Assembly: GCA_009694515.1 (NCBI GenBank)
Contig: SHUV01000002.1
Span: 1 to 64,000 of the forward strand
Source: Candidatus Planktophila sp.
GTDB lineage: Bacteria > Actinomycetota > Actinomycetes > Nanopelagicales > Nanopelagicaceae
Length of the DNA stretch: 64,000 nt
Direction: 5' to 3'
The notes below the pieces were generated by a model that was not told the DNA's origin, searched no databases, and worked only from the letters and a program-made list of their open reading frames with translations. The position numbers and the translations under genes were made by a program. Position 1 is the stretch's first letter, and each line of letters opens with the position of its first letter. Of the stretch, positions 1-64,000 are shown piece after piece.

Positions 1-475
1 ACTTCGTTGCGCAATATCCCGACCACTCCGGATATCCCTTTGTGCCACCAGCAGAAACAACTGCGATGACATCTCCGGCGCCTTGCTTGAGCATGGTGGG
101 CAGCACAGCTTTGACAATGTGCGCTGTTCCTAGGTAGTTCGTCTGCATCATCTTTGCCCAGTCTGCCGGGTTTGACTCCACAACTGAGCCAATAATTCCC
201 ATGCCGGCATTAGGAACAAGCACATCAACGGAGCCAAACTCTTGCACTACTTTTTCAACAGCCGTAACACAATCACTCCAGGATGAAACATCGCCGACTA
301 CTGCCAGGGCTTGGGTACCAGAAATATCAGTGATCTCTTTCGCAGCTGACTGAATTCTTGATTTATCTCGCCCAACAATGGCAGTTCTGAAACCTTCTTC
401 TGCTAAGCGAAGTGCTATCCCAAAACCAATGCCTCGTGATGCACCAGTAACCAGGGCAGTTCTAGCTTCTGTCAT
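1..475 (-). CDS. SDR-family oxidoreductase, truncated at window edge
   Basis: Reverse strand from 475 reads MTEARTALVTGASRGIGFG..., the Rossmann TGxxxGIG motif; frame runs off the window. Confidence 0.85.
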   Translation of the reverse strand, partial: MTEARTALVTGASRGIGFGIALRLAEEGFRTAIVGRDKSRIQSAAKEITDISGTQALAVVGDVSSWSDCVTAVEKVVQEFGSVDVLVPNAGMGIIGSVVESNPADWAKMMQTNYLGTAHIVKAVLPTMLKQGAGDVIAVVSAGGTKGYPEWSGYCATK

Positions 476-476
476 G

Positions 477-1283
477 CTAACTCCAAGGTCTGGCGTCTAC
501 CGGATCTTCCCAGCTTGGAATTGGCGCTTGAAGTGGTTGATCAATCCAGCAGAATCTGCCATTGACTGAATCACTTTCAGCACTTACTAACTTAAGTACA
601 AGCTCCATCGCCTTCTTCGGATCATCCCCGCCGGTCTGATCTACCCAGTCAACCCAGGCTTTGTAATCCTTACCAACTGCGCCAAGCGCCTCTGCCTTTG
701 CCTTGATATCGCCCCACATATCACTTCGAACATCACCTGGATGAATCACATTTGCAGTGACACCTGAGCCAGCAACTTCAGCCGCAAGATGTCTGGTGAG
801 TTGATTCAGCGCCACCTTAGAAGTTCCGTAAGCGCTGTTCAGTGGCCCTGGTGGATGTAAGGATGCAGCAGAAGTTAAATTGATAATTCTGCCCCACTTG
901 CCTTTAAGCATTCCGGGTAGGAATGAACGAGCGGTGTAATAGGGCGCGATGGCATCGATAATGATGGTGCGCACCCATTCGGTGGGATCGGTATTTTGAA
1001 TGAGATCTATGGGCCCAAAAACACCGGCTGCATTTACCAGAATCTGCACAGCGCCATGCTCTTTCGAAACCTGCTTTTCGAGCTTTTCGACAAAGGCATT
1101 ATCGCTGACATCTCCGGTAATACTTGTGATCATTGTTTTTTGAGTTGCCGAGAGCCCACTTGCATCAAGTGCTGAACGTGAGACTGCGATGACCTGGTGG
1201 CCTTGATCTGCCAGACCTAATGTGATCTGACGTCCAATTCCACGACTAGCACCCGTTACGAGCACAAGTTTCTGAGCAGACAT
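477..1283 (-). CDS. SDR-family NAD(P)-dependent oxidoreductase
   Basis: TGASRGIG cofactor motif and YGTSK active site in 268 aa ORF. Confidence 0.9.
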   Translation of the reverse strand: MSAQKLVLVTGASRGIGRQITLGLADQGHQVIAVSRSALDASGLSATQKTMITSITGDVSDNAFVEKLEKQVSKEHGAVQILVNAAGVFGPIDLIQNTDPTEWVRTIIIDAIAPYYTARSFLPGMLKGKWGRIINLTSAASLHPPGPLNSAYGTSKVALNQLTRHLAAEVAGSGVTANVIHPGDVRSDMWGDIKAKAEALGAVGKDYKAWVDWVDQTGGDDPKKAMELVLKLVSAESDSVNGRFCWIDQPLQAPIPSWEDPVDARPWS

Positions 1284-1288
1284 CTTTC

Positions 1289-1612
1289 TTATTTACCGGC
1301 ATTAGTTTGGAGATGGAAGACTTCGCGAAGCTCTGTTGAATTAACAATTCCATCTGAGTTGAACTCCATGAGTGGATTCATCAATACCGCCCAGCGATCG
1401 TGAACCTCGGAATGCCATAGCCGATCCCATGCCTCAACATCAGTAATCACTGAATACAGTACTAGTACTGGATCGTTCTCAAAAATAGTCATATCTGCAA
1501 TACCGGACTTTTCTAGTTCGGCAATCATCTCTGCCCAAATCGCATCGTGGTGCATCTTGTATGTCGCCAAGCTGCCTGGCTTTAAACGCATAGTGAAGGC
1601 TCTTCTTACCAT
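1289..1612 (-). CDS. L-rhamnose mutarotase (RhaM) family protein
   Basis: 107 aa; RRAFTMRLKPG...YKMHHDAIWAEM...ELREVFHL matches recalled RhaM pattern. Confidence 0.8.
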   Translation of the reverse strand: MVRRAFTMRLKPGSLATYKMHHDAIWAEMIAELEKSGIADMTIFENDPVLVLYSVITDVEAWDRLWHSEVHDRWAVLMNPLMEFNSDGIVNSTELREVFHLQTNAGK

Positions 1613-1651
1613 TTCTTCCTCTTTCTCTCTTCAATCGGTCTTATGGGTGAA

Positions 1652-3157
1652 CTATTCGTTTATTAACTTGATGAGCTCGCCATCATCAACGCCGATGACC
1701 TCACGTGTACTGACACCATCTTTGACTACGACTATGCGATCACACAAGGTAGTTAACTCAGAGATCTCTGTTGACCTAAACAAAATGCCCTTGCCTTCGG
1801 CAGCAATTTCGCGAACGAGCCGGAAAAGCTCGACCTTGGCACCTATGTCAACACCCCGCGTTGGGTCATCGAGCAGGACAAGTCCTGGACTAATTTCTAG
1901 CCACTTGCCGATAACTACCTTCTGTTGGTTACCACCAGATAGATTTCCCACCCGCACTTGAACACTTTCCGTCTTTATTGCGAACTTATCAACTATCTTC
2001 ATCGCAGCCGCTGCTAACCCTTTATAAGAGATTAATACCGTTCCCTTTTTATATCCTCCCACAGAAATATGAGATAAATTATCTGAAACTGTTCGCTCCA
2101 GCATCAGCCCTACCCGTTTGCGATCTGCAGGAATGAGGGCAACACCATCGCGAACTGAATTCTGGGGACTTAAATGGGTCTTTTCAACGCCTTGCACAGT
2201 GACCGTGCCAGCCACCTTTGGGCGCGCTCCAAAGAGAGTCTCAAGTAGTTCATCGGCGCCAGAACCAATGAGCCCGGCAACACCAACAATTTCACCTGCT
2301 GCAACGTTTAGCGAAATGTCTAGGACCTGCTTACCATTACTGAGGTTCTTCACTTCCAAGACTTTTTCCGCACTTGCATATAAATCGGCACTGCCCGTTT
2401 TCTTGGCAATGGAGGAAGCGGCTTTTTCTCCCACAATTCCGCCAATGACGGTAGGAATGTCGAGCTCCGTGGTGGGTTTTGAAAATACAAGAGAGCCGTT
2501 GCGCATCACAGTGATGTGATCTGCTACTGCAAAAACCTCATCTAATCTATGTGAGACATAAAGCACTGTCGTTCCCTGCGCAGGCAAAGCTTTCACCAGG
2601 TCAAGTAGTCGCTTACTTTCACGGGCATTGAGGGCAGAGGTGGGTTCATCCAAAATGAGAAGTTTAGGTTTTTCAATGAGCACACGGGCAAGTTCAATGA
2701 GTTGTTGGTCTGAAAGTGGCACTTCCCCAACAATTCGATCCAGAGGAACATCAAGTCCAATTGACTTAAAGACCGGTAGCGCAATTTGCGCCATCTTCTT
2801 TCTGGCAATAAATGGGCCGATGCGCATTTCACGATCTGGAAAAAGATTTGTTAACACATCGCGATGTTGGAATAATCGCAGCTCTTGATACATGATTCCG
2901 ATGCCGAGCTTTGACGCTGATTGCACGGTAAAGGAGGAGAACTTCTCCCCCATCACCTCAATACTGCCCTCATCAGGGGTAACTCCACCCGAGAGGATCT
3001 TCATAAAAGTTGATTTGCCGGCCCCATTTTCACCAACAATGGCATGCACCTTATTTGCTGCGAGATCTAGATCTAGTCCGTTCAGGGCCTTTACTCCGCC
3101 GTAGCGCTTGGACAGGCCACGAACGGAGATCACGTTATGAACGCTTTGAGTATTCAA
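1652..3157 (-). CDS. Sugar ABC transporter ATP-binding protein (CUT2, RbsA/MglA-like, two ABC domains)
   Basis: Walker A GENGAGKST, LSDQQ/LSGGNQQK signatures, duplicated ABC cassette. Confidence 0.93.
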   Translation of the reverse strand: MNTQSVHNVISVRGLSKRYGGVKALNGLDLDLAANKVHAIVGENGAGKSTFMKILSGGVTPDEGSIEVMGEKFSSFTVQSASKLGIGIMYQELRLFQHRDVLTNLFPDREMRIGPFIARKKMAQIALPVFKSIGLDVPLDRIVGEVPLSDQQLIELARVLIEKPKLLILDEPTSALNARESKRLLDLVKALPAQGTTVLYVSHRLDEVFAVADHITVMRNGSLVFSKPTTELDIPTVIGGIVGEKAASSIAKKTGSADLYASAEKVLEVKNLSNGKQVLDISLNVAAGEIVGVAGLIGSGADELLETLFGARPKVAGTVTVQGVEKTHLSPQNSVRDGVALIPADRKRVGLMLERTVSDNLSHISVGGYKKGTVLISYKGLAAAAMKIVDKFAIKTESVQVRVGNLSGGNQQKVVIGKWLEISPGLVLLDDPTRGVDIGAKVELFRLVREIAAEGKGILFRSTEISELTTLCDRIVVVKDGVSTREVIGVDDGELIKLINE

Positions 3158-3199
3158 TGTGTGACCTCCGTTCGTAGTTTTGTCCCGGTTACTTATTAA

Positions 3200-4297
3200 T
3201 TAAGCAGATTCATCTGCGATTGGCTTAAGGTTCTTCTGCCAATCCTTGATGTAACCCTTAACTATTGGGTCGTAGTACTTACGAGTCACAGCCTTTGAAG
3301 CTGACATTTTCTGCAGCGCTTTGAAGGTAAGTGGTGCTGAACCGAATGGCTCAATGACCTTAGTTGCAGTAACAATTTCTGTTCCTGAGTCCAAGAAGCC
3401 AGGCTTGTTGATCTTGATCTTGTTACGGATGCTATCTACTAGCACCTGAACAGGAAGATATCCCTGAACGAATGGAGTCTGTCCCAAGCTGATGTGAGCA
3501 GTTCCATTTGCTAGAGCTTCGAGGTTTCCGATTGTGAGGTCATAGCCGCCGCCGATTGCACTTGATGATTTTGCAGCTGCATTTACTTTGCCGATGCTTT
3601 CAACATCGGGAGCACAGAGACCGACCATTGCAAGTGCCTTTGGATTCGCAGCAAGAAGGCCTTGCCATGCAGCGAAGTTAGCTGCTGAGTCAACCTTGAC
3701 ATCTGATGGTCCAATAATCTTGACTCCAGAAGCCTTAGCAAGACTTTCTAGCACACCCCTCTGGCGATTTTCCAACACTGGGAATCCTGGATAGCAATTT
3801 CCAACGATGACATCACCCTTTGCGGTAGTTCCACCGATCTTCTCCAAAACCATCTTTCCAAGAAGACGTCCGGATTCAACAGACTTTTCACCAACATATG
3901 GTCCGTTAACTCCCTCGCCAAGTCCGTTGAACATGACGATAGGTGTTCCGGCCTTAATGATTGTGTTCAGTCCCTTAACCATGGAAGCAGCAGGAACAGA
4001 AGTTGCAATTCCATCAACACCAGATGCGGCTAGGTTTTGCACCGCAGTGAGTTGCGCATCGCCTTCAGCACCAGCTGGGCCAGTTACTAAGAGTTTTACA
4101 TTGAGATCTCTAGCAGCCATTTGGGCTGCCTCGACAATTTGTTGAATAAATGGATTACCGATTACGTGTACTACGAAACCGATGGTCAGTCTCTTCTGCG
4201 CAGCCTGCGCAGGAGTGGCTACTGCGCTAGCAGAAAAAACCAACGCTGTAACAACTGCTATTGCACTAAAACGTGAATGACGGCTCTTGATTGTCAT
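3200..4297 (-). CDS. Sugar ABC transporter substrate-binding protein (periplasmic binding protein type 1)
   Basis: N-terminal signal sequence; KRLTIGFVVHVIGNPFIQQIVEAAQMAARDLNV; located in ABC operon. Confidence 0.88.
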   Translation of the reverse strand: MTIKSRHSRFSAIAVVTALVFSASAVATPAQAAQKRLTIGFVVHVIGNPFIQQIVEAAQMAARDLNVKLLVTGPAGAEGDAQLTAVQNLAASGVDGIATSVPAASMVKGLNTIIKAGTPIVMFNGLGEGVNGPYVGEKSVESGRLLGKMVLEKIGGTTAKGDVIVGNCYPGFPVLENRQRGVLESLAKASGVKIIGPSDVKVDSAANFAAWQGLLAANPKALAMVGLCAPDVESIGKVNAAAKSSSAIGGGYDLTIGNLEALANGTAHISLGQTPFVQGYLPVQVLVDSIRNKIKINKPGFLDSGTEIVTATKVIEPFGSAPLTFKALQKMSASKAVTRKYYDPIVKGYIKDWQKNLKPIADESA

Positions 4298-4359
4298 CTT
4301 TTCCCTCTCCTTCTTTTCTATTCAAGCAATGCTCCCGATGAGCAAGGTTGAAACCTGGT

Positions 4360-5340
4360 TTAGCTGGCTCGATTTTTTCGAACTCGAACAATTTGATCTA
4401 CACCGATAGCAAAAATAATGACGAGGCCGGTTACCAGGGTGCTCCACACGGCATCGATACCCAAGAAGACAATGCCTACTCCGATAACCCCCACAATCAG
4501 TGCACCGATTAATGAGCCCCAGACTGTTCCGGCTCCACCTGAAAGTGGAGTTCCACCAATGATTGCTGCTGCCACAACTGGCAGAAGCAAGTTAGCTCCC
4601 GTACTTGGATCAACTGCTCCTCTAAAACCAAGGAAGAGAATTCCACCAATGCCAGAAACAACGCCCATAAGCGTGCAGGTGAGAATCTTGATTTTCTTAG
4701 TTGGTATGCCAGCTAGACGTGCCGCTTCTGGATTACTACCGATTGCTAGAATTCGATATCCGAAACGAGTTTTATGCAAAGTCAAATGTAGTACTAAAAA
4801 TGCAAATACCACAAAAATCAAAATGAAAGGTACTGGTGTTTCGATATCGCCACCAAGGACTCTAAAGAAAATATTTTCAGTAAGTTTCTTTTCCGTTGGA
4901 ACTACAGAACCTGACTTATTTGAGATTAGCGAAAGACCCTGAAATATTGAAGCTGTGCCTAAGGTGACAATGATTAGGGGAAGTCTCATCACAACTGTGA
5001 GCACACCGTTGATTGCTCCCATAAAACCACCAGCGCCAATTCCTAAAATGATTGCAATCCAGACCGGAACTCCAGCAATCATGGAAAGACCTGCAACCAC
5101 AGCAGAAAGATTAAGGATCCAACCGAATGAGAGATCAATTTCTCCCATTGAAAGTAAATAGACAATGCACCCGGCAAGAAGTGCTGAGATGGAATAGCTT
5201 GCTGCGAGATTAAGAAGGTTTTCAGGCTTTAGAAATGTTGGACGCAGTGCCCCCACGATGCCCACCAGAACAAGGAGGGCAAAAATAACGCTCGCCTCTT
5301 CTGGCAATTTGACTCGACGAGATTTAGCCCCTGCGGACAT
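4360..5340 (-). CDS. Sugar ABC transporter permease (RbsC-like)
   Basis: Multi-TM; IGSNPEAARLAGIPTKKIKI and GGTPLSGGAGTVWGSLIGA motifs. Confidence 0.93.
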   Translation of the reverse strand: MSAGAKSRRVKLPEEASVIFALLVLVGIVGALRPTFLKPENLLNLAASYSISALLAGCIVYLLSMGEIDLSFGWILNLSAVVAGLSMIAGVPVWIAIILGIGAGGFMGAINGVLTVVMRLPLIIVTLGTASIFQGLSLISNKSGSVVPTEKKLTENIFFRVLGGDIETPVPFILIFVVFAFLVLHLTLHKTRFGYRILAIGSNPEAARLAGIPTKKIKILTCTLMGVVSGIGGILFLGFRGAVDPSTGANLLLPVVAAAIIGGTPLSGGAGTVWGSLIGALIVGVIGVGIVFLGIDAVWSTLVTGLVIIFAIGVDQIVRVRKNRAS

Positions 5341-5493
5341 ACCTGCTCACCCTCTCTGATGAACGCACCCGTGGAATCCTTTCCAGGGCAATATTGGTAT
5401 AAAACCCCCACTACGCCTGAAAGTCAATAGGTTTCTGGCAAGTGTCGGGTGGATTCCCCTAGCCAGGAGAAACTTTCCTGGTCTGTATCTCTG

Positions 5494-5503
5494 CAACCGG
5501 TTG
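5494..5503. promoter_or_regulatory. LacI-family-type operator candidate (CAACCGGTTG) upstream of the sugar ABC operon
   Basis: Perfect 10 bp palindrome CAACCGGTTG in the gap between deoC stop and permease start. Confidence 0.5.
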
Positions 5504-5504
5504 A

Positions 5505-5552
5505 GTAACGCACCGTTACGTTGCACCTTCCTATCGGTTACCTCTCAGTAAC
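5505..5552. repeat. Cluster of four GTAAC/GTTAC half-sites (two inverted pairs)
   Basis: GTAACG-CAC-CGTTAC at 5505-5519 and GTTAC-CTCTCA-GTAAC at 5537-5552. Confidence 0.5.
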
Positions 5553-6249
5553 TCTTTGTCTCCGCGCTGCTCGTATCAGAAATTATCTCGATTCCGGCGC
5601 TGGTTCCAAGTAAAGATGCACCGGCGGCAATTAACTCGCGAGCTTGGGCTAAATGCTTAATTGATCCAGAGGCTTTAACGAGAACTCCGTCCTTGGCACG
5701 CTCGACTAAATATCGCACACTCGCAGCGTTAGCTGTCTCTATCTGACCACTACTCGCATTCTTTAAATATGCCACACCAGCCTCCATTGAGAGTTGCACT
5801 GCCAACTCCTTCTCTTCTGCGCTAAGCAGTGGAAGTTCCAACATCACCTTGATCGGAACGCCAGATGCGCGCACCACACCTGCGATATCTTCCCGAAACT
5901 CGTCATACATCCCAGATTTAAGCCAGCCGATTTGAACACCAATATCAATTTGGGTGGCACCTAATCTGACAAGTTCTGCTGCCTCGGCAGCTTTGCCCGC
6001 GCTAGTCATCACTCCTACGGTGGGAAAATCTAAAGCTGAGGCAACTTCAATTCCCGTTCCTTTCAGAATTGATGCGGTCAGTGCAACCCATGATCCCGGC
6101 ACCATTGCAGCGCTAAAGCCATATTTAATGGCATCTTCCACATGTGCAATCATTTCTTGCCGAGTTGAGCCCACTTCTATCTTGGTATGTTGAATATACG
6201 GAGCAAGTTGGGCTGGGGTTAAAGTGGTGGCATCTACTGTGCTAGACAT
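5545..6249 (-). CDS. deoC: Deoxyribose-phosphate aldolase
   Basis: 234 aa; IQHTKIEVGSTRQEM..., VASALDFPTVG..., KASGSIK motif. Confidence 0.9.
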   Translation of the reverse strand: MSSTVDATTLTPAQLAPYIQHTKIEVGSTRQEMIAHVEDAIKYGFSAAMVPGSWVALTASILKGTGIEVASALDFPTVGVMTSAGKAAEAAELVRLGATQIDIGVQIGWLKSGMYDEFREDIAGVVRASGVPIKVMLELPLLSAEEKELAVQLSMEAGVAYLKNASSGQIETANAASVRYLVERAKDGVLVKASGSIKHLAQARELIAAGASLLGTSAGIEIISDTSSAETKSY

Positions 6250-7145
6250 TTTTCAATCTCTTCTCTTGTGGGTAGGGAATCGATTACCCCTGCAATTCCA
6301 ACAGAATGTGAACCTGAAGCGGTTGCAAATTTCACACACTCATGAAAATCACGCCCTTCAGATATAGCAACAGCTAAGGCAGAGGTGAAACTATCTCCAG
6401 CACCAGTTGTATCAACTACTTTTATCGCCTTAATTGCCGGGACGGCATACACATCGCTGCCATCATCTACGAGCGAGCCTTCCGAGCCTAGAGTCATCAC
6501 TATCTTGGCACTGGTCTTTAGCCGCATCTGGGCAATGAGTTCTTTAGGTAAGAGTCCATGCTCGCCCGGGATCCCAAGTAAAACAGGGGCCTCGGTTCGG
6601 TTGGGTGTGATGACATCAAACATCGACCATGCCTCTGGCGGTAATTTCACGGCCGGAGCTGGATTAAGAACTATTAAACGGCCTTCTTGCCGCCCAATCT
6701 TTAGCGAAGCCAAGACTGCGGGCAAGGCAAGTTCCATAGAGACTACAAGCACATCAGCGTGTGCGATATGTGAACGGAAATTTTCCACATGAGCTGGCGT
6801 TAATTCATCCAGGGCCCCAGCTGCGACCAGGATTCTATTTTCACCATCGGATTCGACCAAGATAAATCCCACCATTGTGTGGTCCTTGCCGGTGACAACA
6901 CATGAATCATCGACACCCTCAACTTTCCATAGTGCTCGTGCGCCTTGTCCGAAATCATCAGGGCCAATAGCGGTAAGAAAACTTACTTCGGCGCCAAGTC
7001 GCGCGGCACCTATTGCTTGATTAGATCCTTTACCACCTGGTCCGGCATCAAATACTCCACCCATGAGAGTTTCACCAGCCTGCGGAAGTTGCGGGATCCG
7101 CATCGTCATTCCAACGCCGTAACTTCCAACAACAGCAATTTTCAT
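6234..7145 (-). CDS. rbsK: Ribokinase / PfkB-family carbohydrate kinase
   Basis: GGKGSNQAIGAARLG and DTTGAGDSFTSALA PfkB motifs. Confidence 0.9.
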   Translation of the reverse strand: MKIAVVGSYGVGMTMRIPQLPQAGETLMGGVFDAGPGGKGSNQAIGAARLGAEVSFLTAIGPDDFGQGARALWKVEGVDDSCVVTGKDHTMVGFILVESDGENRILVAAGALDELTPAHVENFRSHIAHADVLVVSMELALPAVLASLKIGRQEGRLIVLNPAPAVKLPPEAWSMFDVITPNRTEAPVLLGIPGEHGLLPKELIAQMRLKTSAKIVMTLGSEGSLVDDGSDVYAVPAIKAIKVVDTTGAGDSFTSALAVAISEGRDFHECVKFATASGSHSVGIAGVIDSLPTREEIEKCLAQ

Positions 7146-7223
7146 TTGACTCCTAAATTTGCCGCGAACATCTTGGCAAAAGTACTGTGTTATGAGCCAA
7201 TGTCAATATCCAAGGTGAGATTT

Positions 7224-7242
7224 GATGAGAACTTATCTCATC
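7224..7242. repeat. Perfect 7 bp inverted repeat GATGAGA-ACTTA-TCTCATC
   Basis: Read directly; between the end of the TRIC gene and rbsK start. Confidence 0.5.
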
Positions 7243-7244
7243 TG

Positions 7245-7844
7245 CTACTTGCTGAACTTAGGCAGGTGCAGATCGAATTGGATTGAGATGACGCGGGTAA
7301 GCATCACTACTACTCCCCCAATGATTGCCGCCAGATTATCTGCAACGCTGAGCTGGTGAAGTGCGACAAAGGTAATCGCACCCATTAGCGCTGATGTGCC
7401 AATTGTTTCGCGGTGAAGTAAGACCGGCTCTAGCTGACAGAGAATGTCTCGTAATAGCCCGCCTGTCACAGCTGTAATGACTCCCAAAAGAATGGCTGCA
7501 TACCAGGCAACGTTTTCTTCAAAGGCCAACTGTGTTCCAGAAAGTGTCGCCACAGCAAGGCCAAAGGTGTCCATAATTAGTAGCGTCTTACCAACATGTG
7601 TGACACGCCTAAAGACCAGGGTAAGAACTACAGCAGCAATAATGCTGATAACAATCCAGCCATCTGTGATCCAGATCGGAGTCAGGCCAAGAAATACATT
7701 TCGAAGGGTGCCGCCTGAGACCGATGCTATTGCTGCAATAAATGCGATGCCACCGTAATCAAGGCCTTTATCTGCAGCCACCCGGGCACCAACAAGTGCG
7801 AAGACAAAGGTGGAGAGCAGGTCCAAGATATGTAGCAGGGTCAT
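7245..7844 (-). CDS. TRIC/UPF0126 (YicG-like) membrane protein
   Basis: Duplicated glycine-rich TM units (ISGGTLRN.. / VTGGLLRDIL). Confidence 0.85.
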   Translation of the reverse strand: MTLLHILDLLSTFVFALVGARVAADKGLDYGGIAFIAAIASVSGGTLRNVFLGLTPIWITDGWIVISIIAAVVLTLVFRRVTHVGKTLLIMDTFGLAVATLSGTQLAFEENVAWYAAILLGVITAVTGGLLRDILCQLEPVLLHRETIGTSALMGAITFVALHQLSVADNLAAIIGGVVVMLTRVISIQFDLHLPKFSK

Positions 7845-8065
7845 GGGCAGAGTCTAGAGAAGGGCAGGCGAAGGAACGGGAACCTTTAACTGTGGATAAG
7901 CCAATTACCCTGATCCACTGCCTTGAAATCTAAAGTTTTACTGGCACGGCCTAAGAGTAAGCAACCGAGCAAGTAGTATGCACAAAACCGCAAATACATT
8001 TCATTTACATCACATTTGTGCTCTTTTCAACAATTACCTCATTCTCCCTCCGTAGAGTACGACCC

Positions 8066-9721
8066 ATGCCTAAAAGCGTTGGACTCTCAAAAGATAAGAA
8101 TTGGTGGCGCCAAGCGGCCATCTACCAGATCTACCCGCGAAGCTTCGCCGACTCAAATGGCGATGGCATTGGTGATCTCAAGGGAATCACTTCCCGCATC
8201 TCATACTTGAAATCATTGAGCCTTGATGCGCTCTGGTTAAGTCCATTCTATCCATCGGCGCTAGCAGATGGTGGCTATGACGTAGCTGATTATCGTGATG
8301 TAGATCCACGGCTTGGAACGCTGGCAGATTTCGATGAGCTGCTGGCAGAGCTACACAAAGTAGGAATCCGAATATTCGTTGATATCGTTCCTAACCACTC
8401 ATCCAATTTGCATGTGTGGTTTAAGGAAGCAATCGAAGCTAAGCCTGGCTCTAAAGCGCGCAATCGTTACATCTTCCGAGATGGAAAAGGTGAAAATGGC
8501 GAGCTGCCACCCACTGATTGGGTTTCACACTTTGCGCCTAGCGCTTGGACCCATGAATCAGTAATGGGTGGAAAAGGTAATCAGTGGTACATGCATTGGT
8601 TTGCCCCAGAACAGCCAGATTTCAATTGGGATAACCCAGAAGTGGAGAAAGAGTTCCTTAAGACACTTAAGTTCTGGGCCGATCGCGGAGTCGATGGTTT
8701 CCGTATTGATGTGGCACATGCACTGAAGAAAGATCTATCTGAGCCACTTCGTAGCCTGCCGGTCTTTGAAACCCTAGAAGAACGAGGTAACAAGGGCAAA
8801 GGCATCCTGGCCGACCGTGATGAACTCTTTAAGATTTACAAGCAATGGCGCAAACTATTTAACCAGTATGACCCACCACGAGTAGCCGTGGCAGAAGCAT
8901 TTGTGCACCCAGAGCGACTTCCGCTCTATGCCAGCACAAAGACTTTGGGGCAATGTTTTGATTTCCGTTTCATTGAGACCCCCTTTGAAGCAGCTGCGTA
9001 TAAAGAGAGCGTGCAAGATGCGCTGGAGCTTGCCCTTAAAAATAAATCTTCTTGCACATGGACACTTTCAAACCACGATCAAATTCGCCATGCGACCAAG
9101 ATGGGTCTTAATTCAGCAGTAGATCGTCGTTCATGGATGCTCTCCAATGGAACTTCTCATCCGCTAGATGCAGCCGCTGGCACACAGAACGCACTTGCGG
9201 CAACGCTATTTATTTTGGCTCTTCCTGGTAGTACATATATGTATCAAGGTGAAGAGCTAGGTCTGCACGAAGTCACTGATATTCCAGCAAGTCAGATTCA
9301 AGATCCGCAATACCTACGCAATAACAAAATGGATAAGGGGCGAGATGGGTGCCGCGTGCCCCTGCCGTGGGAGAAATCAGGAACTTCTTTTGGTTTTGGA
9401 ACAGGGGGTGCACACTTGCCACAACCTTCGTGGTTTGCAGATTACTCAGTAGAAGCAGAAGAGAATGATCCCAACTCCGCGCTCTCGATTTATCGCATCG
9501 CACTTGGGCTTCGTAAATCACTGATTACAGAAGAAAAGATAAAATGGCATAAGACTGGAAATTCATCTGTCTTGCACTTCTCACGGCCAAATGGCTGGCA
9601 CTGCATCACCAACTTCCGTGGTGGAAGTTATCCAATGCCCAAAGGAGAAATGCTCATCTCTTCCCACCCACTCACCGACGGCAAGATTTCAGCCGGCACA
9701 ACGGTTTGGCTTAAAAAATAA
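8066..9721 (+). CDS. GH13 alpha-glucosidase / oligo-1,6-glucosidase-like
   Basis: WWRQAAIYQIYPRSFADSNGDGIGDLKGI, DGFRIDVAHAL, TLSNHDQIRH; start moved to internal ATG at 8066 (MPKSVGLSKDKNWW). Confidence 0.92.
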   Translation: MPKSVGLSKDKNWWRQAAIYQIYPRSFADSNGDGIGDLKGITSRISYLKSLSLDALWLSPFYPSALADGGYDVADYRDVDPRLGTLADFDELLAELHKVGIRIFVDIVPNHSSNLHVWFKEAIEAKPGSKARNRYIFRDGKGENGELPPTDWVSHFAPSAWTHESVMGGKGNQWYMHWFAPEQPDFNWDNPEVEKEFLKTLKFWADRGVDGFRIDVAHALKKDLSEPLRSLPVFETLEERGNKGKGILADRDELFKIYKQWRKLFNQYDPPRVAVAEAFVHPERLPLYASTKTLGQCFDFRFIETPFEAAAYKESVQDALELALKNKSSCTWTLSNHDQIRHATKMGLNSAVDRRSWMLSNGTSHPLDAAAGTQNALAATLFILALPGSTYMYQGEELGLHEVTDIPASQIQDPQYLRNNKMDKGRDGCRVPLPWEKSGTSFGFGTGGAHLPQPSWFADYSVEAEENDPNSALSIYRIALGLRKSLITEEKIKWHKTGNSSVLHFSRPNGWHCITNFRGGSYPMPKGEMLISSHPLTDGKISAGTTVWLKK

Positions 9722-9731
9722 AACTATTTCT

Positions 9732-12748
<3,017 letters not shown>

Positions 12749-12758
12749 GGGGCTAAGT

Positions 12759-12983
12759 TTAGTCTTTAGCTAAAGGAAGGCTCGCCACTACCGCCAAGCC
12801 ACCCAGGGCGCTCTTGCGTAGCGAGAAGGTGCCGTTCAATTTTTCAATAACGGCAGACATGATGCTCATACCCAACCCCGAACCACCATTTTCGCGCGAG
12901 CGAGACTTATCAAAGCGATTGAGTGAGCGAATATTCTCAGCATAAGCACCCTCAGGTAATCCTTGCCCAGCATCTTCAATCAT
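12759..12983 (-). pseudogene. Remnant of sensor histidine kinase C-terminal ATPase domain
   Basis: IEDAGQGLPEG...NRFDKSRSRENGGSGLGMSIMSAVIEKLNGTFSLRKS = G1/F/G2 boxes only; no H-box or N-box upstream, frame closes at a TGA about 100 nt upstream of this ORF. Confidence 0.65.
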
Positions 12984-13136
12984 AATCAGGCAGTTGCTGC
13001 CGCAATTTATGCTCGAGAGAGTGCAATCATCGCACTTGACTAACCGCCTATGCCACCAATAGATCCAATGCGTATGCAGAAAGGTTCATCAAAACAAAAA
13101 GAGAAGCAAGAGAAAAAAGAGAGACAGTCCCGCTAA

Positions 13137-13484
13137 CTACTCTTGCACATCTACTTTCATAGTGCGCAGCGTGTGACGGTCATGGCTCTTCTCGCGTTCA
13201 TGTATTTTTCTAATCTGTAACTCAATACTTTTAACAGCCTCATCAAATGCCGCCACATCATTAAACGATGCTGCCTCTGCACGTAATAGCGGTCCGGAGC
13301 CGTGCGAAGTAATAATCACCTTATGAGAATGTTTTCCTTGTCGCGGGTTCGCCTCATGCATTACTTCCACTTCAATGCGATCTATGATTACGCTAAAGCG
13401 ATTCATAGAGAGTAATTTCTCTTCTGCTATCGCTGAAAAATCACTGGCGAGTTCTGCATGGCGGGGATGGATGATGATTTTCAT
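13137..13484 (-). CDS. hpf: Short ribosome hibernation promoting factor / sigma-54 modulation protein family
   Basis: 115 aa; MKIIIHPRHAELASDFSAIAEEKLLSMNRF...; YfiA/HPF N-domain only. Confidence 0.8.
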   Translation of the reverse strand: MKIIIHPRHAELASDFSAIAEEKLLSMNRFSVIIDRIEVEVMHEANPRQGKHSHKVIITSHGSGPLLRAEAASFNDVAAFDEAVKSIELQIRKIHEREKSHDRHTLRTMKVDVQE

Positions 13485-13527
13485 TTCAACAGCATCCCAC
13501 TACCGGGGTAAAAATGTAAGAGTAGAT

Positions 13528-13917
13528 TTAGCTGGACAGTGGCAGCAGATAAACAACTAATGTGAGGACTGCGGCTAACGAGAGTGATTGAGTGAGAATG
13601 ACCACTGCAGTCTTTCGATCGGCTGCAAGCGCTGCTTTATCCTGCACGCGCGAGAGCTGACCCAGCTTGCCGAAATTAAATGTTCCCATCAGCCCGTATG
13701 CAAGACAGAATTTTCGTTTCGATTGCACCCAGCCAATTGATGCCACAGCCAGCGGAATAAAGATTCCGAGTCGAAGCGAGGGTTCGGCACTTGTTGAAAT
13801 AAATCCAATAAGCGCGCTCACGCTGAGAGCGCTTCCAATAATGGCAACTATTTGGCGGCGGCGAATTTCTCCGGTGCCAATATTGCAAGACCCAGCTACA
13901 TACTGGTTGTCAGACAT
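13528..13917 (-). CDS. Conserved membrane protein with CNIG...EIRRR / FC.AYGLMGTFNF motifs
   Basis: 129 aa, 3-4 predicted TM segments; conserved-looking motifs. Confidence 0.7.
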   Translation of the reverse strand: MSDNQYVAGSCNIGTGEIRRRQIVAIIGSALSVSALIGFISTSAEPSLRLGIFIPLAVASIGWVQSKRKFCLAYGLMGTFNFGKLGQLSRVQDKAALAADRKTAVVILTQSLSLAAVLTLVVYLLPLSS

Positions 13918-14064
13918 TTACGCTTCTTCGAATTCGTCTTCGTCAATCCAAGCATCAGTCTCATTCTCATCTTGTTTTTCAACCCAGGATAGAAATGATC
14001 CAACAGCGCGGAAGGCAAGAAGTGCAACAGTGATTGCCGCAAGGGTTCTTCGGAGCGCTTTCAT
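13918..14064 (-). CDS. Small (48 aa) membrane protein with acidic C-terminus
   Basis: Not in ORF track; reads MKALRRTLAAITVALLAFRAVGSFLSWVEKQDENETDAWIDEDEFEEA*; abuts the start of the next gene. Confidence 0.55.
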   Translation of the reverse strand: MKALRRTLAAITVALLAFRAVGSFLSWVEKQDENETDAWIDEDEFEEA

Positions 14065-14103
14065 ATGGCTAAAAATACTCCACTTTGAATCAAAGTGCGC
14101 GCT

Positions 14104-15171
14104 TTACCCCTGGGTGAGTGCGGTGTCGATATCGTTCCAGAGGTCATCGATATGTTCGCATCCCACTGAAAGACGGATGAGATTCTCCGGCACGCTATGG
14201 CTCTCGCGTTCCCACCGACGCCGGCGCTCCCACGTGGTTTCAACTCCCCCCAGACTTGTTGCATTTGCAATCAGAAATGATGCATCACAGATAGCTTCGG
14301 CCTGCTCGGCGCTAGCGCCTGCTTGGAATGAGACAACTGCACCGAATCCGGGATAGCGAACATTTTTAACCGCAGGGTGATCAGCTAACTTCTTTGCCAA
14401 GCTGGCCGCACTTTCTTGGGCACGGTTAAATCGAAGTGGGAAGGTACGAAGTCCGCGTAGACCAAGCCAGACTTCAAAAGGTCCAGCAACTCCGCCCAGA
14501 GTTGTCCGGGCCTCAATCAGGCGGGTATGGAGCGCAGGGTCTTTAACTGAAAGCGAACCCAAAATAACATCGCTATGGCCAGCAAGATATTTGGCAACTG
14601 AATGCATGACAATATCGGCGCCAAATGTCAGCGGCTTTTGATTGAGCGGTGTTGCAAAAGTGTTATCAAATCCCACACCCAAATTACGCTTCTTCGCTTC
14701 GCCAATGATTACTGCTACTTCAGCAACATTTAAACCAGGATTGGTTGGTGATTCCACCCATAAGAATGCGGCGCCCTGTAATTGGCTGATCACCTCTTTC
14801 GTATCTGTAATATCTACAAAGCGAACTTCGAGTCGTCCTTCGGTGTGATAACGCTTGAGCAGTGACATGGTGCCGCTATAGCCTTCATGTGAGGCAACCA
14901 CAGGTGCTCCGTGTGGCAAGAGCGAAAAGACGGCAGTGATTGCCGCCATCCCTGAGGCAAAGACCAACGTTGATTGCGCTTCTTCCAGTGCCGAAATTGC
15001 ATTCTCTAGCTCATGCCAGTTTTCATTTCCGAAGCGGCCATAATTAATGTCACCTCCTGCACGGTATGTGGAGTTTAGGGAGATGTGTGTATTTAATCCG
15101 GCGCCCGGCGCTGCTTGCGGACGCCCTGTGGAAATTGCAAGAGTCTCCGGGTGCAGGAACTTATCGGCCAT
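14104..15171 (-). CDS. metB: Cys/Met metabolism PLP-dependent enzyme (cystathionine gamma-synthase-like)
   Basis: SVAKYLAGHSDV PLP-lysine motif; start IHPETLAI...LNTHISLNSTYR. Confidence 0.85.
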   Translation of the reverse strand: MADKFLHPETLAISTGRPQAAPGAGLNTHISLNSTYRAGGDINYGRFGNENWHELENAISALEEAQSTLVFASGMAAITAVFSLLPHGAPVVASHEGYSGTMSLLKRYHTEGRLEVRFVDITDTKEVISQLQGAAFLWVESPTNPGLNVAEVAVIIGEAKKRNLGVGFDNTFATPLNQKPLTFGADIVMHSVAKYLAGHSDVILGSLSVKDPALHTRLIEARTTLGGVAGPFEVWLGLRGLRTFPLRFNRAQESAASLAKKLADHPAVKNVRYPGFGAVVSFQAGASAEQAEAICDASFLIANATSLGGVETTWERRRRWERESHSVPENLIRLSVGCEHIDDLWNDIDTALTQG

Positions 15172-15188
15172 AGGTACAGAGTAATCGC

Positions 15189-15720
15189 TTAACTGGAAAC
15201 TTGCGAAGGAAATGAGACTCCGGTACTTGAATGACAGTCATAGCCATTGGGATTCTTCGCTAAATATCGCTGGTGGTACTCCTCCGCGAGATAGTAAGGG
15301 ATGCCTTGCGCGCTCTTGATCTCGGTAACAATCTCGCCAATACCTTTTCGGGAAAGGGCTGCCTGATACACATCGCGTGTTGCCTCTGCCTGTAGCAACT
15401 GAGAATCACTTGTTGTGAAAATCGCACTCCGATACTGGGTTCCGATATCTCCACCTTGCCGGTTGAGCGAAGTCGGATCATGCATCACCCAGAACTCTTC
15501 TAGTAATCGTCGATATGTAACCTTCGTTGGATCAAAGCTCACTTCCACAATCTCGGCATGGCCCGTCACACCTGTGCACACTTGTTCATATGAAGGATCA
15601 GGACGTGTTCCACCCATATAGCCAACACTTGTCTGTAGTACTCCAGGAATATTCCACAATCTGCGCTCGGCGCCCCAGAAACAACCTGTTGCAAAATATG
15701 CTTTCTCGGTATTGCTCATA
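15189..15720 (-). CDS. msrA: Peptide-methionine (S)-S-oxide reductase
   Basis: MSNTEKAYFATGCFWGAERRLW GCFWG motif; start reset from 15773 because the longer ORF runs through the tRNA. Confidence 0.93.
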
Positions 15721-15746
15721 GTCAGATAATCTACCCTTCTACCTGC

Positions 15747-15818
15747 GCCCCCGTAGCTCAGGGGATAGAGCACTGCCCTCCGGAGGCAGGTGCACAGGTT
15801 CGATTCCTGTCGGGGGCA
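15747..15818 (+). tRNA. tRNA-Arg (anticodon CCG)
   Basis: Acceptor GCCCCCG/CGGGGGC, anticodon arm CTGCC-CTCCGGA-GGCAG, T-arm CAGGTTCGATTCCTG; 72 nt, no encoded CCA. Confidence 0.93.
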
Positions 15819-15999
15819 CTATCACCAACTGCGCTCAATTTTTTCATAACACAATCAACACAAGAGGGATATAAATCACTTCAAAGCTCGAAATCTTCTC
15901 GACTACCTTATTGTTAAACTAAGCTGTAACAGGGAGAATAACCCTCTTGCGCGCACTAGTTGCGCACACATTTATATCTAGAATTGAAAGGGGTGAGCC

Positions 16000-16266
16000 A
16001 TGGACTGGAGACATCAGTCTGCATGTCGCGATGAAGATCCTGAGCTCTTCTTCCCCGTTGGCAATACTGGCCCCGCAATTAGCCAGATTGAAGAAGCGAA
16101 GAAGGTATGTAATCGCTGCCTCGTCAAAGATCCATGCCTTGCTTGGGCTCTGGAATCAGGTCAAGATGCTGGTGTGTGGGGCGGACTTTCAGAAGATGAA
16201 CGCCGCGCCCTTAAACGTCGCGCAGCTCGTAACCGTGCTCGCTTGATAGATAACGGAATCGCTTAA
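16000..16266 (+). CDS. whiB1: WhiB-family transcriptional regulator (WhiB1-like)
   Basis: Cys motif C...CNRCLVKDPC, GVWGGLSEDERR; adjacent to PdtaS-like kinase. Confidence 0.9.
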   Translation: MDWRHQSACRDEDPELFFPVGNTGPAISQIEEAKKVCNRCLVKDPCLAWALESGQDAGVWGGLSEDERRALKRRAARNRARLIDNGIA

Positions 16267-16276
16267 CCTACAATTT

Positions 16277-17752
16277 TTATTTAGTGTTTGGAAAAACCAC
16301 AATAGCTTTCGTCTGAGTTTCATCAGAGACCAATGAGAGCGTGCCGCTAAGTTCATTTTCAGTCAGCGTGCGCACAATTTGCAGACCGAGGTTTGGAGAT
16401 TCAGCGATGTTGAAGCCTTCCGGTAATCCCACGCCATCATCTGAAATGATCACTTGAATCTCTGAATTCTGGCAATCAACATGAATTCCCAGCACTGAAC
16501 CCGTCTCAGCTAATCCGTGTTCGAGAGCGTTATGAATGAGTTCGGTAATGACTAGGGCTAGTGGTGTTGCAATTCGTGGGTCAAGTGAACCAAAGGTGCC
16601 AGTTCGCTCGATGCGCAATTCATTCATGCGAGGGCTCAGCTCTAGCGCATGCGTGACCAGGCTATCTAGCACCTGATCGAAGCCCACTGATGCATCGGGA
16701 GTATTGGAAAGAGTTTCATGTACCAAGGCAATGGAGGCAATACGACGAACCGCCTCATTAAGTGCGGCACTCGCGTTGGGATCATTGATGCGGCGAGCTT
16801 GCAACCGAAGCAGAGCTGAAACAGTCTGTAAATTATTCTTTACTCGGTGATGAATCTCGCGAATAGTCACATCTTTTGTTACTAGTTCGCGCTCACGTCT
16901 GCGAATCTCAGTGACGTTATTGAGTAAGACGATTGCACCAATCCGGTTTTCGCCTTGAATCAGTGGGAGGACGGTAAATGAGATGGTTCCACCAGCATTT
17001 TCAATCTCAACTCGTTTCAGTGATTTGCCGGTAAGTGCCCCAGCGATACTCTCTTCTTGGGCATTGGCACTGTGTTGTGCAAGTGATTGTGCAAGAGTTC
17101 CCAGCTCACTTCCTTCAACCTCATGCACCCAACCTAAGCGGCTAAAAGCTGACTGCGCATTCGGACTTGCATAGGAGACAACACCGTTGACATCAAGGCG
17201 GATTAATCCATCACCCACGCGTGGCGCCGGGTCAAAAAGTGATCCTGCATCTGGGTATGGAAAACTTCCTTCCGTAATCATTCGATATAAATTATTTGCA
17301 ATCTCGCGATAGTTAAGCTCCAATCGGCTGGGTTGGCGCATTAGTTCGGCATTTCTATGGCGCGAAATAACAGCAACCACAAGGCCATCAACTACTACTG
17401 GGATAGTTTCTTCTTTGACAGAGAACTCACCCATTGGCTCTGGTTCGGTATTTCTCACAATTTCAGCGCTAGCAAGTGCTTGATCTATATATTTGCGCTG
17501 CCCATGGGTGATTTCATCTCCGATGACATCAAGTGGAAAGAGAGTTGCGGCAGTTGTGGGTCTGATGTGTGCAACTGCAACATAACCAGTGGGCCAGCTC
17601 TTGAAATCTTTTCGCAGCGGAACCCAGAGAATTAAATCAGCGAAAGATAAATCTGAAAGTAGCTGCCAATCAGCGATCAGTTCGCGAAGTCGGTGAATAT
17701 GAATATCAGTCAGCGGGCTTCGCTTTTTCACAAATTCTTCAATCGATGCCAT
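16277..17752 (-). CDS. pdtaS: PdtaS-like sensor histidine kinase (HisKA_2 family)
   Basis: EIHHRVKNNLQTVSALLRLQARR H-box, HATPase C-terminus; start at MASIEEF. Confidence 0.88.
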   Translation of the reverse strand: MASIEEFVKKRSPLTDIHIHRLRELIADWQLLSDLSFADLILWVPLRKDFKSWPTGYVAVAHIRPTTAATLFPLDVIGDEITHGQRKYIDQALASAEIVRNTEPEPMGEFSVKEETIPVVVDGLVVAVISRHRNAELMRQPSRLELNYREIANNLYRMITEGSFPYPDAGSLFDPAPRVGDGLIRLDVNGVVSYASPNAQSAFSRLGWVHEVEGSELGTLAQSLAQHSANAQEESIAGALTGKSLKRVEIENAGGTISFTVLPLIQGENRIGAIVLLNNVTEIRRRERELVTKDVTIREIHHRVKNNLQTVSALLRLQARRINDPNASAALNEAVRRIASIALVHETLSNTPDASVGFDQVLDSLVTHALELSPRMNELRIERTGTFGSLDPRIATPLALVITELIHNALEHGLAETGSVLGIHVDCQNSEIQVIISDDGVGLPEGFNIAESPNLGLQIVRTLTENELSGTLSLVSDETQTKAIVVFPNTK

Positions 17753-17763
17753 ATTTCGAATCC

Positions 17764-18153
17764 TTACGAAAGCCACGTTGTCAGATTGTTGGCAATCTCT
17801 TGTGTGGCAAACCAGGTCAGTTCCTGACCATCAGCTGAAACCTCAAAACAGCATTGCACGTAATCCCACATCAGAGGTGCGGCAAGAGAGATTGAGAGTT
17901 CATGCTCTGCTTCAATGATTGATTCAGGAACTTCCAGGGCTAACACGCAGGCAGTTCCAACAGCAGAACCTAGTAGCTCCACTGCATCCTCGGCTGCAAT
18001 CAATGACAGGGTGTATTCGACTTCTTCTTCATCGAGATCGCTATTGCTGGATATGAATGTCGGGGTAGCTGCATAGGCATCGCTGACATCGAACTCTCCT
18101 GATTGGAGAAATTCTTGAATTTCAGAGGCGGTAACACCGATGTATGCACGCAT
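17764..18153 (-). CDS. DUF6912-like protein
   Basis: MRAYIGVTASEIQEFL...; placement beside pdtaS; family recalled. Confidence 0.65.
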   Translation of the reverse strand: MRAYIGVTASEIQEFLQSGEFDVSDAYAATPTFISSNSDLDEEEVEYTLSLIAAEDAVELLGSAVGTACVLALEVPESIIEAEHELSISLAAPLMWDYVQCCFEVSADGQELTWFATQEIANNLTTWLS

Positions 18154-18172
18154 GTGCCTAGCCTATAAGAAG

Positions 18173-19264
18173 TTATCCCCCTACTTCACCGGCCAAACTG
18201 GCGATGCTCTTGCGGAGCAGGCTTCGCTCATTAGATTCATAGAGTGATGTCTGCTCATTTTCAGCCATTGCTATCGAACGCGAATCTGCCGGATACGCAA
18301 GAATTTTCTTAGGGCCAATCGTCCTTGCAGCCGCCAGAAATGCTTCGTCATAAATTGCGCCTCTCTTACCTTGAGCCGACATGGCCTGGACAAATGAGAT
18401 TGCGGGCTTCATTGAATTTTGTGAGAGAGCTTGTGAAATCTTGCGAACTCGCTCGACTCCCACTCGGTTAGATTTTGCGATGATCCATAATTCATCTGCC
18501 TGCGAAGTGACCCAGACCAGAATCTCACCAGTCCAGCGTTGGCCTCGAAGTACTTGCGCAAGTTCTGAGATCACACCGGAATCGATGATGATGTAATCAA
18601 ACTCCATCTTGGCAGCGTCCAATAGCGCAATTGATTCAGCTGCATTTTCTTGAGTGACTTCCAGTGCCCACATATTATTGGCAATCTTTTGAAAGCTCTT
18701 CGCAGAGTTCAACCCTTGTTGCCCTAAGAGAATTGCAATAGTGGGAGAAAAGGCATTTCCATCAATGATGAGAACTTTCTTTGCTAAAAGACTAAGTTCA
18801 GTTGCGATGTTAATACTTAACGATGTGCAGCCAGCGCCAGCATGGGCAGCTGCAATTGCCAGGACATGTGCTCGAGTTTGCTGGGTAACTGGCTCGCTGA
18901 CTCTGAGCATCGGCCTTCTCATCGAACCGCGAATCATCGCAATTAACTCGAGGGCAACGGTGGGCTGGGCAAAGGAATCTGGAAATTGGAGCAGATCTAC
19001 ATCGCTTTTTCGAAAGATAAAGATTCTCATCCCGCTATTAGTGAGTTTATGAAGAGATTGGTGATCTAGCCCCTCTAAATCTGTGGAGATGAGTAATACA
19101 TCTGGTTGTGTTTCTAAACCCTGCAAAAACTCATTGAGAGATACCCAATCCAGTGCGCGATATAAGACGTTCCATCCTTGACTAAATAAGGTACTTGCCG
19201 CAAAGCTTTCAAAGTCAGAACCATGTATCGCCGTGACCGCACTAGCGTGTTCTGACTTAGCCAT
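18173..19264 (-). CDS. CpaE-like / MinD-like ATPase
   Basis: [33 protein letters not shown] deviant Walker A; start at MAKSEH. Confidence 0.75.
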
Positions 19265-19853
19265 GTGTTTGTACGGCAACCAAACGACCGCTAGTGGTCG
19301 CCGCTAATACATCAGCGATGAATTCACCAGCTACTGACACTGTCATTGCCACTTCTCCCCCGAAATTTGATCCTTTCCTATCGATTGAAACTACGAAGAC
19401 GCTTCCGAGGATGAAGGTGGGCGCTTGCAAGCTTTCGCCATTCTTTTCATCGTGTAACTGATAGAGGCTGACAATCTCTCCAACACCGACTTGTGATGGA
19501 ATATCTACAGCGCGCATACTCAGAGAAACCTGCTTTTGCCTCGCAGAAATTGATTGGTTAGTCAGTGCATCAACTTCAAGTAATTCTCCTGCCGCAACAA
19601 TGCGGCGTGAAATCAGGCCAGCGGGATCAATATCTGCAGATACATACCTTCCACGAGCTGACCCTAGAGTGACTGAGATGAGATTAAGGTCAGTGCTCTC
19701 AATAGATGTTCCTGATGCAATCGGCCTACTTGCCACCCAATATTTCTCCTTCTGATTTGCGGCAACGGACATCAGAAAAGAAGCCAAGAGCGCTGCTATG
19801 AAAAGTGAGATAGAGAGAATGAATCGTGTGTTCTTCTGCTTCCTAGGGGCCAT
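19257..19853 (-). CDS. SAF-domain protein (CpaB-like)
   Basis: Single N-terminal [28 protein letters not shown]-like. Confidence 0.7.
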
Positions 19854-19975
19854 GGCGGCAGCGTAAAAGGGGGTTATAAACCAGATCTCGCCTTTTGCAC
19901 AGTACAGCGAAAGGATGAGCGCATTTCATCTTTCTGGCTGATTACTACATGAGCAACTAACTCCACTGTGCACCC

Positions 19976-20503
19976 ATGACAACAGAGACCTATACACAAC
20001 ACTTTCCACGCACTAAGCCTTTTCTACAATTGATTTCAAGCACGGAAGATCCAGCACTGTGGAGCCATCCAGTTCTAGATTTATTTGCTCCTCCCGCATC
20101 TGTCATGCCACCGCAAGTGGCAAGGCTCTACCTAGTTCCTTCTACCTTTGGGGAAGAGATTGAACTAGATGAGATGCCTATTCCATCTTCGGCCACAGAT
20201 CTGCCAGATTTACATCAGTGGACGATGAAGTTTATTGTGAGCATCCTTGAAATTTGGGCTGGTCGCAGGCAACCTGCGCAATTAATTCGTTCATGCCATC
20301 GAGTGATCTATATGGAGCTGTTATGCAAGACTGGAAGTCAGAGTGAAATTGGAAAGATTAAAAGTATCCATCAATCAGAACCGTTAGATGGCATCTGCGA
20401 ATCAACTGTGACGGTCAGATATGGAAATCGACTTCGCGCAATTGTTATTCGTTTTGAAGGTGTGGACGGACGCTGGCTCTGCACCGCCCTGCGGTTGCTC
20501 TAA
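19976..20503 (+). CDS. Rv3235-family protein
   Basis: C-terminal GRRQPAQLIRSC...GRWLCTALRLL; position beside secA. Confidence 0.75.
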   Translation: MTTETYTQHFPRTKPFLQLISSTEDPALWSHPVLDLFAPPASVMPPQVARLYLVPSTFGEEIELDEMPIPSSATDLPDLHQWTMKFIVSILEIWAGRRQPAQLIRSCHRVIYMELLCKTGSQSEIGKIKSIHQSEPLDGICESTVTVRYGNRLRAIVIRFEGVDGRWLCTALRLL

Positions 20504-20509
20504 AGTGAA

Positions 20510-23182
20510 TTAGGCAGCGCCGTGGCAGCGCTTGAATTTCTTGCCAGAGCCACATGGGCACGGGCTATTACGCGAGACTTCACCAGATGTCACAACACCA
20601 TTTTCATCTGCCGCGGTGTAACGAAGTGGAGCCGTATTTACCGGCTTGTCATTAACTCCGCGTGCCTTCACTTCTGAGCCATCGCCTTCGATTGTTACTT
20701 CGACGTTAAAGACAAGGCTGGCTAACTCTTCTTTAATACCATCCATCATCGCTGAGAAGAGTTCAAAACCTTCACGTTGATATTCAACCAGTGGATCACG
20801 TTGTGCCATGGCACGCAGGCCGATACCCTCTTGCAAATAATCCATCTCATAGAGGTGCTCTCGCCATTTACGGTCAAGGACAGAGAGCAGTACTTTGCGC
20901 TCTAATTCGCGTAAGACTTCTACTCCTAACGCTGCTTCACGCTTTGCATATGCGGCAACGGCATCATCGAGAATTCGAGTCTCTAAAATCTCCACATCCA
21001 GAGCTGATCGTGAACCAAACTCCTTCTCTAAATCTTGTGGCGTAAAGGAGATCGGATAAATAAGTTTGAGAGCTGCCCAGAGTTGATCAAGATCCCAATC
21101 TTCGGCATAGCCCTGGGCTGTTGCCACCTGAACGTATGCACTCAAGGTGTCAGCCATGAAATCGCCCACTTGGCTTCCAATATCCTTACCCTCAAGTACT
21201 AAGCGGCGTTCTGCATAAATTACTTCGCGTTGGCGGTTCATGACATCGTCATACTTAAGAACATTCTTACGGATTTCAAAGTTCTGCGCTTCCACCTGTG
21301 TCTGGGCTGAGCGAATTGCATTGGAAACCATCTTTGATTCAATGGGTTCATCTTCTGGTAAGCCAGCTGCTCCTAGGACACGTTCAACAATTCCAGAGTT
21401 GAATCTGCGCATCAAATCATCTTGGAGTGAGAGGTAGAAACGAGATTCACCAGGATCGCCTTGGCGTCCTGATCGTCCACGAAGCTGATTATCAATACGC
21501 CTGGACTCATGTCGCTCAGTTCCAAGAACGTAGAGCCCACCGAGTGCGACAACTTCTTCATGCTCCTTGGCAATTGCAGCCTTTTGCTTTGCAATCTCTG
21601 CCGGCCAGGCAGCTTCATATTCAGTTGCGTTATCTACCGGTGAAATTCCCTTGCGCTGTAATTCAAAGTCGGCCATGAATTCTGGATTTCCACCCAGCAT
21701 GATGTCAGTTCCGCGTCCTGCCATATTTGTCGCAACTGTGACAGCGCCTTTAGTTCCAGCGCGAGCAATGATTGCCGCTTCCCGCTCGTGATGCTTAGCA
21801 TTAAGAACTTCGTGAGGGACGCCTGCTTTTTTGAGGAATGCTGAAAGTTCTTCCGATTTTTCAACGCTGACGGTTCCAACCAATACCGGTTGGCCCTTGC
21901 GATGACGCTCAACGATGTCGCGAGTAACAGATGCAAACTTTCCTACCTCAGATTTATAGACTAAATCTGCTTCATCAATACGTTGCATTGGGCGATTAGT
22001 TGGAATTGGAACAACACCAAGCTTATAAATTTGATGAAACTCCGACGCTTCTGTAATAGCTGTTCCGGTCATTCCAGAAATGGTTTCATAGAGTCGGAAG
22101 TAATTTTGAAGTGTAATCGTGGCAAGAGTCTGGTTTTCATCTTTAATTTCAATTCGTTCTTTTGCTTCCAGAGCTTGATGCAGACCTTCGCTATAACGAC
22201 GACCTGCAAGCATGCGACCAGTATGTTCATCAACAATAAGAAGCTCGCCATTCATTACTACATAATCTTTATCACGCTTAAAGAGCTCTTTAGCTCGGAC
22301 GGAGTTATTGAGATAGCCAATCAGGGTTGTATTGGCAGCTTCATATAGATTCTCAATCCCAAGCAGCTCCTCAACCTTAGTGACTCCATCTTCCAGGATT
22401 CCAACGGTCTTCTTCTTCTCATCTACTTCATAGTGTGAATCGCGTTGTAGTTTGGTTGCGATATTTGCGAACTCGACATACCACTTCGTAGCCTTATCAG
22501 CCGGTCCACTAATGATTAGCGGTGTGCGCGCTTCATCAATAAGAATCGAGTCAACTTCATCGACAACTGCGAAGTAATGATCACGCTGCACACAGTCTTC
22601 GAGTGACCATGCCATATTGTCGCGAAGATAATCAAAACCAAATTCATTGTTTGTGCCATAAGTAATATCTGAAGAGTATGCCGCACGACGTTCTGCAGAT
22701 GTCATGCTATTAAGAATTACGCCAACGCTGAGACCAAGGAATCGGTGAACACGACCCATCCATTCGCTGTCACGTTCAGCCAAGTAGTCATTGACTGTAA
22801 CTACGTGAACTCCGCGTCCTGCTAGGGCGTTGAGATATGAGGGAAGTGTTGCAACAAGAGTCTTTCCTTCACCGGTGCGCATTTCTGCGATATTGCCACG
22901 GTGAAGCGCCGCTCCACCCATGATTTGAACGTCATAGTGACGTTGGCCAAGTGTGCGCTTTGCAGCTTCGCGAACAACGGCAAATGCCTCAGGAAGTAAA
23001 TCATCGAGTATTTCGCCTTGCGCCAGGCGTTTCTTAAATTCTTCGGTCTTTGCTCGCAGTTGGTCATCAGTTAGCGCAGAGATTGATCCTTCGAAGGCGT
23101 TGACCTTTTCGACGACCTTGCTTAAGTCACGAAGAATTTTTCCTTCGCCGGCTCGCATGATGCGGTCGAGAATTGAAGCCAT
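20510..23182 (-). CDS. secA: Preprotein translocase subunit SecA
   Basis: Full length, DEAD motor motifs, C-terminal [14 protein letters not shown] zinc motif. Confidence 0.98.
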
Positions 23183-23242
23183 TTGCCTACCTTCCACTTG
23201 CCGATCCCCATTGCGCGCAATGGGCGCCCTATTCGAGCCCCC

Positions 23243-23881
23243 TTATCGTAGAGGTTCTGCCACACAAGCTGTAATCGCAGCCGAGACTTCAATTCCTGCA
23301 GCACGCAATGCGCGGGCAGCCTCCTGCAGAGTCACCCCTGTTGTGATGAGGTCATCGACAATGATTGCCTTACCACTGTGATATCGCACTGAAGTCAGTG
23401 CCCCTTCTAAATTATCTAGTCTCTCTTTGGCATCGAGCTTTGATTGATCTTTGACAGCTCTGGTGTGAGTCAATAATTCACGGGTTGGCACCCGTGCACT
23501 ACCACCAATTTCTCGGGTTAATTCGGTAATGAATTGTCTCCCTCGTAAACGAGCCACAGATTTTCTAGATGGAATTGGAACTAAAAACCCGATTCCTTGC
23601 TCTTGTAAACAGAGCGAAAGCGAATGAGAAAGTGCGCTCACCATTAGTTCATCTGCTCGTCGCAATGCATGTTCTTTTGCAGCCAATAAAACTTTCCCTG
23701 CAATCGGTGAATAGGGAATGGAAGAATAAATCGGGAAATGTGGTTTTTGGCGAGAGTGAGATCTGTAAATTCTCGGCTGCCAGAACTTTCTGCACTGCGA
23801 ACAGATCTCTAAACCCAAGGCGCCACAACCTAAACAACGAACTGGGAAAATTAGCTCCTCAAGTGATGTGAGCAGATTCAT
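23243..23881 (-). CDS. ComF family phosphoribosyltransferase-like protein
   Basis: CLGCGALGLEICSQC and IIVDDLITTGVTLQEAARAL PRTase motif. Confidence 0.9.
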   Translation of the reverse strand: MNLLTSLEELIFPVRCLGCGALGLEICSQCRKFWQPRIYRSHSRQKPHFPIYSSIPYSPIAGKVLLAAKEHALRRADELMVSALSHSLSLCLQEQGIGFLVPIPSRKSVARLRGRQFITELTREIGGSARVPTRELLTHTRAVKDQSKLDAKERLDNLEGALTSVRYHSGKAIIVDDLITTGVTLQEAARALRAAGIEVSAAITACVAEPLR

Positions 23882-23912
23882 CTAGCCATCATGCTGCAAT
23901 GACAGCTAGCGG

Positions 23913-25481
23913 TTATTGGTAAAAAGCCTCTTGGTGGAAATCTTTTGGTGTGGCCTTGATTGGTCTTGAATTTATTAGCTCGCCGGCCTTGCGGGGCAAG
24001 GTGAGAACAAAGTGAGCTCCTTGGTTTGGACGTCCCCACGCATCCAATTCGCCATTGTGAAGACGCGCATCCTCAAGTGCGATGGAAAGGCCTAAACCAG
24101 TTCCACCTCGCACTCGAGCACGTGATGGATCTTCTCGCCAGAACCGATCAAAGACGCGAGTCAGGGCCGATTCATCAAGTCCTGAGCCGTAATCTCGAAC
24201 ACCAATACCAACCTCGGTATCGGTAGCAACCACATTAACAAGAATCTTCTTTCCTTCAGCATGATCGAGCGCGTTTGAAAGAAGATTTCGCATGATGCGC
24301 TCAACTCTGCGGATATCAGCGTTAATAGTGACAGACTCTTCATCTGCCTCTACTTGTATGTCACGTGTTGGCACAGTGCCCCCCATATCGAAATCTGCGG
24401 CACATCGGTTAATCAGGCCAATGACATCAAAATCAACAGGTTCCAGAACAGCCACTTCGGCATCAAAACGACTTACTTCAAGTAAGTCTTCGAGCAACCG
24501 CTCGAATCTATCTAGTTGAGCAACCAGAAGCTCAGAACTTCGGGCGACGAGTGGATCAAAAGAGCTGCGTTGGATGTGGATTACCTCTGATGCCATACGC
24601 AGTGTGGTCAAAGGAGTTCGTAGTTCGTGGGTGACATCTGAAACAAAACGCTGCTGGACACGTGAGAGATGCTCTAGCCGAGTGATTTGCTCTTCAATAG
24701 ATAGGGCCATTTCATTATAAGAAATTGCCAGCGTTGCCATCTCATCGGTTGAAACAACTTTCATCCGCTGAGTGAAGTCTCCCTGCGTAAACTGATTAGC
24801 GATACGTGCTGCTTCACGCACCGGTCGAACCACTTGTCGCACTACGAGCCAGGTAATAAGTCCGATGAGAAAGATCAGAGCGACTCCAGTAATGAGAAGT
24901 GAGTTCAAGATGAGATCCACTGTTGCCGTCTGGTTCTTGAGAGAAAAGATGATGTAAATCTCGTATCTTCCCCCAGTAGGAATAATAATTCTCTTACCCA
25001 CAAAGAGAGAGTCAATACTCTCTCCGTTGTTATATCGTGCAGGACCGTAGGCATAATGAAGTTTGGCATCTTTTTTGATCTGGGCGCGAAGATCTTTAGG
25101 AATGGATGAGTTCTTAATGACATTCGAAGACATCTCATAAGAATTTGCTGTAGTAGGTCCTCCTGGAGATTTCACAAAAATTACTTCTCGACGCTCCTCA
25201 TTAATTCCTTGGGTCGAGGTTCTCACAACGAATTCAGCGAGAGCTTCTTTACGGGCTTGAACTGTCATCGACTGCGATGCAAGTACTTGGTATTCAGCAT
25301 TAAAAAATGTGTATCGAGCTTCAGCCAGTGAAGAGTTCAGGCTAGTTGCCAGGATTCCATCAGCTAGACGTGAATACAGCGCAGAACCTGTAAGCCACAC
25401 AACGGTTAACGACAGCAAGAGAGTTGAGAGAATCACTCGTGTTGCTAGTGAATGTTTGAGTGACCGTCGTAAACGGTTCAT
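23913..25481 (-). CDS. mtrB: Sensor histidine kinase MtrB
   Basis: HAMP, FVSDVTHELRTPLTTLRM H-box; start at MNRLRRSLK immediately after mtrA. Confidence 0.92.
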   Translation of the reverse strand: MNRLRRSLKHSLATRVILSTLLLSLTVVWLTGSALYSRLADGILATSLNSSLAEARYTFFNAEYQVLASQSMTVQARKEALAEFVVRTSTQGINEERREVIFVKSPGGPTTANSYEMSSNVIKNSSIPKDLRAQIKKDAKLHYAYGPARYNNGESIDSLFVGKRIIIPTGGRYEIYIIFSLKNQTATVDLILNSLLITGVALIFLIGLITWLVVRQVVRPVREAARIANQFTQGDFTQRMKVVSTDEMATLAISYNEMALSIEEQITRLEHLSRVQQRFVSDVTHELRTPLTTLRMASEVIHIQRSSFDPLVARSSELLVAQLDRFERLLEDLLEVSRFDAEVAVLEPVDFDVIGLINRCAADFDMGGTVPTRDIQVEADEESVTINADIRRVERIMRNLLSNALDHAEGKKILVNVVATDTEVGIGVRDYGSGLDESALTRVFDRFWREDPSRARVRGGTGLGLSIALEDARLHNGELDAWGRPNQGAHFVLTLPRKAGELINSRPIKATPKDFHQEAFYQ

Positions 25482-25482
25482 G

Positions 25483-26163
25483 TTAAGCGGCTCCGCCCGC
25501 CTTATAGCCCACGCCACGAACCGTCATGATGATCTCTGGACGGTCGGCGTCGTGTTCAACCTTTGAACGAAGTCGCTGCACGTGCACATTGACCAATCGC
25601 GTATCAGTTGTTTGTCGGTAGCCCCAGACCTCACTTAAGAGCGCGTCGCGTGTAAATACGCGTCCTGGGTCTTTTGCTAGAGCGACAAGCAAATCAAATT
25701 CAAGACGTGTTAGTTGGATGAGAGCTGCACCGCGACGAACTTCGTGGGCTGTCACATCGATAGTGATATCACCGATTGAAAGAAGGCCGGTCACATCAGA
25801 ATTGGTGCGACGCAAACGAGTGCGAATACGCGCAATGAGTTCAGCCTTATCTCTAAATGGTTTCTGCATGTAATCATCGGCGCCTGCTTCAAGACCCCGC
25901 ACAACATCCTGGGTCTCCCCCTTGGCGCTGAGCATCACAATTGGAACCATCGACTCTTTTCTAATTAATCGACAGACCTCTATGCCATCTATTCCTGGCA
26001 ACATGACATCGAGTAAGACGAGGTCCGGAGGATTATTTCTAAATACCTCCAGCGCCTCATCTCCTCTACTCACCATATCTACATCGAAGCCAGAACTTGT
26101 AAGAACAATTCCCAGCATTTCGGCGAGATCTTGATCGTCATCGACGACCATGATGAGTGTCAT
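25483..26163 (-). CDS. mtrA: Response regulator MtrA (OmpR family)
   Basis: Receiver plus winged helix; paired with mtrB. Confidence 0.93.
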   Translation of the reverse strand: MTLIMVVDDDQDLAEMLGIVLTSSGFDVDMVSRGDEALEVFRNNPPDLVLLDVMLPGIDGIEVCRLIRKESMVPIVMLSAKGETQDVVRGLEAGADDYMQKPFRDKAELIARIRTRLRRTNSDVTGLLSIGDITIDVTAHEVRRGAALIQLTRLEFDLLVALAKDPGRVFTRDALLSEVWGYRQTTDTRLVNVHVQRLRSKVEHDADRPEIIMTVRGVGYKAGGAA

Positions 26164-26180
26164 GCAATATCAACGATCAT

Positions 26181-27461
26181 TTATGAACCGTGCTCCCAAG
26201 AATTAAGGTACATATCTTGAGCTGGTGTGAGTACATCGATACGACCACCCATTGAAATGAGTTTCAGTGCTGCAACTTCCTTATCGATATATGTTGGAAC
26301 TTCATGTACTCCAGCAGAGAGATTCTTTGCTTCCTTGACGAGGTATTCCGCAGTCAGGGCCTGATCAGAGAATGACATATCCATTACTGATGCTGGGTGA
26401 CCTTCAGCTGCACCGAGGTTTACTAGACGACCTTCAGCTAGAAGAAGTAAGCGGCGACCATCTTTCATCACATATTCATCAGTCTGGTGACGCATCTTGG
26501 CATTCTTCTGTTTTGAGTTCTGCTCTAGCCATGCAACATCGATTTCGATATCAAAGTGACCTGAGTTGGCCATGATTGCACCATCTTTCATCGCTGCGAA
26601 GTGTTCATCGCGTAGTACATCGCGGTTACCGGTGACTGTAATAAACACATCGCCAACTTTGGCTGCATCTAACATCGGCATAACTCGGAAGCCTTGCATC
26701 ATCGCATCAAGTGCCTTAGTTGGGTCAATTTCTGTCACAACTACATCTGCGCCCATGCCCTTTGCTCGCTCTGCAACACCTTTTCCGCAATAACCAAATC
26801 CTGCAACAACGACAATGCGTCCTGCAAGTAAGAAGTTTGTCGCACGGAAGACCGCATCAAGAGTTGATTGACCTGTGCCATAGCGATTATCAAACATATG
26901 CTTTGTGTCAGTGTCATTGACGGCGATCATCGGAAATGTCAGCGCACCATCTTTTGCCATCTGGTTCAGGCGAATAACTCCAGTTGTAGTCTCTTCGCAA
27001 CCACCAGCGATATTCGGCAATAGTTCCTTGCGAGTTGTGTGAAGAGTGTTGACAAGGTCGCAACCATCATCGAAGACTTGATGTGGTTCGATATCAAGTG
27101 CAGCGTTGATGTGCGAGTAATACCCGTCGCGATCAACTGCGTTGCGTGCAAATACAGAGATTCCGTATTCATGAACAAGTGCTGCAGCGGTGTCATCTTG
27201 CGTTGATAGTGGGTTAGAAGCACAGAGAGCAATTTCAGCGCCGCCAGCTTTAAGAACACGCATCAAGTTAGCGGTCTCAGTTGTGACGTGCATACATGCT
27301 GCAATTCGTACACCGGTAAATGGTTGTGACTTTTCAAATCGTTCACGAATTTGTGCCAGGACCGGCATGTTGCGCTCTGCCCATTCGATGCGCTTGCGCC
27401 CCTCGGCAGCAAGTGAAGCATCGGCAATATCGTGCTTTGGAATTGTTGTTACTTGTGTCAT
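26181..27461 (-). CDS. ahcY: Adenosylhomocysteinase
   Basis: GRIVVVAGFGYCGKGVAERAKGMGADVVVTEIDP. Confidence 0.96.
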   Translation of the reverse strand: MTQVTTIPKHDIADASLAAEGRKRIEWAERNMPVLAQIRERFEKSQPFTGVRIAACMHVTTETANLMRVLKAGGAEIALCASNPLSTQDDTAAALVHEYGISVFARNAVDRDGYYSHINAALDIEPHQVFDDGCDLVNTLHTTRKELLPNIAGGCEETTTGVIRLNQMAKDGALTFPMIAVNDTDTKHMFDNRYGTGQSTLDAVFRATNFLLAGRIVVVAGFGYCGKGVAERAKGMGADVVVTEIDPTKALDAMMQGFRVMPMLDAAKVGDVFITVTGNRDVLRDEHFAAMKDGAIMANSGHFDIEIDVAWLEQNSKQKNAKMRHQTDEYVMKDGRRLLLLAEGRLVNLGAAEGHPASVMDMSFSDQALTAEYLVKEAKNLSAGVHEVPTYIDKEVAALKLISMGGRIDVLTPAQDMYLNSWEHGS

Positions 27462-27597
27462 GAAAACATATCTCCCTAGGTAGTTCCTCTGATTTATGAG
27501 GATTGTCTTTTTCGCTTGACCTTCGGCGTAGGGCTCTACTGTGCTAGTCGGCTATGGGATTAGTTTAGTGGACTCCGGGAAAAAGGGTGAAACAGAC

Positions 27598-28950
27598 TTA
27601 GCTTCGTATCGCCTTGAGTACTTCATCGCGAACCTTCTCCATCTGCCCTTGGGTGGAAGCCTCGACATTGAGTCGAAGGAGTGGCTCAGTATTAGAGGCC
27701 CGAAGATTAAACCACCAGTCTTTGGCGCTGACAGTCAGACCATCAAGGTGATCCATTTCTACTTCACTATCTGCTTCAAATTTTTGCTGGATAGTTTCCA
27801 TCGAGGCAGCCGAATCAGAGACTGTCGAGTTAATCTCTCCACTTGAGTGATATCTATTAAATGGCTTAAGAATTGTGGAGAGTGATTTCTTGCTTTCACC
27901 GAGTGCTGCAATTGCATGAAGAGCGGCCAGCATTCCAGAATCTGCCTTCCAAAAATCTCTAAAGTAGAAATGTCCTGAGTGTTCTCCGCCAAATACGGCA
28001 TCTGTTTCGGCCATGAGTTTTTTAATGTATGAATGGCCCACACGCGAACGAACTGCTGTTCCACCGTTTTCCTCAACAACTTCTTTCACTGCACGAGAGG
28101 AGATGAGGTTATAAATAATATTTGACCCGGGATACTTAACAAGCTCGCGAGATGCAATCAGTGATGTCAAAGAAGATGGATTGACAAGTGCTCCCTTTTC
28201 ATCAACAAGGAAGCAGCGATCGGCATCACCATCGAATGCGAGCCCGATATCTGCACCATGTTTCTTCACCGCCTTTTGTAGATCAAGAAGATTCTTTGGG
28301 TCAATCGGGTTGGCTTCGTGATTAGGGAAAGAACCATCTAATTCAAAGAAGAGTTCAATTACTTCCGCATTAAGTCTCTTAAAGACAGCCGGTGCTGTGT
28401 ATCCACCCATTCCGTTGCCGGCATCGATAACTATTTTCAAAGGGCGAATCTGTGAAACATCGACCAAGGTCAGTAAATGATCGACATATTCCTCAATCAT
28501 ATTCTTCGATTTCTCAACACCGATATTTCTCATCGCCATGGGAGTGCCTTCATAAACGAACTTTTCGATCGTTAACAAGCCTGACTCTTTACCTATGGGA
28601 CGTGCACCACTAAAGCAGAGTTTGATTCCATTGTATGCAGCAGGATTATGGCTTGCGGTAAACATCGCACCTGGCAGATTTAATTTTCCGGCGGCGAAAT
28701 ACAACATATCTGTGGAGGCAAGTCCGATACGAATGACATCAAGGCCTTGAGAGGTAACGCCAGCTGAAAATGCAGTTGCCAGCGTGGGTGAAGATGGACG
28801 CATATCTTCTCCGATGACAACTGTTCCTGGTTCGCGTTTGATTTCTAAGAAGCGAGCAAAAGCAACGCCGGTGGCAAATGCAAAATCTGACGTGAGCTCT
28901 TCATCGACTAACCCACGGATGTCATAGGCCTTAAATATTGATGCGCTCAT
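27598..28950 (-). CDS. manB: Phosphomannomutase/phosphoglucomutase
   Basis: FKAYDIRG, TASHNPAAYNGIK, DGDADR; start at MSASIFKAYDIRG. Confidence 0.93.
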   Translation of the reverse strand: MSASIFKAYDIRGLVDEELTSDFAFATGVAFARFLEIKREPGTVVIGEDMRPSSPTLATAFSAGVTSQGLDVIRIGLASTDMLYFAAGKLNLPGAMFTASHNPAAYNGIKLCFSGARPIGKESGLLTIEKFVYEGTPMAMRNIGVEKSKNMIEEYVDHLLTLVDVSQIRPLKIVIDAGNGMGGYTAPAVFKRLNAEVIELFFELDGSFPNHEANPIDPKNLLDLQKAVKKHGADIGLAFDGDADRCFLVDEKGALVNPSSLTSLIASRELVKYPGSNIIYNLISSRAVKEVVEENGGTAVRSRVGHSYIKKLMAETDAVFGGEHSGHFYFRDFWKADSGMLAALHAIAALGESKKSLSTILKPFNRYHSSGEINSTVSDSAASMETIQQKFEADSEVEMDHLDGLTVSAKDWWFNLRASNTEPLLRLNVEASTQGQMEKVRDEVLKAIRS

Positions 28951-28987
28951 GAAGGTATCGTAAAGAATTGAGTATGCAGAAGTGAAA

Positions 28988-29365
28988 TTAGGAAGGCACT
29001 GCGCGCAAATGTCCGCGTCTGCCCACGCTTGATTGTGAAGTAGTCGTTGAGACATCCGTTGTGGTGGTGTGAGAATTCAGAGCAACCTCTCGGACAGCAT
29101 CGGCGATCGCCATGAGATCGTCTTCACTTGGTCCACTCTGATTTTCATCTACAGCTTGCTTGATGACATTCCAACCTTGCGGGACAGTTAATCGCGCAGA
29201 GTGCTTATCGCAGAGATCGTATGAATGAGGTTCGGAAAAAGTTGCCAATGGCCCAAGGACGGCAGTGGATTCAGCGTAAATATAGGTAAGGGTCATCGAT
29301 GCCGAAGAATTGCAACTCACACGAGAGCAACTGCGCCCAGAACGTACCGAAGAACTCATGTGCAT
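28988..29365 (-). CDS. DUF3499-family protein
   Basis: CSRVSCNSSASMTLTYIYAESTAVLGPL...YDLCDKHSARLTVPQGW. Confidence 0.88.
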   Translation of the reverse strand: MHMSSSVRSGRSCSRVSCNSSASMTLTYIYAESTAVLGPLATFSEPHSYDLCDKHSARLTVPQGWNVIKQAVDENQSGPSEDDLMAIADAVREVALNSHTTTTDVSTTTSQSSVGRRGHLRAVPS

Positions 29366-29390
29366 AAGGCTATCGGTGTAACTATAAAAG

Positions 29391-30692
29391 TCAGGGATTT
29401 AACACACGGATATTTGAATCTGGAATTGAAGACTTTGTCAGAACACTGCCCGGAGTCAATGGAACATATCCATATCCACTCTTGGATGAAATTAGAGCCG
29501 CGCCAGAAGTTCCGGGCGAGATTGCCGAAAAGCTGACAGACCGGGCAGAGTCAGAAAGTACGTAGGTAGCTATGTCAGAACCTTTGATATCAATTGTTCG
29601 AGAGTTCCCACCGGCCTGCATCACTGTGAGTCTGACTTCGATTTCACTGCCCGTGAAAACCAAGGTGGGAGCTAATCCAGTTGTAGCCAAGGTGAACTCT
29701 TGCAAGTCCGGAACCGCGGTGCTCCATACGAAATCACTCTTGCCTTGCGAGACCGTAGGTGAAAACACAGATCCAAGAATTGGTTGGTCGGAAGAAATGT
29801 GTAGTGCAAATTTTCCAGACGACATCAAGATATTCATGGGGATCTCAACGACTTTCTTATGGGCAACAACCCTGCCATTTATCCCAACCGGAGAAAAAGT
29901 TCCGTCGGTAGAGCGAATCTCAGCGCTGATACGCGCATCGACATCACCAGGGACTAAGAGTCGCAATGTGTGGGGGCTCGGGGTCTTCTTCTTCAACTGC
30001 TGCGGGATAGCCGGAATCTGCAACTTCTTACCAGGATCATCCGTTGAATTAACGATATCTCCGCCCAGTGATCTCAGCCCCTTGCCACGTTCATCTACAA
30101 GAAAACCATTGACGCGTCCAGACTTTGCTTCAATATGGATAGCAATTGATTTCGCACCTGGTGCCAAAGATGGCAGTGAGATCTGCTTAAATGAATTCGC
30201 ACCCACGATTAAATCTCTAGGAGTCAGTGCACCGTTTTCACTAAAGACAGAGACGCGAACAAGTGCTTTACCTAGCCCACTATTTACTAAGTTCAGCGAA
30301 CCTTTCGAAGTGATATCTGCAGTTGCACCCACAAACCACCGTGAAGTAATCGGGGCCTGACATGCCGATGCACCAGCCCACACACTCTTTCGGACCTGCC
30401 ACACAACAGGGGTAATTGCTCCGGCATCGATGACAGCAGACTGGGAAGCGATTGCGTAACGGCTAATTCCTGCCTCACGAGTGTTCATAGCGGAGGTGCC
30501 AGTTTTTCTGATCTGAGTCTTAGAACTTGTCAGAGAAATTGCTGTGGTTAATCCCGATGTATTAGGTGGGCAGATAACAGAAGGGTATGACTGATTAAAT
30601 CGAGATGTTGAGACGGTGAAGTTAAGCAAATTGCTAATAGCTAAAATCGAGATTGTCACGAGGAAAAGAAGGAAGCCACGGTTACTTTTCAT
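29391..30692 (-). CDS. DUF5719-like secreted/membrane protein
   Basis: N-terminal signal anchor; beta-rich; locus synteny with Rv3258c region. Confidence 0.7.
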   Translation of the reverse strand: MKSNRGFLLFLVTISILAISNLLNFTVSTSRFNQSYPSVICPPNTSGLTTAISLTSSKTQIRKTGTSAMNTREAGISRYAIASQSAVIDAGAITPVVWQVRKSVWAGASACQAPITSRWFVGATADITSKGSLNLVNSGLGKALVRVSVFSENGALTPRDLIVGANSFKQISLPSLAPGAKSIAIHIEAKSGRVNGFLVDERGKGLRSLGGDIVNSTDDPGKKLQIPAIPQQLKKKTPSPHTLRLLVPGDVDARISAEIRSTDGTFSPVGINGRVVAHKKVVEIPMNILMSSGKFALHISSDQPILGSVFSPTVSQGKSDFVWSTAVPDLQEFTLATTGLAPTLVFTGSEIEVRLTVMQAGGNSRTIDIKGSDIATYVLSDSARSVSFSAISPGTSGAALISSKSGYGYVPLTPGSVLTKSSIPDSNIRVLNP

Positions 30693-33600
30693 GCCAGCTC
30701 CTTTTCAGATATCTCACTTTTGCGGCGACCAGAAGGCAGCGCAAGAACAATGACAGTGACCAGCACAATCATGAAGAAGGAGATCCAGGCCCTTCGCTGT
30801 GTTCCATCATGGAAGATAGTGACTTCGCCAGCGTTGGTGATTTCAAAGGTGGGAAGACCATCGCGATCTTCAATACGAGCTGCGGTAAATCCATCTTGGT
30901 AAATTCTCCACCCTTTACTAAAACTTTCAGTGAGTGTGAGTGTTCCGGGACGCGGCACAATGGCGCTAATTCCAGTAGCTTCAATGATGGAAACTTCTCC
31001 GGCGTAGTCGGTAAGAATGATGCGTCCAGTTGCCTCACTTACCTTCCAGACAATTCCAGCTTTTGTCGCAGAGGTTCTTATGAAGCCGCCTAAGCCATCA
31101 ATGGTTTGAACTACCTCATCAATAATCGGATTCTTTAAGTAAACGTATTTGATTCCGTAGGTTGCTAAGACTTCACTTGAAGTCACCCCAGTATTGTCGA
31201 TTAAGCCTTCAACTGCTCGGGAAATTACTTCCGTGTCCGCTGGCGCAACATCTACTTCACCCAGTGTGATATCTCTTCCTCTGGAGATGTAATAGGAAAG
31301 GGTTTGCTCACCACTTCTAATGTAGGGACGAAGCACGAGTGACTTGGCACTCTTCTCTATTGCTAGGTAGGCAGGAAGAACATTCTTCTGCCCTGTACGA
31401 AGCGGTGAATCTGCTCCTGCAGTTACCAACCATGAGAGAGATGTCGCACTATAAACAAGGGTCAAGGCAAGAATGAGTGCGACCGAAATATGCCGGTAAT
31501 TAATGTGAGATTGTTCCAGCCGAGATCTAATTTTGTCGAACATCACAACACCAGAAGTTAGTGAGAAGAGCGTGGCGATTGCAATAAAGGTTCCAACAGA
31601 TACTTGGGCATTTAACAGTGTTCCATTACCCGGTATGACTGCAACGCTAATCAAAGTTCCACACAGTAAAAAAGTAATTCCTGGGACTGCAAATTTTCGA
31701 GCAGCGGTAGTAGAGAAGTAGGCGACGAGCAAAATTGCCACTATCGGACTAAGGCACCACCACGGAAGAGATCCCGGCCCACCGGGATTGGCAAGAATTG
31801 CTAGGTTCGGGCCGCCCCCTGAAACAGATAATCCGATCTCGCGCAGAATGCGGGTTGGGTTGAGCAATACCCCGAGAGAAGCTGGTGCTGATAGTAAGAA
31901 TGGGAGTATCAAAAGCGTGAGGCGACGCTTGAGTCGTTCGAGGAATAGTTGATTCCTGTAATCATTGGACGCTTTCCTGAAGTCGCCAAAAATCGTCAAT
32001 GTGCTTCCCACGAAAAGGATGAGGAGTACCGATGGATTAAATGAAAGCAGGAACCAGATAAAAAGTGAGTACCCAAAGATGCTGCGCCAACTCCAGCGAT
32101 CAATTTCGGCCCACGCATGAAATTGCCTCATTAAAAACGGCAGTAACGCCATAAAGACAAGTACTCCTAGTCGACCGCCGTTCACCGAAGCAATCGCCAC
32201 CGGCGATAAGGCATAGAGCAAGGAAGCACCGGCTGATAGCCACTGATTATCTGTAAATTTCTTTAGGTAGCGATGTGCTGAAAGCAGAAGTATCAAGGGA
32301 GCGGTGAGAAAGAAAATAGTGATAAAGACCGAAACATTTCCGAAGAAGAGCAGGGATGCGATTGCGATAACTAAGACCCAGGTAGGAGTGGATTGCGCAC
32401 TGCCCATTCCCACGTCATGCCAACTAGAGATATAGAGCTTGATTAAATCTCGGAAACTCGCTGGAGATTCGGCAAGTGCGCCGCCAGCTAGTGGTCCAAA
32501 CCTGTGACGTGCCCAGGAAAGTGAGACAAGTGTGATGATCGATGCGGCAATAACCATAGGCCGATAGAAGAGCGTTCTCCACGGAGTTCGTAAAACAGGG
32601 GTAAGAAGATCTTCATCCTCATTTATTTCTAAGTCACTAATAATCGGTAACTCTCGTGATGGTGAATGAGGAAGCACCACGGAACGTAGCGTCGATGCCA
32701 GACGAGAAATAGATGAACGAAGTTGGGATATCCGCGATGGAACAAAGGCATTGACCACTCTCGGAGAAATAAGTCGGTGTTGTTTACGAAATTTTCTGGC
32801 TGAGAGTAATTCGGTGGGATGAATAATGAGTGAGCCAATTGCCAAGATTTCATCCGATGCATAGCCGGGGAGTTTGGCAAATAGATAGCCGACAGAACGC
32901 AAGATAGCCCCGGCAAATAGCGTGAAGATGAGTCCAGGTAGCGACCACACACTTGAGTTAGCAAGCAAGACATAGGCTGCATTGCGCCGATCTAGTAAAA
33001 GCGGCCGGTGAAGAAACGCTCCTTGCACATCAACACTTCTTCGTTCGGTTGCCGATGCTTGAGCGTGATACCCAATCGCATCAGAGACGGCAATCACCGA
33101 GTGTCCAGCAACGCGAACACGCCAACCAAAATCAACATCGTCTCGGAATAGCTCTAAATTCTGATCAAAGCCACCGAGTTCTTCAAAGACGTCGCGACGG
33201 ATGAGAGCACCTGCGGTGCTAACAGAAAGCACTTCTGTTACGCCATCGTGTTGACCTTGATCGTATTCAAGAGGTTCCAGACCTGTCCATCTCGCACCGT
33301 TAGTTGCAATACTGATTCCTAATTCAATGAGATTTGTTCGATTATGCCAACCAAGAAGTTTTGGTCCAGCCATCACAACACTGGGCCGATCAGCAATAGC
33401 TGCTAATAAAGATTCCAGGGCTGCGGGGTGCAACTCACAATCATCGTGGAGAATCCAAATCCATTCTTCACTATCTTTAATTAGCGCAGGTAGCTGCGTG
33501 ATTCCATGAGCTACAGCAGCACCAAATCCACTTTCTCGACTGATAGTTGCAACTGGAATGCGAGCGCCTTTGAGCAACTTCACTGAAGCATCGAGGGAGC

Positions 33601-33724
33601 CGGTATCAATGGCAAATACTTGGTTGGGTGGTACAGACTGCGAAGCAAGAGAAGCGACAACTTCAGATAACCAGGTTGCTCCATCGTGTACAACTAAGAG
33701 TGCAGTTACACGCGGAGCGCTCAT
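30689..33724 (-). CDS. Large GT2 glycosyltransferase with multi-TM C-terminal region
   Basis: VTALLVVHDGATWLSEVVASLASQS..., FRDDVDFGWRVR; 1011 aa. Confidence 0.88.
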   Translation of the reverse strand: MSAPRVTALLVVHDGATWLSEVVASLASQSVPPNQVFAIDTGSLDASVKLLKGARIPVATISRESGFGAAVAHGITQLPALIKDSEEWIWILHDDCELHPAALESLLAAIADRPSVVMAGPKLLGWHNRTNLIELGISIATNGARWTGLEPLEYDQGQHDGVTEVLSVSTAGALIRRDVFEELGGFDQNLELFRDDVDFGWRVRVAGHSVIAVSDAIGYHAQASATERRSVDVQGAFLHRPLLLDRRNAAYVLLANSSVWSLPGLIFTLFAGAILRSVGYLFAKLPGYASDEILAIGSLIIHPTELLSARKFRKQHRLISPRVVNAFVPSRISQLRSSISRLASTLRSVVLPHSPSRELPIISDLEINEDEDLLTPVLRTPWRTLFYRPMVIAASIITLVSLSWARHRFGPLAGGALAESPASFRDLIKLYISSWHDVGMGSAQSTPTWVLVIAIASLLFFGNVSVFITIFFLTAPLILLLSAHRYLKKFTDNQWLSAGASLLYALSPVAIASVNGGRLGVLVFMALLPFLMRQFHAWAEIDRWSWRSIFGYSLFIWFLLSFNPSVLLILFVGSTLTIFGDFRKASNDYRNQLFLERLKRRLTLLILPFLLSAPASLGVLLNPTRILREIGLSVSGGGPNLAILANPGGPGSLPWWCLSPIVAILLVAYFSTTAARKFAVPGITFLLCGTLISVAVIPGNGTLLNAQVSVGTFIAIATLFSLTSGVVMFDKIRSRLEQSHINYRHISVALILALTLVYSATSLSWLVTAGADSPLRTGQKNVLPAYLAIEKSAKSLVLRPYIRSGEQTLSYYISRGRDITLGEVDVAPADTEVISRAVEGLIDNTGVTSSEVLATYGIKYVYLKNPIIDEVVQTIDGLGGFIRTSATKAGIVWKVSEATGRIILTDYAGEVSIIEATGISAIVPRPGTLTLTESFSKGWRIYQDGFTAARIEDRDGLPTFEITNAGEVTIFHDGTQRRAWISFFMIVLVTVIVLALPSGRRKSEISEKELA

Positions 33725-33778
33725 GGGAAGAACCTACCTAAAGTAAGGCCCAGGGCCTGAAATTGTTGCTGGTTGCCC

Positions 33779-34093
33779 TTACGCAGGGCGACGCTTAAGA
33801 CGACGACGCTCACGCTCTGAGAGACCGCCCCAGATACCAAAGCGTTCATCATGTGCCAGAGCGTATTCAAGACACTCTTGGCGCACATCACATGAGAGGC
33901 AGACGCGCTTTGCTTCGCGAGTGGAGCCACCCTTTTCTGGAAAGAAAGCTTCCGGATCAGTTTGAGCACACAGTGAGCGCTCTTGCCAGGAGAGTTCAAA
34001 ATTCTCGCCATTAGCTAGTTGAATAGTTGGTCCAGCAGTGGGGGCTGATGGCTTGCCAGTGGATGTTCCTTCTGGGCGGATTGGCATCTGCAA
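33779..34093 (-). CDS. whiB2: WhiB-family regulator (WhiB2/WhmD-like)
   Basis: C...CLSCDVRQECLEYALAHDERFGIWGGLSERERRRLKRR. Confidence 0.92.
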   Translation of the reverse strand: MQMPIRPEGTSTGKPSAPTAGPTIQLANGENFELSWQERSLCAQTDPEAFFPEKGGSTREAKRVCLSCDVRQECLEYALAHDERFGIWGGLSERERRRLKRRPA

Positions 34094-34151
34094 ATCTCCT
34101 CAAGTCATTAGGGAGGCGATCCACTAGGAATCACCTGCGCTCTAGGTATTA

Positions 34152-34167
34152 ATTACACATGTGTAAT
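34152..34167. repeat. Perfect 16 bp palindrome ATTACACATGTGTAAT upstream of whiB2
   Basis: Read directly; lies about 60 bp upstream of the whiB2 start. Confidence 0.6.
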
Positions 34168-34228
34168 CCCTCGTAGTCAACTCCTATGTTGAGACTTTTT
34201 ATCTTTTTTTTTGGCAAAAAGTCGATTT

Positions 34229-35185
34229 TCAGAGGGAAATTGGTAAATCTGAGCTATTTGAGAGGTAGGTACGGACTCTTTCGGTGCCTTTATTCACATG
34301 TGTTCCCTCTGCAATGAAGCATTGTGACAATTTCACATCAGATTCGATCACCACGTTATCGCCGATGATGCAGTCATCGATGCGGCAGTCAGATGCAATC
34401 GTTGTGTTTGTCCCGATTGCGGTGCCGCCAGTGATCTGGGTGCCATCGCCAATCGTGGAACCAGCCAGCGCCAGATACGCAGCATCTACTAGATCGCGTG
34501 AGCCTTGAAAGAGAGCTGCCGGGGTTCCGACATCGAGCCAATAAGCAGCCTGCTTATATCCAAAGACCGAGCGGTTCTGTGCAATCAGTGATGGGAAAGT
34601 TTCGCGTTCAACACTGACGACAGCTCCCAGCGGAATCTCATTTATGACATCAGGGCTAAATACATAGCAGCCGGCATTAATAAATTTGGTTACCGGATTT
34701 TCCATCTTCTCCAAGAAGGCGGTGACTCGTCCTTCTGAATCTGTGGGAACGCAGCCAAATGCACGAGCATCATCGACTTCAATGAGGTGCAGTGTGACAT
34801 CAGCTTTCTTTTCTTGGTGAAATGAAATTTGGTCTGCAATCAAATGCCGGCTTAAAACATCGCCATTGAAAATGACAATGGGTTCATCGCCTTTTAATAG
34901 CTGCGCCGCATTTCTTATGGCGCCACCTGTTCCAAGGGGCTGTTTTTCAACTGCGTAGAGAATTTTGATTCCCCATTTACTGCCATCACCAAAATACGGC
35001 GTAAAGACTTCTGCCAGGTAGGAAGTGGCAAGCACAAGGGTGTGTATGCCAGCGCGCTTGGCGGCAAGTATTTGATGTTCGGTCACCGGCAGACCAGCAA
35101 CTGGCAACATCGGTTTCGGAGATTTATTAGTTAGTGGCTTCAGGCGTGTTCCAAGACCGCCGACTAATAAAATTCCAACAGCCAT
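34229..35185 (-). CDS. Sugar nucleotidyltransferase (mannose-1-phosphate guanylyltransferase-like)
   Basis: GILLVGGLGTRLKPLTNKSPKPMLPVAG; left-handed beta-helix C-terminus. Confidence 0.9.
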   Translation of the reverse strand: MAVGILLVGGLGTRLKPLTNKSPKPMLPVAGLPVTEHQILAAKRAGIHTLVLATSYLAEVFTPYFGDGSKWGIKILYAVEKQPLGTGGAIRNAAQLLKGDEPIVIFNGDVLSRHLIADQISFHQEKKADVTLHLIEVDDARAFGCVPTDSEGRVTAFLEKMENPVTKFINAGCYVFSPDVINEIPLGAVVSVERETFPSLIAQNRSVFGYKQAAYWLDVGTPAALFQGSRDLVDAAYLALAGSTIGDGTQITGGTAIGTNTTIASDCRIDDCIIGDNVVIESDVKLSQCFIAEGTHVNKGTERVRTYLSNSSDLPISL

Positions 35186-36276
35186 TAGGGTGCACTGACT
35201 TTCGCGAGAATGCGCTCTGCCGCTGTTGCTATCTGTTGATCAGTTGCAGTCAGTGCAATCCGAATATGGTTCGCTCCTGCTTGGCCATAAAAAACGCCAG
35301 GAGTAGCAAGAATTCCCAGTGCTGCCAGCCAGGCAACTGAGTCCCATGAGCTTTCATTTCGCGTCGCCCAGATATAGAGGCCGGCTTCTGAATGATCGAT
35401 ACTGAAACCGGCAGAAATCAGAGCAGGTGCCAGGCGAGCACGTCGTGCGTTATAGCGCCCGCGTTGTTCAACTACATGTTTGCTATCAGAAAGTGCGGCG
35501 ACCATGGCGTGCTGCACCGGTAAGGAGACCATCATGCCGGCGTGCTTGCGTACTTCCAGAATTCTGGCGATTAATTGTGGATCCCCCACTACGAAAGCTG
35601 CGCGATAGCCAGCCATCGAAGATCTCTTGGATAGTGAGTACACACCCAAAATATTGGTGTTATCGCCATCGGTGTATCGCAAAATGGAGGTGGGAGTTTT
35701 TGTATCGCCAAATTCCAAGTAGCACTCATCTGAAACTACGACACTCTTATTCTTTCGTGACCATTCAATGGCTGCACGTAATTCAGATTCGGAGTGAACT
35801 CTTCCGGTTGGATTCGAAGGTGAATTCACCCATGCCAGATCAGCCTTGGGCCACGTGGTTGCGGCAAGGTCAACGGCAGTGGGCGTTGCCTGAGCAAGGA
35901 GGGCGCCGACTAAATATGTTGGGTATGCAATACGTGGATAAAGAACAGTTGCGGACTCCAGCAATGTTGGTAACCAAGCAACGAACTCTTTAGATCCAAT
36001 AAGTGGCAACACGGCAAAGTCGCCACTGGCACCGAGGGTTGTTATAGCCCAATGATAAATTGCGGTGCGCAGTTCTTGGGTTCCCATTGTTACGGGATAA
36101 CTTGGAGAATCAGCTGACTCACGTAAAGCTTGCTGAATAAATTCAGGAGTGGGATCTACTGGAGTTCCTACTGATAAATCGATGGCACCTTGCGGGTGCT
36201 TGCGCGCTATCTCGCCATAGGGAGCGAGGGCATCCCATGGAAAATCAGGTAGTTTTTGGCGCAAGAGCAGTGACAT
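35185..36276 (-). CDS. dapC: Succinyldiaminopimelate aminotransferase-like
   Basis: Class I aminotransferase; adjacent to fdxA as in many actinobacteria; start approximate. Confidence 0.88.
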   Translation of the reverse strand: MSLLLRQKLPDFPWDALAPYGEIARKHPQGAIDLSVGTPVDPTPEFIQQALRESADSPSYPVTMGTQELRTAIYHWAITTLGASGDFAVLPLIGSKEFVAWLPTLLESATVLYPRIAYPTYLVGALLAQATPTAVDLAATTWPKADLAWVNSPSNPTGRVHSESELRAAIEWSRKNKSVVVSDECYLEFGDTKTPTSILRYTDGDNTNILGVYSLSKRSSMAGYRAAFVVGDPQLIARILEVRKHAGMMVSLPVQHAMVAALSDSKHVVEQRGRYNARRARLAPALISAGFSIDHSEAGLYIWATRNESSWDSVAWLAALGILATPGVFYGQAGANHIRIALTATDQQIATAAERILAKVSAP

Positions 36277-36565
36277 CGGTGTGATCAGAGTTTGTTTCTC
36301 CGACCTTTGATGCTCCCCCAGGTGATCCAAGTTCTATAAAAAATTCAGTATTGATTTTCTTGTAGTTCTGCCACTGACCCGGGACGTCATCCTCGTAATA
36401 AATAGCTTCGACCGGGCATACCGGCTCGCACGCACCGCAATCGACACATTCGTCCGGCTGTATATAGAGCATGCGAGTTCCGTCATAAATGCAATCGACG
36501 GGGCACTCTTCGCGGCAGGACTTATCTTTAACGTCCACGCAAGGTTCGGCGATTATATATGTCAC
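36245..36565 (-). CDS. fdxA: 7Fe/4Fe ferredoxin FdxA
   Basis: MTYIIAEPCVDVKDKSCREECPVDCIYDG...CVDCGACEPVCPVEAIYYEDD. Confidence 0.95.
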   Translation of the reverse strand: MTYIIAEPCVDVKDKSCREECPVDCIYDGTRMLYIQPDECVDCGACEPVCPVEAIYYEDDVPGQWQNYKKINTEFFIELGSPGGASKVGETNSDHTDVTALAPKTT

Positions 36566-36647
36566 GAAAGGATCCTCCAGAAGGCTTAGAACGGTAGGAA
36601 GTGATTCTAACCCTGCGAGAGGTTGATTGCACGATTAAGGTTGCTAC

Positions 36648-38222
36648 GTGAACGCCGAAACTTTGCGCGCCGCCCTTGGCAAGCGAGCCACTATTCGCCT
36701 GCGAGATTCAGCTGGCGGATTCCGTGACATCGTCGGCGTACTACAGAGTGAGACAAGCCTCATCAATCGCCGGGGTGAGTTGATTGAATTTGAACTCGAA
36801 GATATTGCTTTTTTCCGCATCATTCCAGTCTTTGACCGCCGAGATGCCGCCAGCGGTCAGCTTCACATTTATGACACCCACACTCGAGAAGTTCAAGAAA
36901 TTGTGAGTCGTGATGGTTATATCTCCATCTACTGCTGTGGTCCTACCGTCTACCGAGATGCCCATGTGGGAAACCTTCGTACCTTCTTACTTGCAGATCT
37001 GATCTCCCGCACACTAACCATGACCGGTGTGGATGTTGAACTCATTCAAAACATCACTGACGTTGGACACATGGCTGATGACTTTGAAGGTGAAGATAAA
37101 TTATTGGCAGAATCTAAACGTACGAAGACTGACCCATTTGCCATTGCTCGCGAATTTGAATCCCGCTTCCACAAAGATTTGGCCTTACTCAATGTCAGAA
37201 AAGCCGATAGCTACCCGCGGGCATCAGAGAATATGTGCTCGATGATCTCTGCCATCGAAAGACTTATCGAAAATAAGAACGCCTACATCGGAAGCGATGG
37301 TTCGGTCTACTTTGATGCAACCTCTATTGAAAGTTATGGCGCAATCAGCGGCAATAAGTTAGCAGCGCTCAAACCCGGCTATCGCCACGAGCACAGTGAT
37401 GAAAGTGGTAAGCACTTGCATGCTGATTGGGCGCTCTGGAAATTAGCCGGTGCACGCACGCAAATGATCTGGGAATCCCCATGGGGCCTGGGTTTTCCTG
37501 GCTGGCATATCGAGTGCAGCGCAATGTCAATTGATTTCCTTGATTCGAAGGTGGATATTCATGTGGGTGGAATTGACCTCAGATTTCCACATCACGAAAA
37601 TGAACGAGCGCAGTCAAATTCATTAGCCCATTCTGAAGTTGTGGGTACCTGGGTGCATGGAGAACATCTGCTCTTTGAAGGGCGCAAGATGTCAAAAAGT
37701 GCCGGGAATGTTGTACTTCTTAGTGATGTGCAAGAACGCGGTTTAGATCCACTCTCACTACGTTTTTCGCTCCTGGAAAACCGCTATCGCTCACAGATGG
37801 ATCTTTCCTGGGCAGCACTCGATGCCGCGCACTCAACTCTTCGCAGGTGGCGCACGCTGATGTCTGAATGGGGAACAGCTACCGACATTAAAATAGACCA
37901 TGAAATTACTGATGCGCTGACCAATGACCTTGATACACCGCGGGCCATGCAAAGGTTGCGCACCATTGAAAAAGATTCTGCTATGGGCTCACAAGATAAA
38001 CGTGCCATTTTCTTATATGCAGATCAGGTGCTCGGACTCGAACTCAATCGAGTTCCCGAATCAAAACCACTTACCCCAGAGTTGGAACAACTGCTAAGTA
38101 ATCGAGTTCGTGCAAGGGAATCTAAAGAGTGGGCACGAAGTGATTCGTTGCGAGCAGAGTTAGAAGCACATGGCCTGGAGATTAGCGATGGACCCACCGG
38201 GCAGAGTTGGCGCTGGAAGTAA
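36648..38222 (+). CDS. Cysteinyl-tRNA synthetase-like protein with ~65 aa N-terminal SH3-like extension
   Basis: CCGPTVYRDAHVGNLR, GFPGWHIECSAMS, FPHHENERAQS, KMSKSAGN; GTG start with AAGG 7 nt upstream. Confidence 0.88.
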   Translation: MNAETLRAALGKRATIRLRDSAGGFRDIVGVLQSETSLINRRGELIEFELEDIAFFRIIPVFDRRDAASGQLHIYDTHTREVQEIVSRDGYISIYCCGPTVYRDAHVGNLRTFLLADLISRTLTMTGVDVELIQNITDVGHMADDFEGEDKLLAESKRTKTDPFAIAREFESRFHKDLALLNVRKADSYPRASENMCSMISAIERLIENKNAYIGSDGSVYFDATSIESYGAISGNKLAALKPGYRHEHSDESGKHLHADWALWKLAGARTQMIWESPWGLGFPGWHIECSAMSIDFLDSKVDIHVGGIDLRFPHHENERAQSNSLAHSEVVGTWVHGEHLLFEGRKMSKSAGNVVLLSDVQERGLDPLSLRFSLLENRYRSQMDLSWAALDAAHSTLRRWRTLMSEWGTATDIKIDHEITDALTNDLDTPRAMQRLRTIEKDSAMGSQDKRAIFLYADQVLGLELNRVPESKPLTPELEQLLSNRVRARESKEWARSDSLRAELEAHGLEISDGPTGQSWRWK

Positions 38223-38223
38223 G

Positions 38224-38535
38224 TTAAGCGCGTTGTAGGACTGCAATTACTCCAATGATAAATCCAATAAATAAAAGTGCGGTACCTGAGTTATCTCCTT
38301 GAATAAGGAGTTCTTTTCCCACACCAAATGTTCCGGCGCGAATGATGACGATAAACCAACCAAAGAGCACGATCAGCTTGTATCTCTTCTTTCCGAAATA
38401 TCGACCTACCCAGCGAATGCACATATAGGTACCAATGAGTGCAAGTATCACTCCAATTGGTGGGCGGGTTGGGTGAATCAGGGTTGCACCTAGTGCTACA
38501 ACTGCTCCAAAGAGCAGCGAAACCAAAGCTCTCAT
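38224..38535 (-). CDS. Small multi-TM membrane protein
   Basis: 103 aa, hydrophobic, four predicted TM segments; overlaps mshB start by 4 nt. Confidence 0.65.
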   Translation of the reverse strand: MRALVSLLFGAVVALGATLIHPTRPPIGVILALIGTYMCIRWVGRYFGKKRYKLIVLFGWFIVIIRAGTFGVGKELLIQGDNSGTALLFIGFIIGVIAVLQRA

Positions 38536-39404
38536 GATGTGATTGATATGCCGGCAAATAGATCGCTCTCGTGGCCGTGCGCATCAAGCTCTCCACTTTT
38601 TTCACCCTTAACTAGCGTGTAGTACTCATTACCCCAGATCTCGAGCCCCAAATTATTTGAGAGCGAAAAGAAAGGGCCATTGACTGCTATTTGTGTGCCA
38701 TGCGCAGCCATTGCAGCCATCTTCTGCTGAACATAATCACCACCATCGATGCACGCATGAACAAAGGAGTCATCTTTTGCAAAAGGCAGATCATCAGCAC
38801 TATCTGCTCCGAAGAAATCTGAGCCAAGTGATTTCATCTTCTCGATGCCAGCTTGAATAACAGATTTGGGCATGACATTCCAATAAATTTTCGGGATATT
38901 CCAAGCAGCGCGCTCTGCCGCTGCCATCGCAACGCGATGGGCTTGGATGTGATCGGGGTGGCCATAACCACCAAATTCATCATAGGTAATCATTACGTGT
39001 GGCTTCACTTCATCAATAACTGAAACCAGTAATTGGCTAGCTTCATCGAAGTCTGCACTCCAAAAAGTATCAGGGCGATTGTTGGCATCTGCTCCCATCA
39101 TGCCGCTATCGCGATAGCGCTTGACTCCCTCACCAAGAAAACGATGATCTGCAACACCGAGTTCTGACATTGCTTGCGCTAACTCCTCCACGCGGTAATC
39201 ACCCAGTGCGTCGGTTTCATGTGCTGCTAGATGGGCAAGATCTGGAACCAGAACTTCACCTTCTTCACCACGGGTGCAAGTAATAAGAGTTATCTGTGCA
39301 CCTAGCGCAGCATAAAGTGCCATCGTGCTGCCATTGTTAATAGTTTCATCATCAGGATGGGCATGCACAAGCAGGGCTCGATAGCCGCTGTAGTTAGCAA
39401 GCAT
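38532..39404 (-). CDS. mshB: MshB-like GlcNAc-Ins deacetylase (mycothiol biosynthesis)
   Basis: LVHAHPDDETINNGSTMALYAALGAQITLITCTRGEEGEV...GYGHPDHIQAHRVA. Confidence 0.88.
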   Translation of the reverse strand: MLANYSGYRALLVHAHPDDETINNGSTMALYAALGAQITLITCTRGEEGEVLVPDLAHLAAHETDALGDYRVEELAQAMSELGVADHRFLGEGVKRYRDSGMMGADANNRPDTFWSADFDEASQLLVSVIDEVKPHVMITYDEFGGYGHPDHIQAHRVAMAAAERAAWNIPKIYWNVMPKSVIQAGIEKMKSLGSDFFGADSADDLPFAKDDSFVHACIDGGDYVQQKMAAMAAHGTQIAVNGPFFSLSNNLGLEIWGNEYYTLVKGEKSGELDAHGHESDLFAGISITS

Positions 39405-40585
39405 TAATAGACCGGTAGTGATGTATCAATCTGCTTCGCCCATGCGACCACGCCACCAAAGACATGTGATGCATCAGAGAATCCTGCATCCTTAAGTATT
39501 GCTAGACACTCGGCAGAGCGCACACCGCTCTTGCAATGCAAGATGATTGGTCGGTCTTGCGGCAAGGTTGCCAATACCGATCCATCGATAAATCCTTGCT
39601 TTGGAATCAGATGCGCAGTCGGAATCTTTACAATCTCGTATTCACTTGGTTCGCGAACATCGATAAGGTAATAGTTCGCTTGGGCATCAATCTTTGTCTT
39701 CAACTCTTGCACAGTAATCGTTGAGCCAGCACTTGCTTCCTGCGCAGCATCAGAGAGGACCCCACAGAATGCTTCGTAATCGGGAAGTAGTGCGGTTTGC
39801 GTTGGGTTGTCACTGCACAGTGGGCAGTTAGGATCTTTGCGCACCTTAATCTTTCTAAAGCTCATATCAAGTGCGTCATAGACCATCAAAGAACCAATAA
39901 GTGGTTCACCAACTCCAGTGAGAACCTTGATTGCTTCCGTAGTTTGAATCGACCCAATTGTTGCGCAGAGAACTCCTAGGACTCCACCTTCGGCACAACT
40001 TGGAACCATGCCCGGAGGTGGTGGTTCTGGATAGAGACAGCGATAGCAAGGACCATACTCGGCCCAGAACACACTTGCCTGTCCGTCAAAGCGATAGATA
40101 GAACCCCACACATATGGCTTCTTTAAAAGCACACACGCATCGTTAACCAAGTAGCGAGTTGCAAAATTATCTGTGCCATCAACAATAATGTCGTACTGAG
40201 AAAAAATCTCCATCACATTCGAATTATCAAGTCGTGTTTCATGGGTAATGACATTTACATAGGGATTAATCTCAGCAATTTTCTCTTTCGCACTCTGTGC
40301 TTTGCTTTTGCCGATATCTGATTGACCATGAATAATCTGTCGCTGCAGGTTTGACTCATCAACTGTGTCGTATTCAACAATTCCAAGAGTTCCAATACCA
40401 GCTGCAGCCAAATACATGAGCGCCGGGGAACCGAGGCCTCCTGCGCCAACGCAGAGCACTTTCGCATTCATCATGCGCTGCTGACCCGCCATTGCAACAT
40501 CAGGGATGATTAAGTGACGGCTATATCGACGAACCTCAGCAACGGTCAGCGCAGGACCTGGCGTGACCAGCGGCGGAGTCTTCAT
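39404..40585 (-). CDS. moeZ: Adenylyltransferase/sulfurtransferase MoeZ (ThiF + rhodanese)
   Basis: RYSRHLIIPDVAMAGQQRM, GAGGLGSPALMYLAAAGIG, C-terminal rhodanese HCKSGVRS; start at MKTPPL. Confidence 0.92.
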   Translation of the reverse strand: MKTPPLVTPGPALTVAEVRRYSRHLIIPDVAMAGQQRMMNAKVLCVGAGGLGSPALMYLAAAGIGTLGIVEYDTVDESNLQRQIIHGQSDIGKSKAQSAKEKIAEINPYVNVITHETRLDNSNVMEIFSQYDIIVDGTDNFATRYLVNDACVLLKKPYVWGSIYRFDGQASVFWAEYGPCYRCLYPEPPPPGMVPSCAEGGVLGVLCATIGSIQTTEAIKVLTGVGEPLIGSLMVYDALDMSFRKIKVRKDPNCPLCSDNPTQTALLPDYEAFCGVLSDAAQEASAGSTITVQELKTKIDAQANYYLIDVREPSEYEIVKIPTAHLIPKQGFIDGSVLATLPQDRPIILHCKSGVRSAECLAILKDAGFSDASHVFGGVVAWAKQIDTSLPVY

Positions 40586-40640
40586 GGGAGTGATTCTGCC
40601 GTACTGTGCCTTTGCCTGCCAATTCTGTACGATGCGCATA

Positions 40641-41276
40641 ATGACTACCGAATCTGCAGCTGCACATAATTCGCGTTCAGATAAATCACGCCTGCCGCGC
40701 GACGAGCGACGAGCAATTTTGCTCTCAGCAGCTCTTGAAGTCTTCACTGCTGCTGGATATCACTCAGCGGCGATGGATGAGATTGCAGACCGAGCCAATG
40801 TCAGTAAGCCAGTTCTCTATCAGCACTTTCCCTCAAAACTAGATCTTTATCTCGCCGTTCTTGACCTTCACATTGATTCTCTGGTCTTTGAACTTCAGAA
40901 AGCTATCTCTTCAACTCCAGATAATAAGCAGCGCGTGCATGTGACTATTAATGCTTACTTTAATTTTATTGAAAATGAGGGAGAGGCATTCCGCCTCCTC
41001 TTTGAAAGTGATATGAGCGTTGAGCCTCAAGTGCGCGAGCGACTTAATCGCATGACCTATGACTGCGCCGCCGCGGTCAGTGGTGTGATCGCCAATGACA
41101 CCGGACTTCCTCGGGAAGAAGCGATGATGCTCGGCGTTGGATTAATTGGCTATGTTCAAGTCACAGCTCGTCATTGGCTGGAAAGAGATGGAAAACTCAC
41201 TCGCGAACAAGCGATAGAACTCGTTGAGAACCTCATGTGGAGGGGAATTTCTGGATTTCCCCGTACTGAACTCTGA
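40641..41276 (+). CDS. TetR-family transcriptional regulator
   Basis: AALEVFTAAGYHSAAMDEIADRANVSKPVLYQHFPSKLDLY. Confidence 0.9.
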   Translation: MTTESAAAHNSRSDKSRLPRDERRAILLSAALEVFTAAGYHSAAMDEIADRANVSKPVLYQHFPSKLDLYLAVLDLHIDSLVFELQKAISSTPDNKQRVHVTINAYFNFIENEGEAFRLLFESDMSVEPQVRERLNRMTYDCAAAVSGVIANDTGLPREEAMMLGVGLIGYVQVTARHWLERDGKLTREQAIELVENLMWRGISGFPRTEL

Positions 41277-41291
41277 CTCTAAGATAGGGCT

Positions 41292-41543
41292 ATGAGCACA
41301 AAGAAATCAGATAAGGCATCACAAGTTCGCATCTCCATTACACATGTCAGCAGTGAGCTCTCCTTTGAATGCCCAATGGCTCCCGAAGCGATCAAAGCCG
41401 CAGTCACCACTGCGCTTTCATCAGCTACTCCCCTTGTTCTTTCAGATGTTCGCGGCCATGAAGTTATCGTGCCGGCAGAGAAAATTGGCTATGTAGAAAT
41501 CGGGCAACCAACCGAGCGTCGCGTCGGTTTCGGTGCCAACTAA
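41292..41543 (+). CDS. DUF3107-family protein
   Basis: VRISITHVSSELSFECPMAPEAIKAAV...EVIVPAEKIGYVEIG. Confidence 0.88.
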   Translation: MSTKKSDKASQVRISITHVSSELSFECPMAPEAIKAAVTTALSSATPLVLSDVRGHEVIVPAEKIGYVEIGQPTERRVGFGAN

Positions 41544-42869
41544 GTGTCGATAACTTTCGCAGACTTACCACTTCGCAAAGAGACAATCGATGCGCTCAAT
41601 GAACATGGCTTTACTTCACCTTTTCCTATTCAAGAGATGGTCATGCCTATTGCACTTGCCGATGGCGATGTGATTGGCCAAGCAAAGACCGGTACCGGTA
41701 AGACCCTCGCATTTGGAATTCCAGTCATTGAGCGCGTCATCGCACCTAATGATGCAGATTGGCCACAACTAGCTAATCAGGGGCATCCACAAGTTCTCAT
41801 TGTTGTTCCAACGCGCGAGCTCTGCGTTCAGGTCACCAAAGATATTGAAGAGCTCTCCTTCAACCGCGGAATTCGCACTCTAGCTGTCTATGGCGGTCGT
41901 GCATTTGAACCACAGATTGAAGCGCTGCAAAAGGGTGTCGAGATTGTGGTGGGAACCCCAGGTCGCTTATTAGATCTATATCGTCAAGGACAACTCACAC
42001 TGAAGAACGTTTCACGAGTAGTTCTCGATGAAGCCGATGAAATGCTTGATCTCGGTTTCTTACCTGATGTTGAGAAAATCTTTACTAGTACTCCTGCTCG
42101 CCAGCAGACGATGCTCTTTTCAGCGACCATGCCTGGAGACATCATTGCTTTGGCGCGTCGCTTCATGAACCAGCCTGTACACATTCGCACACAAGATAAT
42201 GAGGATGAAGGCGCAGTTGTCTCTCGTATTGTGCAGCATGTTATTCGAGCACACGCCATGGATAAAATCGAGCTACTTGGGCGCATTCTTCAAGCCAATG
42301 GTCGCGGGCCAACCATTGTCTTTTGTCGGACCAAGCGCACAGCACAGAAAACATCAGATGAATTAGTGGAGCGTGGATTTAACGCTGCAACCATCCATGG
42401 CGATCTTGGGCAATCCGCGCGCGAAAAGGCGCTCAATGATTTCAAGGCCGGTAAATCAGATGTCTTGATTGCAACAGATGTTGCAGCACGTGGAATTGAT
42501 ATCGATGGCATTACTCACGTCATTAATTACCAATGCCCAGAAGATGAGAAGACGTATGTGCACCGCATTGGGCGTACCGCTCGAGCCGGTGCGCATGGTA
42601 TTTCAGTTACCTTTGTCGACTGGGATGATCTCGCGCGTTGGAAGATGATTGATACCACTCTTAAATTAGGGCTAGCTGAGCCACTTGAAACATATTCATC
42701 TTCAGATCACTTGTATGAAATGCTCGACATTCCGCGCGATTCAACTGGAAGTCTCAAGCAGGTGCGACCACCCAAGGTTGCGAAGGTAGCGCCCGCAAAG
42801 AGTGCTCCAAAGAGTGCAGCGCCGCAGTTGAAGCGCGAACGTACTCGGACTAAGCGAATATCTAGCTAA
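41544..42869 (+). CDS. DEAD/DEAH-box RNA helicase
   Basis: AKTGTGKT, DEADEM, SATMP, HRIGRTAR. Confidence 0.96.
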   Translation: MSITFADLPLRKETIDALNEHGFTSPFPIQEMVMPIALADGDVIGQAKTGTGKTLAFGIPVIERVIAPNDADWPQLANQGHPQVLIVVPTRELCVQVTKDIEELSFNRGIRTLAVYGGRAFEPQIEALQKGVEIVVGTPGRLLDLYRQGQLTLKNVSRVVLDEADEMLDLGFLPDVEKIFTSTPARQQTMLFSATMPGDIIALARRFMNQPVHIRTQDNEDEGAVVSRIVQHVIRAHAMDKIELLGRILQANGRGPTIVFCRTKRTAQKTSDELVERGFNAATIHGDLGQSAREKALNDFKAGKSDVLIATDVAARGIDIDGITHVINYQCPEDEKTYVHRIGRTARAGAHGISVTFVDWDDLARWKMIDTTLKLGLAEPLETYSSSDHLYEMLDIPRDSTGSLKQVRPPKVAKVAPAKSAPKSAAPQLKRERTRTKRISS

Positions 42870-43477
42870 TTTGCGGTAAATGCTTTAATTGCATTTGCCA
42901 ACATTTGTACCGCGATTGCCGCAAGTAATAAACCAGCAATGCTTGCCAGCAATGTAACGCCAGAATCTTTAATTACACTAACAATCTTGGTCGATGCCAT
43001 CAGAACTGTTCCAATAATCAAGTGCACCGCAACTATTGCCACGGCTAATCCTATGAACTGCGCAGTTGAGTCTGCCTTCTGCACATAAATCATGGTCGCA
43101 ACGATTGCTCCAGGGCCAGCAAGGAGTGGAGTTCCAAGCGGCACCATTCCGATATTGGAGCTTTTCTGATCAGCTCCGCCTTTTGATGTGCCAGTGAGAA
43201 GTTGTAATGAGACATAGAGAAGTAGTAACCCTCCAGCTGCCTGCAGCGCTTCGATAGAGACATTCATATATTCAAGAATGAACTGTCCGAAGAAAGCAAA
43301 GCTGGCAATAACAAATAGCGAAACAGTGGCTGCCTGCCATGCTAATCGCACTCTCTCGCGTGGCGATTTATCTCCTACTAAACCAAGAAATATTGGCGTA
43401 GCTCCTGGTGGATCCATAATGACAAAGAGTGTGACAAATGCCTGCGTTGCAAAGGTAACTGTTCCCATTGAATTCAT
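42866..43477 (-). CDS. MarC-family integral membrane protein
   Basis: FVTLFVIMDPPGATPIFLGL; six TM. Confidence 0.88.
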   Translation of the reverse strand: MNSMGTVTFATQAFVTLFVIMDPPGATPIFLGLVGDKSPRERVRLAWQAATVSLFVIASFAFFGQFILEYMNVSIEALQAAGGLLLLYVSLQLLTGTSKGGADQKSSNIGMVPLGTPLLAGPGAIVATMIYVQKADSTAQFIGLAVAIVAVHLIIGTVLMASTKIVSVIKDSGVTLLASIAGLLLAAIAVQMLANAIKAFTAN

Positions 43478-44319
43478 ACTCGTACCACCCTTCGTGCATC
43501 TGCTTGCGCTTCTAAGGCTTCCCATTGTGCCGCAAGTGTTGTATTCTCTGCCATTGCATTAAGTTTTCCAGTGCCGTGATAATCACTTGACCCAGTAATA
43601 ACAAGGTTGAGCTCCTGTGCTATTTCACGCAGAGTTTTGCGCTCCTCTGCATTTTGATCACGATGGTCTACCTCAATGCCATTTAGCCCAACAGCAACCA
43701 AATCAGCAAATGTCTCTGACGTTATGATTTGTCCACGGCGCGATGCAAAAGGATGAGCAATGACTGCCACTCCACCCGCAGCATGAATTGCGCGAATTGC
43801 TTCGACCGGAGTGGGCGCTGCGTGAGTTACATAGTATTTGGATTCATTGTTGAGCAAGTTTAAGAAAGCTTCATCCCGGCTTACGACTACACCTTTGTGC
43901 ACCAGCGCATCGGCCAGGTGTGGTCTTCCCACTGTGGCACCTGCTGGAGTTTGCGCCTGGACATCCCCTAGTGAAATATCAATGCCATCAGCTCGCAAGA
44001 GCTCAACCATTTTTCGCATTCTAGGTATGCGCGTGTCTCGTGAATCAGCAAGAATCTGTTGAATCGCAGCATTTTCGCCATCAAAGAGAAGTCCGAGCAT
44101 ATGCACGCTAATTCCATCAGATGTCAGGCAGGAAATTTCTGCACCTAAGACAAGTTCAATCTGAGGTTGCAGCGCGGTAATTGCTTCCTTCCATCCAGCA
44201 GTCGTATCGTGATCGGTGATAGCAAGGGTGGTAACGCCGGTAGAAAGTGCTTTCTTCACTAGCGCGAATGGAGAATCAGTACCATCACTGCAGGTTGTGT
44301 GAGTGTGAAGATCTATCAC
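43474..44319 (-). CDS. PHP-domain phosphoesterase
   Basis: MIDLHTHTTCSDGTDSP, ITDHDTTAGW, SDYHG. Confidence 0.92.
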   Translation of the reverse strand: MIDLHTHTTCSDGTDSPFALVKKALSTGVTTLAITDHDTTAGWKEAITALQPQIELVLGAEISCLTSDGISVHMLGLLFDGENAAIQQILADSRDTRIPRMRKMVELLRADGIDISLGDVQAQTPAGATVGRPHLADALVHKGVVVSRDEAFLNLLNNESKYYVTHAAPTPVEAIRAIHAAGGVAVIAHPFASRRGQIITSETFADLVAVGLNGIEVDHRDQNAEERKTLREIAQELNLVITGSSDYHGTGKLNAMAENTTLAAQWEALEAQADARRVVRV

Positions 44320-44321
44320 AG

Positions 44322-45236
44322 TTATACGCCACTTTCCTTAGTATTCCTTAGTACAACAAGTCCACAACCAAGAAGAATAAGAACTACTCCAGGAATAATA
44401 CTTAAGGTTGGTTGCTTTCCAATGTCAAAGATGAAAGCGAGAATTGCTGCTACAGGTACTTCAAAGAAGACAATCATCGAAACAATCGCAGGAGATACCC
44501 GCTTAAGCGTTGAGTTAAATACTGTGTGGCCAAGGAGTTGTGCTCCCAAAATCAGACCCAACAGGATCCACCATTCTCTTGCTGAAAAATGAATTACTTC
44601 ATAGCCAAGGAGTAAGGCTATCGGTAGTGCGGTAATTGAACAAACAAAATAACAAATGGTCGTGTACGATGTTGTTTCCATTTGCTGCTGCGCGCGCGAA
44701 CCTACCAACATATAGGCGGCAGCGAGTGCGCCGGCAATCAGTGCCGCTAAATCTCCTAAGAATGATCTCTTATCTAGTTGTAGGTCAACGCCTGTTACAA
44801 GAAGTACGCCGAGGAAACTAATAAACATTCCAACCCATGCTTTACCTGGAATGTGGCCCCCTGTGAGTTTTACAAAGAAAGCGGCATAAATTGGTTGTGT
44901 TGCAGCCAGGGCTGTACCTGCTGCAACACTCGTCATACGCATTGATAAAAAGAATCCTACAAAGTGCAGAGCGAGCAACACTCCCGCAAGTGCAGCTAAT
45001 TGGACACCTGTGCGAGTGACTTTATGTCGCAGTGCAAATGGCAGAGTGAGTAGTGCGCCCCCGAAATTTCGCCAGAAAATCAGTGTGGGTACCGGCATCA
45101 CACTCATTGCAATCAGGGGCCCTGATGAGCCGACTCCAAATACTCCGATAATGAGGCGAATCAGGTCTGGGCGCGCAGGCATCTGAGTGTGGTTATCGAT
45201 ACCTATGCCGGCCGATGATTTCCCAGATGAGTTCAT
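44322..45236 (-). CDS. EamA/DMT-family transporter
   Basis: Ten TM pattern, duplicated EamA. Confidence 0.88.
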   Translation of the reverse strand: MNSSGKSSAGIGIDNHTQMPARPDLIRLIIGVFGVGSSGPLIAMSVMPVPTLIFWRNFGGALLTLPFALRHKVTRTGVQLAALAGVLLALHFVGFFLSMRMTSVAAGTALAATQPIYAAFFVKLTGGHIPGKAWVGMFISFLGVLLVTGVDLQLDKRSFLGDLAALIAGALAAAYMLVGSRAQQQMETTSYTTICYFVCSITALPIALLLGYEVIHFSAREWWILLGLILGAQLLGHTVFNSTLKRVSPAIVSMIVFFEVPVAAILAFIFDIGKQPTLSIIPGVVLILLGCGLVVLRNTKESGV

Positions 45237-45277
45237 TGCGCAAACCTAGCCGATAGGTCACCCGTTACTCTTATCCC

Positions 45278-46597
45278 ATGAGCGGAAATAACAGCAATCG
45301 AATATTTCTGGCCCGCTTAGCCGGAACTGCAGTATTTGACCCTAACGGTGATCTAGTCGGCAAGGTGCGCGATGCTGTGGCGACCCTGCGTTCTAACAAC
45401 CAATCACCGCGCATACTGGGTTTAGTTGTTGAAGTACCGCTTCGCCGTCGGGTATTTGTGCCAATCACTCGTGTCACATCAATCGAATCAGGCGCCGTTG
45501 TTATTACCGGGCTTCTTAATATGCGACGCTTTGACACCCGCACTGGTGAGTTACTCGTGTTAGGTGATTTACTCGACCGCACCATCACAGTGATTGAAGA
45601 TAACGAAACTGTACTTGTGGAAGATATGGCGATGGAGCAGAACCGTACCGGTGACTGGCTCATTACTCGCGTTCACATTATGCGCAAGGGTCATGGATTC
45701 CGTCGTAAAGGGGTAACCTCAACCCTTGCGTGGGAAGATGTCACCGGTTTTGCGCAGCACGAATCAAATCAAGGTGTTGCAAATTTGCTTTCAACGTTAA
45801 GTAATTTGCGTGCAGCGGATCTAGCTGCTGTGATTCAAGATTTGGCACCTAAACGCCGAGTTGAAGTTGCACGTGCACTCAATGACGAACGTCTTGCCGA
45901 TGTTCTAGAAGAAATGGATGAAGCAGAGCGTGTGGCACTTCTTGCCGAACTCGAAGGTGAACGCGCCGCCGATGTACTGGAGGAGATGGATCCTGATGAT
46001 GCCGCCGACTTGTTGCGCGAAATCGGTGAAGAACGTGCACAAGAATTAATTAACTTGATGGACCCAGAAGATGCTGAAGATGTCTTGCGGTTAATGACAT
46101 ATGAGGATTATTCTGCTGGCGGAATGATGACAACCGAGCCAATCGTGATGTCAGCTGATTACACCGTTGCAGATGCACTGGCAGCCGTGCGTCAGAGTGA
46201 AATCTCACCGGCGCTGGCATCGCAAGTATTTATCGCCCGCCAACCACTAGAAACTCCTACTGGGCGATTTATCGGAATGGTGCACTACCAACGGCTACTG
46301 CGTGAGCGACCATCAACGCTCTTGGGATCGATCGTTGATACCAATACCCAAGGCGTAAATCCCGATGCGACATTGCATGCTGTTTCGTCATACTTAGCTA
46401 GTTATAACTTGCTCTCCCTGCCGGTTATCGATGCAAATGATCGTCTGCTTGGCGCTGTAACGGTTGATGACGTCCTAGACCACTTGCTGCCGGAAAACTG
46501 GCGACATGATCACCGAGATTCAGCAACAACATCTGCAGCCCTTGAAAGTATTGATACAAGTTTTGATGATTCACACGATGTACCGAAGGAGCTCTGA
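45278..46597 (+). CDS. MgtE N-domain/CBS-domain protein lacking the channel domain
   Basis: N-terminal PRC-barrel-like region, MgtE_N repeats (DVLEEMD..DAADLLREI), CBS pair, no TM region. Confidence 0.85.
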   Translation: MSGNNSNRIFLARLAGTAVFDPNGDLVGKVRDAVATLRSNNQSPRILGLVVEVPLRRRVFVPITRVTSIESGAVVITGLLNMRRFDTRTGELLVLGDLLDRTITVIEDNETVLVEDMAMEQNRTGDWLITRVHIMRKGHGFRRKGVTSTLAWEDVTGFAQHESNQGVANLLSTLSNLRAADLAAVIQDLAPKRRVEVARALNDERLADVLEEMDEAERVALLAELEGERAADVLEEMDPDDAADLLREIGEERAQELINLMDPEDAEDVLRLMTYEDYSAGGMMTTEPIVMSADYTVADALAAVRQSEISPALASQVFIARQPLETPTGRFIGMVHYQRLLRERPSTLLGSIVDTNTQGVNPDATLHAVSSYLASYNLLSLPVIDANDRLLGAVTVDDVLDHLLPENWRHDHRDSATTSAALESIDTSFDDSHDVPKEL

Positions 46598-47094
46598 TGA
46601 TGGCACGTAACAATGGTTTAGATACCCCACGCGAGACTCGTCGATCACTTCGCGCAAATTATGATCCCGAGGCTTTCGGTCGGCTATCGGAGAAGTTTGC
46701 TCGCTTTTTGGGGACTGCTCGCTTCTTGGTATACATGACAGTATTTGTGCTTAGTTGGGTGATCTGGAACGCGCTCGCTCCACGAGATCTGAGATTTGAT
46801 GATTTTCCATTTATCTTTCTTACTCTTATTCTCTCTTTGCAAGCCTCTTACGCAGCTCCACTCATTCTGCTTGCCCAAAATCGCCAGGCAGATAGAGATC
46901 GCATCTCACTTAATGAAGATCGCGCACAGAATGCTCGTAGTATCGCCGATACTGAATATCTAACCCGTGAACTTGCCAGCCTACGAATTGCACTAGGTGA
47001 TGTTGCTACGCGCGATTACTTACGCAATGAGCTGGGTGATCTTGCTAAAGAGATTGTGGAAGAGTTACGCAAGCCCAAGTCTGACGCCAAGTAA
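46597..47094 (+). CDS. DUF1003-family membrane protein
   Basis: FVLSWVIWNAL...FDDFPFIFLTLILSLQASYAAPLILLAQNRQADRDR. Confidence 0.92.
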   Translation: MMARNNGLDTPRETRRSLRANYDPEAFGRLSEKFARFLGTARFLVYMTVFVLSWVIWNALAPRDLRFDDFPFIFLTLILSLQASYAAPLILLAQNRQADRDRISLNEDRAQNARSIADTEYLTRELASLRIALGDVATRDYLRNELGDLAKEIVEELRKPKSDAK

Positions 47095-48183
47095 AGATTT
47101 CTCGCGCACAATCAGCTTGCCAACGATCTCGTTGATCACTTGAGCACTTGGACTTTCAGGAGCCGAAATAACTACCGGGCTTCCACCATCTCCACCTTCG
47201 CGAAGTTCGGGGCTAAATGGAACTTTTCCGAGCAGGGGAACATCTGATCCAACCAATTGCGATAGCCGTTTAGAAGTTTCTTCTCCCCCGCCTTCGCCAA
47301 AGAGTGATGTAAGTTCACCACACTTGGCACATGGGTAGGCTGACATATTTTCAATCACGCCAATAACACGTTGGTGAATCTGATGAGCAATTCGTCCTGC
47401 TCGCTCTGCAACCTCGGCTGCTGCAATTTGTGGAGTTGTCACAACGACAATCTCTGATGTGGGAACTAATTGCCCTAGTGATATTGCAAGATCTCCAGTT
47501 CCAGGCGGAAGATCGATAAAGAGCAGATCAAGATCGCCCCAATAAGCATCTGATAAGAGTTGTTCAAGGACGCGATGCAGGAGTGGGCCACGATAAGCAA
47601 TGGCATCAGAGCGTTCAGGTTTAAACATCTCCATTGAAACAGTCTTCACACCGAAGGATTCAAGTGGAATAAACATTTGATCTATTGCTGTGGGGCGCTG
47701 GCCTATCAAGCCCATCAGGCGGGGAATTGAGTGGCCGTAGACATCAGCATCAAGAATTCCAACACGTAGCCCTTTCTGGGCAGAGGCAACTGCCAAGTTT
47801 GCTGTCAGTGATGACTTTCCGACCCCACCTTTTCCAGATGCAACACCAATTACGCGAGTCAGTGAATCAGCTTGCGCAAATGAAATAAAACTTTCGCGTC
47901 CATTACGAAGCAACTTTTTAATGTTTGCCCTCTGCTCTTCATCCATCACTCCAAAAGTGATGAAAACTTCAGAGACTCCATCAACTGCTAGGACAGCCTT
48001 CTCAATATCGGTTGTCAGACGATCCTTCATAGGGCAGCCAGAGATAGTAAGCAGAATTTCTAGCTCGGCCGTTTTTCCATTGTGCGCAACTGATTTAACC
48101 ATGCCCAGTTCAGGCAGAGCTCGATGGAGTTCTGGGTCTTGCACAGTAGCAAGTGCTGCGTGAATGAGTTCTAAGGTGCTCAT
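47065..48183 (-). CDS. mrp: Mrp/NBP35-type Fe-S carrier ATPase
   Basis: GVASGKGGVGKSSLTANLAVA; DUF59 N-terminus. Confidence 0.94.
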   Translation of the reverse strand: MSTLELIHAALATVQDPELHRALPELGMVKSVAHNGKTAELEILLTISGCPMKDRLTTDIEKAVLAVDGVSEVFITFGVMDEEQRANIKKLLRNGRESFISFAQADSLTRVIGVASGKGGVGKSSLTANLAVASAQKGLRVGILDADVYGHSIPRLMGLIGQRPTAIDQMFIPLESFGVKTVSMEMFKPERSDAIAYRGPLLHRVLEQLLSDAYWGDLDLLFIDLPPGTGDLAISLGQLVPTSEIVVVTTPQIAAAEVAERAGRIAHQIHQRVIGVIENMSAYPCAKCGELTSLFGEGGGEETSKRLSQLVGSDVPLLGKVPFSPELREGGDGGSPVVISAPESPSAQVINEIVGKLIVREKSLLGVRLGLA

Positions 48184-48485
48184 AGGAGATCGGGATCGAT
48201 CTGTGCTTTTGTCTTTAATTTCTTTGGATTGCTATCTTCTTCGAGGACATTGGCTAACTGTTTTTTGATAAATGTCTTTGGATGTAAGTCTGAAGGCTGT
48301 AAATCTTCAAAACCTGGGCCTAGGTTCTCTTTGAGTTCATTAGTGGCTGTGGATGCAAAGTTTTTGATTTTCTTCACCATCTTTGCCGCATCGACGGCGA
48401 ACTGTGGCAATTTATCAGGACCCAACAGAATCATCGCAAGGAGAGCGAGCCCGATTACTTCACCAGCACCAAAATCAAAGAACAT
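48180..48485 (-). CDS. tatB: Sec-independent translocase TatB
   Basis: MFFDFGAGEVIGLALLAMILLGPDKLPQF; between mrp and htrA as in mycobacteria. Confidence 0.85.
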   Translation of the reverse strand: MFFDFGAGEVIGLALLAMILLGPDKLPQFAVDAAKMVKKIKNFASTATNELKENLGPGFEDLQPSDLHPKTFIKKQLANVLEEDSNPKKLKTKAQIDPDLL

Positions 48486-48505
48486 AATATGGAGAGTCTA
48501 TCTCT

Positions 48506-49624
48506 TTACTCTGATGCAGTCAGAACCAGTATGGCGCTCTTGCTCTCAGATCCACGCTTGTAGATCACTTCTACCTTATCGCCCACGTTCTGCGCACGAA
48601 TTGCAACAATCAACTCTTCGGCTGACCCAATCGCGCGTCCACCAAATTCAATGATGATATCTCCAGCCTTAAGCCCAGCCTTCTCTGCGGCTCCACCTTT
48701 GACTATTGCAACACCTGTCTTTGCAATGAGGGCGCCCTCACCTCTGTAGTTCATCTCAACCGAGATTCCGATAACAGGATACGTAGCTTTGCCATTCTTA
48801 ATTAACTGCTCTGCAGTCTTGCGTGCTTGATTAATAGGAATCGCAAATCCAAGACCGATAGAACCGGTTTGAGACCTTGCTGAAAATCCAAGGGAGGCAA
48901 TGGCAGAGTTCACACCAATGGCTGAGCCTGTCGCATCGACAAGTGGTCCGCCTGAGTTTCCAGGGTTAATTGCCGCATCAGTTTGCAGCGCGTTGATAAA
49001 TGAATTGTCTTCTCGCGATTCTCCGGCAGTAACTGCGCGATCCTTAGCACTAATAATGCCGAGTGTTACTGTGCCAGTGAGTCCCAGTGGCGAGCCAATA
49101 GCAATTACTGAATCGCCCACGGCAACTTTATCGCTATCTCCAAATTGCAAGGCTTTGAGAGTTGCACCAGAAATTTTAAGTACTGCCAGATCATATGAAC
49201 TATCTCGACCTACTACCTTCGCTGAATACTCAGACCCATCATTAAGTCTGACGGAGATTTCCCCACCACTTTCAACTGATCCAGCAATCACATGGTTATT
49301 TGTCAGGATGTAGCCAGTACTGTCGATTACAAATCCAGAACCAGTTGCACCACCATTTTTTGATTTTGCTTCAATGGAGACAACTGATGGAAGAACACGT
49401 TGGGCGATTTCGGCGACAGATCCAACCGGGCGTTCGATTGTCGATGAAGATTTAACAAGATTTACCGAACGCCCAAAGAGTGATCCGGTAGAGGAAGCAG
49501 TAAATGTACCTGCAATAAGACCCACACCGAGGGCAAGAACGATTGCAGATTTAAGAGAGATTGTTTTATTCAAGCCTTTTGGAGCGGGTGCTTCCCACCA
49601 CGGCTTGCTATCAAAATCGCTCAC
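48506..49624 (-). CDS. HtrA/DegP-like S1C serine protease with PDZ
   Basis: GSGFVIDSTGYILTNNHV, NPGNSGGPLVDA, PDZ GLKAGDIIIEFGG. Confidence 0.94.
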   Translation of the reverse strand: MSDFDSKPWWEAPAPKGLNKTISLKSAIVLALGVGLIAGTFTASSTGSLFGRSVNLVKSSSTIERPVGSVAEIAQRVLPSVVSIEAKSKNGGATGSGFVIDSTGYILTNNHVIAGSVESGGEISVRLNDGSEYSAKVVGRDSSYDLAVLKISGATLKALQFGDSDKVAVGDSVIAIGSPLGLTGTVTLGIISAKDRAVTAGESREDNSFINALQTDAAINPGNSGGPLVDATGSAIGVNSAIASLGFSARSQTGSIGLGFAIPINQARKTAEQLIKNGKATYPVIGISVEMNYRGEGALIAKTGVAIVKGGAAEKAGLKAGDIIIEFGGRAIGSAEELIVAIRAQNVGDKVEVIYKRGSESKSAILVLTASE

Positions 49625-49665
49625 TGAAATAACCTCACTCTATGAAACGTACTAGCTGAATTCTG

Positions 49666-50292
49666 CTACAACTTCGTTGCAAGCAACAAACCATCACCGA
49701 TTGGAATCAGTGATGTCACCCACGAATCAGTGTCGGCCTTTACGGCTTTTCCTGCCTCACGCAGAGCAATGGTCTTCGGATCGCGCTGGGCTGGGTCCGG
49801 AACCTTGCCACCACCATAAAAATTATCAATGACAAAGACGCCACCACTTCGCAAGATTCTATGAGCCTCAGAGATGGCAAAGCTTAAATCTTCTGGGTTA
49901 TGTCTAAAGACAACCAGGTCATAGGCGCGATCGGTGAGCTTTGTCATGACATCCATGACCGCGTTGGTAATAAATCTAATTCGAGTCTGCGCGATTTCTG
50001 CCTCGGATAGAGCAATCTTTGCAATCGTCGTATGTTCCATCTCATCATCTATCGATGTCAGAGTTCCACTTGCAAGCATTCCCTCAAGTAGCCAGAGTGA
50101 GCCAACTCCAGATCCTGTTCCAATTTCAACTACTGACTGGGCCTTAATTTGATGAGCAAGTTGGCGCAGATATGCACCTGTACCTTGGGAGACATCGATG
50201 ACTCCATTTTCTTCTCCTCGTGCACGCGCCGCACTTTTCACAGTGCCTTCTGCAATAAATGTCTCTGCATAGGTATGTGGGTCAATGTTCAT
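49666..50292 (-). CDS. O-methyltransferase (Rv1220c-like)
   Basis: VVEIGTGSGVGSLWLLEGM; start at MNIDPH. Confidence 0.88.
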   Translation of the reverse strand: MNIDPHTYAETFIAEGTVKSAARARGEENGVIDVSQGTGAYLRQLAHQIKAQSVVEIGTGSGVGSLWLLEGMLASGTLTSIDDEMEHTTIAKIALSEAEIAQTRIRFITNAVMDVMTKLTDRAYDLVVFRHNPEDLSFAISEAHRILRSGGVFVIDNFYGGGKVPDPAQRDPKTIALREAGKAVKADTDSWVTSLIPIGDGLLLATKL

Positions 50293-51713
50293 GAAAGAGA
50301 CACTATCCAATCAATGAATAAACGCACGCCGAAACCAGTGCCGCCCTTCACATTTTCTCCAGAGTCATTTTCACTGCGCCCTGTTCCGGCGATATCTAGG
50401 TGCACCCAGCGGCTGTCTCCAACAAAATGTTCGAGATATAAGGCTGCGGTGACTGATCCGGCAGAGTAATCGCCCTTATCTGCTGCGTGATTTAGGTCTG
50501 CCACATCACTGTCGAGAGAATCTGCGTAATCGTCAATGAGTGGCATATGCCAGACCCGTTCGCCACTTTCTTCGCCGATCTCCATCAATTTCTTAGCAAG
50601 TTTTTCATCGCGCGAGTAAAGGGCGGCGTATTGACGGCCTAGTCCTAACGTTGCAGAACCTGTCAGGGTTGCAATATCAATCAGGTAATCCGGATCGAGG
50701 TTTGCCACCGCATATGCAAGCCCGTCAGCAAGAACGAGTCTTCCTTCGGCATCTGTATTAATGATTTCGACAGTGGTGCCGCCATATTGCGTGATGACAT
50801 CTGATGGTCGCTGCGCACTACCCGAGAGTGCATTTTCGGCGCACATCATCAAGACAGTTACTCGCACTTTGGGTTGTAATTGTGGAAGTGCACTGATAGT
50901 TGCAAGGGCGGCAGCCGCCCCTGCCATATCACTCTTCATCGCTGTCATAGATTCATAGGGGCGCTTAAGTGAAACACCGCCGGTATCAAAGGTGATTCCT
51001 TTTCCAACAATGACTACATGAGGAAGCGCTGCGGCCGAGTTGCCACGCATCCTTGGAATATATGAAAGTTCAATAAAGCGTGGTCCCGGTGTTGGTGAGG
51101 AGTTTCCTACGGCGCGCAGCCCACCAAATTCGGCAAGTTGCTTGCCGGCCAATACTTTGATCGCCAATCCACATTCATCTGCAATCTTCTTCGCCTCTTG
51201 CGCCATCCACAGTGGATTCTTAATATTTGATGGCGTATGAACCAGATCTCGCGCGGTATAGAGCGCTTTTGCCATGACCGATGCGCGAGTAACGACTTTT
51301 TCATCAAGGGTTGCAATACCAATCCTTGGAATCTCAACTTCCTTGCCTGTCTTTAAGCTCCACGAATACGCACCCAGAAGAGCTGAAACTCCATGCGCTT
51401 TAATTTCAGAAGCGCTTTCGGCACAGAGTGAAATAATCTCTATTGCTTTACCACGCACCTTGCGCCCGATAGTTGCGCCGGCAGTGCGATAAGAAGTAAG
51501 GGATTGATCTCCGAGGCCAAGAAGATAAAGGCGATCAACTGTGGCATCATCGTGAAGAACAGGAATCTCGTTTACTTCTCCCGCTTTACCAGTTGGCGTA
51601 AAGAATGAAACTTCATCAACCAGGTTTATTTCAAAGAATTTTTCGATTTTACTGAGTAACTTCTTGCTTCCAACAAATGTGATTTCGCCATCTTTGGATT
51701 GGATGTATCCCAC
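50289..51713 (-). CDS. pepA: Leucyl aminopeptidase (M17); annotated start probably too short
   Basis: NTDAEGRLVLADGLAYA; frame upstream of GTG 51713 continues ILHAVAPELDSLIGADVLV. Confidence 0.93.
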   Translation of the reverse strand: MGYIQSKDGEITFVGSKKLLSKIEKFFEINLVDEVSFFTPTGKAGEVNEIPVLHDDATVDRLYLLGLGDQSLTSYRTAGATIGRKVRGKAIEIISLCAESASEIKAHGVSALLGAYSWSLKTGKEVEIPRIGIATLDEKVVTRASVMAKALYTARDLVHTPSNIKNPLWMAQEAKKIADECGLAIKVLAGKQLAEFGGLRAVGNSSPTPGPRFIELSYIPRMRGNSAAALPHVVIVGKGITFDTGGVSLKRPYESMTAMKSDMAGAAAALATISALPQLQPKVRVTVLMMCAENALSGSAQRPSDVITQYGGTTVEIINTDAEGRLVLADGLAYAVANLDPDYLIDIATLTGSATLGLGRQYAALYSRDEKLAKKLMEIGEESGERVWHMPLIDDYADSLDSDVADLNHAADKGDYSAGSVTAALYLEHFVGDSRWVHLDIAGTGRSENDSGENVKGGTGFGVRLFIDWIVSLS

Positions 51714-51784
51714 TACAAGAACGTCTGCTCCGATAAGAGAATCTAATTCAGGAGCAACTGCGTGAAGAATTTCTTCGGTCCGCT

Positions 51785-51964
51785 CTACTTCTTAATAAGA
51801 GCAACCGCGGCCTCAAGGGCTGCGCTCAGGTTGTTAGCTTCCTGAGGATTAAGTTCAACGACCAGACGGCCTCCACCTTCGAGCGGAATGCGCATGACGA
51901 GTGAGCGCGCTTCCTTGGTGACTTCCATGGGTCCATCACCAGTACGAGGTTTCATAGCTGCCAT
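51785..51964 (-). CDS. DUF3117-family protein
   Basis: MAAMKPRTGDGPMEVTKEARSLVMRIPLEGGGRLVVEL. Confidence 0.95.
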   Translation of the reverse strand: MAAMKPRTGDGPMEVTKEARSLVMRIPLEGGGRLVVELNPQEANNLSAALEAAVALIKK

Positions 51965-52051
51965 AGTGGGGACTCCTTGTGACGATGCGGACGGGCGTGA
52001 ACAGTAGGGAGAAGTATCTCGCAGAATGAGCCCGGGGTGAAATCGAGTCAA

Positions 52052-52243
52052 TTACATGCCCAAAAAGGCGGTGAGCCGCTTCTTTCCGCTTTCAATCACG
52101 GCGATAACCGATTTCTCAGGGACTGATAGGAGCGCTGCAATTTCTGCACTGCTCTTGGATCGAAGGTAATGCAAGGTGAGGATGAATCGCTCTTCCTCAG
52201 GTAGCGAGGCGAGCAACTGCGCCAGTGTTTGAGGGTTACTCAC
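52052..52243 (-). CDS. Sigma-70 region 4-only (HTH) protein
   Basis: GTG start VSNPQTLAQLLASLPEEERFILTLHYLRSKSSAEIAALLSVPEKSVIAVIESGKKRL; no region 2. Confidence 0.65.
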   Translation of the reverse strand: MSNPQTLAQLLASLPEEERFILTLHYLRSKSSAEIAALLSVPEKSVIAVIESGKKRLTAFLGM

Positions 52244-52283
52244 GGGATACAGATTACTCGGTGAGGTAGTAATTGTTGAGTGC

Positions 52284-52733
52284 TTAGTGAAATGAACGTG
52301 CGAATCGTGCGAGGGATATGCGTACACCCACATAGAGAAAAGGGGCAATTAGCAAAAAGAGCACTCGCGGCGCCACGATTGTTTCTGACCAATCAAAGCG
52401 CGTGGAATGTGCACCTTCTTCGGTGAGAATGAAAGAACCGCTTCCCTTAAGAATCCTTCCATGATGATCAACATCGCATCGAGCTGGCTCCTCCCAACGA
52501 GTTACGGTCATGAGGTCCAGTAATCCTGGTGACTTAATTCGAGGATAGAACTTGTGAAGTGGCCCAGTAAATGCAGCAATCGAAGTGCCAACTCCTGAAG
52601 TGCGCTCTGATGTTACCCAGACTTTTGTTTGCAGCATCCACTGCCCTTGTGAAGGCCAATCCGCAATTGCCTTCCACACTTCTATCCGAGGTGCTGGAAT
52701 TGTGAGCGAAATTGCCAGAGTGTTTGTAGCCAT
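52284..52733 (-). CDS. SRPBCC-family protein
   Basis: ISLTIPAPRIEVWKAIADWPSQGQW. Confidence 0.8.
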   Translation of the reverse strand: MATNTLAISLTIPAPRIEVWKAIADWPSQGQWMLQTKVWVTSERTSGVGTSIAAFTGPLHKFYPRIKSPGLLDLMTVTRWEEPARCDVDHHGRILKGSGSFILTEEGAHSTRFDWSETIVAPRVLFLLIAPFLYVGVRISLARFARSFH

Positions 52734-53273
52734 CTACTTTTTTCCGTGTGCAAAAGCGAGCGCTTGCTCAACAGTAGTAGTCCAATGCAAGAGATCGCGC
52801 ATTCCGGGTTTCACAAAGTTCTCATTTTCTAGATGTTTGACCAATGTATGGAGCGGCTCATAAATACCATACGGGTCAAGAATGATCACTGGCTTATCGT
52901 GGAATTTCAGATAACGCCCAACCCATATTTCAAAGAGTTCTTCCAGAGTACCGAGCCCGCCGGGAAGGGTAATGAAGGCATCGGATAGGTCTTCAATCTT
53001 TGCCTTACGGGTGCGCATAGAGTCGACCACAATTAATTCATCGCTCTCGTGATCTGCGAATTCAATATCTACTAACTTCTGTGGAATCACCCCGATGGTG
53101 CGCCCTGCTTTACTTCGAGCTCCACGTGAAATTGCGCCCATGGCAGAGATATGACCGCCCCCTGAAACCAATTCGGCGCCGCTCTCGGCGATGCCGGCGC
53201 CAAGTTCAAAGGCTAGGTCTATATATTTCGAATCAATCGACGGTGATGAAGAACAAAACACTGCAATGCGCAT
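52734..53273 (-). CDS. LOG-family protein (TIGR00730, lysine decarboxylase-like)
   Basis: SGGGHISAMGAISRGA, TLPGGLGTLEELFE. Confidence 0.93.
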   Translation of the reverse strand: MRIAVFCSSSPSIDSKYIDLAFELGAGIAESGAELVSGGGHISAMGAISRGARSKAGRTIGVIPQKLVDIEFADHESDELIVVDSMRTRKAKIEDLSDAFITLPGGLGTLEELFEIWVGRYLKFHDKPVIILDPYGIYEPLHTLVKHLENENFVKPGMRDLLHWTTTVEQALAFAHGKK

Positions 53274-53303
53274 GCCGCACAGGATAGGGGTTAGGCTTGG
53301 AAC

Positions 53304-54221
53304 ATGTCTTCATTAGCTCATGGCCACGGAATCGCAACTCTTGCCGGCACAACTGTGCTCGATGTCTGGTTTCCTGCGCCGGCACTTGGCGCTCTCGCTG
53401 GCGCCCCTGATCCATCATTGCAATCAATGGTGGGCTCAGATGATGCACGAGGAGTAACTCGAGAGCTAGTCTCGATTGAAATTGATTTAGCGCTTGCTCC
53501 AAAGGATGCTCACGATGCATACCTGCGACTGCACCTACTCTCACACCGCTTGGTTAAACCACATGGTGCATCACTCGATGGAATTTTTGGATTACTTGCC
53601 AATGTTGTCTGGACCTCAGTTGGACCGTGCGCCGTTGAAGGATTTGAACTTACCCGTGCACGTTTGAAAGCCCAGCATGCTCACGTGAGTGTTATCTCGG
53701 TAGATAAGTTCCCACGCATGGTTGATTACGTAGTTCCAAGTGGTGTGCGTATTGCAGATGCTGATCGCGTCCGTTTAGGTGCCCACCTAGCACCTGGCAC
53801 AACTGTGATGCATGAAGGATTTGTTAATTTCAATGCTGGAACTCTTGGAACGTCGATGGTTGAAGGTCGAATCTCTTCCGGTGTGGTTGTTGGAGATGGC
53901 ACAGATGTTGGCGGTGGTGCTTCGATTATGGGAACCCTCAGCGGTGGCGGCAAGGAAGTTATCTCGGTGGGAGAAAAGTGCTTACTGGGTGCTAACTCCG
54001 GTTTAGGAATTTCACTCGGAAATAACTGCGTCATTGAAGCCGGTACTTACATCACTGCAGCGGCCAAAGTGAAATTACCTGATGGTGAAGTTGTTAAAGC
54101 CGGCACACTTTCAGGTGCAAATGATCTGCTATTTCGTCGTAACTCACTTAGTGGCGGCCTTGAAGTTGTGATGCGAACCGGTACGTGGGGCGGCCTGAAC
54201 TCCCTCTTGCATGCCAATTAA
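53304..54221 (+). CDS. dapD: 2,3,4,5-tetrahydropyridine-2,6-dicarboxylate N-succinyltransferase
   Basis: Hexapeptide repeats; VVVGDGTDVGGGASIMGTLSGGG. Confidence 0.92.
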   Translation: MSSLAHGHGIATLAGTTVLDVWFPAPALGALAGAPDPSLQSMVGSDDARGVTRELVSIEIDLALAPKDAHDAYLRLHLLSHRLVKPHGASLDGIFGLLANVVWTSVGPCAVEGFELTRARLKAQHAHVSVISVDKFPRMVDYVVPSGVRIADADRVRLGAHLAPGTTVMHEGFVNFNAGTLGTSMVEGRISSGVVVGDGTDVGGGASIMGTLSGGGKEVISVGEKCLLGANSGLGISLGNNCVIEAGTYITAAAKVKLPDGEVVKAGTLSGANDLLFRRNSLSGGLEVVMRTGTWGGLNSLLHAN

Positions 54222-54231
54222 TAATCGAGCG

Positions 54232-55422
54232 TTAACCCGCTAAATTAAAGTAGGGCGAGGGAATCTTCACTCTACTTCTAAAGGTATCTCCCCTTAATAA
54301 TTTGGTTGACCCATCACTTGCCGTGCCCTTGATGTAGGTAACTGCCCCTGCAGTATTTCGGGAGATAATTTCAAGAGTGAGGATATCTGTGAGCAAGAAG
54401 GCAGTGGCAACCAGAGACTGATCTGCCGATGCGCTCCAGATAGCAAAGCGAGGATTGTTTTTAGGATCTAGCCCCGCAGGATCAACTACCGATTGCGTAT
54501 AACTGGTTGCCTGTCCCCAGGCATCGAGGGTTGTCTGCGTTGCACCGCCAGAAGATGAGAAGAAGTACGCCTGTATTGGTTTTCCATTACTTAGAATTGC
54601 CAGACTTGTGGAAGTATCAATGATTGTTCGCGAAACTGCCGCTTTCCAGAGGTGACCAAATCTCGGTTCAGATTCTTTAGAAAAGCCCACAAAGTTCTGA
54701 TCTGCAATATGTGAATAAACCTGACAGTCGCATGCAGAGTTAATTCTCCCTAACTTTGACATTGCATATGATCGCGAAGCAATTGCCTGTGCTTCAAGTG
54801 CAGCTGCAGGCCAAGATGACGGAACTTCGCTAATCCCCCATAAGTATTCATCGCGAAGGGCCAAAGTGTTAGTGACCTCCATTGCGCCTTGGACTACCTT
54901 CACCTGAATCTGCCCATATTTGTATTTCACCGCACTACCTAGCTGTGAAAAAGTAATCACTGTCGAAGGCCCGCTCCACCTAATGGTGAAGGCTTTGGCG
55001 CGCAGCCCTTCACCTGTAGCGAATGCACCATCAACGTTGAAGGTTATCTTCTTCTTGGCACCTAAAGTCGTTATGGGTGGAACATCTTGCGCACTTGCAA
55101 TGTCACCGCTAAAGATCTGCACTTCTGAATCTGGTGTAGCGCTAACAAATGAAATTGACTTTAGAGCGCGACCAATATTTACGCGAATCGTTTGAGTATC
55201 TACTATCGGTGCAATCTGCACGTTCTTGTAATAGTAATTAAGAATTGCTGTGGCACTTTCACCTGAGAGCGCACGAGCCTTGGCCCCGATCTGACTCATG
55301 CCAACACCGTGACCGTATCCGGAACCCGTAAATGCAAACTGGAGAGGTGCGGTTGCTGTGGCTGTAGATGTTGCAGCAAATGAGATGGAGAAAATCAGGA
55401 GTAAGGCTTTAAACGTCCTCAT
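54232..55422 (-). CDS. SpoIID/LytB-domain secreted protein
   Basis: GSGYGHGVGMSQIGAKARA, YLWGISEVPSSWPAAALEAQAIASRSYA. Confidence 0.92.
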   Translation of the reverse strand: MRTFKALLLIFSISFAATSTATATAPLQFAFTGSGYGHGVGMSQIGAKARALSGESATAILNYYYKNVQIAPIVDTQTIRVNIGRALKSISFVSATPDSEVQIFSGDIASAQDVPPITTLGAKKKITFNVDGAFATGEGLRAKAFTIRWSGPSTVITFSQLGSAVKYKYGQIQVKVVQGAMEVTNTLALRDEYLWGISEVPSSWPAAALEAQAIASRSYAMSKLGRINSACDCQVYSHIADQNFVGFSKESEPRFGHLWKAAVSRTIIDTSTSLAILSNGKPIQAYFFSSSGGATQTTLDAWGQATSYTQSVVDPAGLDPKNNPRFAIWSASADQSLVATAFLLTDILTLEIISRNTAGAVTYIKGTASDGSTKLLRGDTFRSRVKIPSPYFNLAG

Positions 55423-56215
55423 CAGATGATGCGCTCTTTCTAGCGTTAACAAATTCACGATAGGCATTAATTACTTCAGGTGGATTTCCACGCATCATAA
55501 GCTTGCCCTTATTAAGCCAGATGACCTCATTACAAATATCCTCAATCGTGGCAAGTGCGTGGCTGACAAGAATGAGTGCGCGATCTGCGCTGCGCAACTC
55601 CTTAATTCTGTTCAGACTCTTCTCTTTAAATTTTGCATCACCCGTGCTGAGCGCTTCATCAATAATCAAAATATCGGGTTCAACTACGGCAGCAACTGAG
55701 AAAGCTAGGCGGGCAAACATTCCAGATGAATAAGTGCGCATCGGAGCATCGATTGCTTCCCCGAGTTCTGAAAAATCAGCGATCGCATCAAAATGGTTAT
55801 CAATTTCCTCACGTGACATTCCTGCAGCCAGACCACCGAGATAGACATTATCGCGGCCTGTCATTGATGGATTAAAGCCAACACCGAGGGCGAGCAGGGT
55901 GCTGACACTTCCATAGACCTCAACGCGCCCCTGTGAGGGAGGAATGATTCCTGAAATCACACGCATCAACGTTGATTTACCCGCTCCATTAGAGCCAATG
56001 ATTCCGAGCACAGCGCCATAGTGAACGTCAATGTTCACATCGGTTAGTGCCGGAACAATTCGGGTGTGTCTCTTGCCACGGCCTAAAGATTTAAAGCGTG
56101 CCTTTAAGGTTGGTTTCTTTTCGATTGAAGTTGTGTAAGTGAGTCCCAGATCTCGTACTGAGACAGCAATGCCATGCTGGGCATGTTCGTGGTTAAAGTC
56201 GGACAGCGAAATCAC
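55409..56215 (-). CDS. Polysaccharide/teichoic acid ABC exporter ATP-binding protein (Wzt/TagH-like)
   Basis: GSNGAGKSTLMRVISGIIPPSQG, TYSSGMFARLAFSVA; start approximate (GTG). Confidence 0.9.
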   Translation of the reverse strand: MISLSDFNHEHAQHGIAVSVRDLGLTYTTSIEKKPTLKARFKSLGRGKRHTRIVPALTDVNIDVHYGAVLGIIGSNGAGKSTLMRVISGIIPPSQGRVEVYGSVSTLLALGVGFNPSMTGRDNVYLGGLAAGMSREEIDNHFDAIADFSELGEAIDAPMRTYSSGMFARLAFSVAAVVEPDILIIDEALSTGDAKFKEKSLNRIKELRSADRALILVSHALATIEDICNEVIWLNKGKLMMRGNPPEVINAYREFVNARKSASSDEDV

Positions 56216-57020
56216 GCTCCCTCGATAGGAAGAAGTAAGCGCCAATGAATAAAAGTCCGAGAGCCCATAGTGATGCGTGAATGAGCCCATTCATTGTTGG
56301 AGCCTCTGCATGCACAACAACACGTGACCATGAATCGAGTAGATAGAAGAGGGGGTTAAGAATTTCAAACTTTTTGATACTTTCAGAAATATTACTCGCC
56401 TCATATAAAATTGGAGATAAATACAGAAGGCTGCGAGTCAGATAGGGCAAAATACTTGAAATATCTCGGAAGTAGACATTGATGCATGAAATAAGAATCG
56501 ACATCCCAAGTGCCATCACAACTGCAATAAACAGGATTGGAACTGCCCAGAGCATCTGCCATGAAAATGGCAAACCAATGAGAAGGTGAATAACTGAGAA
56601 GACTACGACGGTAGGTAAAAACTTGAAGAGGGCAATCACGGTGGCTGAAATCGGCAGCATGATGCGAGGAAATGATGTGTTGAGAATCAGGCGCTCACCT
56701 GAGGTAATTGCTTTTACTCCACCTGTGAGGCTATTTGCAATTAAGTAGAAGAGAAAAAGCGTAGCGGTGAGGTGTCCGAAGCGAGTGGCATCACTACTGC
56801 CGCCGATAACGTAGATAAGTAAGAAGTACACAGCCGATAAGAGCAATGGATTGAGAATCAGCCAGAGCTGACCAAAGATAGATCCATAATTTTGTTGGCG
56901 TAGCCCTGATCGAGAAAACTCTGAAATAAACGCGCGCCGGCTCCACAGGGAAGCGAAGTATTCCCGCATTGGCGGCAAGCCAGCACGGAAAGGCTCGTAA
57001 ATTACAACTGGTTTATCCAC
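56193..57020 (-). CDS. Polysaccharide ABC exporter permease (Wzm/TagG-like)
   Basis: ABC-2 type, SRSGLRQQNYGSIFGQLWLILNPLLLSAVYFLLIYVI. Confidence 0.92.
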   Translation of the reverse strand: MDKPVVIYEPFRAGLPPMREYFASLWSRRAFISEFSRSGLRQQNYGSIFGQLWLILNPLLLSAVYFLLIYVIGGSSDATRFGHLTATLFLFYLIANSLTGGVKAITSGERLILNTSFPRIMLPISATVIALFKFLPTVVVFSVIHLLIGLPFSWQMLWAVPILFIAVVMALGMSILISCINVYFRDISSILPYLTRSLLYLSPILYEASNISESIKKFEILNPLFYLLDSWSRVVVHAEAPTMNGLIHASLWALGLLFIGAYFFLSRERDFAVRL

Positions 57021-57050
57021 GTGCGAAAGGCTACCGCAGGCTGTTGCTAC

Positions 57051-58052
57051 TTACTCCGATGAAGGCACGAGAGTCTTTGGGGAAGATATGAATCCAGCAC
57101 CCCATGCGAAGTGCATTGTGGGTAACACAAGTAGTAATAGAAAGAATTCGCGAATTGAAGACGAAATCTTAATTGACGCTCCCAGGATAAAGAGCGCATA
57201 GATCGAAGCTGGGATAAAAAGAATTGGCGAGAGGAGTAATCCAAGTATTACTGAAGCTAGGAATCCAACGAGTGCAACCGGTGGCGCTAGGTAACGGTAA
57301 TTGATTGTCCCCTTATGTCTTCTAGAAACTACTCTGCGCCAGCGACCGTATTCAAAGTACTGTTTTGCAAGAGCACGCACTGTAGATCGTGGGCGATATG
57401 TCACATGAAGCCGGGGATCAAAGTAAATGACTCCTCCGTTTTCACGTAAGCGAAAATTGAGTTCCCAATCTTGTGCGCGGGTAAATCGTTCATCGAATCC
57501 GCCAATTGCAATCAGCGCCTCTCTGCGAAAGGCTCCGAGGTAGACAGTATCAACCGGCCCGGCTTCTCCTCCGGTATGAAAACTTGATGCACCAACTCCG
57601 AATGCACTGCGCATTGCACCTGCAACAGACTTTTCAAAAACTGTTTTTCCTACCGCAGCCATAACACCACCAACATTGACGGCGCCTGTCTTGTTTAGCA
57701 CCTCAACAATCAAAGAGAGATAATTCTGAGGAATCTCAGCATGGGCATCGACTCGCACTACAACTGGATTCATTATTTGCCCAAGTGCAAGATTGAGACC
57801 GGTCGCAGTCTTACCTGTTGGGTTTTCAACAAGCACAACTCGTGAATCTGAGGATGCTATGCGCTTAGCAATTTCTAGCGTTCTATCCTTTGATGGACCG
57901 ATTGCTAAAATGACTTCGATAGGACCTTTGTAATCTTGTGAAAGTACTGAGCGAACCGAGCTCTCCAGATGTGACTGCTCATTGAGAACAGGCAAGATCA
58001 CGCTAATAGATGGGTGCGGTGAGCCAATTAACTCTTGTATTGGTGTCGCCAT
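57051..58052 (-). CDS. GT2 glycosyltransferase (membrane-anchored)
   Basis: ISVILPVLNEQSHLESSVRSVLSQDYKGPIEVILAIGPSKDRT. Confidence 0.92.
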   Translation of the reverse strand: MATPIQELIGSPHPSISVILPVLNEQSHLESSVRSVLSQDYKGPIEVILAIGPSKDRTLEIAKRIASSDSRVVLVENPTGKTATGLNLALGQIMNPVVVRVDAHAEIPQNYLSLIVEVLNKTGAVNVGGVMAAVGKTVFEKSVAGAMRSAFGVGASSFHTGGEAGPVDTVYLGAFRREALIAIGGFDERFTRAQDWELNFRLRENGGVIYFDPRLHVTYRPRSTVRALAKQYFEYGRWRRVVSRRHKGTINYRYLAPPVALVGFLASVILGLLLSPILFIPASIYALFILGASIKISSSIREFFLLLLVLPTMHFAWGAGFISSPKTLVPSSE

Positions 58053-58088
58053 AACCCCTCCACGCTATCGTGCAAGTAATCTACGTAT

Positions 58089-59189
58089 GTGAAATCTACT
58101 CGCGCGATTCGGATAATTACATCACTCTCATTAGGTGTTGTAATACTAGCCTCGCTTTCATGGGTTGGATTAGGTCAAGTCAGTGGTCAGATCTCGCGTA
58201 TCGATGTTTTTGGAAAGCTCACAGACCGTCCTGAAAAAACTTCTCGGGCCCTTAATTACTTGGTTGTGGGATCTGATTCTCGCGAAGGATTGAGTAAGGA
58301 AGAAATTCGAGCGCTACGTGTAGGTAGTACAGCAGTTGCTGCCGGTGGACGTTCGGACACAATGTTCTTAATCCATATCAGCAAAAGTAGAGATGCGGCG
58401 TTTATCGTCTCCCTACCCAGAGATACCCTGGTTCAAGTTCCCGCACATAAGAGTCAAGATGGAACGACAGATATTTCCGAACGCCCTGGAAAGCTCAATG
58501 CAGCATTTGCCTTCGGTGGCGCCCCTCTGCTGATACAAGCAATTGAGGCTAAGACTAATTTAAAGATTGACCATTACGTCGAAGTAAACTTTGCCGGATT
58601 TACTCGTGTAGTTGATGCCCTTGGTGGAATTGAAGTCTGTTCCAGCGTTGATATCGATGACCCAAAGAGCCACTTAGTCTTGAGTGCCGGCACACACACC
58701 TTGGGTGGAATTGAGGCGCTTAAGTATGTGCGCACTCGTGATTACGATGGTCGCGGAGATATCGGGCGCATGGAGCGTCAACAGAAGTTTGTCGGTTCGG
58801 TCTTGCACAAGGCCACAAGCAGTGGTGTATTACTAAACCCAATTAAGTTAGCAAATTTCTATAACGCAACTATTTCAACAGTGAAGATGGACTCCGGAGT
58901 GAGCAAGAATGACCTGCTCACCTTGGCAAAGCAGATGCGTAATCTCTCTTCGGGCAATGTGCGCACGCTGACCGTTCCACTTTTGGACCCCAATGGAAGG
59001 GATCCAGATGTTGGTTCAGTCGTGATTTGGGATGAAGAGCTAGCCGCAGACTTATGGACACGTATACGTGATGATAAAGCGCTGATAGATGAGGTGAAGC
59101 CTTCACCAAGTGCTACAGCTGCGCCAATCAAGATCGATAAATTTAAGACGAAGACAGCGGCAGAAAATCCCTGCGCTCCTAAGAAGTAG
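58089..59189 (+). CDS. LytR-CpsA-Psr (LCP) family protein
   Basis: YLVVGSDSRE, GGRSDTMFLIHI, SLPRDTLVQVP, KYVRTRDYDGRGDIGRMERQQ. Confidence 0.94.
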   Translation: MKSTRAIRIITSLSLGVVILASLSWVGLGQVSGQISRIDVFGKLTDRPEKTSRALNYLVVGSDSREGLSKEEIRALRVGSTAVAAGGRSDTMFLIHISKSRDAAFIVSLPRDTLVQVPAHKSQDGTTDISERPGKLNAAFAFGGAPLLIQAIEAKTNLKIDHYVEVNFAGFTRVVDALGGIEVCSSVDIDDPKSHLVLSAGTHTLGGIEALKYVRTRDYDGRGDIGRMERQQKFVGSVLHKATSSGVLLNPIKLANFYNATISTVKMDSGVSKNDLLTLAKQMRNLSSGNVRTLTVPLLDPNGRDPDVGSVVIWDEELAADLWTRIRDDKALIDEVKPSPSATAAPIKIDKFKTKTAAENPCAPKK

Positions 59190-59234
59190 TCAAAATGGAG
59201 AGATTTTAATTATGGCTGCAATAGACTCCTGCGC

Positions 59235-60545
59235 ATGACCCTTAAGCTCTCGGTGATTGGCTGTGGTTATCTTGGCGCCACTCACGCTGCATGTATGTCT
59301 TCCCTCGGTTTCGAGGTTGTTGGAGTTGACACAGATCAGAGCAAGGTCGACCTACTCTCTCGGGGAGAACTTCCATTCTATGAACCAGGTTTAGATACTC
59401 TTCTTGCGGCAGAGATGAAGACTGGCAGGCTCTCATTTACAACAGATTTCTCTGCAGTAAGCGATGCAGATGTTCACTTTATCTGTGTGGGAACCCCGCA
59501 GAGTAAAGATGGGCTTGCAGCAGATCTGACATATGTGAAGTCCTCGGTTGCCGCAATAGCACCACATCTTAAAGAGGGTTCACTTGTCGTGGGTAAGTCA
59601 ACTGTTCCAGTGGGAACTGCTCAACTATTGTGCGAACAATTGGCGACAACGGCCCCACAGGCAGACCTTGCATGGAACCCAGAATTTCTCCGGGAAGGTT
59701 TTGCTGTTGAAGATACTCTGACCCCCAATCGCCTTGTTGTCGGTGTTGTAAATGATCGTGCAGAACAAATTCTTAAAGAAGTCTATAAACCAATCATCAA
59801 TCTCGGCACTCCGTGGATACGAGCAGACCTACCAACAGCAGAGCTTGTCAAAGTTGCTGCTAACTCATTTCTTGCGACAAAGATTTCATTTATTAACGCA
59901 ATGGCTGAAGTCTGCGAGGCAGCAGGCGGAGATGTCACAGTTCTGGCGAAGGCAATTGGATATGACCCGCGAATTGGTAATCGATTCTTACAAGCAGGCA
60001 TTGGCTTTGGTGGAGGATGCCTACCAAAAGATATCCGTGCCTTTATGGCGCGCGCGCAGGAACTAGGCGCAGATCAAGCACTTGAATTCTTACGCGAAAT
60101 TGATGCAATTAATATGCGTGCTCGTCAACGTGTCATCGATGTTGTTCGTGCCGACCTTTCAGAAGACCTCACTCAATACAAGATTGCAATACTGGGTGCA
60201 ACGTTTAAGCCCGATAGTGATGATGTGCGCGACTCCCCAGCACTTGATATAGCTGCTCAACTACAAGCAGCAGGTGCAACCGTTGTCGTTCATGACCCTA
60301 AGGGAATAGAACCTGCACGTAAGCGTTTTCCAAACCTTGATTACCAAGAAAAGGTAGTCGATGCAGTCAAAGGCGCTGACGCTATCTTGCACCTGACAGA
60401 ATGGAAGGAATATCGCGAACTAGATCCATCAGTAATTGGGCAACTTGTGAAATCTAAATTCTTAATTGATGGTCGCAATATGCTCGATCGTAATCTCTGG
60501 CGTGCAGCTGGCTGGCGCGTACACGCACTTGGTCGAACTGACTAG
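59235..60545 (+). CDS. ugd: UDP-glucose 6-dehydrogenase
   Basis: [41 protein letters not shown]. Confidence 0.94.
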
Positions 60546-61057
60546 AACCCAGTTTTTTGATTGCGGCGGGCGCTTAACTGGGCGCCCTTTGCTTTTGCCT
60601 CTTCATTGATTGCTTTGAGGGATTCTGCAACTTTGGCAGAGATAGCTGCATCAGAAATTCCAAGAATGCGCGCGGCAAGGATTCCTGCGTTCTTCGCATT
60701 TCCCACACCAACAGTTGCAACCGGAATTCCAGCAGGCATCTGCACAATTGAAAGAAGTGAATCCATTCCATCTAAATTCTTGAGCGCAACAGGGACTCCG
60801 ATTACCGGTAACGTTGTTAGTGATGCGACCATGCCAGGTAGATGAGCTGCCCCACCAGCACCAGCGATAATTACCTTAAATCCTTTTGCTTGCGCCTTTT
60901 GTGAAAAATCAACCATCTCTAGCGGCATGCGATGGGCAGAAATAACATCTACTTCATAGGAGATACCAAATGAGTCAAGGACTTTGGCGGCTTCTTCCAT
61001 GACTGGCCAATCAGAGTCAGAGCCCATGATTATCGCTACATCTTTAGAATTAGTCAT
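60542..61057 (-). CDS. purE: N5-carboxyaminoimidazole ribonucleotide mutase
   Basis: [23 protein letters not shown]. Confidence 0.97.
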
Positions 61058-62162
61058 CGATTGCCCCGCTCATGTAGTCACGTGCATGCTGCACATCTGT
61101 GGTTAATTGTAGAAGGTCGGAGCCGATTGCGGTGACATGACCAATCTTGCGCCCTTTTCGAACTTCCTTCTTATATTGATGAAACTTAAGGTCAGGGTTT
61201 CGAGCCATCAGGTGTAAATATGGACGATACATATCGGCTTTATCGCCACCCAAGATATTTCCCATCACAGCAAATTCGTGGGTCATCGCAGGATCGCCAA
61301 GTGGAAGATCAAGTATCGCTCGCAGGTGTTGTTCGAATTGGCTTGTTCGAGAGCCATCGATGGTCCAGTGTGCTGAATTATGTGGACGCATTGCAAGCTC
61401 ATTAATGAATAGGTGATCACCTTTTACAAACATCTCAACTGCCATCACTCCAATGACACCTACTTCTGCTGCAATATCTAGCGCCAGCTTCTGCGCTTGT
61501 TCTGCAATCTCATCAGAGATGCATGGTGCGGGTGTGATCGTCATGGTGCAGATTCCATCTTCTTGCACCGTCTGCGTTGGCGCCCAGGATGTTGCTTGAC
61601 CATGAGGCGAGCGTGCAACCATGACGGCAATCTCGGAATCAAATGAAATCAGCTCTTCAATCAAAAGTTTTGGGGTGTTCTTCAATACTTCCGCTAACTC
61701 ATCCTGAGAATTGATCTTCCAGACTCCACGCCCGTCATAGCCACCTGAAATGGCCTTTGCAATCAATGGGTACTGATCTACTTCAGATGTCGCAGTGATT
61801 ACCTTCCACGCTGGTGCTTGGTAAGCTGCCAACTTCTTGCGCATCTCTGCTTTATCTTGCGAATATACAAATGCCGATGATGCTGGATACACCCGCACAC
61901 CCGCAGCCTCAAGTCCTTTAATAACTGGTAGCGGCACAAGTTCGTGTTCAAAGGTAATGACATCACAACGTGCAGCAAAACTCTTGAGCGCCTTTAAATC
62001 TGTGTAATCACCAATAACATGGCTATTGATTTGAGCTGCAGAGTCATCTGCGTTCTGAGCAAAGAGAAGGAGATTGATTCCCAGCGCCGAAGCTGGTGCA
62101 ACAATCATGCGCGCTAACTGGCCCGCGCCAATGACGCCAACTGTTGGGAATCGCTCGTTCAC
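61050..62162 (-). CDS. purK: 5-(carboxyamino)imidazole ribonucleotide synthase
   Basis: [28 protein letters not shown] start proposed at 62162. Confidence 0.95.
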
Positions 62163-62166
62163 TGCC

Positions 62167-62934
62167 TTATCGTAGATGAACGATGTCTCCAACAGTAATT
62201 CGTGAGCCATCTTCCAGAATCAACTCCCCGTTTGGGCTGATACCGACGGCGACTCCGCTCTTGATAACTCCACCTGGAAGTTCTGCCTGGATCTTCGCAC
62301 CGATACTGCTACAGCGTTCAAGATAGAGATGTCGGAGATCCTCACCGGCTTCCCAGCGTTCTAAAAGATTAGCAAATTCGTTAAGGAACGCTGCCAAAAT
62401 GACATTGCGATTGAGCTCGCCAAAATTTTGCAAGGACAGTGAAGTTGCATGGGCAACAGGAAGTTCTGATTCTTGCATCGCGACGTTAATTCCGACTCCA
62501 ATAATGATTCCATTGTCAGCCGTTTGAGCAATGATTCCGCCAGCTTTTAAGCTACTGAATAAAAGATCATTAGGCCATTTCAGTGATGAGGTAACTCGAG
62601 GGTCAAGTCTTGAGAGTGCGAAACTTGCACTGAGTCCGACAACGAGAGGTAAGAGCGACCACTCACTCTGATCTCGCTTTGGTTGAATGTAAAAAGAAAA
62701 AAGAAGTGCTGATGCTTCAGGAGCCTCAAATTTTCTATCAAGTCTTCCGCGTCCAGCACTTTGATAATTAGTAACAAGAACATCGCCAGTATGTGCCTCT
62801 GCTCGCTGTACGAGATTGAGTAAATCTTCTTGCGTGGAACCCGTGACTTCGACCACGCTTACTCGCCAGTACCGCGAGATTTTTTCAGAGATCTGCACGG
62901 TATCCAGCGGTGGTCTTGGCGTATCTGTACTCAC
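62167..62934 (-). CDS. birA: Biotin-[acetyl-CoA-carboxylase] ligase, no HTH domain
   Basis: VTGSTQEDLL, NYQSAGRGRLDRKF, LKWPNDLLF; GTG start with AAGG upstream. Confidence 0.92.
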   Translation of the reverse strand: MSTDTPRPPLDTVQISEKISRYWRVSVVEVTGSTQEDLLNLVQRAEAHTGDVLVTNYQSAGRGRLDRKFEAPEASALLFSFYIQPKRDQSEWSLLPLVVGLSASFALSRLDPRVTSSLKWPNDLLFSSLKAGGIIAQTADNGIIIGVGINVAMQESELPVAHATSLSLQNFGELNRNVILAAFLNEFANLLERWEAGEDLRHLYLERCSSIGAKIQAELPGGVIKSGVAVGISPNGELILEDGSRITVGDIVHLR

Positions 62935-62946
62935 GACTAGTACCTT

Positions 62947-64000
62947 ATGTTCATGAGCCCAGATCTGCACACTACCGCGGGGAAAATTGAAGACCTCCGT
63001 GAGCGAATTGATGAAGCCGTTGATGCTGGTTCGACAAGAGCCCGAGAAAAACAGCATGCCAAAGGCAAAGGAACAGCTCGCGAGCGAATTGAGATGCTCG
63101 TTGATGCCAATTCATTTACTGAAATTGATGAGTTCGCACGACATCGTGCTAAGAACTTTGGAATGGATAAGAACCGCCCATACGGCGATGGTGTCATTAT
63201 TGGAACTGCAACCGTTGATGGTCGCCCGATTGCACTCTACTCGCAAGATTTCACCGTCTTCGGTGGATCACTGGGTGAGGTTCACTCTGAAAAGATTGTG
63301 AAGATTGCGGAGTTTGCACTCAAAGCAGGTATTCCATTAATTGGAATTAATGATTCCGGTGGCGCGCGAATTCAAGAAGGTGTTGCTTCGCTCAATGGTT
63401 ACGGAAAGATCTTCCGCCTCAACACTCGCTCATCAGGAGTGATTCCACAAATATCTCTCATTCTCGGCCCTTGCGCCGGTGGCTCTGCCTATTCACCTGC
63501 CCTCACAGATTTCACCGTGATGGTTAAGGAAACTTCGCATATGTTCATCACCGGACCAGATGTCATCAAGACTGTCACTGGTGAAGATGTCGGAATGGAA
63601 GAGCTCGGTGGAGCATTTACTCACAGTACAAAGTCAGGAAATGCTCACTACATGGCAGATTCTGAAGCCGATGCGATTGATTATGTGAAGGCGCTTCTCT
63701 CTTATCTTCCATCAAATAATATGGATGGTTCTCCAGTTTTACCGCCAACACAGAACCTTGATAAGAACTCATCTGATGTTGCACTCAATACATTGATTCC
63801 AGACAGCCCTAATCAGCCATACGATATGAAGTCACTGATTTGCGCACTTGTTGATGAAAATGAGTTCCTTGAAGTGCATGCTCTCTATGCGCCAAATATC
63901 GTCGTGGGTTTTGCGCGTATTGAAGGTCAATCAATCGGAGTTATCGCCAACCAGCCTTCACAGCTAGCTGGAACACTCGATATCAATTCTTCTGAAAAAG
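62947..64000 (+). CDS. Acetyl/propionyl-CoA carboxylase carboxyltransferase (beta) subunit, truncated at window edge
   Basis: [28 protein letters not shown]...[13 protein letters not shown]...; [12 protein letters not shown]. Confidence 0.92.

Follow-up and report, generated by a model that had tools for sequence, protein, structure and literature searches.

The main finding of this study is that a cysteinyl-tRNA synthetase (CysRS) bearing an extra N-terminal SH3-like domain, first noticed in an initial annotation of a Candidatus Planktophila sp. contig, is a real and conserved fusion. In the stretch that we analyzed—positions 1 to 64,000 of contig SHUV01000002.1, 64,000 nucleotides in all and hereafter called the window—both parts are encoded in a single open frame (Table 1). 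The synthetase concerned is not the main CysRS of its genome but a third paralogue, CysRS2, beside the canonical CysS and MshC, and its fusion to the SH3-like domain arose several times independently.

Table 1. Features of the fusion gene and its neighbors, in window positions
Feature	Position	Strand	Remarks
SH3-CysRS2 fusion gene	36648..38222	+	one open frame, GTG start, 524 aa
Likely ribosome-binding site AAGG	36637..36640	+	7 nt 5' of GTG; from sequence
SH3-like small beta-barrel, PF24551 SH3_Rv0428c-related, residues 1-60	36648..36827	+	Pfam, homologous loci, AF2
Linker, residues 61-70, PVFDRRDAAS region	36828..36857	+	AF2 low confidence, alignment
Cysteinyl-tRNA synthetase core (CysRS2), residues 71-524	36858..38219	+	HVGN and KMSKS motifs
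CysS_C anticodon-binding domain, residues 475-522	38070..38213	+	PF23493 E 9.8e-10
fdxA ferredoxin, divergent neighbor marking the locus	36245..36565	-
DUF6113-like membrane protein, downstream neighbor	38224..38535	-	PF19608 E 0.006, below cut-off
mshB mycothiol deacetylase, downstream neighbor	38532..39404	-	TIGR03445 357.9 bits, cut-off 224

From its N terminus, the encoded protein comprises the SH3-like domain (residues ~9-58), then a brief linker and an entire CysRS core, in which the Pfam catalytic domain covers residues 88-395 and the NCBIfam cysS match residues 72-522, in agreement with the annotated beginning of the core near residue 71. Between codon 45, located within the SH3 domain, and codon 86, located within the conserved CysRS core, no ATG, GTG or TTG occurs in frame. 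The synthetase is therefore unable to start at its usual N terminus, and the extension must be co-translated with it. Translation from the GTG, which had been annotated as probable, is thus borne out by the lack of alternative starts, and also by the codon constraint described below and by conservation, the extension being kept in relatives including complete single-contig genomes. The fusion can be read directly in two of these, G202—whose start codon and fusion N terminus are identical to those of the window gene—and G061; equal-length frames are present in the complete genomes G166, G093 and G118, and the fusion is also found in the complete genome of IMCC25003 (L084). It is present in an isolate as well as in complete genomes.

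The extension is related to the SH3 domain of Rv0428c (PF24551), a resemblance that the initial annotation had recognized from its residue pattern. Intermediate gene arrangements at this locus, matches to PF24551 and PF24553, and shared invariant residues all support the link. The window protein itself scores 13.2 bits against PF24551 (E 0.098), below the gathering cut-off of 27, but homologous loci match better, up to E 6.9e-6 within the genus and 8.8e-13 outside it. The fused relative L106 passes the cut-off with 27.6 bits, and a stand-alone SH3 mini-gene in G004 reaches 27.2 bits when scored with its neighbors in frame. The window SH3 domain is 42-58% identical to that of genes in which the domain precedes a GNAT acetyltransferase, and residues invariant or nearly so in the fused, mini-gene and SH3-GNAT contexts include GxRxxxR, D, G.L and F. 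AlphaFold2, with natural relatives as input, predicts a five-stranded small barrel (mean pLDDT 86.9, 88-96 by block) followed by a linker in which pLDDT falls below 50 (residues 61-68). Foldseek returned no match to this model under E 0.05; the nearest solved folds are the Sm/Hfq, RimP and GatD small barrels (E of at least 0.05), neighbors that point to the fold class only, and a search of PDB sequences with the SH3-domain profile gave matches at chance level.

That the window CysRS is an additional paralogue is clear from its genome. The protein scores 366.6 bits against the cysS equivalog TIGR00435 (cut-off 340) and does not reach the cut-off of MshC (TIGR03447; 237.7 versus 485.1 bits), and the same genome encodes elsewhere both a canonical CysS (468 aa, beside an ispD/ispF-like gene, 450.8 bits to cysS), to which CysRS2 is only ~35% identical, and an MshC (413 aa, 529.8 bits to MshC). 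A check of 18 genomes of the same family, the majority single-contig, showed canonical CysS in every one and CysRS2 in 17, the exception being G220. In the window CysRS2, the zinc ligands are C97, C290, H315 and E319, aligned with C28, C209, H234 and E238 of E. coli CysRS, and the KMSKS motif occupies residues 347-351. The residues equivalent to those contacting G34 are R486, R490, W495 and D499, corresponding to R423, R427, W432 and D436 in the E. coli enzyme (PMC12684709). The zinc ligands, the HVGN motif, the KMSKS lysines and the G34 contacts are kept in 109-110 of 110 CysRS2 rows, except at position 432 (E. coli numbering), which is W, F or Y; the third KMSKS position is S or A. Because the zinc, KMSKS-lysine and G34-contact residues are conserved, CysRS2 is probably active and most likely charges tRNA-Cys; it would adenylate cysteine and charge the same tRNA-Cys(GCA) as canonical CysS. 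A second tRNA-Cys was sought with a fixed pattern, which could miss a variant gene, and gave mostly chance matches, with one recurrent tRNA-like match per genome in most genomes; the three that were checked are tRNA-Cys, the gca gene being confirmed in G000, G014 and G015. In three fused relatives (L117:4004-5377, L127:4004-5383 and L128:4004-5371), CysS_C is missing and the frames end after the catalytic part, with SH3 and the catalytic core both retained.

The layout of the locus, together with its variation among relatives, suggests how the fusion came about. As annotated, the gene adjoins fdxA, and the general arrangement is dapC-fdxA / X - CysRS2 / DUF6113-mshB, in which X defines four states. 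In state A, X is an SH3-GNAT gene of ~320 aa that matches PF24553 (Rv0428c_C) and whose stop overlaps or adjoins the CysRS2 start; in state B, X is an SH3-only mini-gene of ~66 aa, which in the focal genus mostly overlaps CysRS2 by four bases of the ATGA/GTGA type; in state C, SH3 and CysRS2 share one frame; and in state D, CysRS2 has no X. A MoeZ/MoeB-like E1 with a rhodanese-like end, named by sequence, lies downstream of mshB (39404-40747, minus strand) and is conserved in the loci of relatives. Rfam detected no RNA gene at window positions 35000-40000, so no known riboswitch or T-box.

The fusion is not a single event. In a tree of the focal genus, the mini-gene rows group together (support 99/97) apart from the fusion rows (100/98), both clades lying among state-A rows. 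When the fused label is mapped on a tree of 113 CysRS2, five changes are required, at least four of them forced by well-supported branches; an AU test rejects a single fused clade (p 1.6e-6). The fusion thus arose several times independently, although this is a tree of the CysRS2 gene, and some of these apparent events could instead reflect local recombination. State A appears to be ancestral within the group, with B, C and D derived; the tree itself gives no direction, and A is read as ancestral since the opposite course would require an identical GNAT to be re-acquired by the same SH3 in the same position, which is improbable. The proposal in the initial annotation that the GNAT domain was lost and its SH3 domain joined to a CysRS is supported by the intermediates at the same locus and also by the absence of the Rv0428c_C GNAT genome-wide from complete genomes with a mini-gene or a fusion, in which only short GNATs (~160-190 aa) match Rv0428c_C, weakly. 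Six of the loci (L107, L110, L116, L131, L147 and L080) are titled Bifidobacterium breve or Streptomycetaceae; these titles look wrong, and the CysRS2 and locus of each group with freshwater acI-type actinobacteria.

Whatever its origin, the fused SH3 domain is under purifying selection. Since pairwise dN/dS failed through saturation of synonymous sites, omega was estimated with a codon model on the tree. For SH3 it is 0.114 when fused, 0.063 as a mini-gene and 0.081 when joined to a GNAT, and the core of CysRS2 in the fused clade gives 0.056; omega = 1 is rejected for SH3 in both the fused (2ΔlnL 165) and the mini-gene form (322). A reading of the extension as a leader peptide is ruled out by this codon constraint.

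The SH3 domain is also found apart from CysRS2, an aspect that the initial annotation, otherwise supported in its account of the fusion, did not include, just as it did not recognize that the CysRS is a second, extra one. G024 has an intact SH3 mini-gene beside fdxA (L070:2578-2778), with CysRS2 missing from the locus. Conversely, no SH3 gene was detected at 12 loci where CysRS2 lies next to fdxA. PF24551 occurs in 120 of 197 sampled actinobacterial genomes and, by table count, 42 of these 120 carry it in short frames (<250 aa), 33 of the 42 being in genomes where the applied threshold detected no CysRS2; the SH3 gene adjoins fdxA in 18 of 20 inspected loci, most of them without CysRS2. Stand-alone SH3_Rv0428c genes of ~70-90 aa were likewise seen at L179-L192, in actinobacteria without CysRS2, and most adjoin fdxA. 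That Rv0428c-like GNATs often sit beside fdxA, as stated in the initial annotation, agrees with the published remark that relatives of Cg3035 often adjoin a ferredoxin gene (PMC3827942). For complementation of an argA mutant of E. coli, the 3' ~800 of the 1008 bp of C. glutamicum cg3035 are enough (PMC3827942); by its length, this fragment would omit about the first 69 codons, which suggests that the GNAT part—in the relative assayed—can work without SH3. Because SH3 is found separately from CysRS2 and vice versa, it looks like an autonomous module rather than an obligatory part of CysRS2. The fdxA-adjacent SH3 locus has taken several evolutionary courses, of which fusion is just one.

Our preferred explanation, which we hold to be somewhat probable, is that CysRS2 is a second and probably active synthetase carrying in cis an autonomous SH3 module left from the upstream SH3-GNAT gene. 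The domain would first have been the N-terminal part of an Rv0428c/Cg3035-type acetyltransferase encoded directly upstream of CysRS2; deletion of the GNAT-coding part would have left a mini-gene overlapping or abutting CysRS2, and an in-frame deletion of the GNAT would have produced the fusion. The module would keep a selected function of its own, whether stand-alone, on a GNAT or on CysRS2, and may use the conserved face GxRxxxR...D..G.L, the same in its other contexts, to tether its enzyme to a partner, either RNA or protein. Against this explanation stand the sub-threshold Pfam match of the window SH3 domain, the lack of a Foldseek match under E 0.05 and the absence of CysS_C in L117, L127 and L128; that absence is odd for an ordinary tRNA synthetase, and it makes these relatives the most promising place to look for a new function. 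A more specific idea, which we regard as a long shot, is that the SH3-like module is a putative RNA-binding adaptor taking over part of the tRNA/RNP recognition by CysRS2. If so, the anticodon-binding domain would be dispensable in the lineage of these three relatives, and the second CysRS would have an atypical RNA as its substrate or work at a particular location, e.g., the ribosome.

Other explanations account for parts of the evidence. SH3 might be a dedicated helper of CysRS2, for instance in tRNA or complex binding, acting in trans as a mini-gene product and repeatedly fused in cis, which would fit the repeated independent fusion, the retention of mini-genes in frames overlapping or nearly adjacent to CysRS2, a fold like that of the RNA-acting barrels RimP, Hfq and GatD (a resemblance short of significance) and the fused lineage that dropped its anticodon-binding domain but kept SH3. 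This is possible but rather unlikely, given the 12 CysRS2 loci at which no SH3 gene was detected, the SH3 mini-gene that G024 retains after CysRS2 loss and the fdxA-adjacent SH3-only genes in many genomes without CysRS2. Less likely still, CysRS2 may have left translation and, in the manner of MshC, ligate cysteine to a different amine, the GNAT and then SH3 belonging to that side pathway. In favor of this are a canonical CysS in every one of the 18 genomes checked, mshB as a neighbor and three relatives that resemble MshC in having no anticodon-binding domain; however, CysRS2 passes the cysS cut-off and falls far below that of MshC, it keeps the anticodon-contact residues in nearly all rows, and a separate MshC is encoded in the same genome. 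The position of CysRS2 directly 3' of, and often overlapping, an SH3 or SH3-GNAT gene could also mean that residues 1-70 are a functionless remnant, kept for an upstream promoter or start needed for CysRS2 expression. The omega values of fused and mini-gene forms, for which neutrality is strongly rejected, and the invariant residues held in common with SH3-GNAT genes indicate protein-level constraint, and this contradicts such a reading, which we consider highly improbable. Although the genome of the window is fragmented and 74% complete, an artefact of assembly or annotation is contradicted by the complete genomes named above, and its likelihood is practically negligible.

Highly streamlined genomes, mostly of 1.2-1.5 Mb, retain two cysteinyl-tRNA synthetases plus MshC and, in these freshwater actinobacteria, the extra CysRS has on several independent occasions acquired a domain from its neighbor. 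The natural intermediates allow a test of what the appended SH3-like domain does for the synthetase, and they also bear on why abundant freshwater bacteria retain a second CysRS. The analysis points in addition to a small stand-alone SH3_Rv0428c protein beside fdxA, widespread in actinobacteria, for which we found no described role.

Synthetases with appended domains are already known; a literature search, covering part of the literature, found no description of an SH3-CysRS fusion, in keeping with the initial annotation, which knew of no CysRS with such a domain. CysRS2 and MshC are both CysRS paralogues in actinobacteria, and mshB neighbors CysRS2; CysRS2 differs from MshC in carrying an anticodon-binding domain, the three relatives excepted. 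In Desulfobacterales, according to PMC9437257 (citing Mukai et al. 2017), CysRS* is a second CysRS without an anticodon-binding domain and coupled to selC/selB homologues. CysRS2 is likewise a second CysRS, with the same domain missing in L117, L127 and L128; in contrast to the selC/selB coupling described there, its locus is fdxA-mshB, free of Rfam RNA genes over the interval searched. With CysS, CysRS2 shares the catalytic domain, zinc ligands, KMSKS, CysS_C and G34-contact residues, and it differs in being an extra paralogue with HVGN in place of HIGH and an added N-terminal SH3-like domain. The closest parallel to the extension is the Rv0428c/Cg3035-type SH3-GNAT (PF24551 plus PF24553, NF049894), which has the same homologous N-terminal SH3-like domain, adjoins a ferredoxin gene as well and, in relatives of the window, is encoded whole directly upstream of CysRS2. 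The window protein lacks the GNAT domain of that family and instead has a cysteinyl-tRNA synthetase after SH3.
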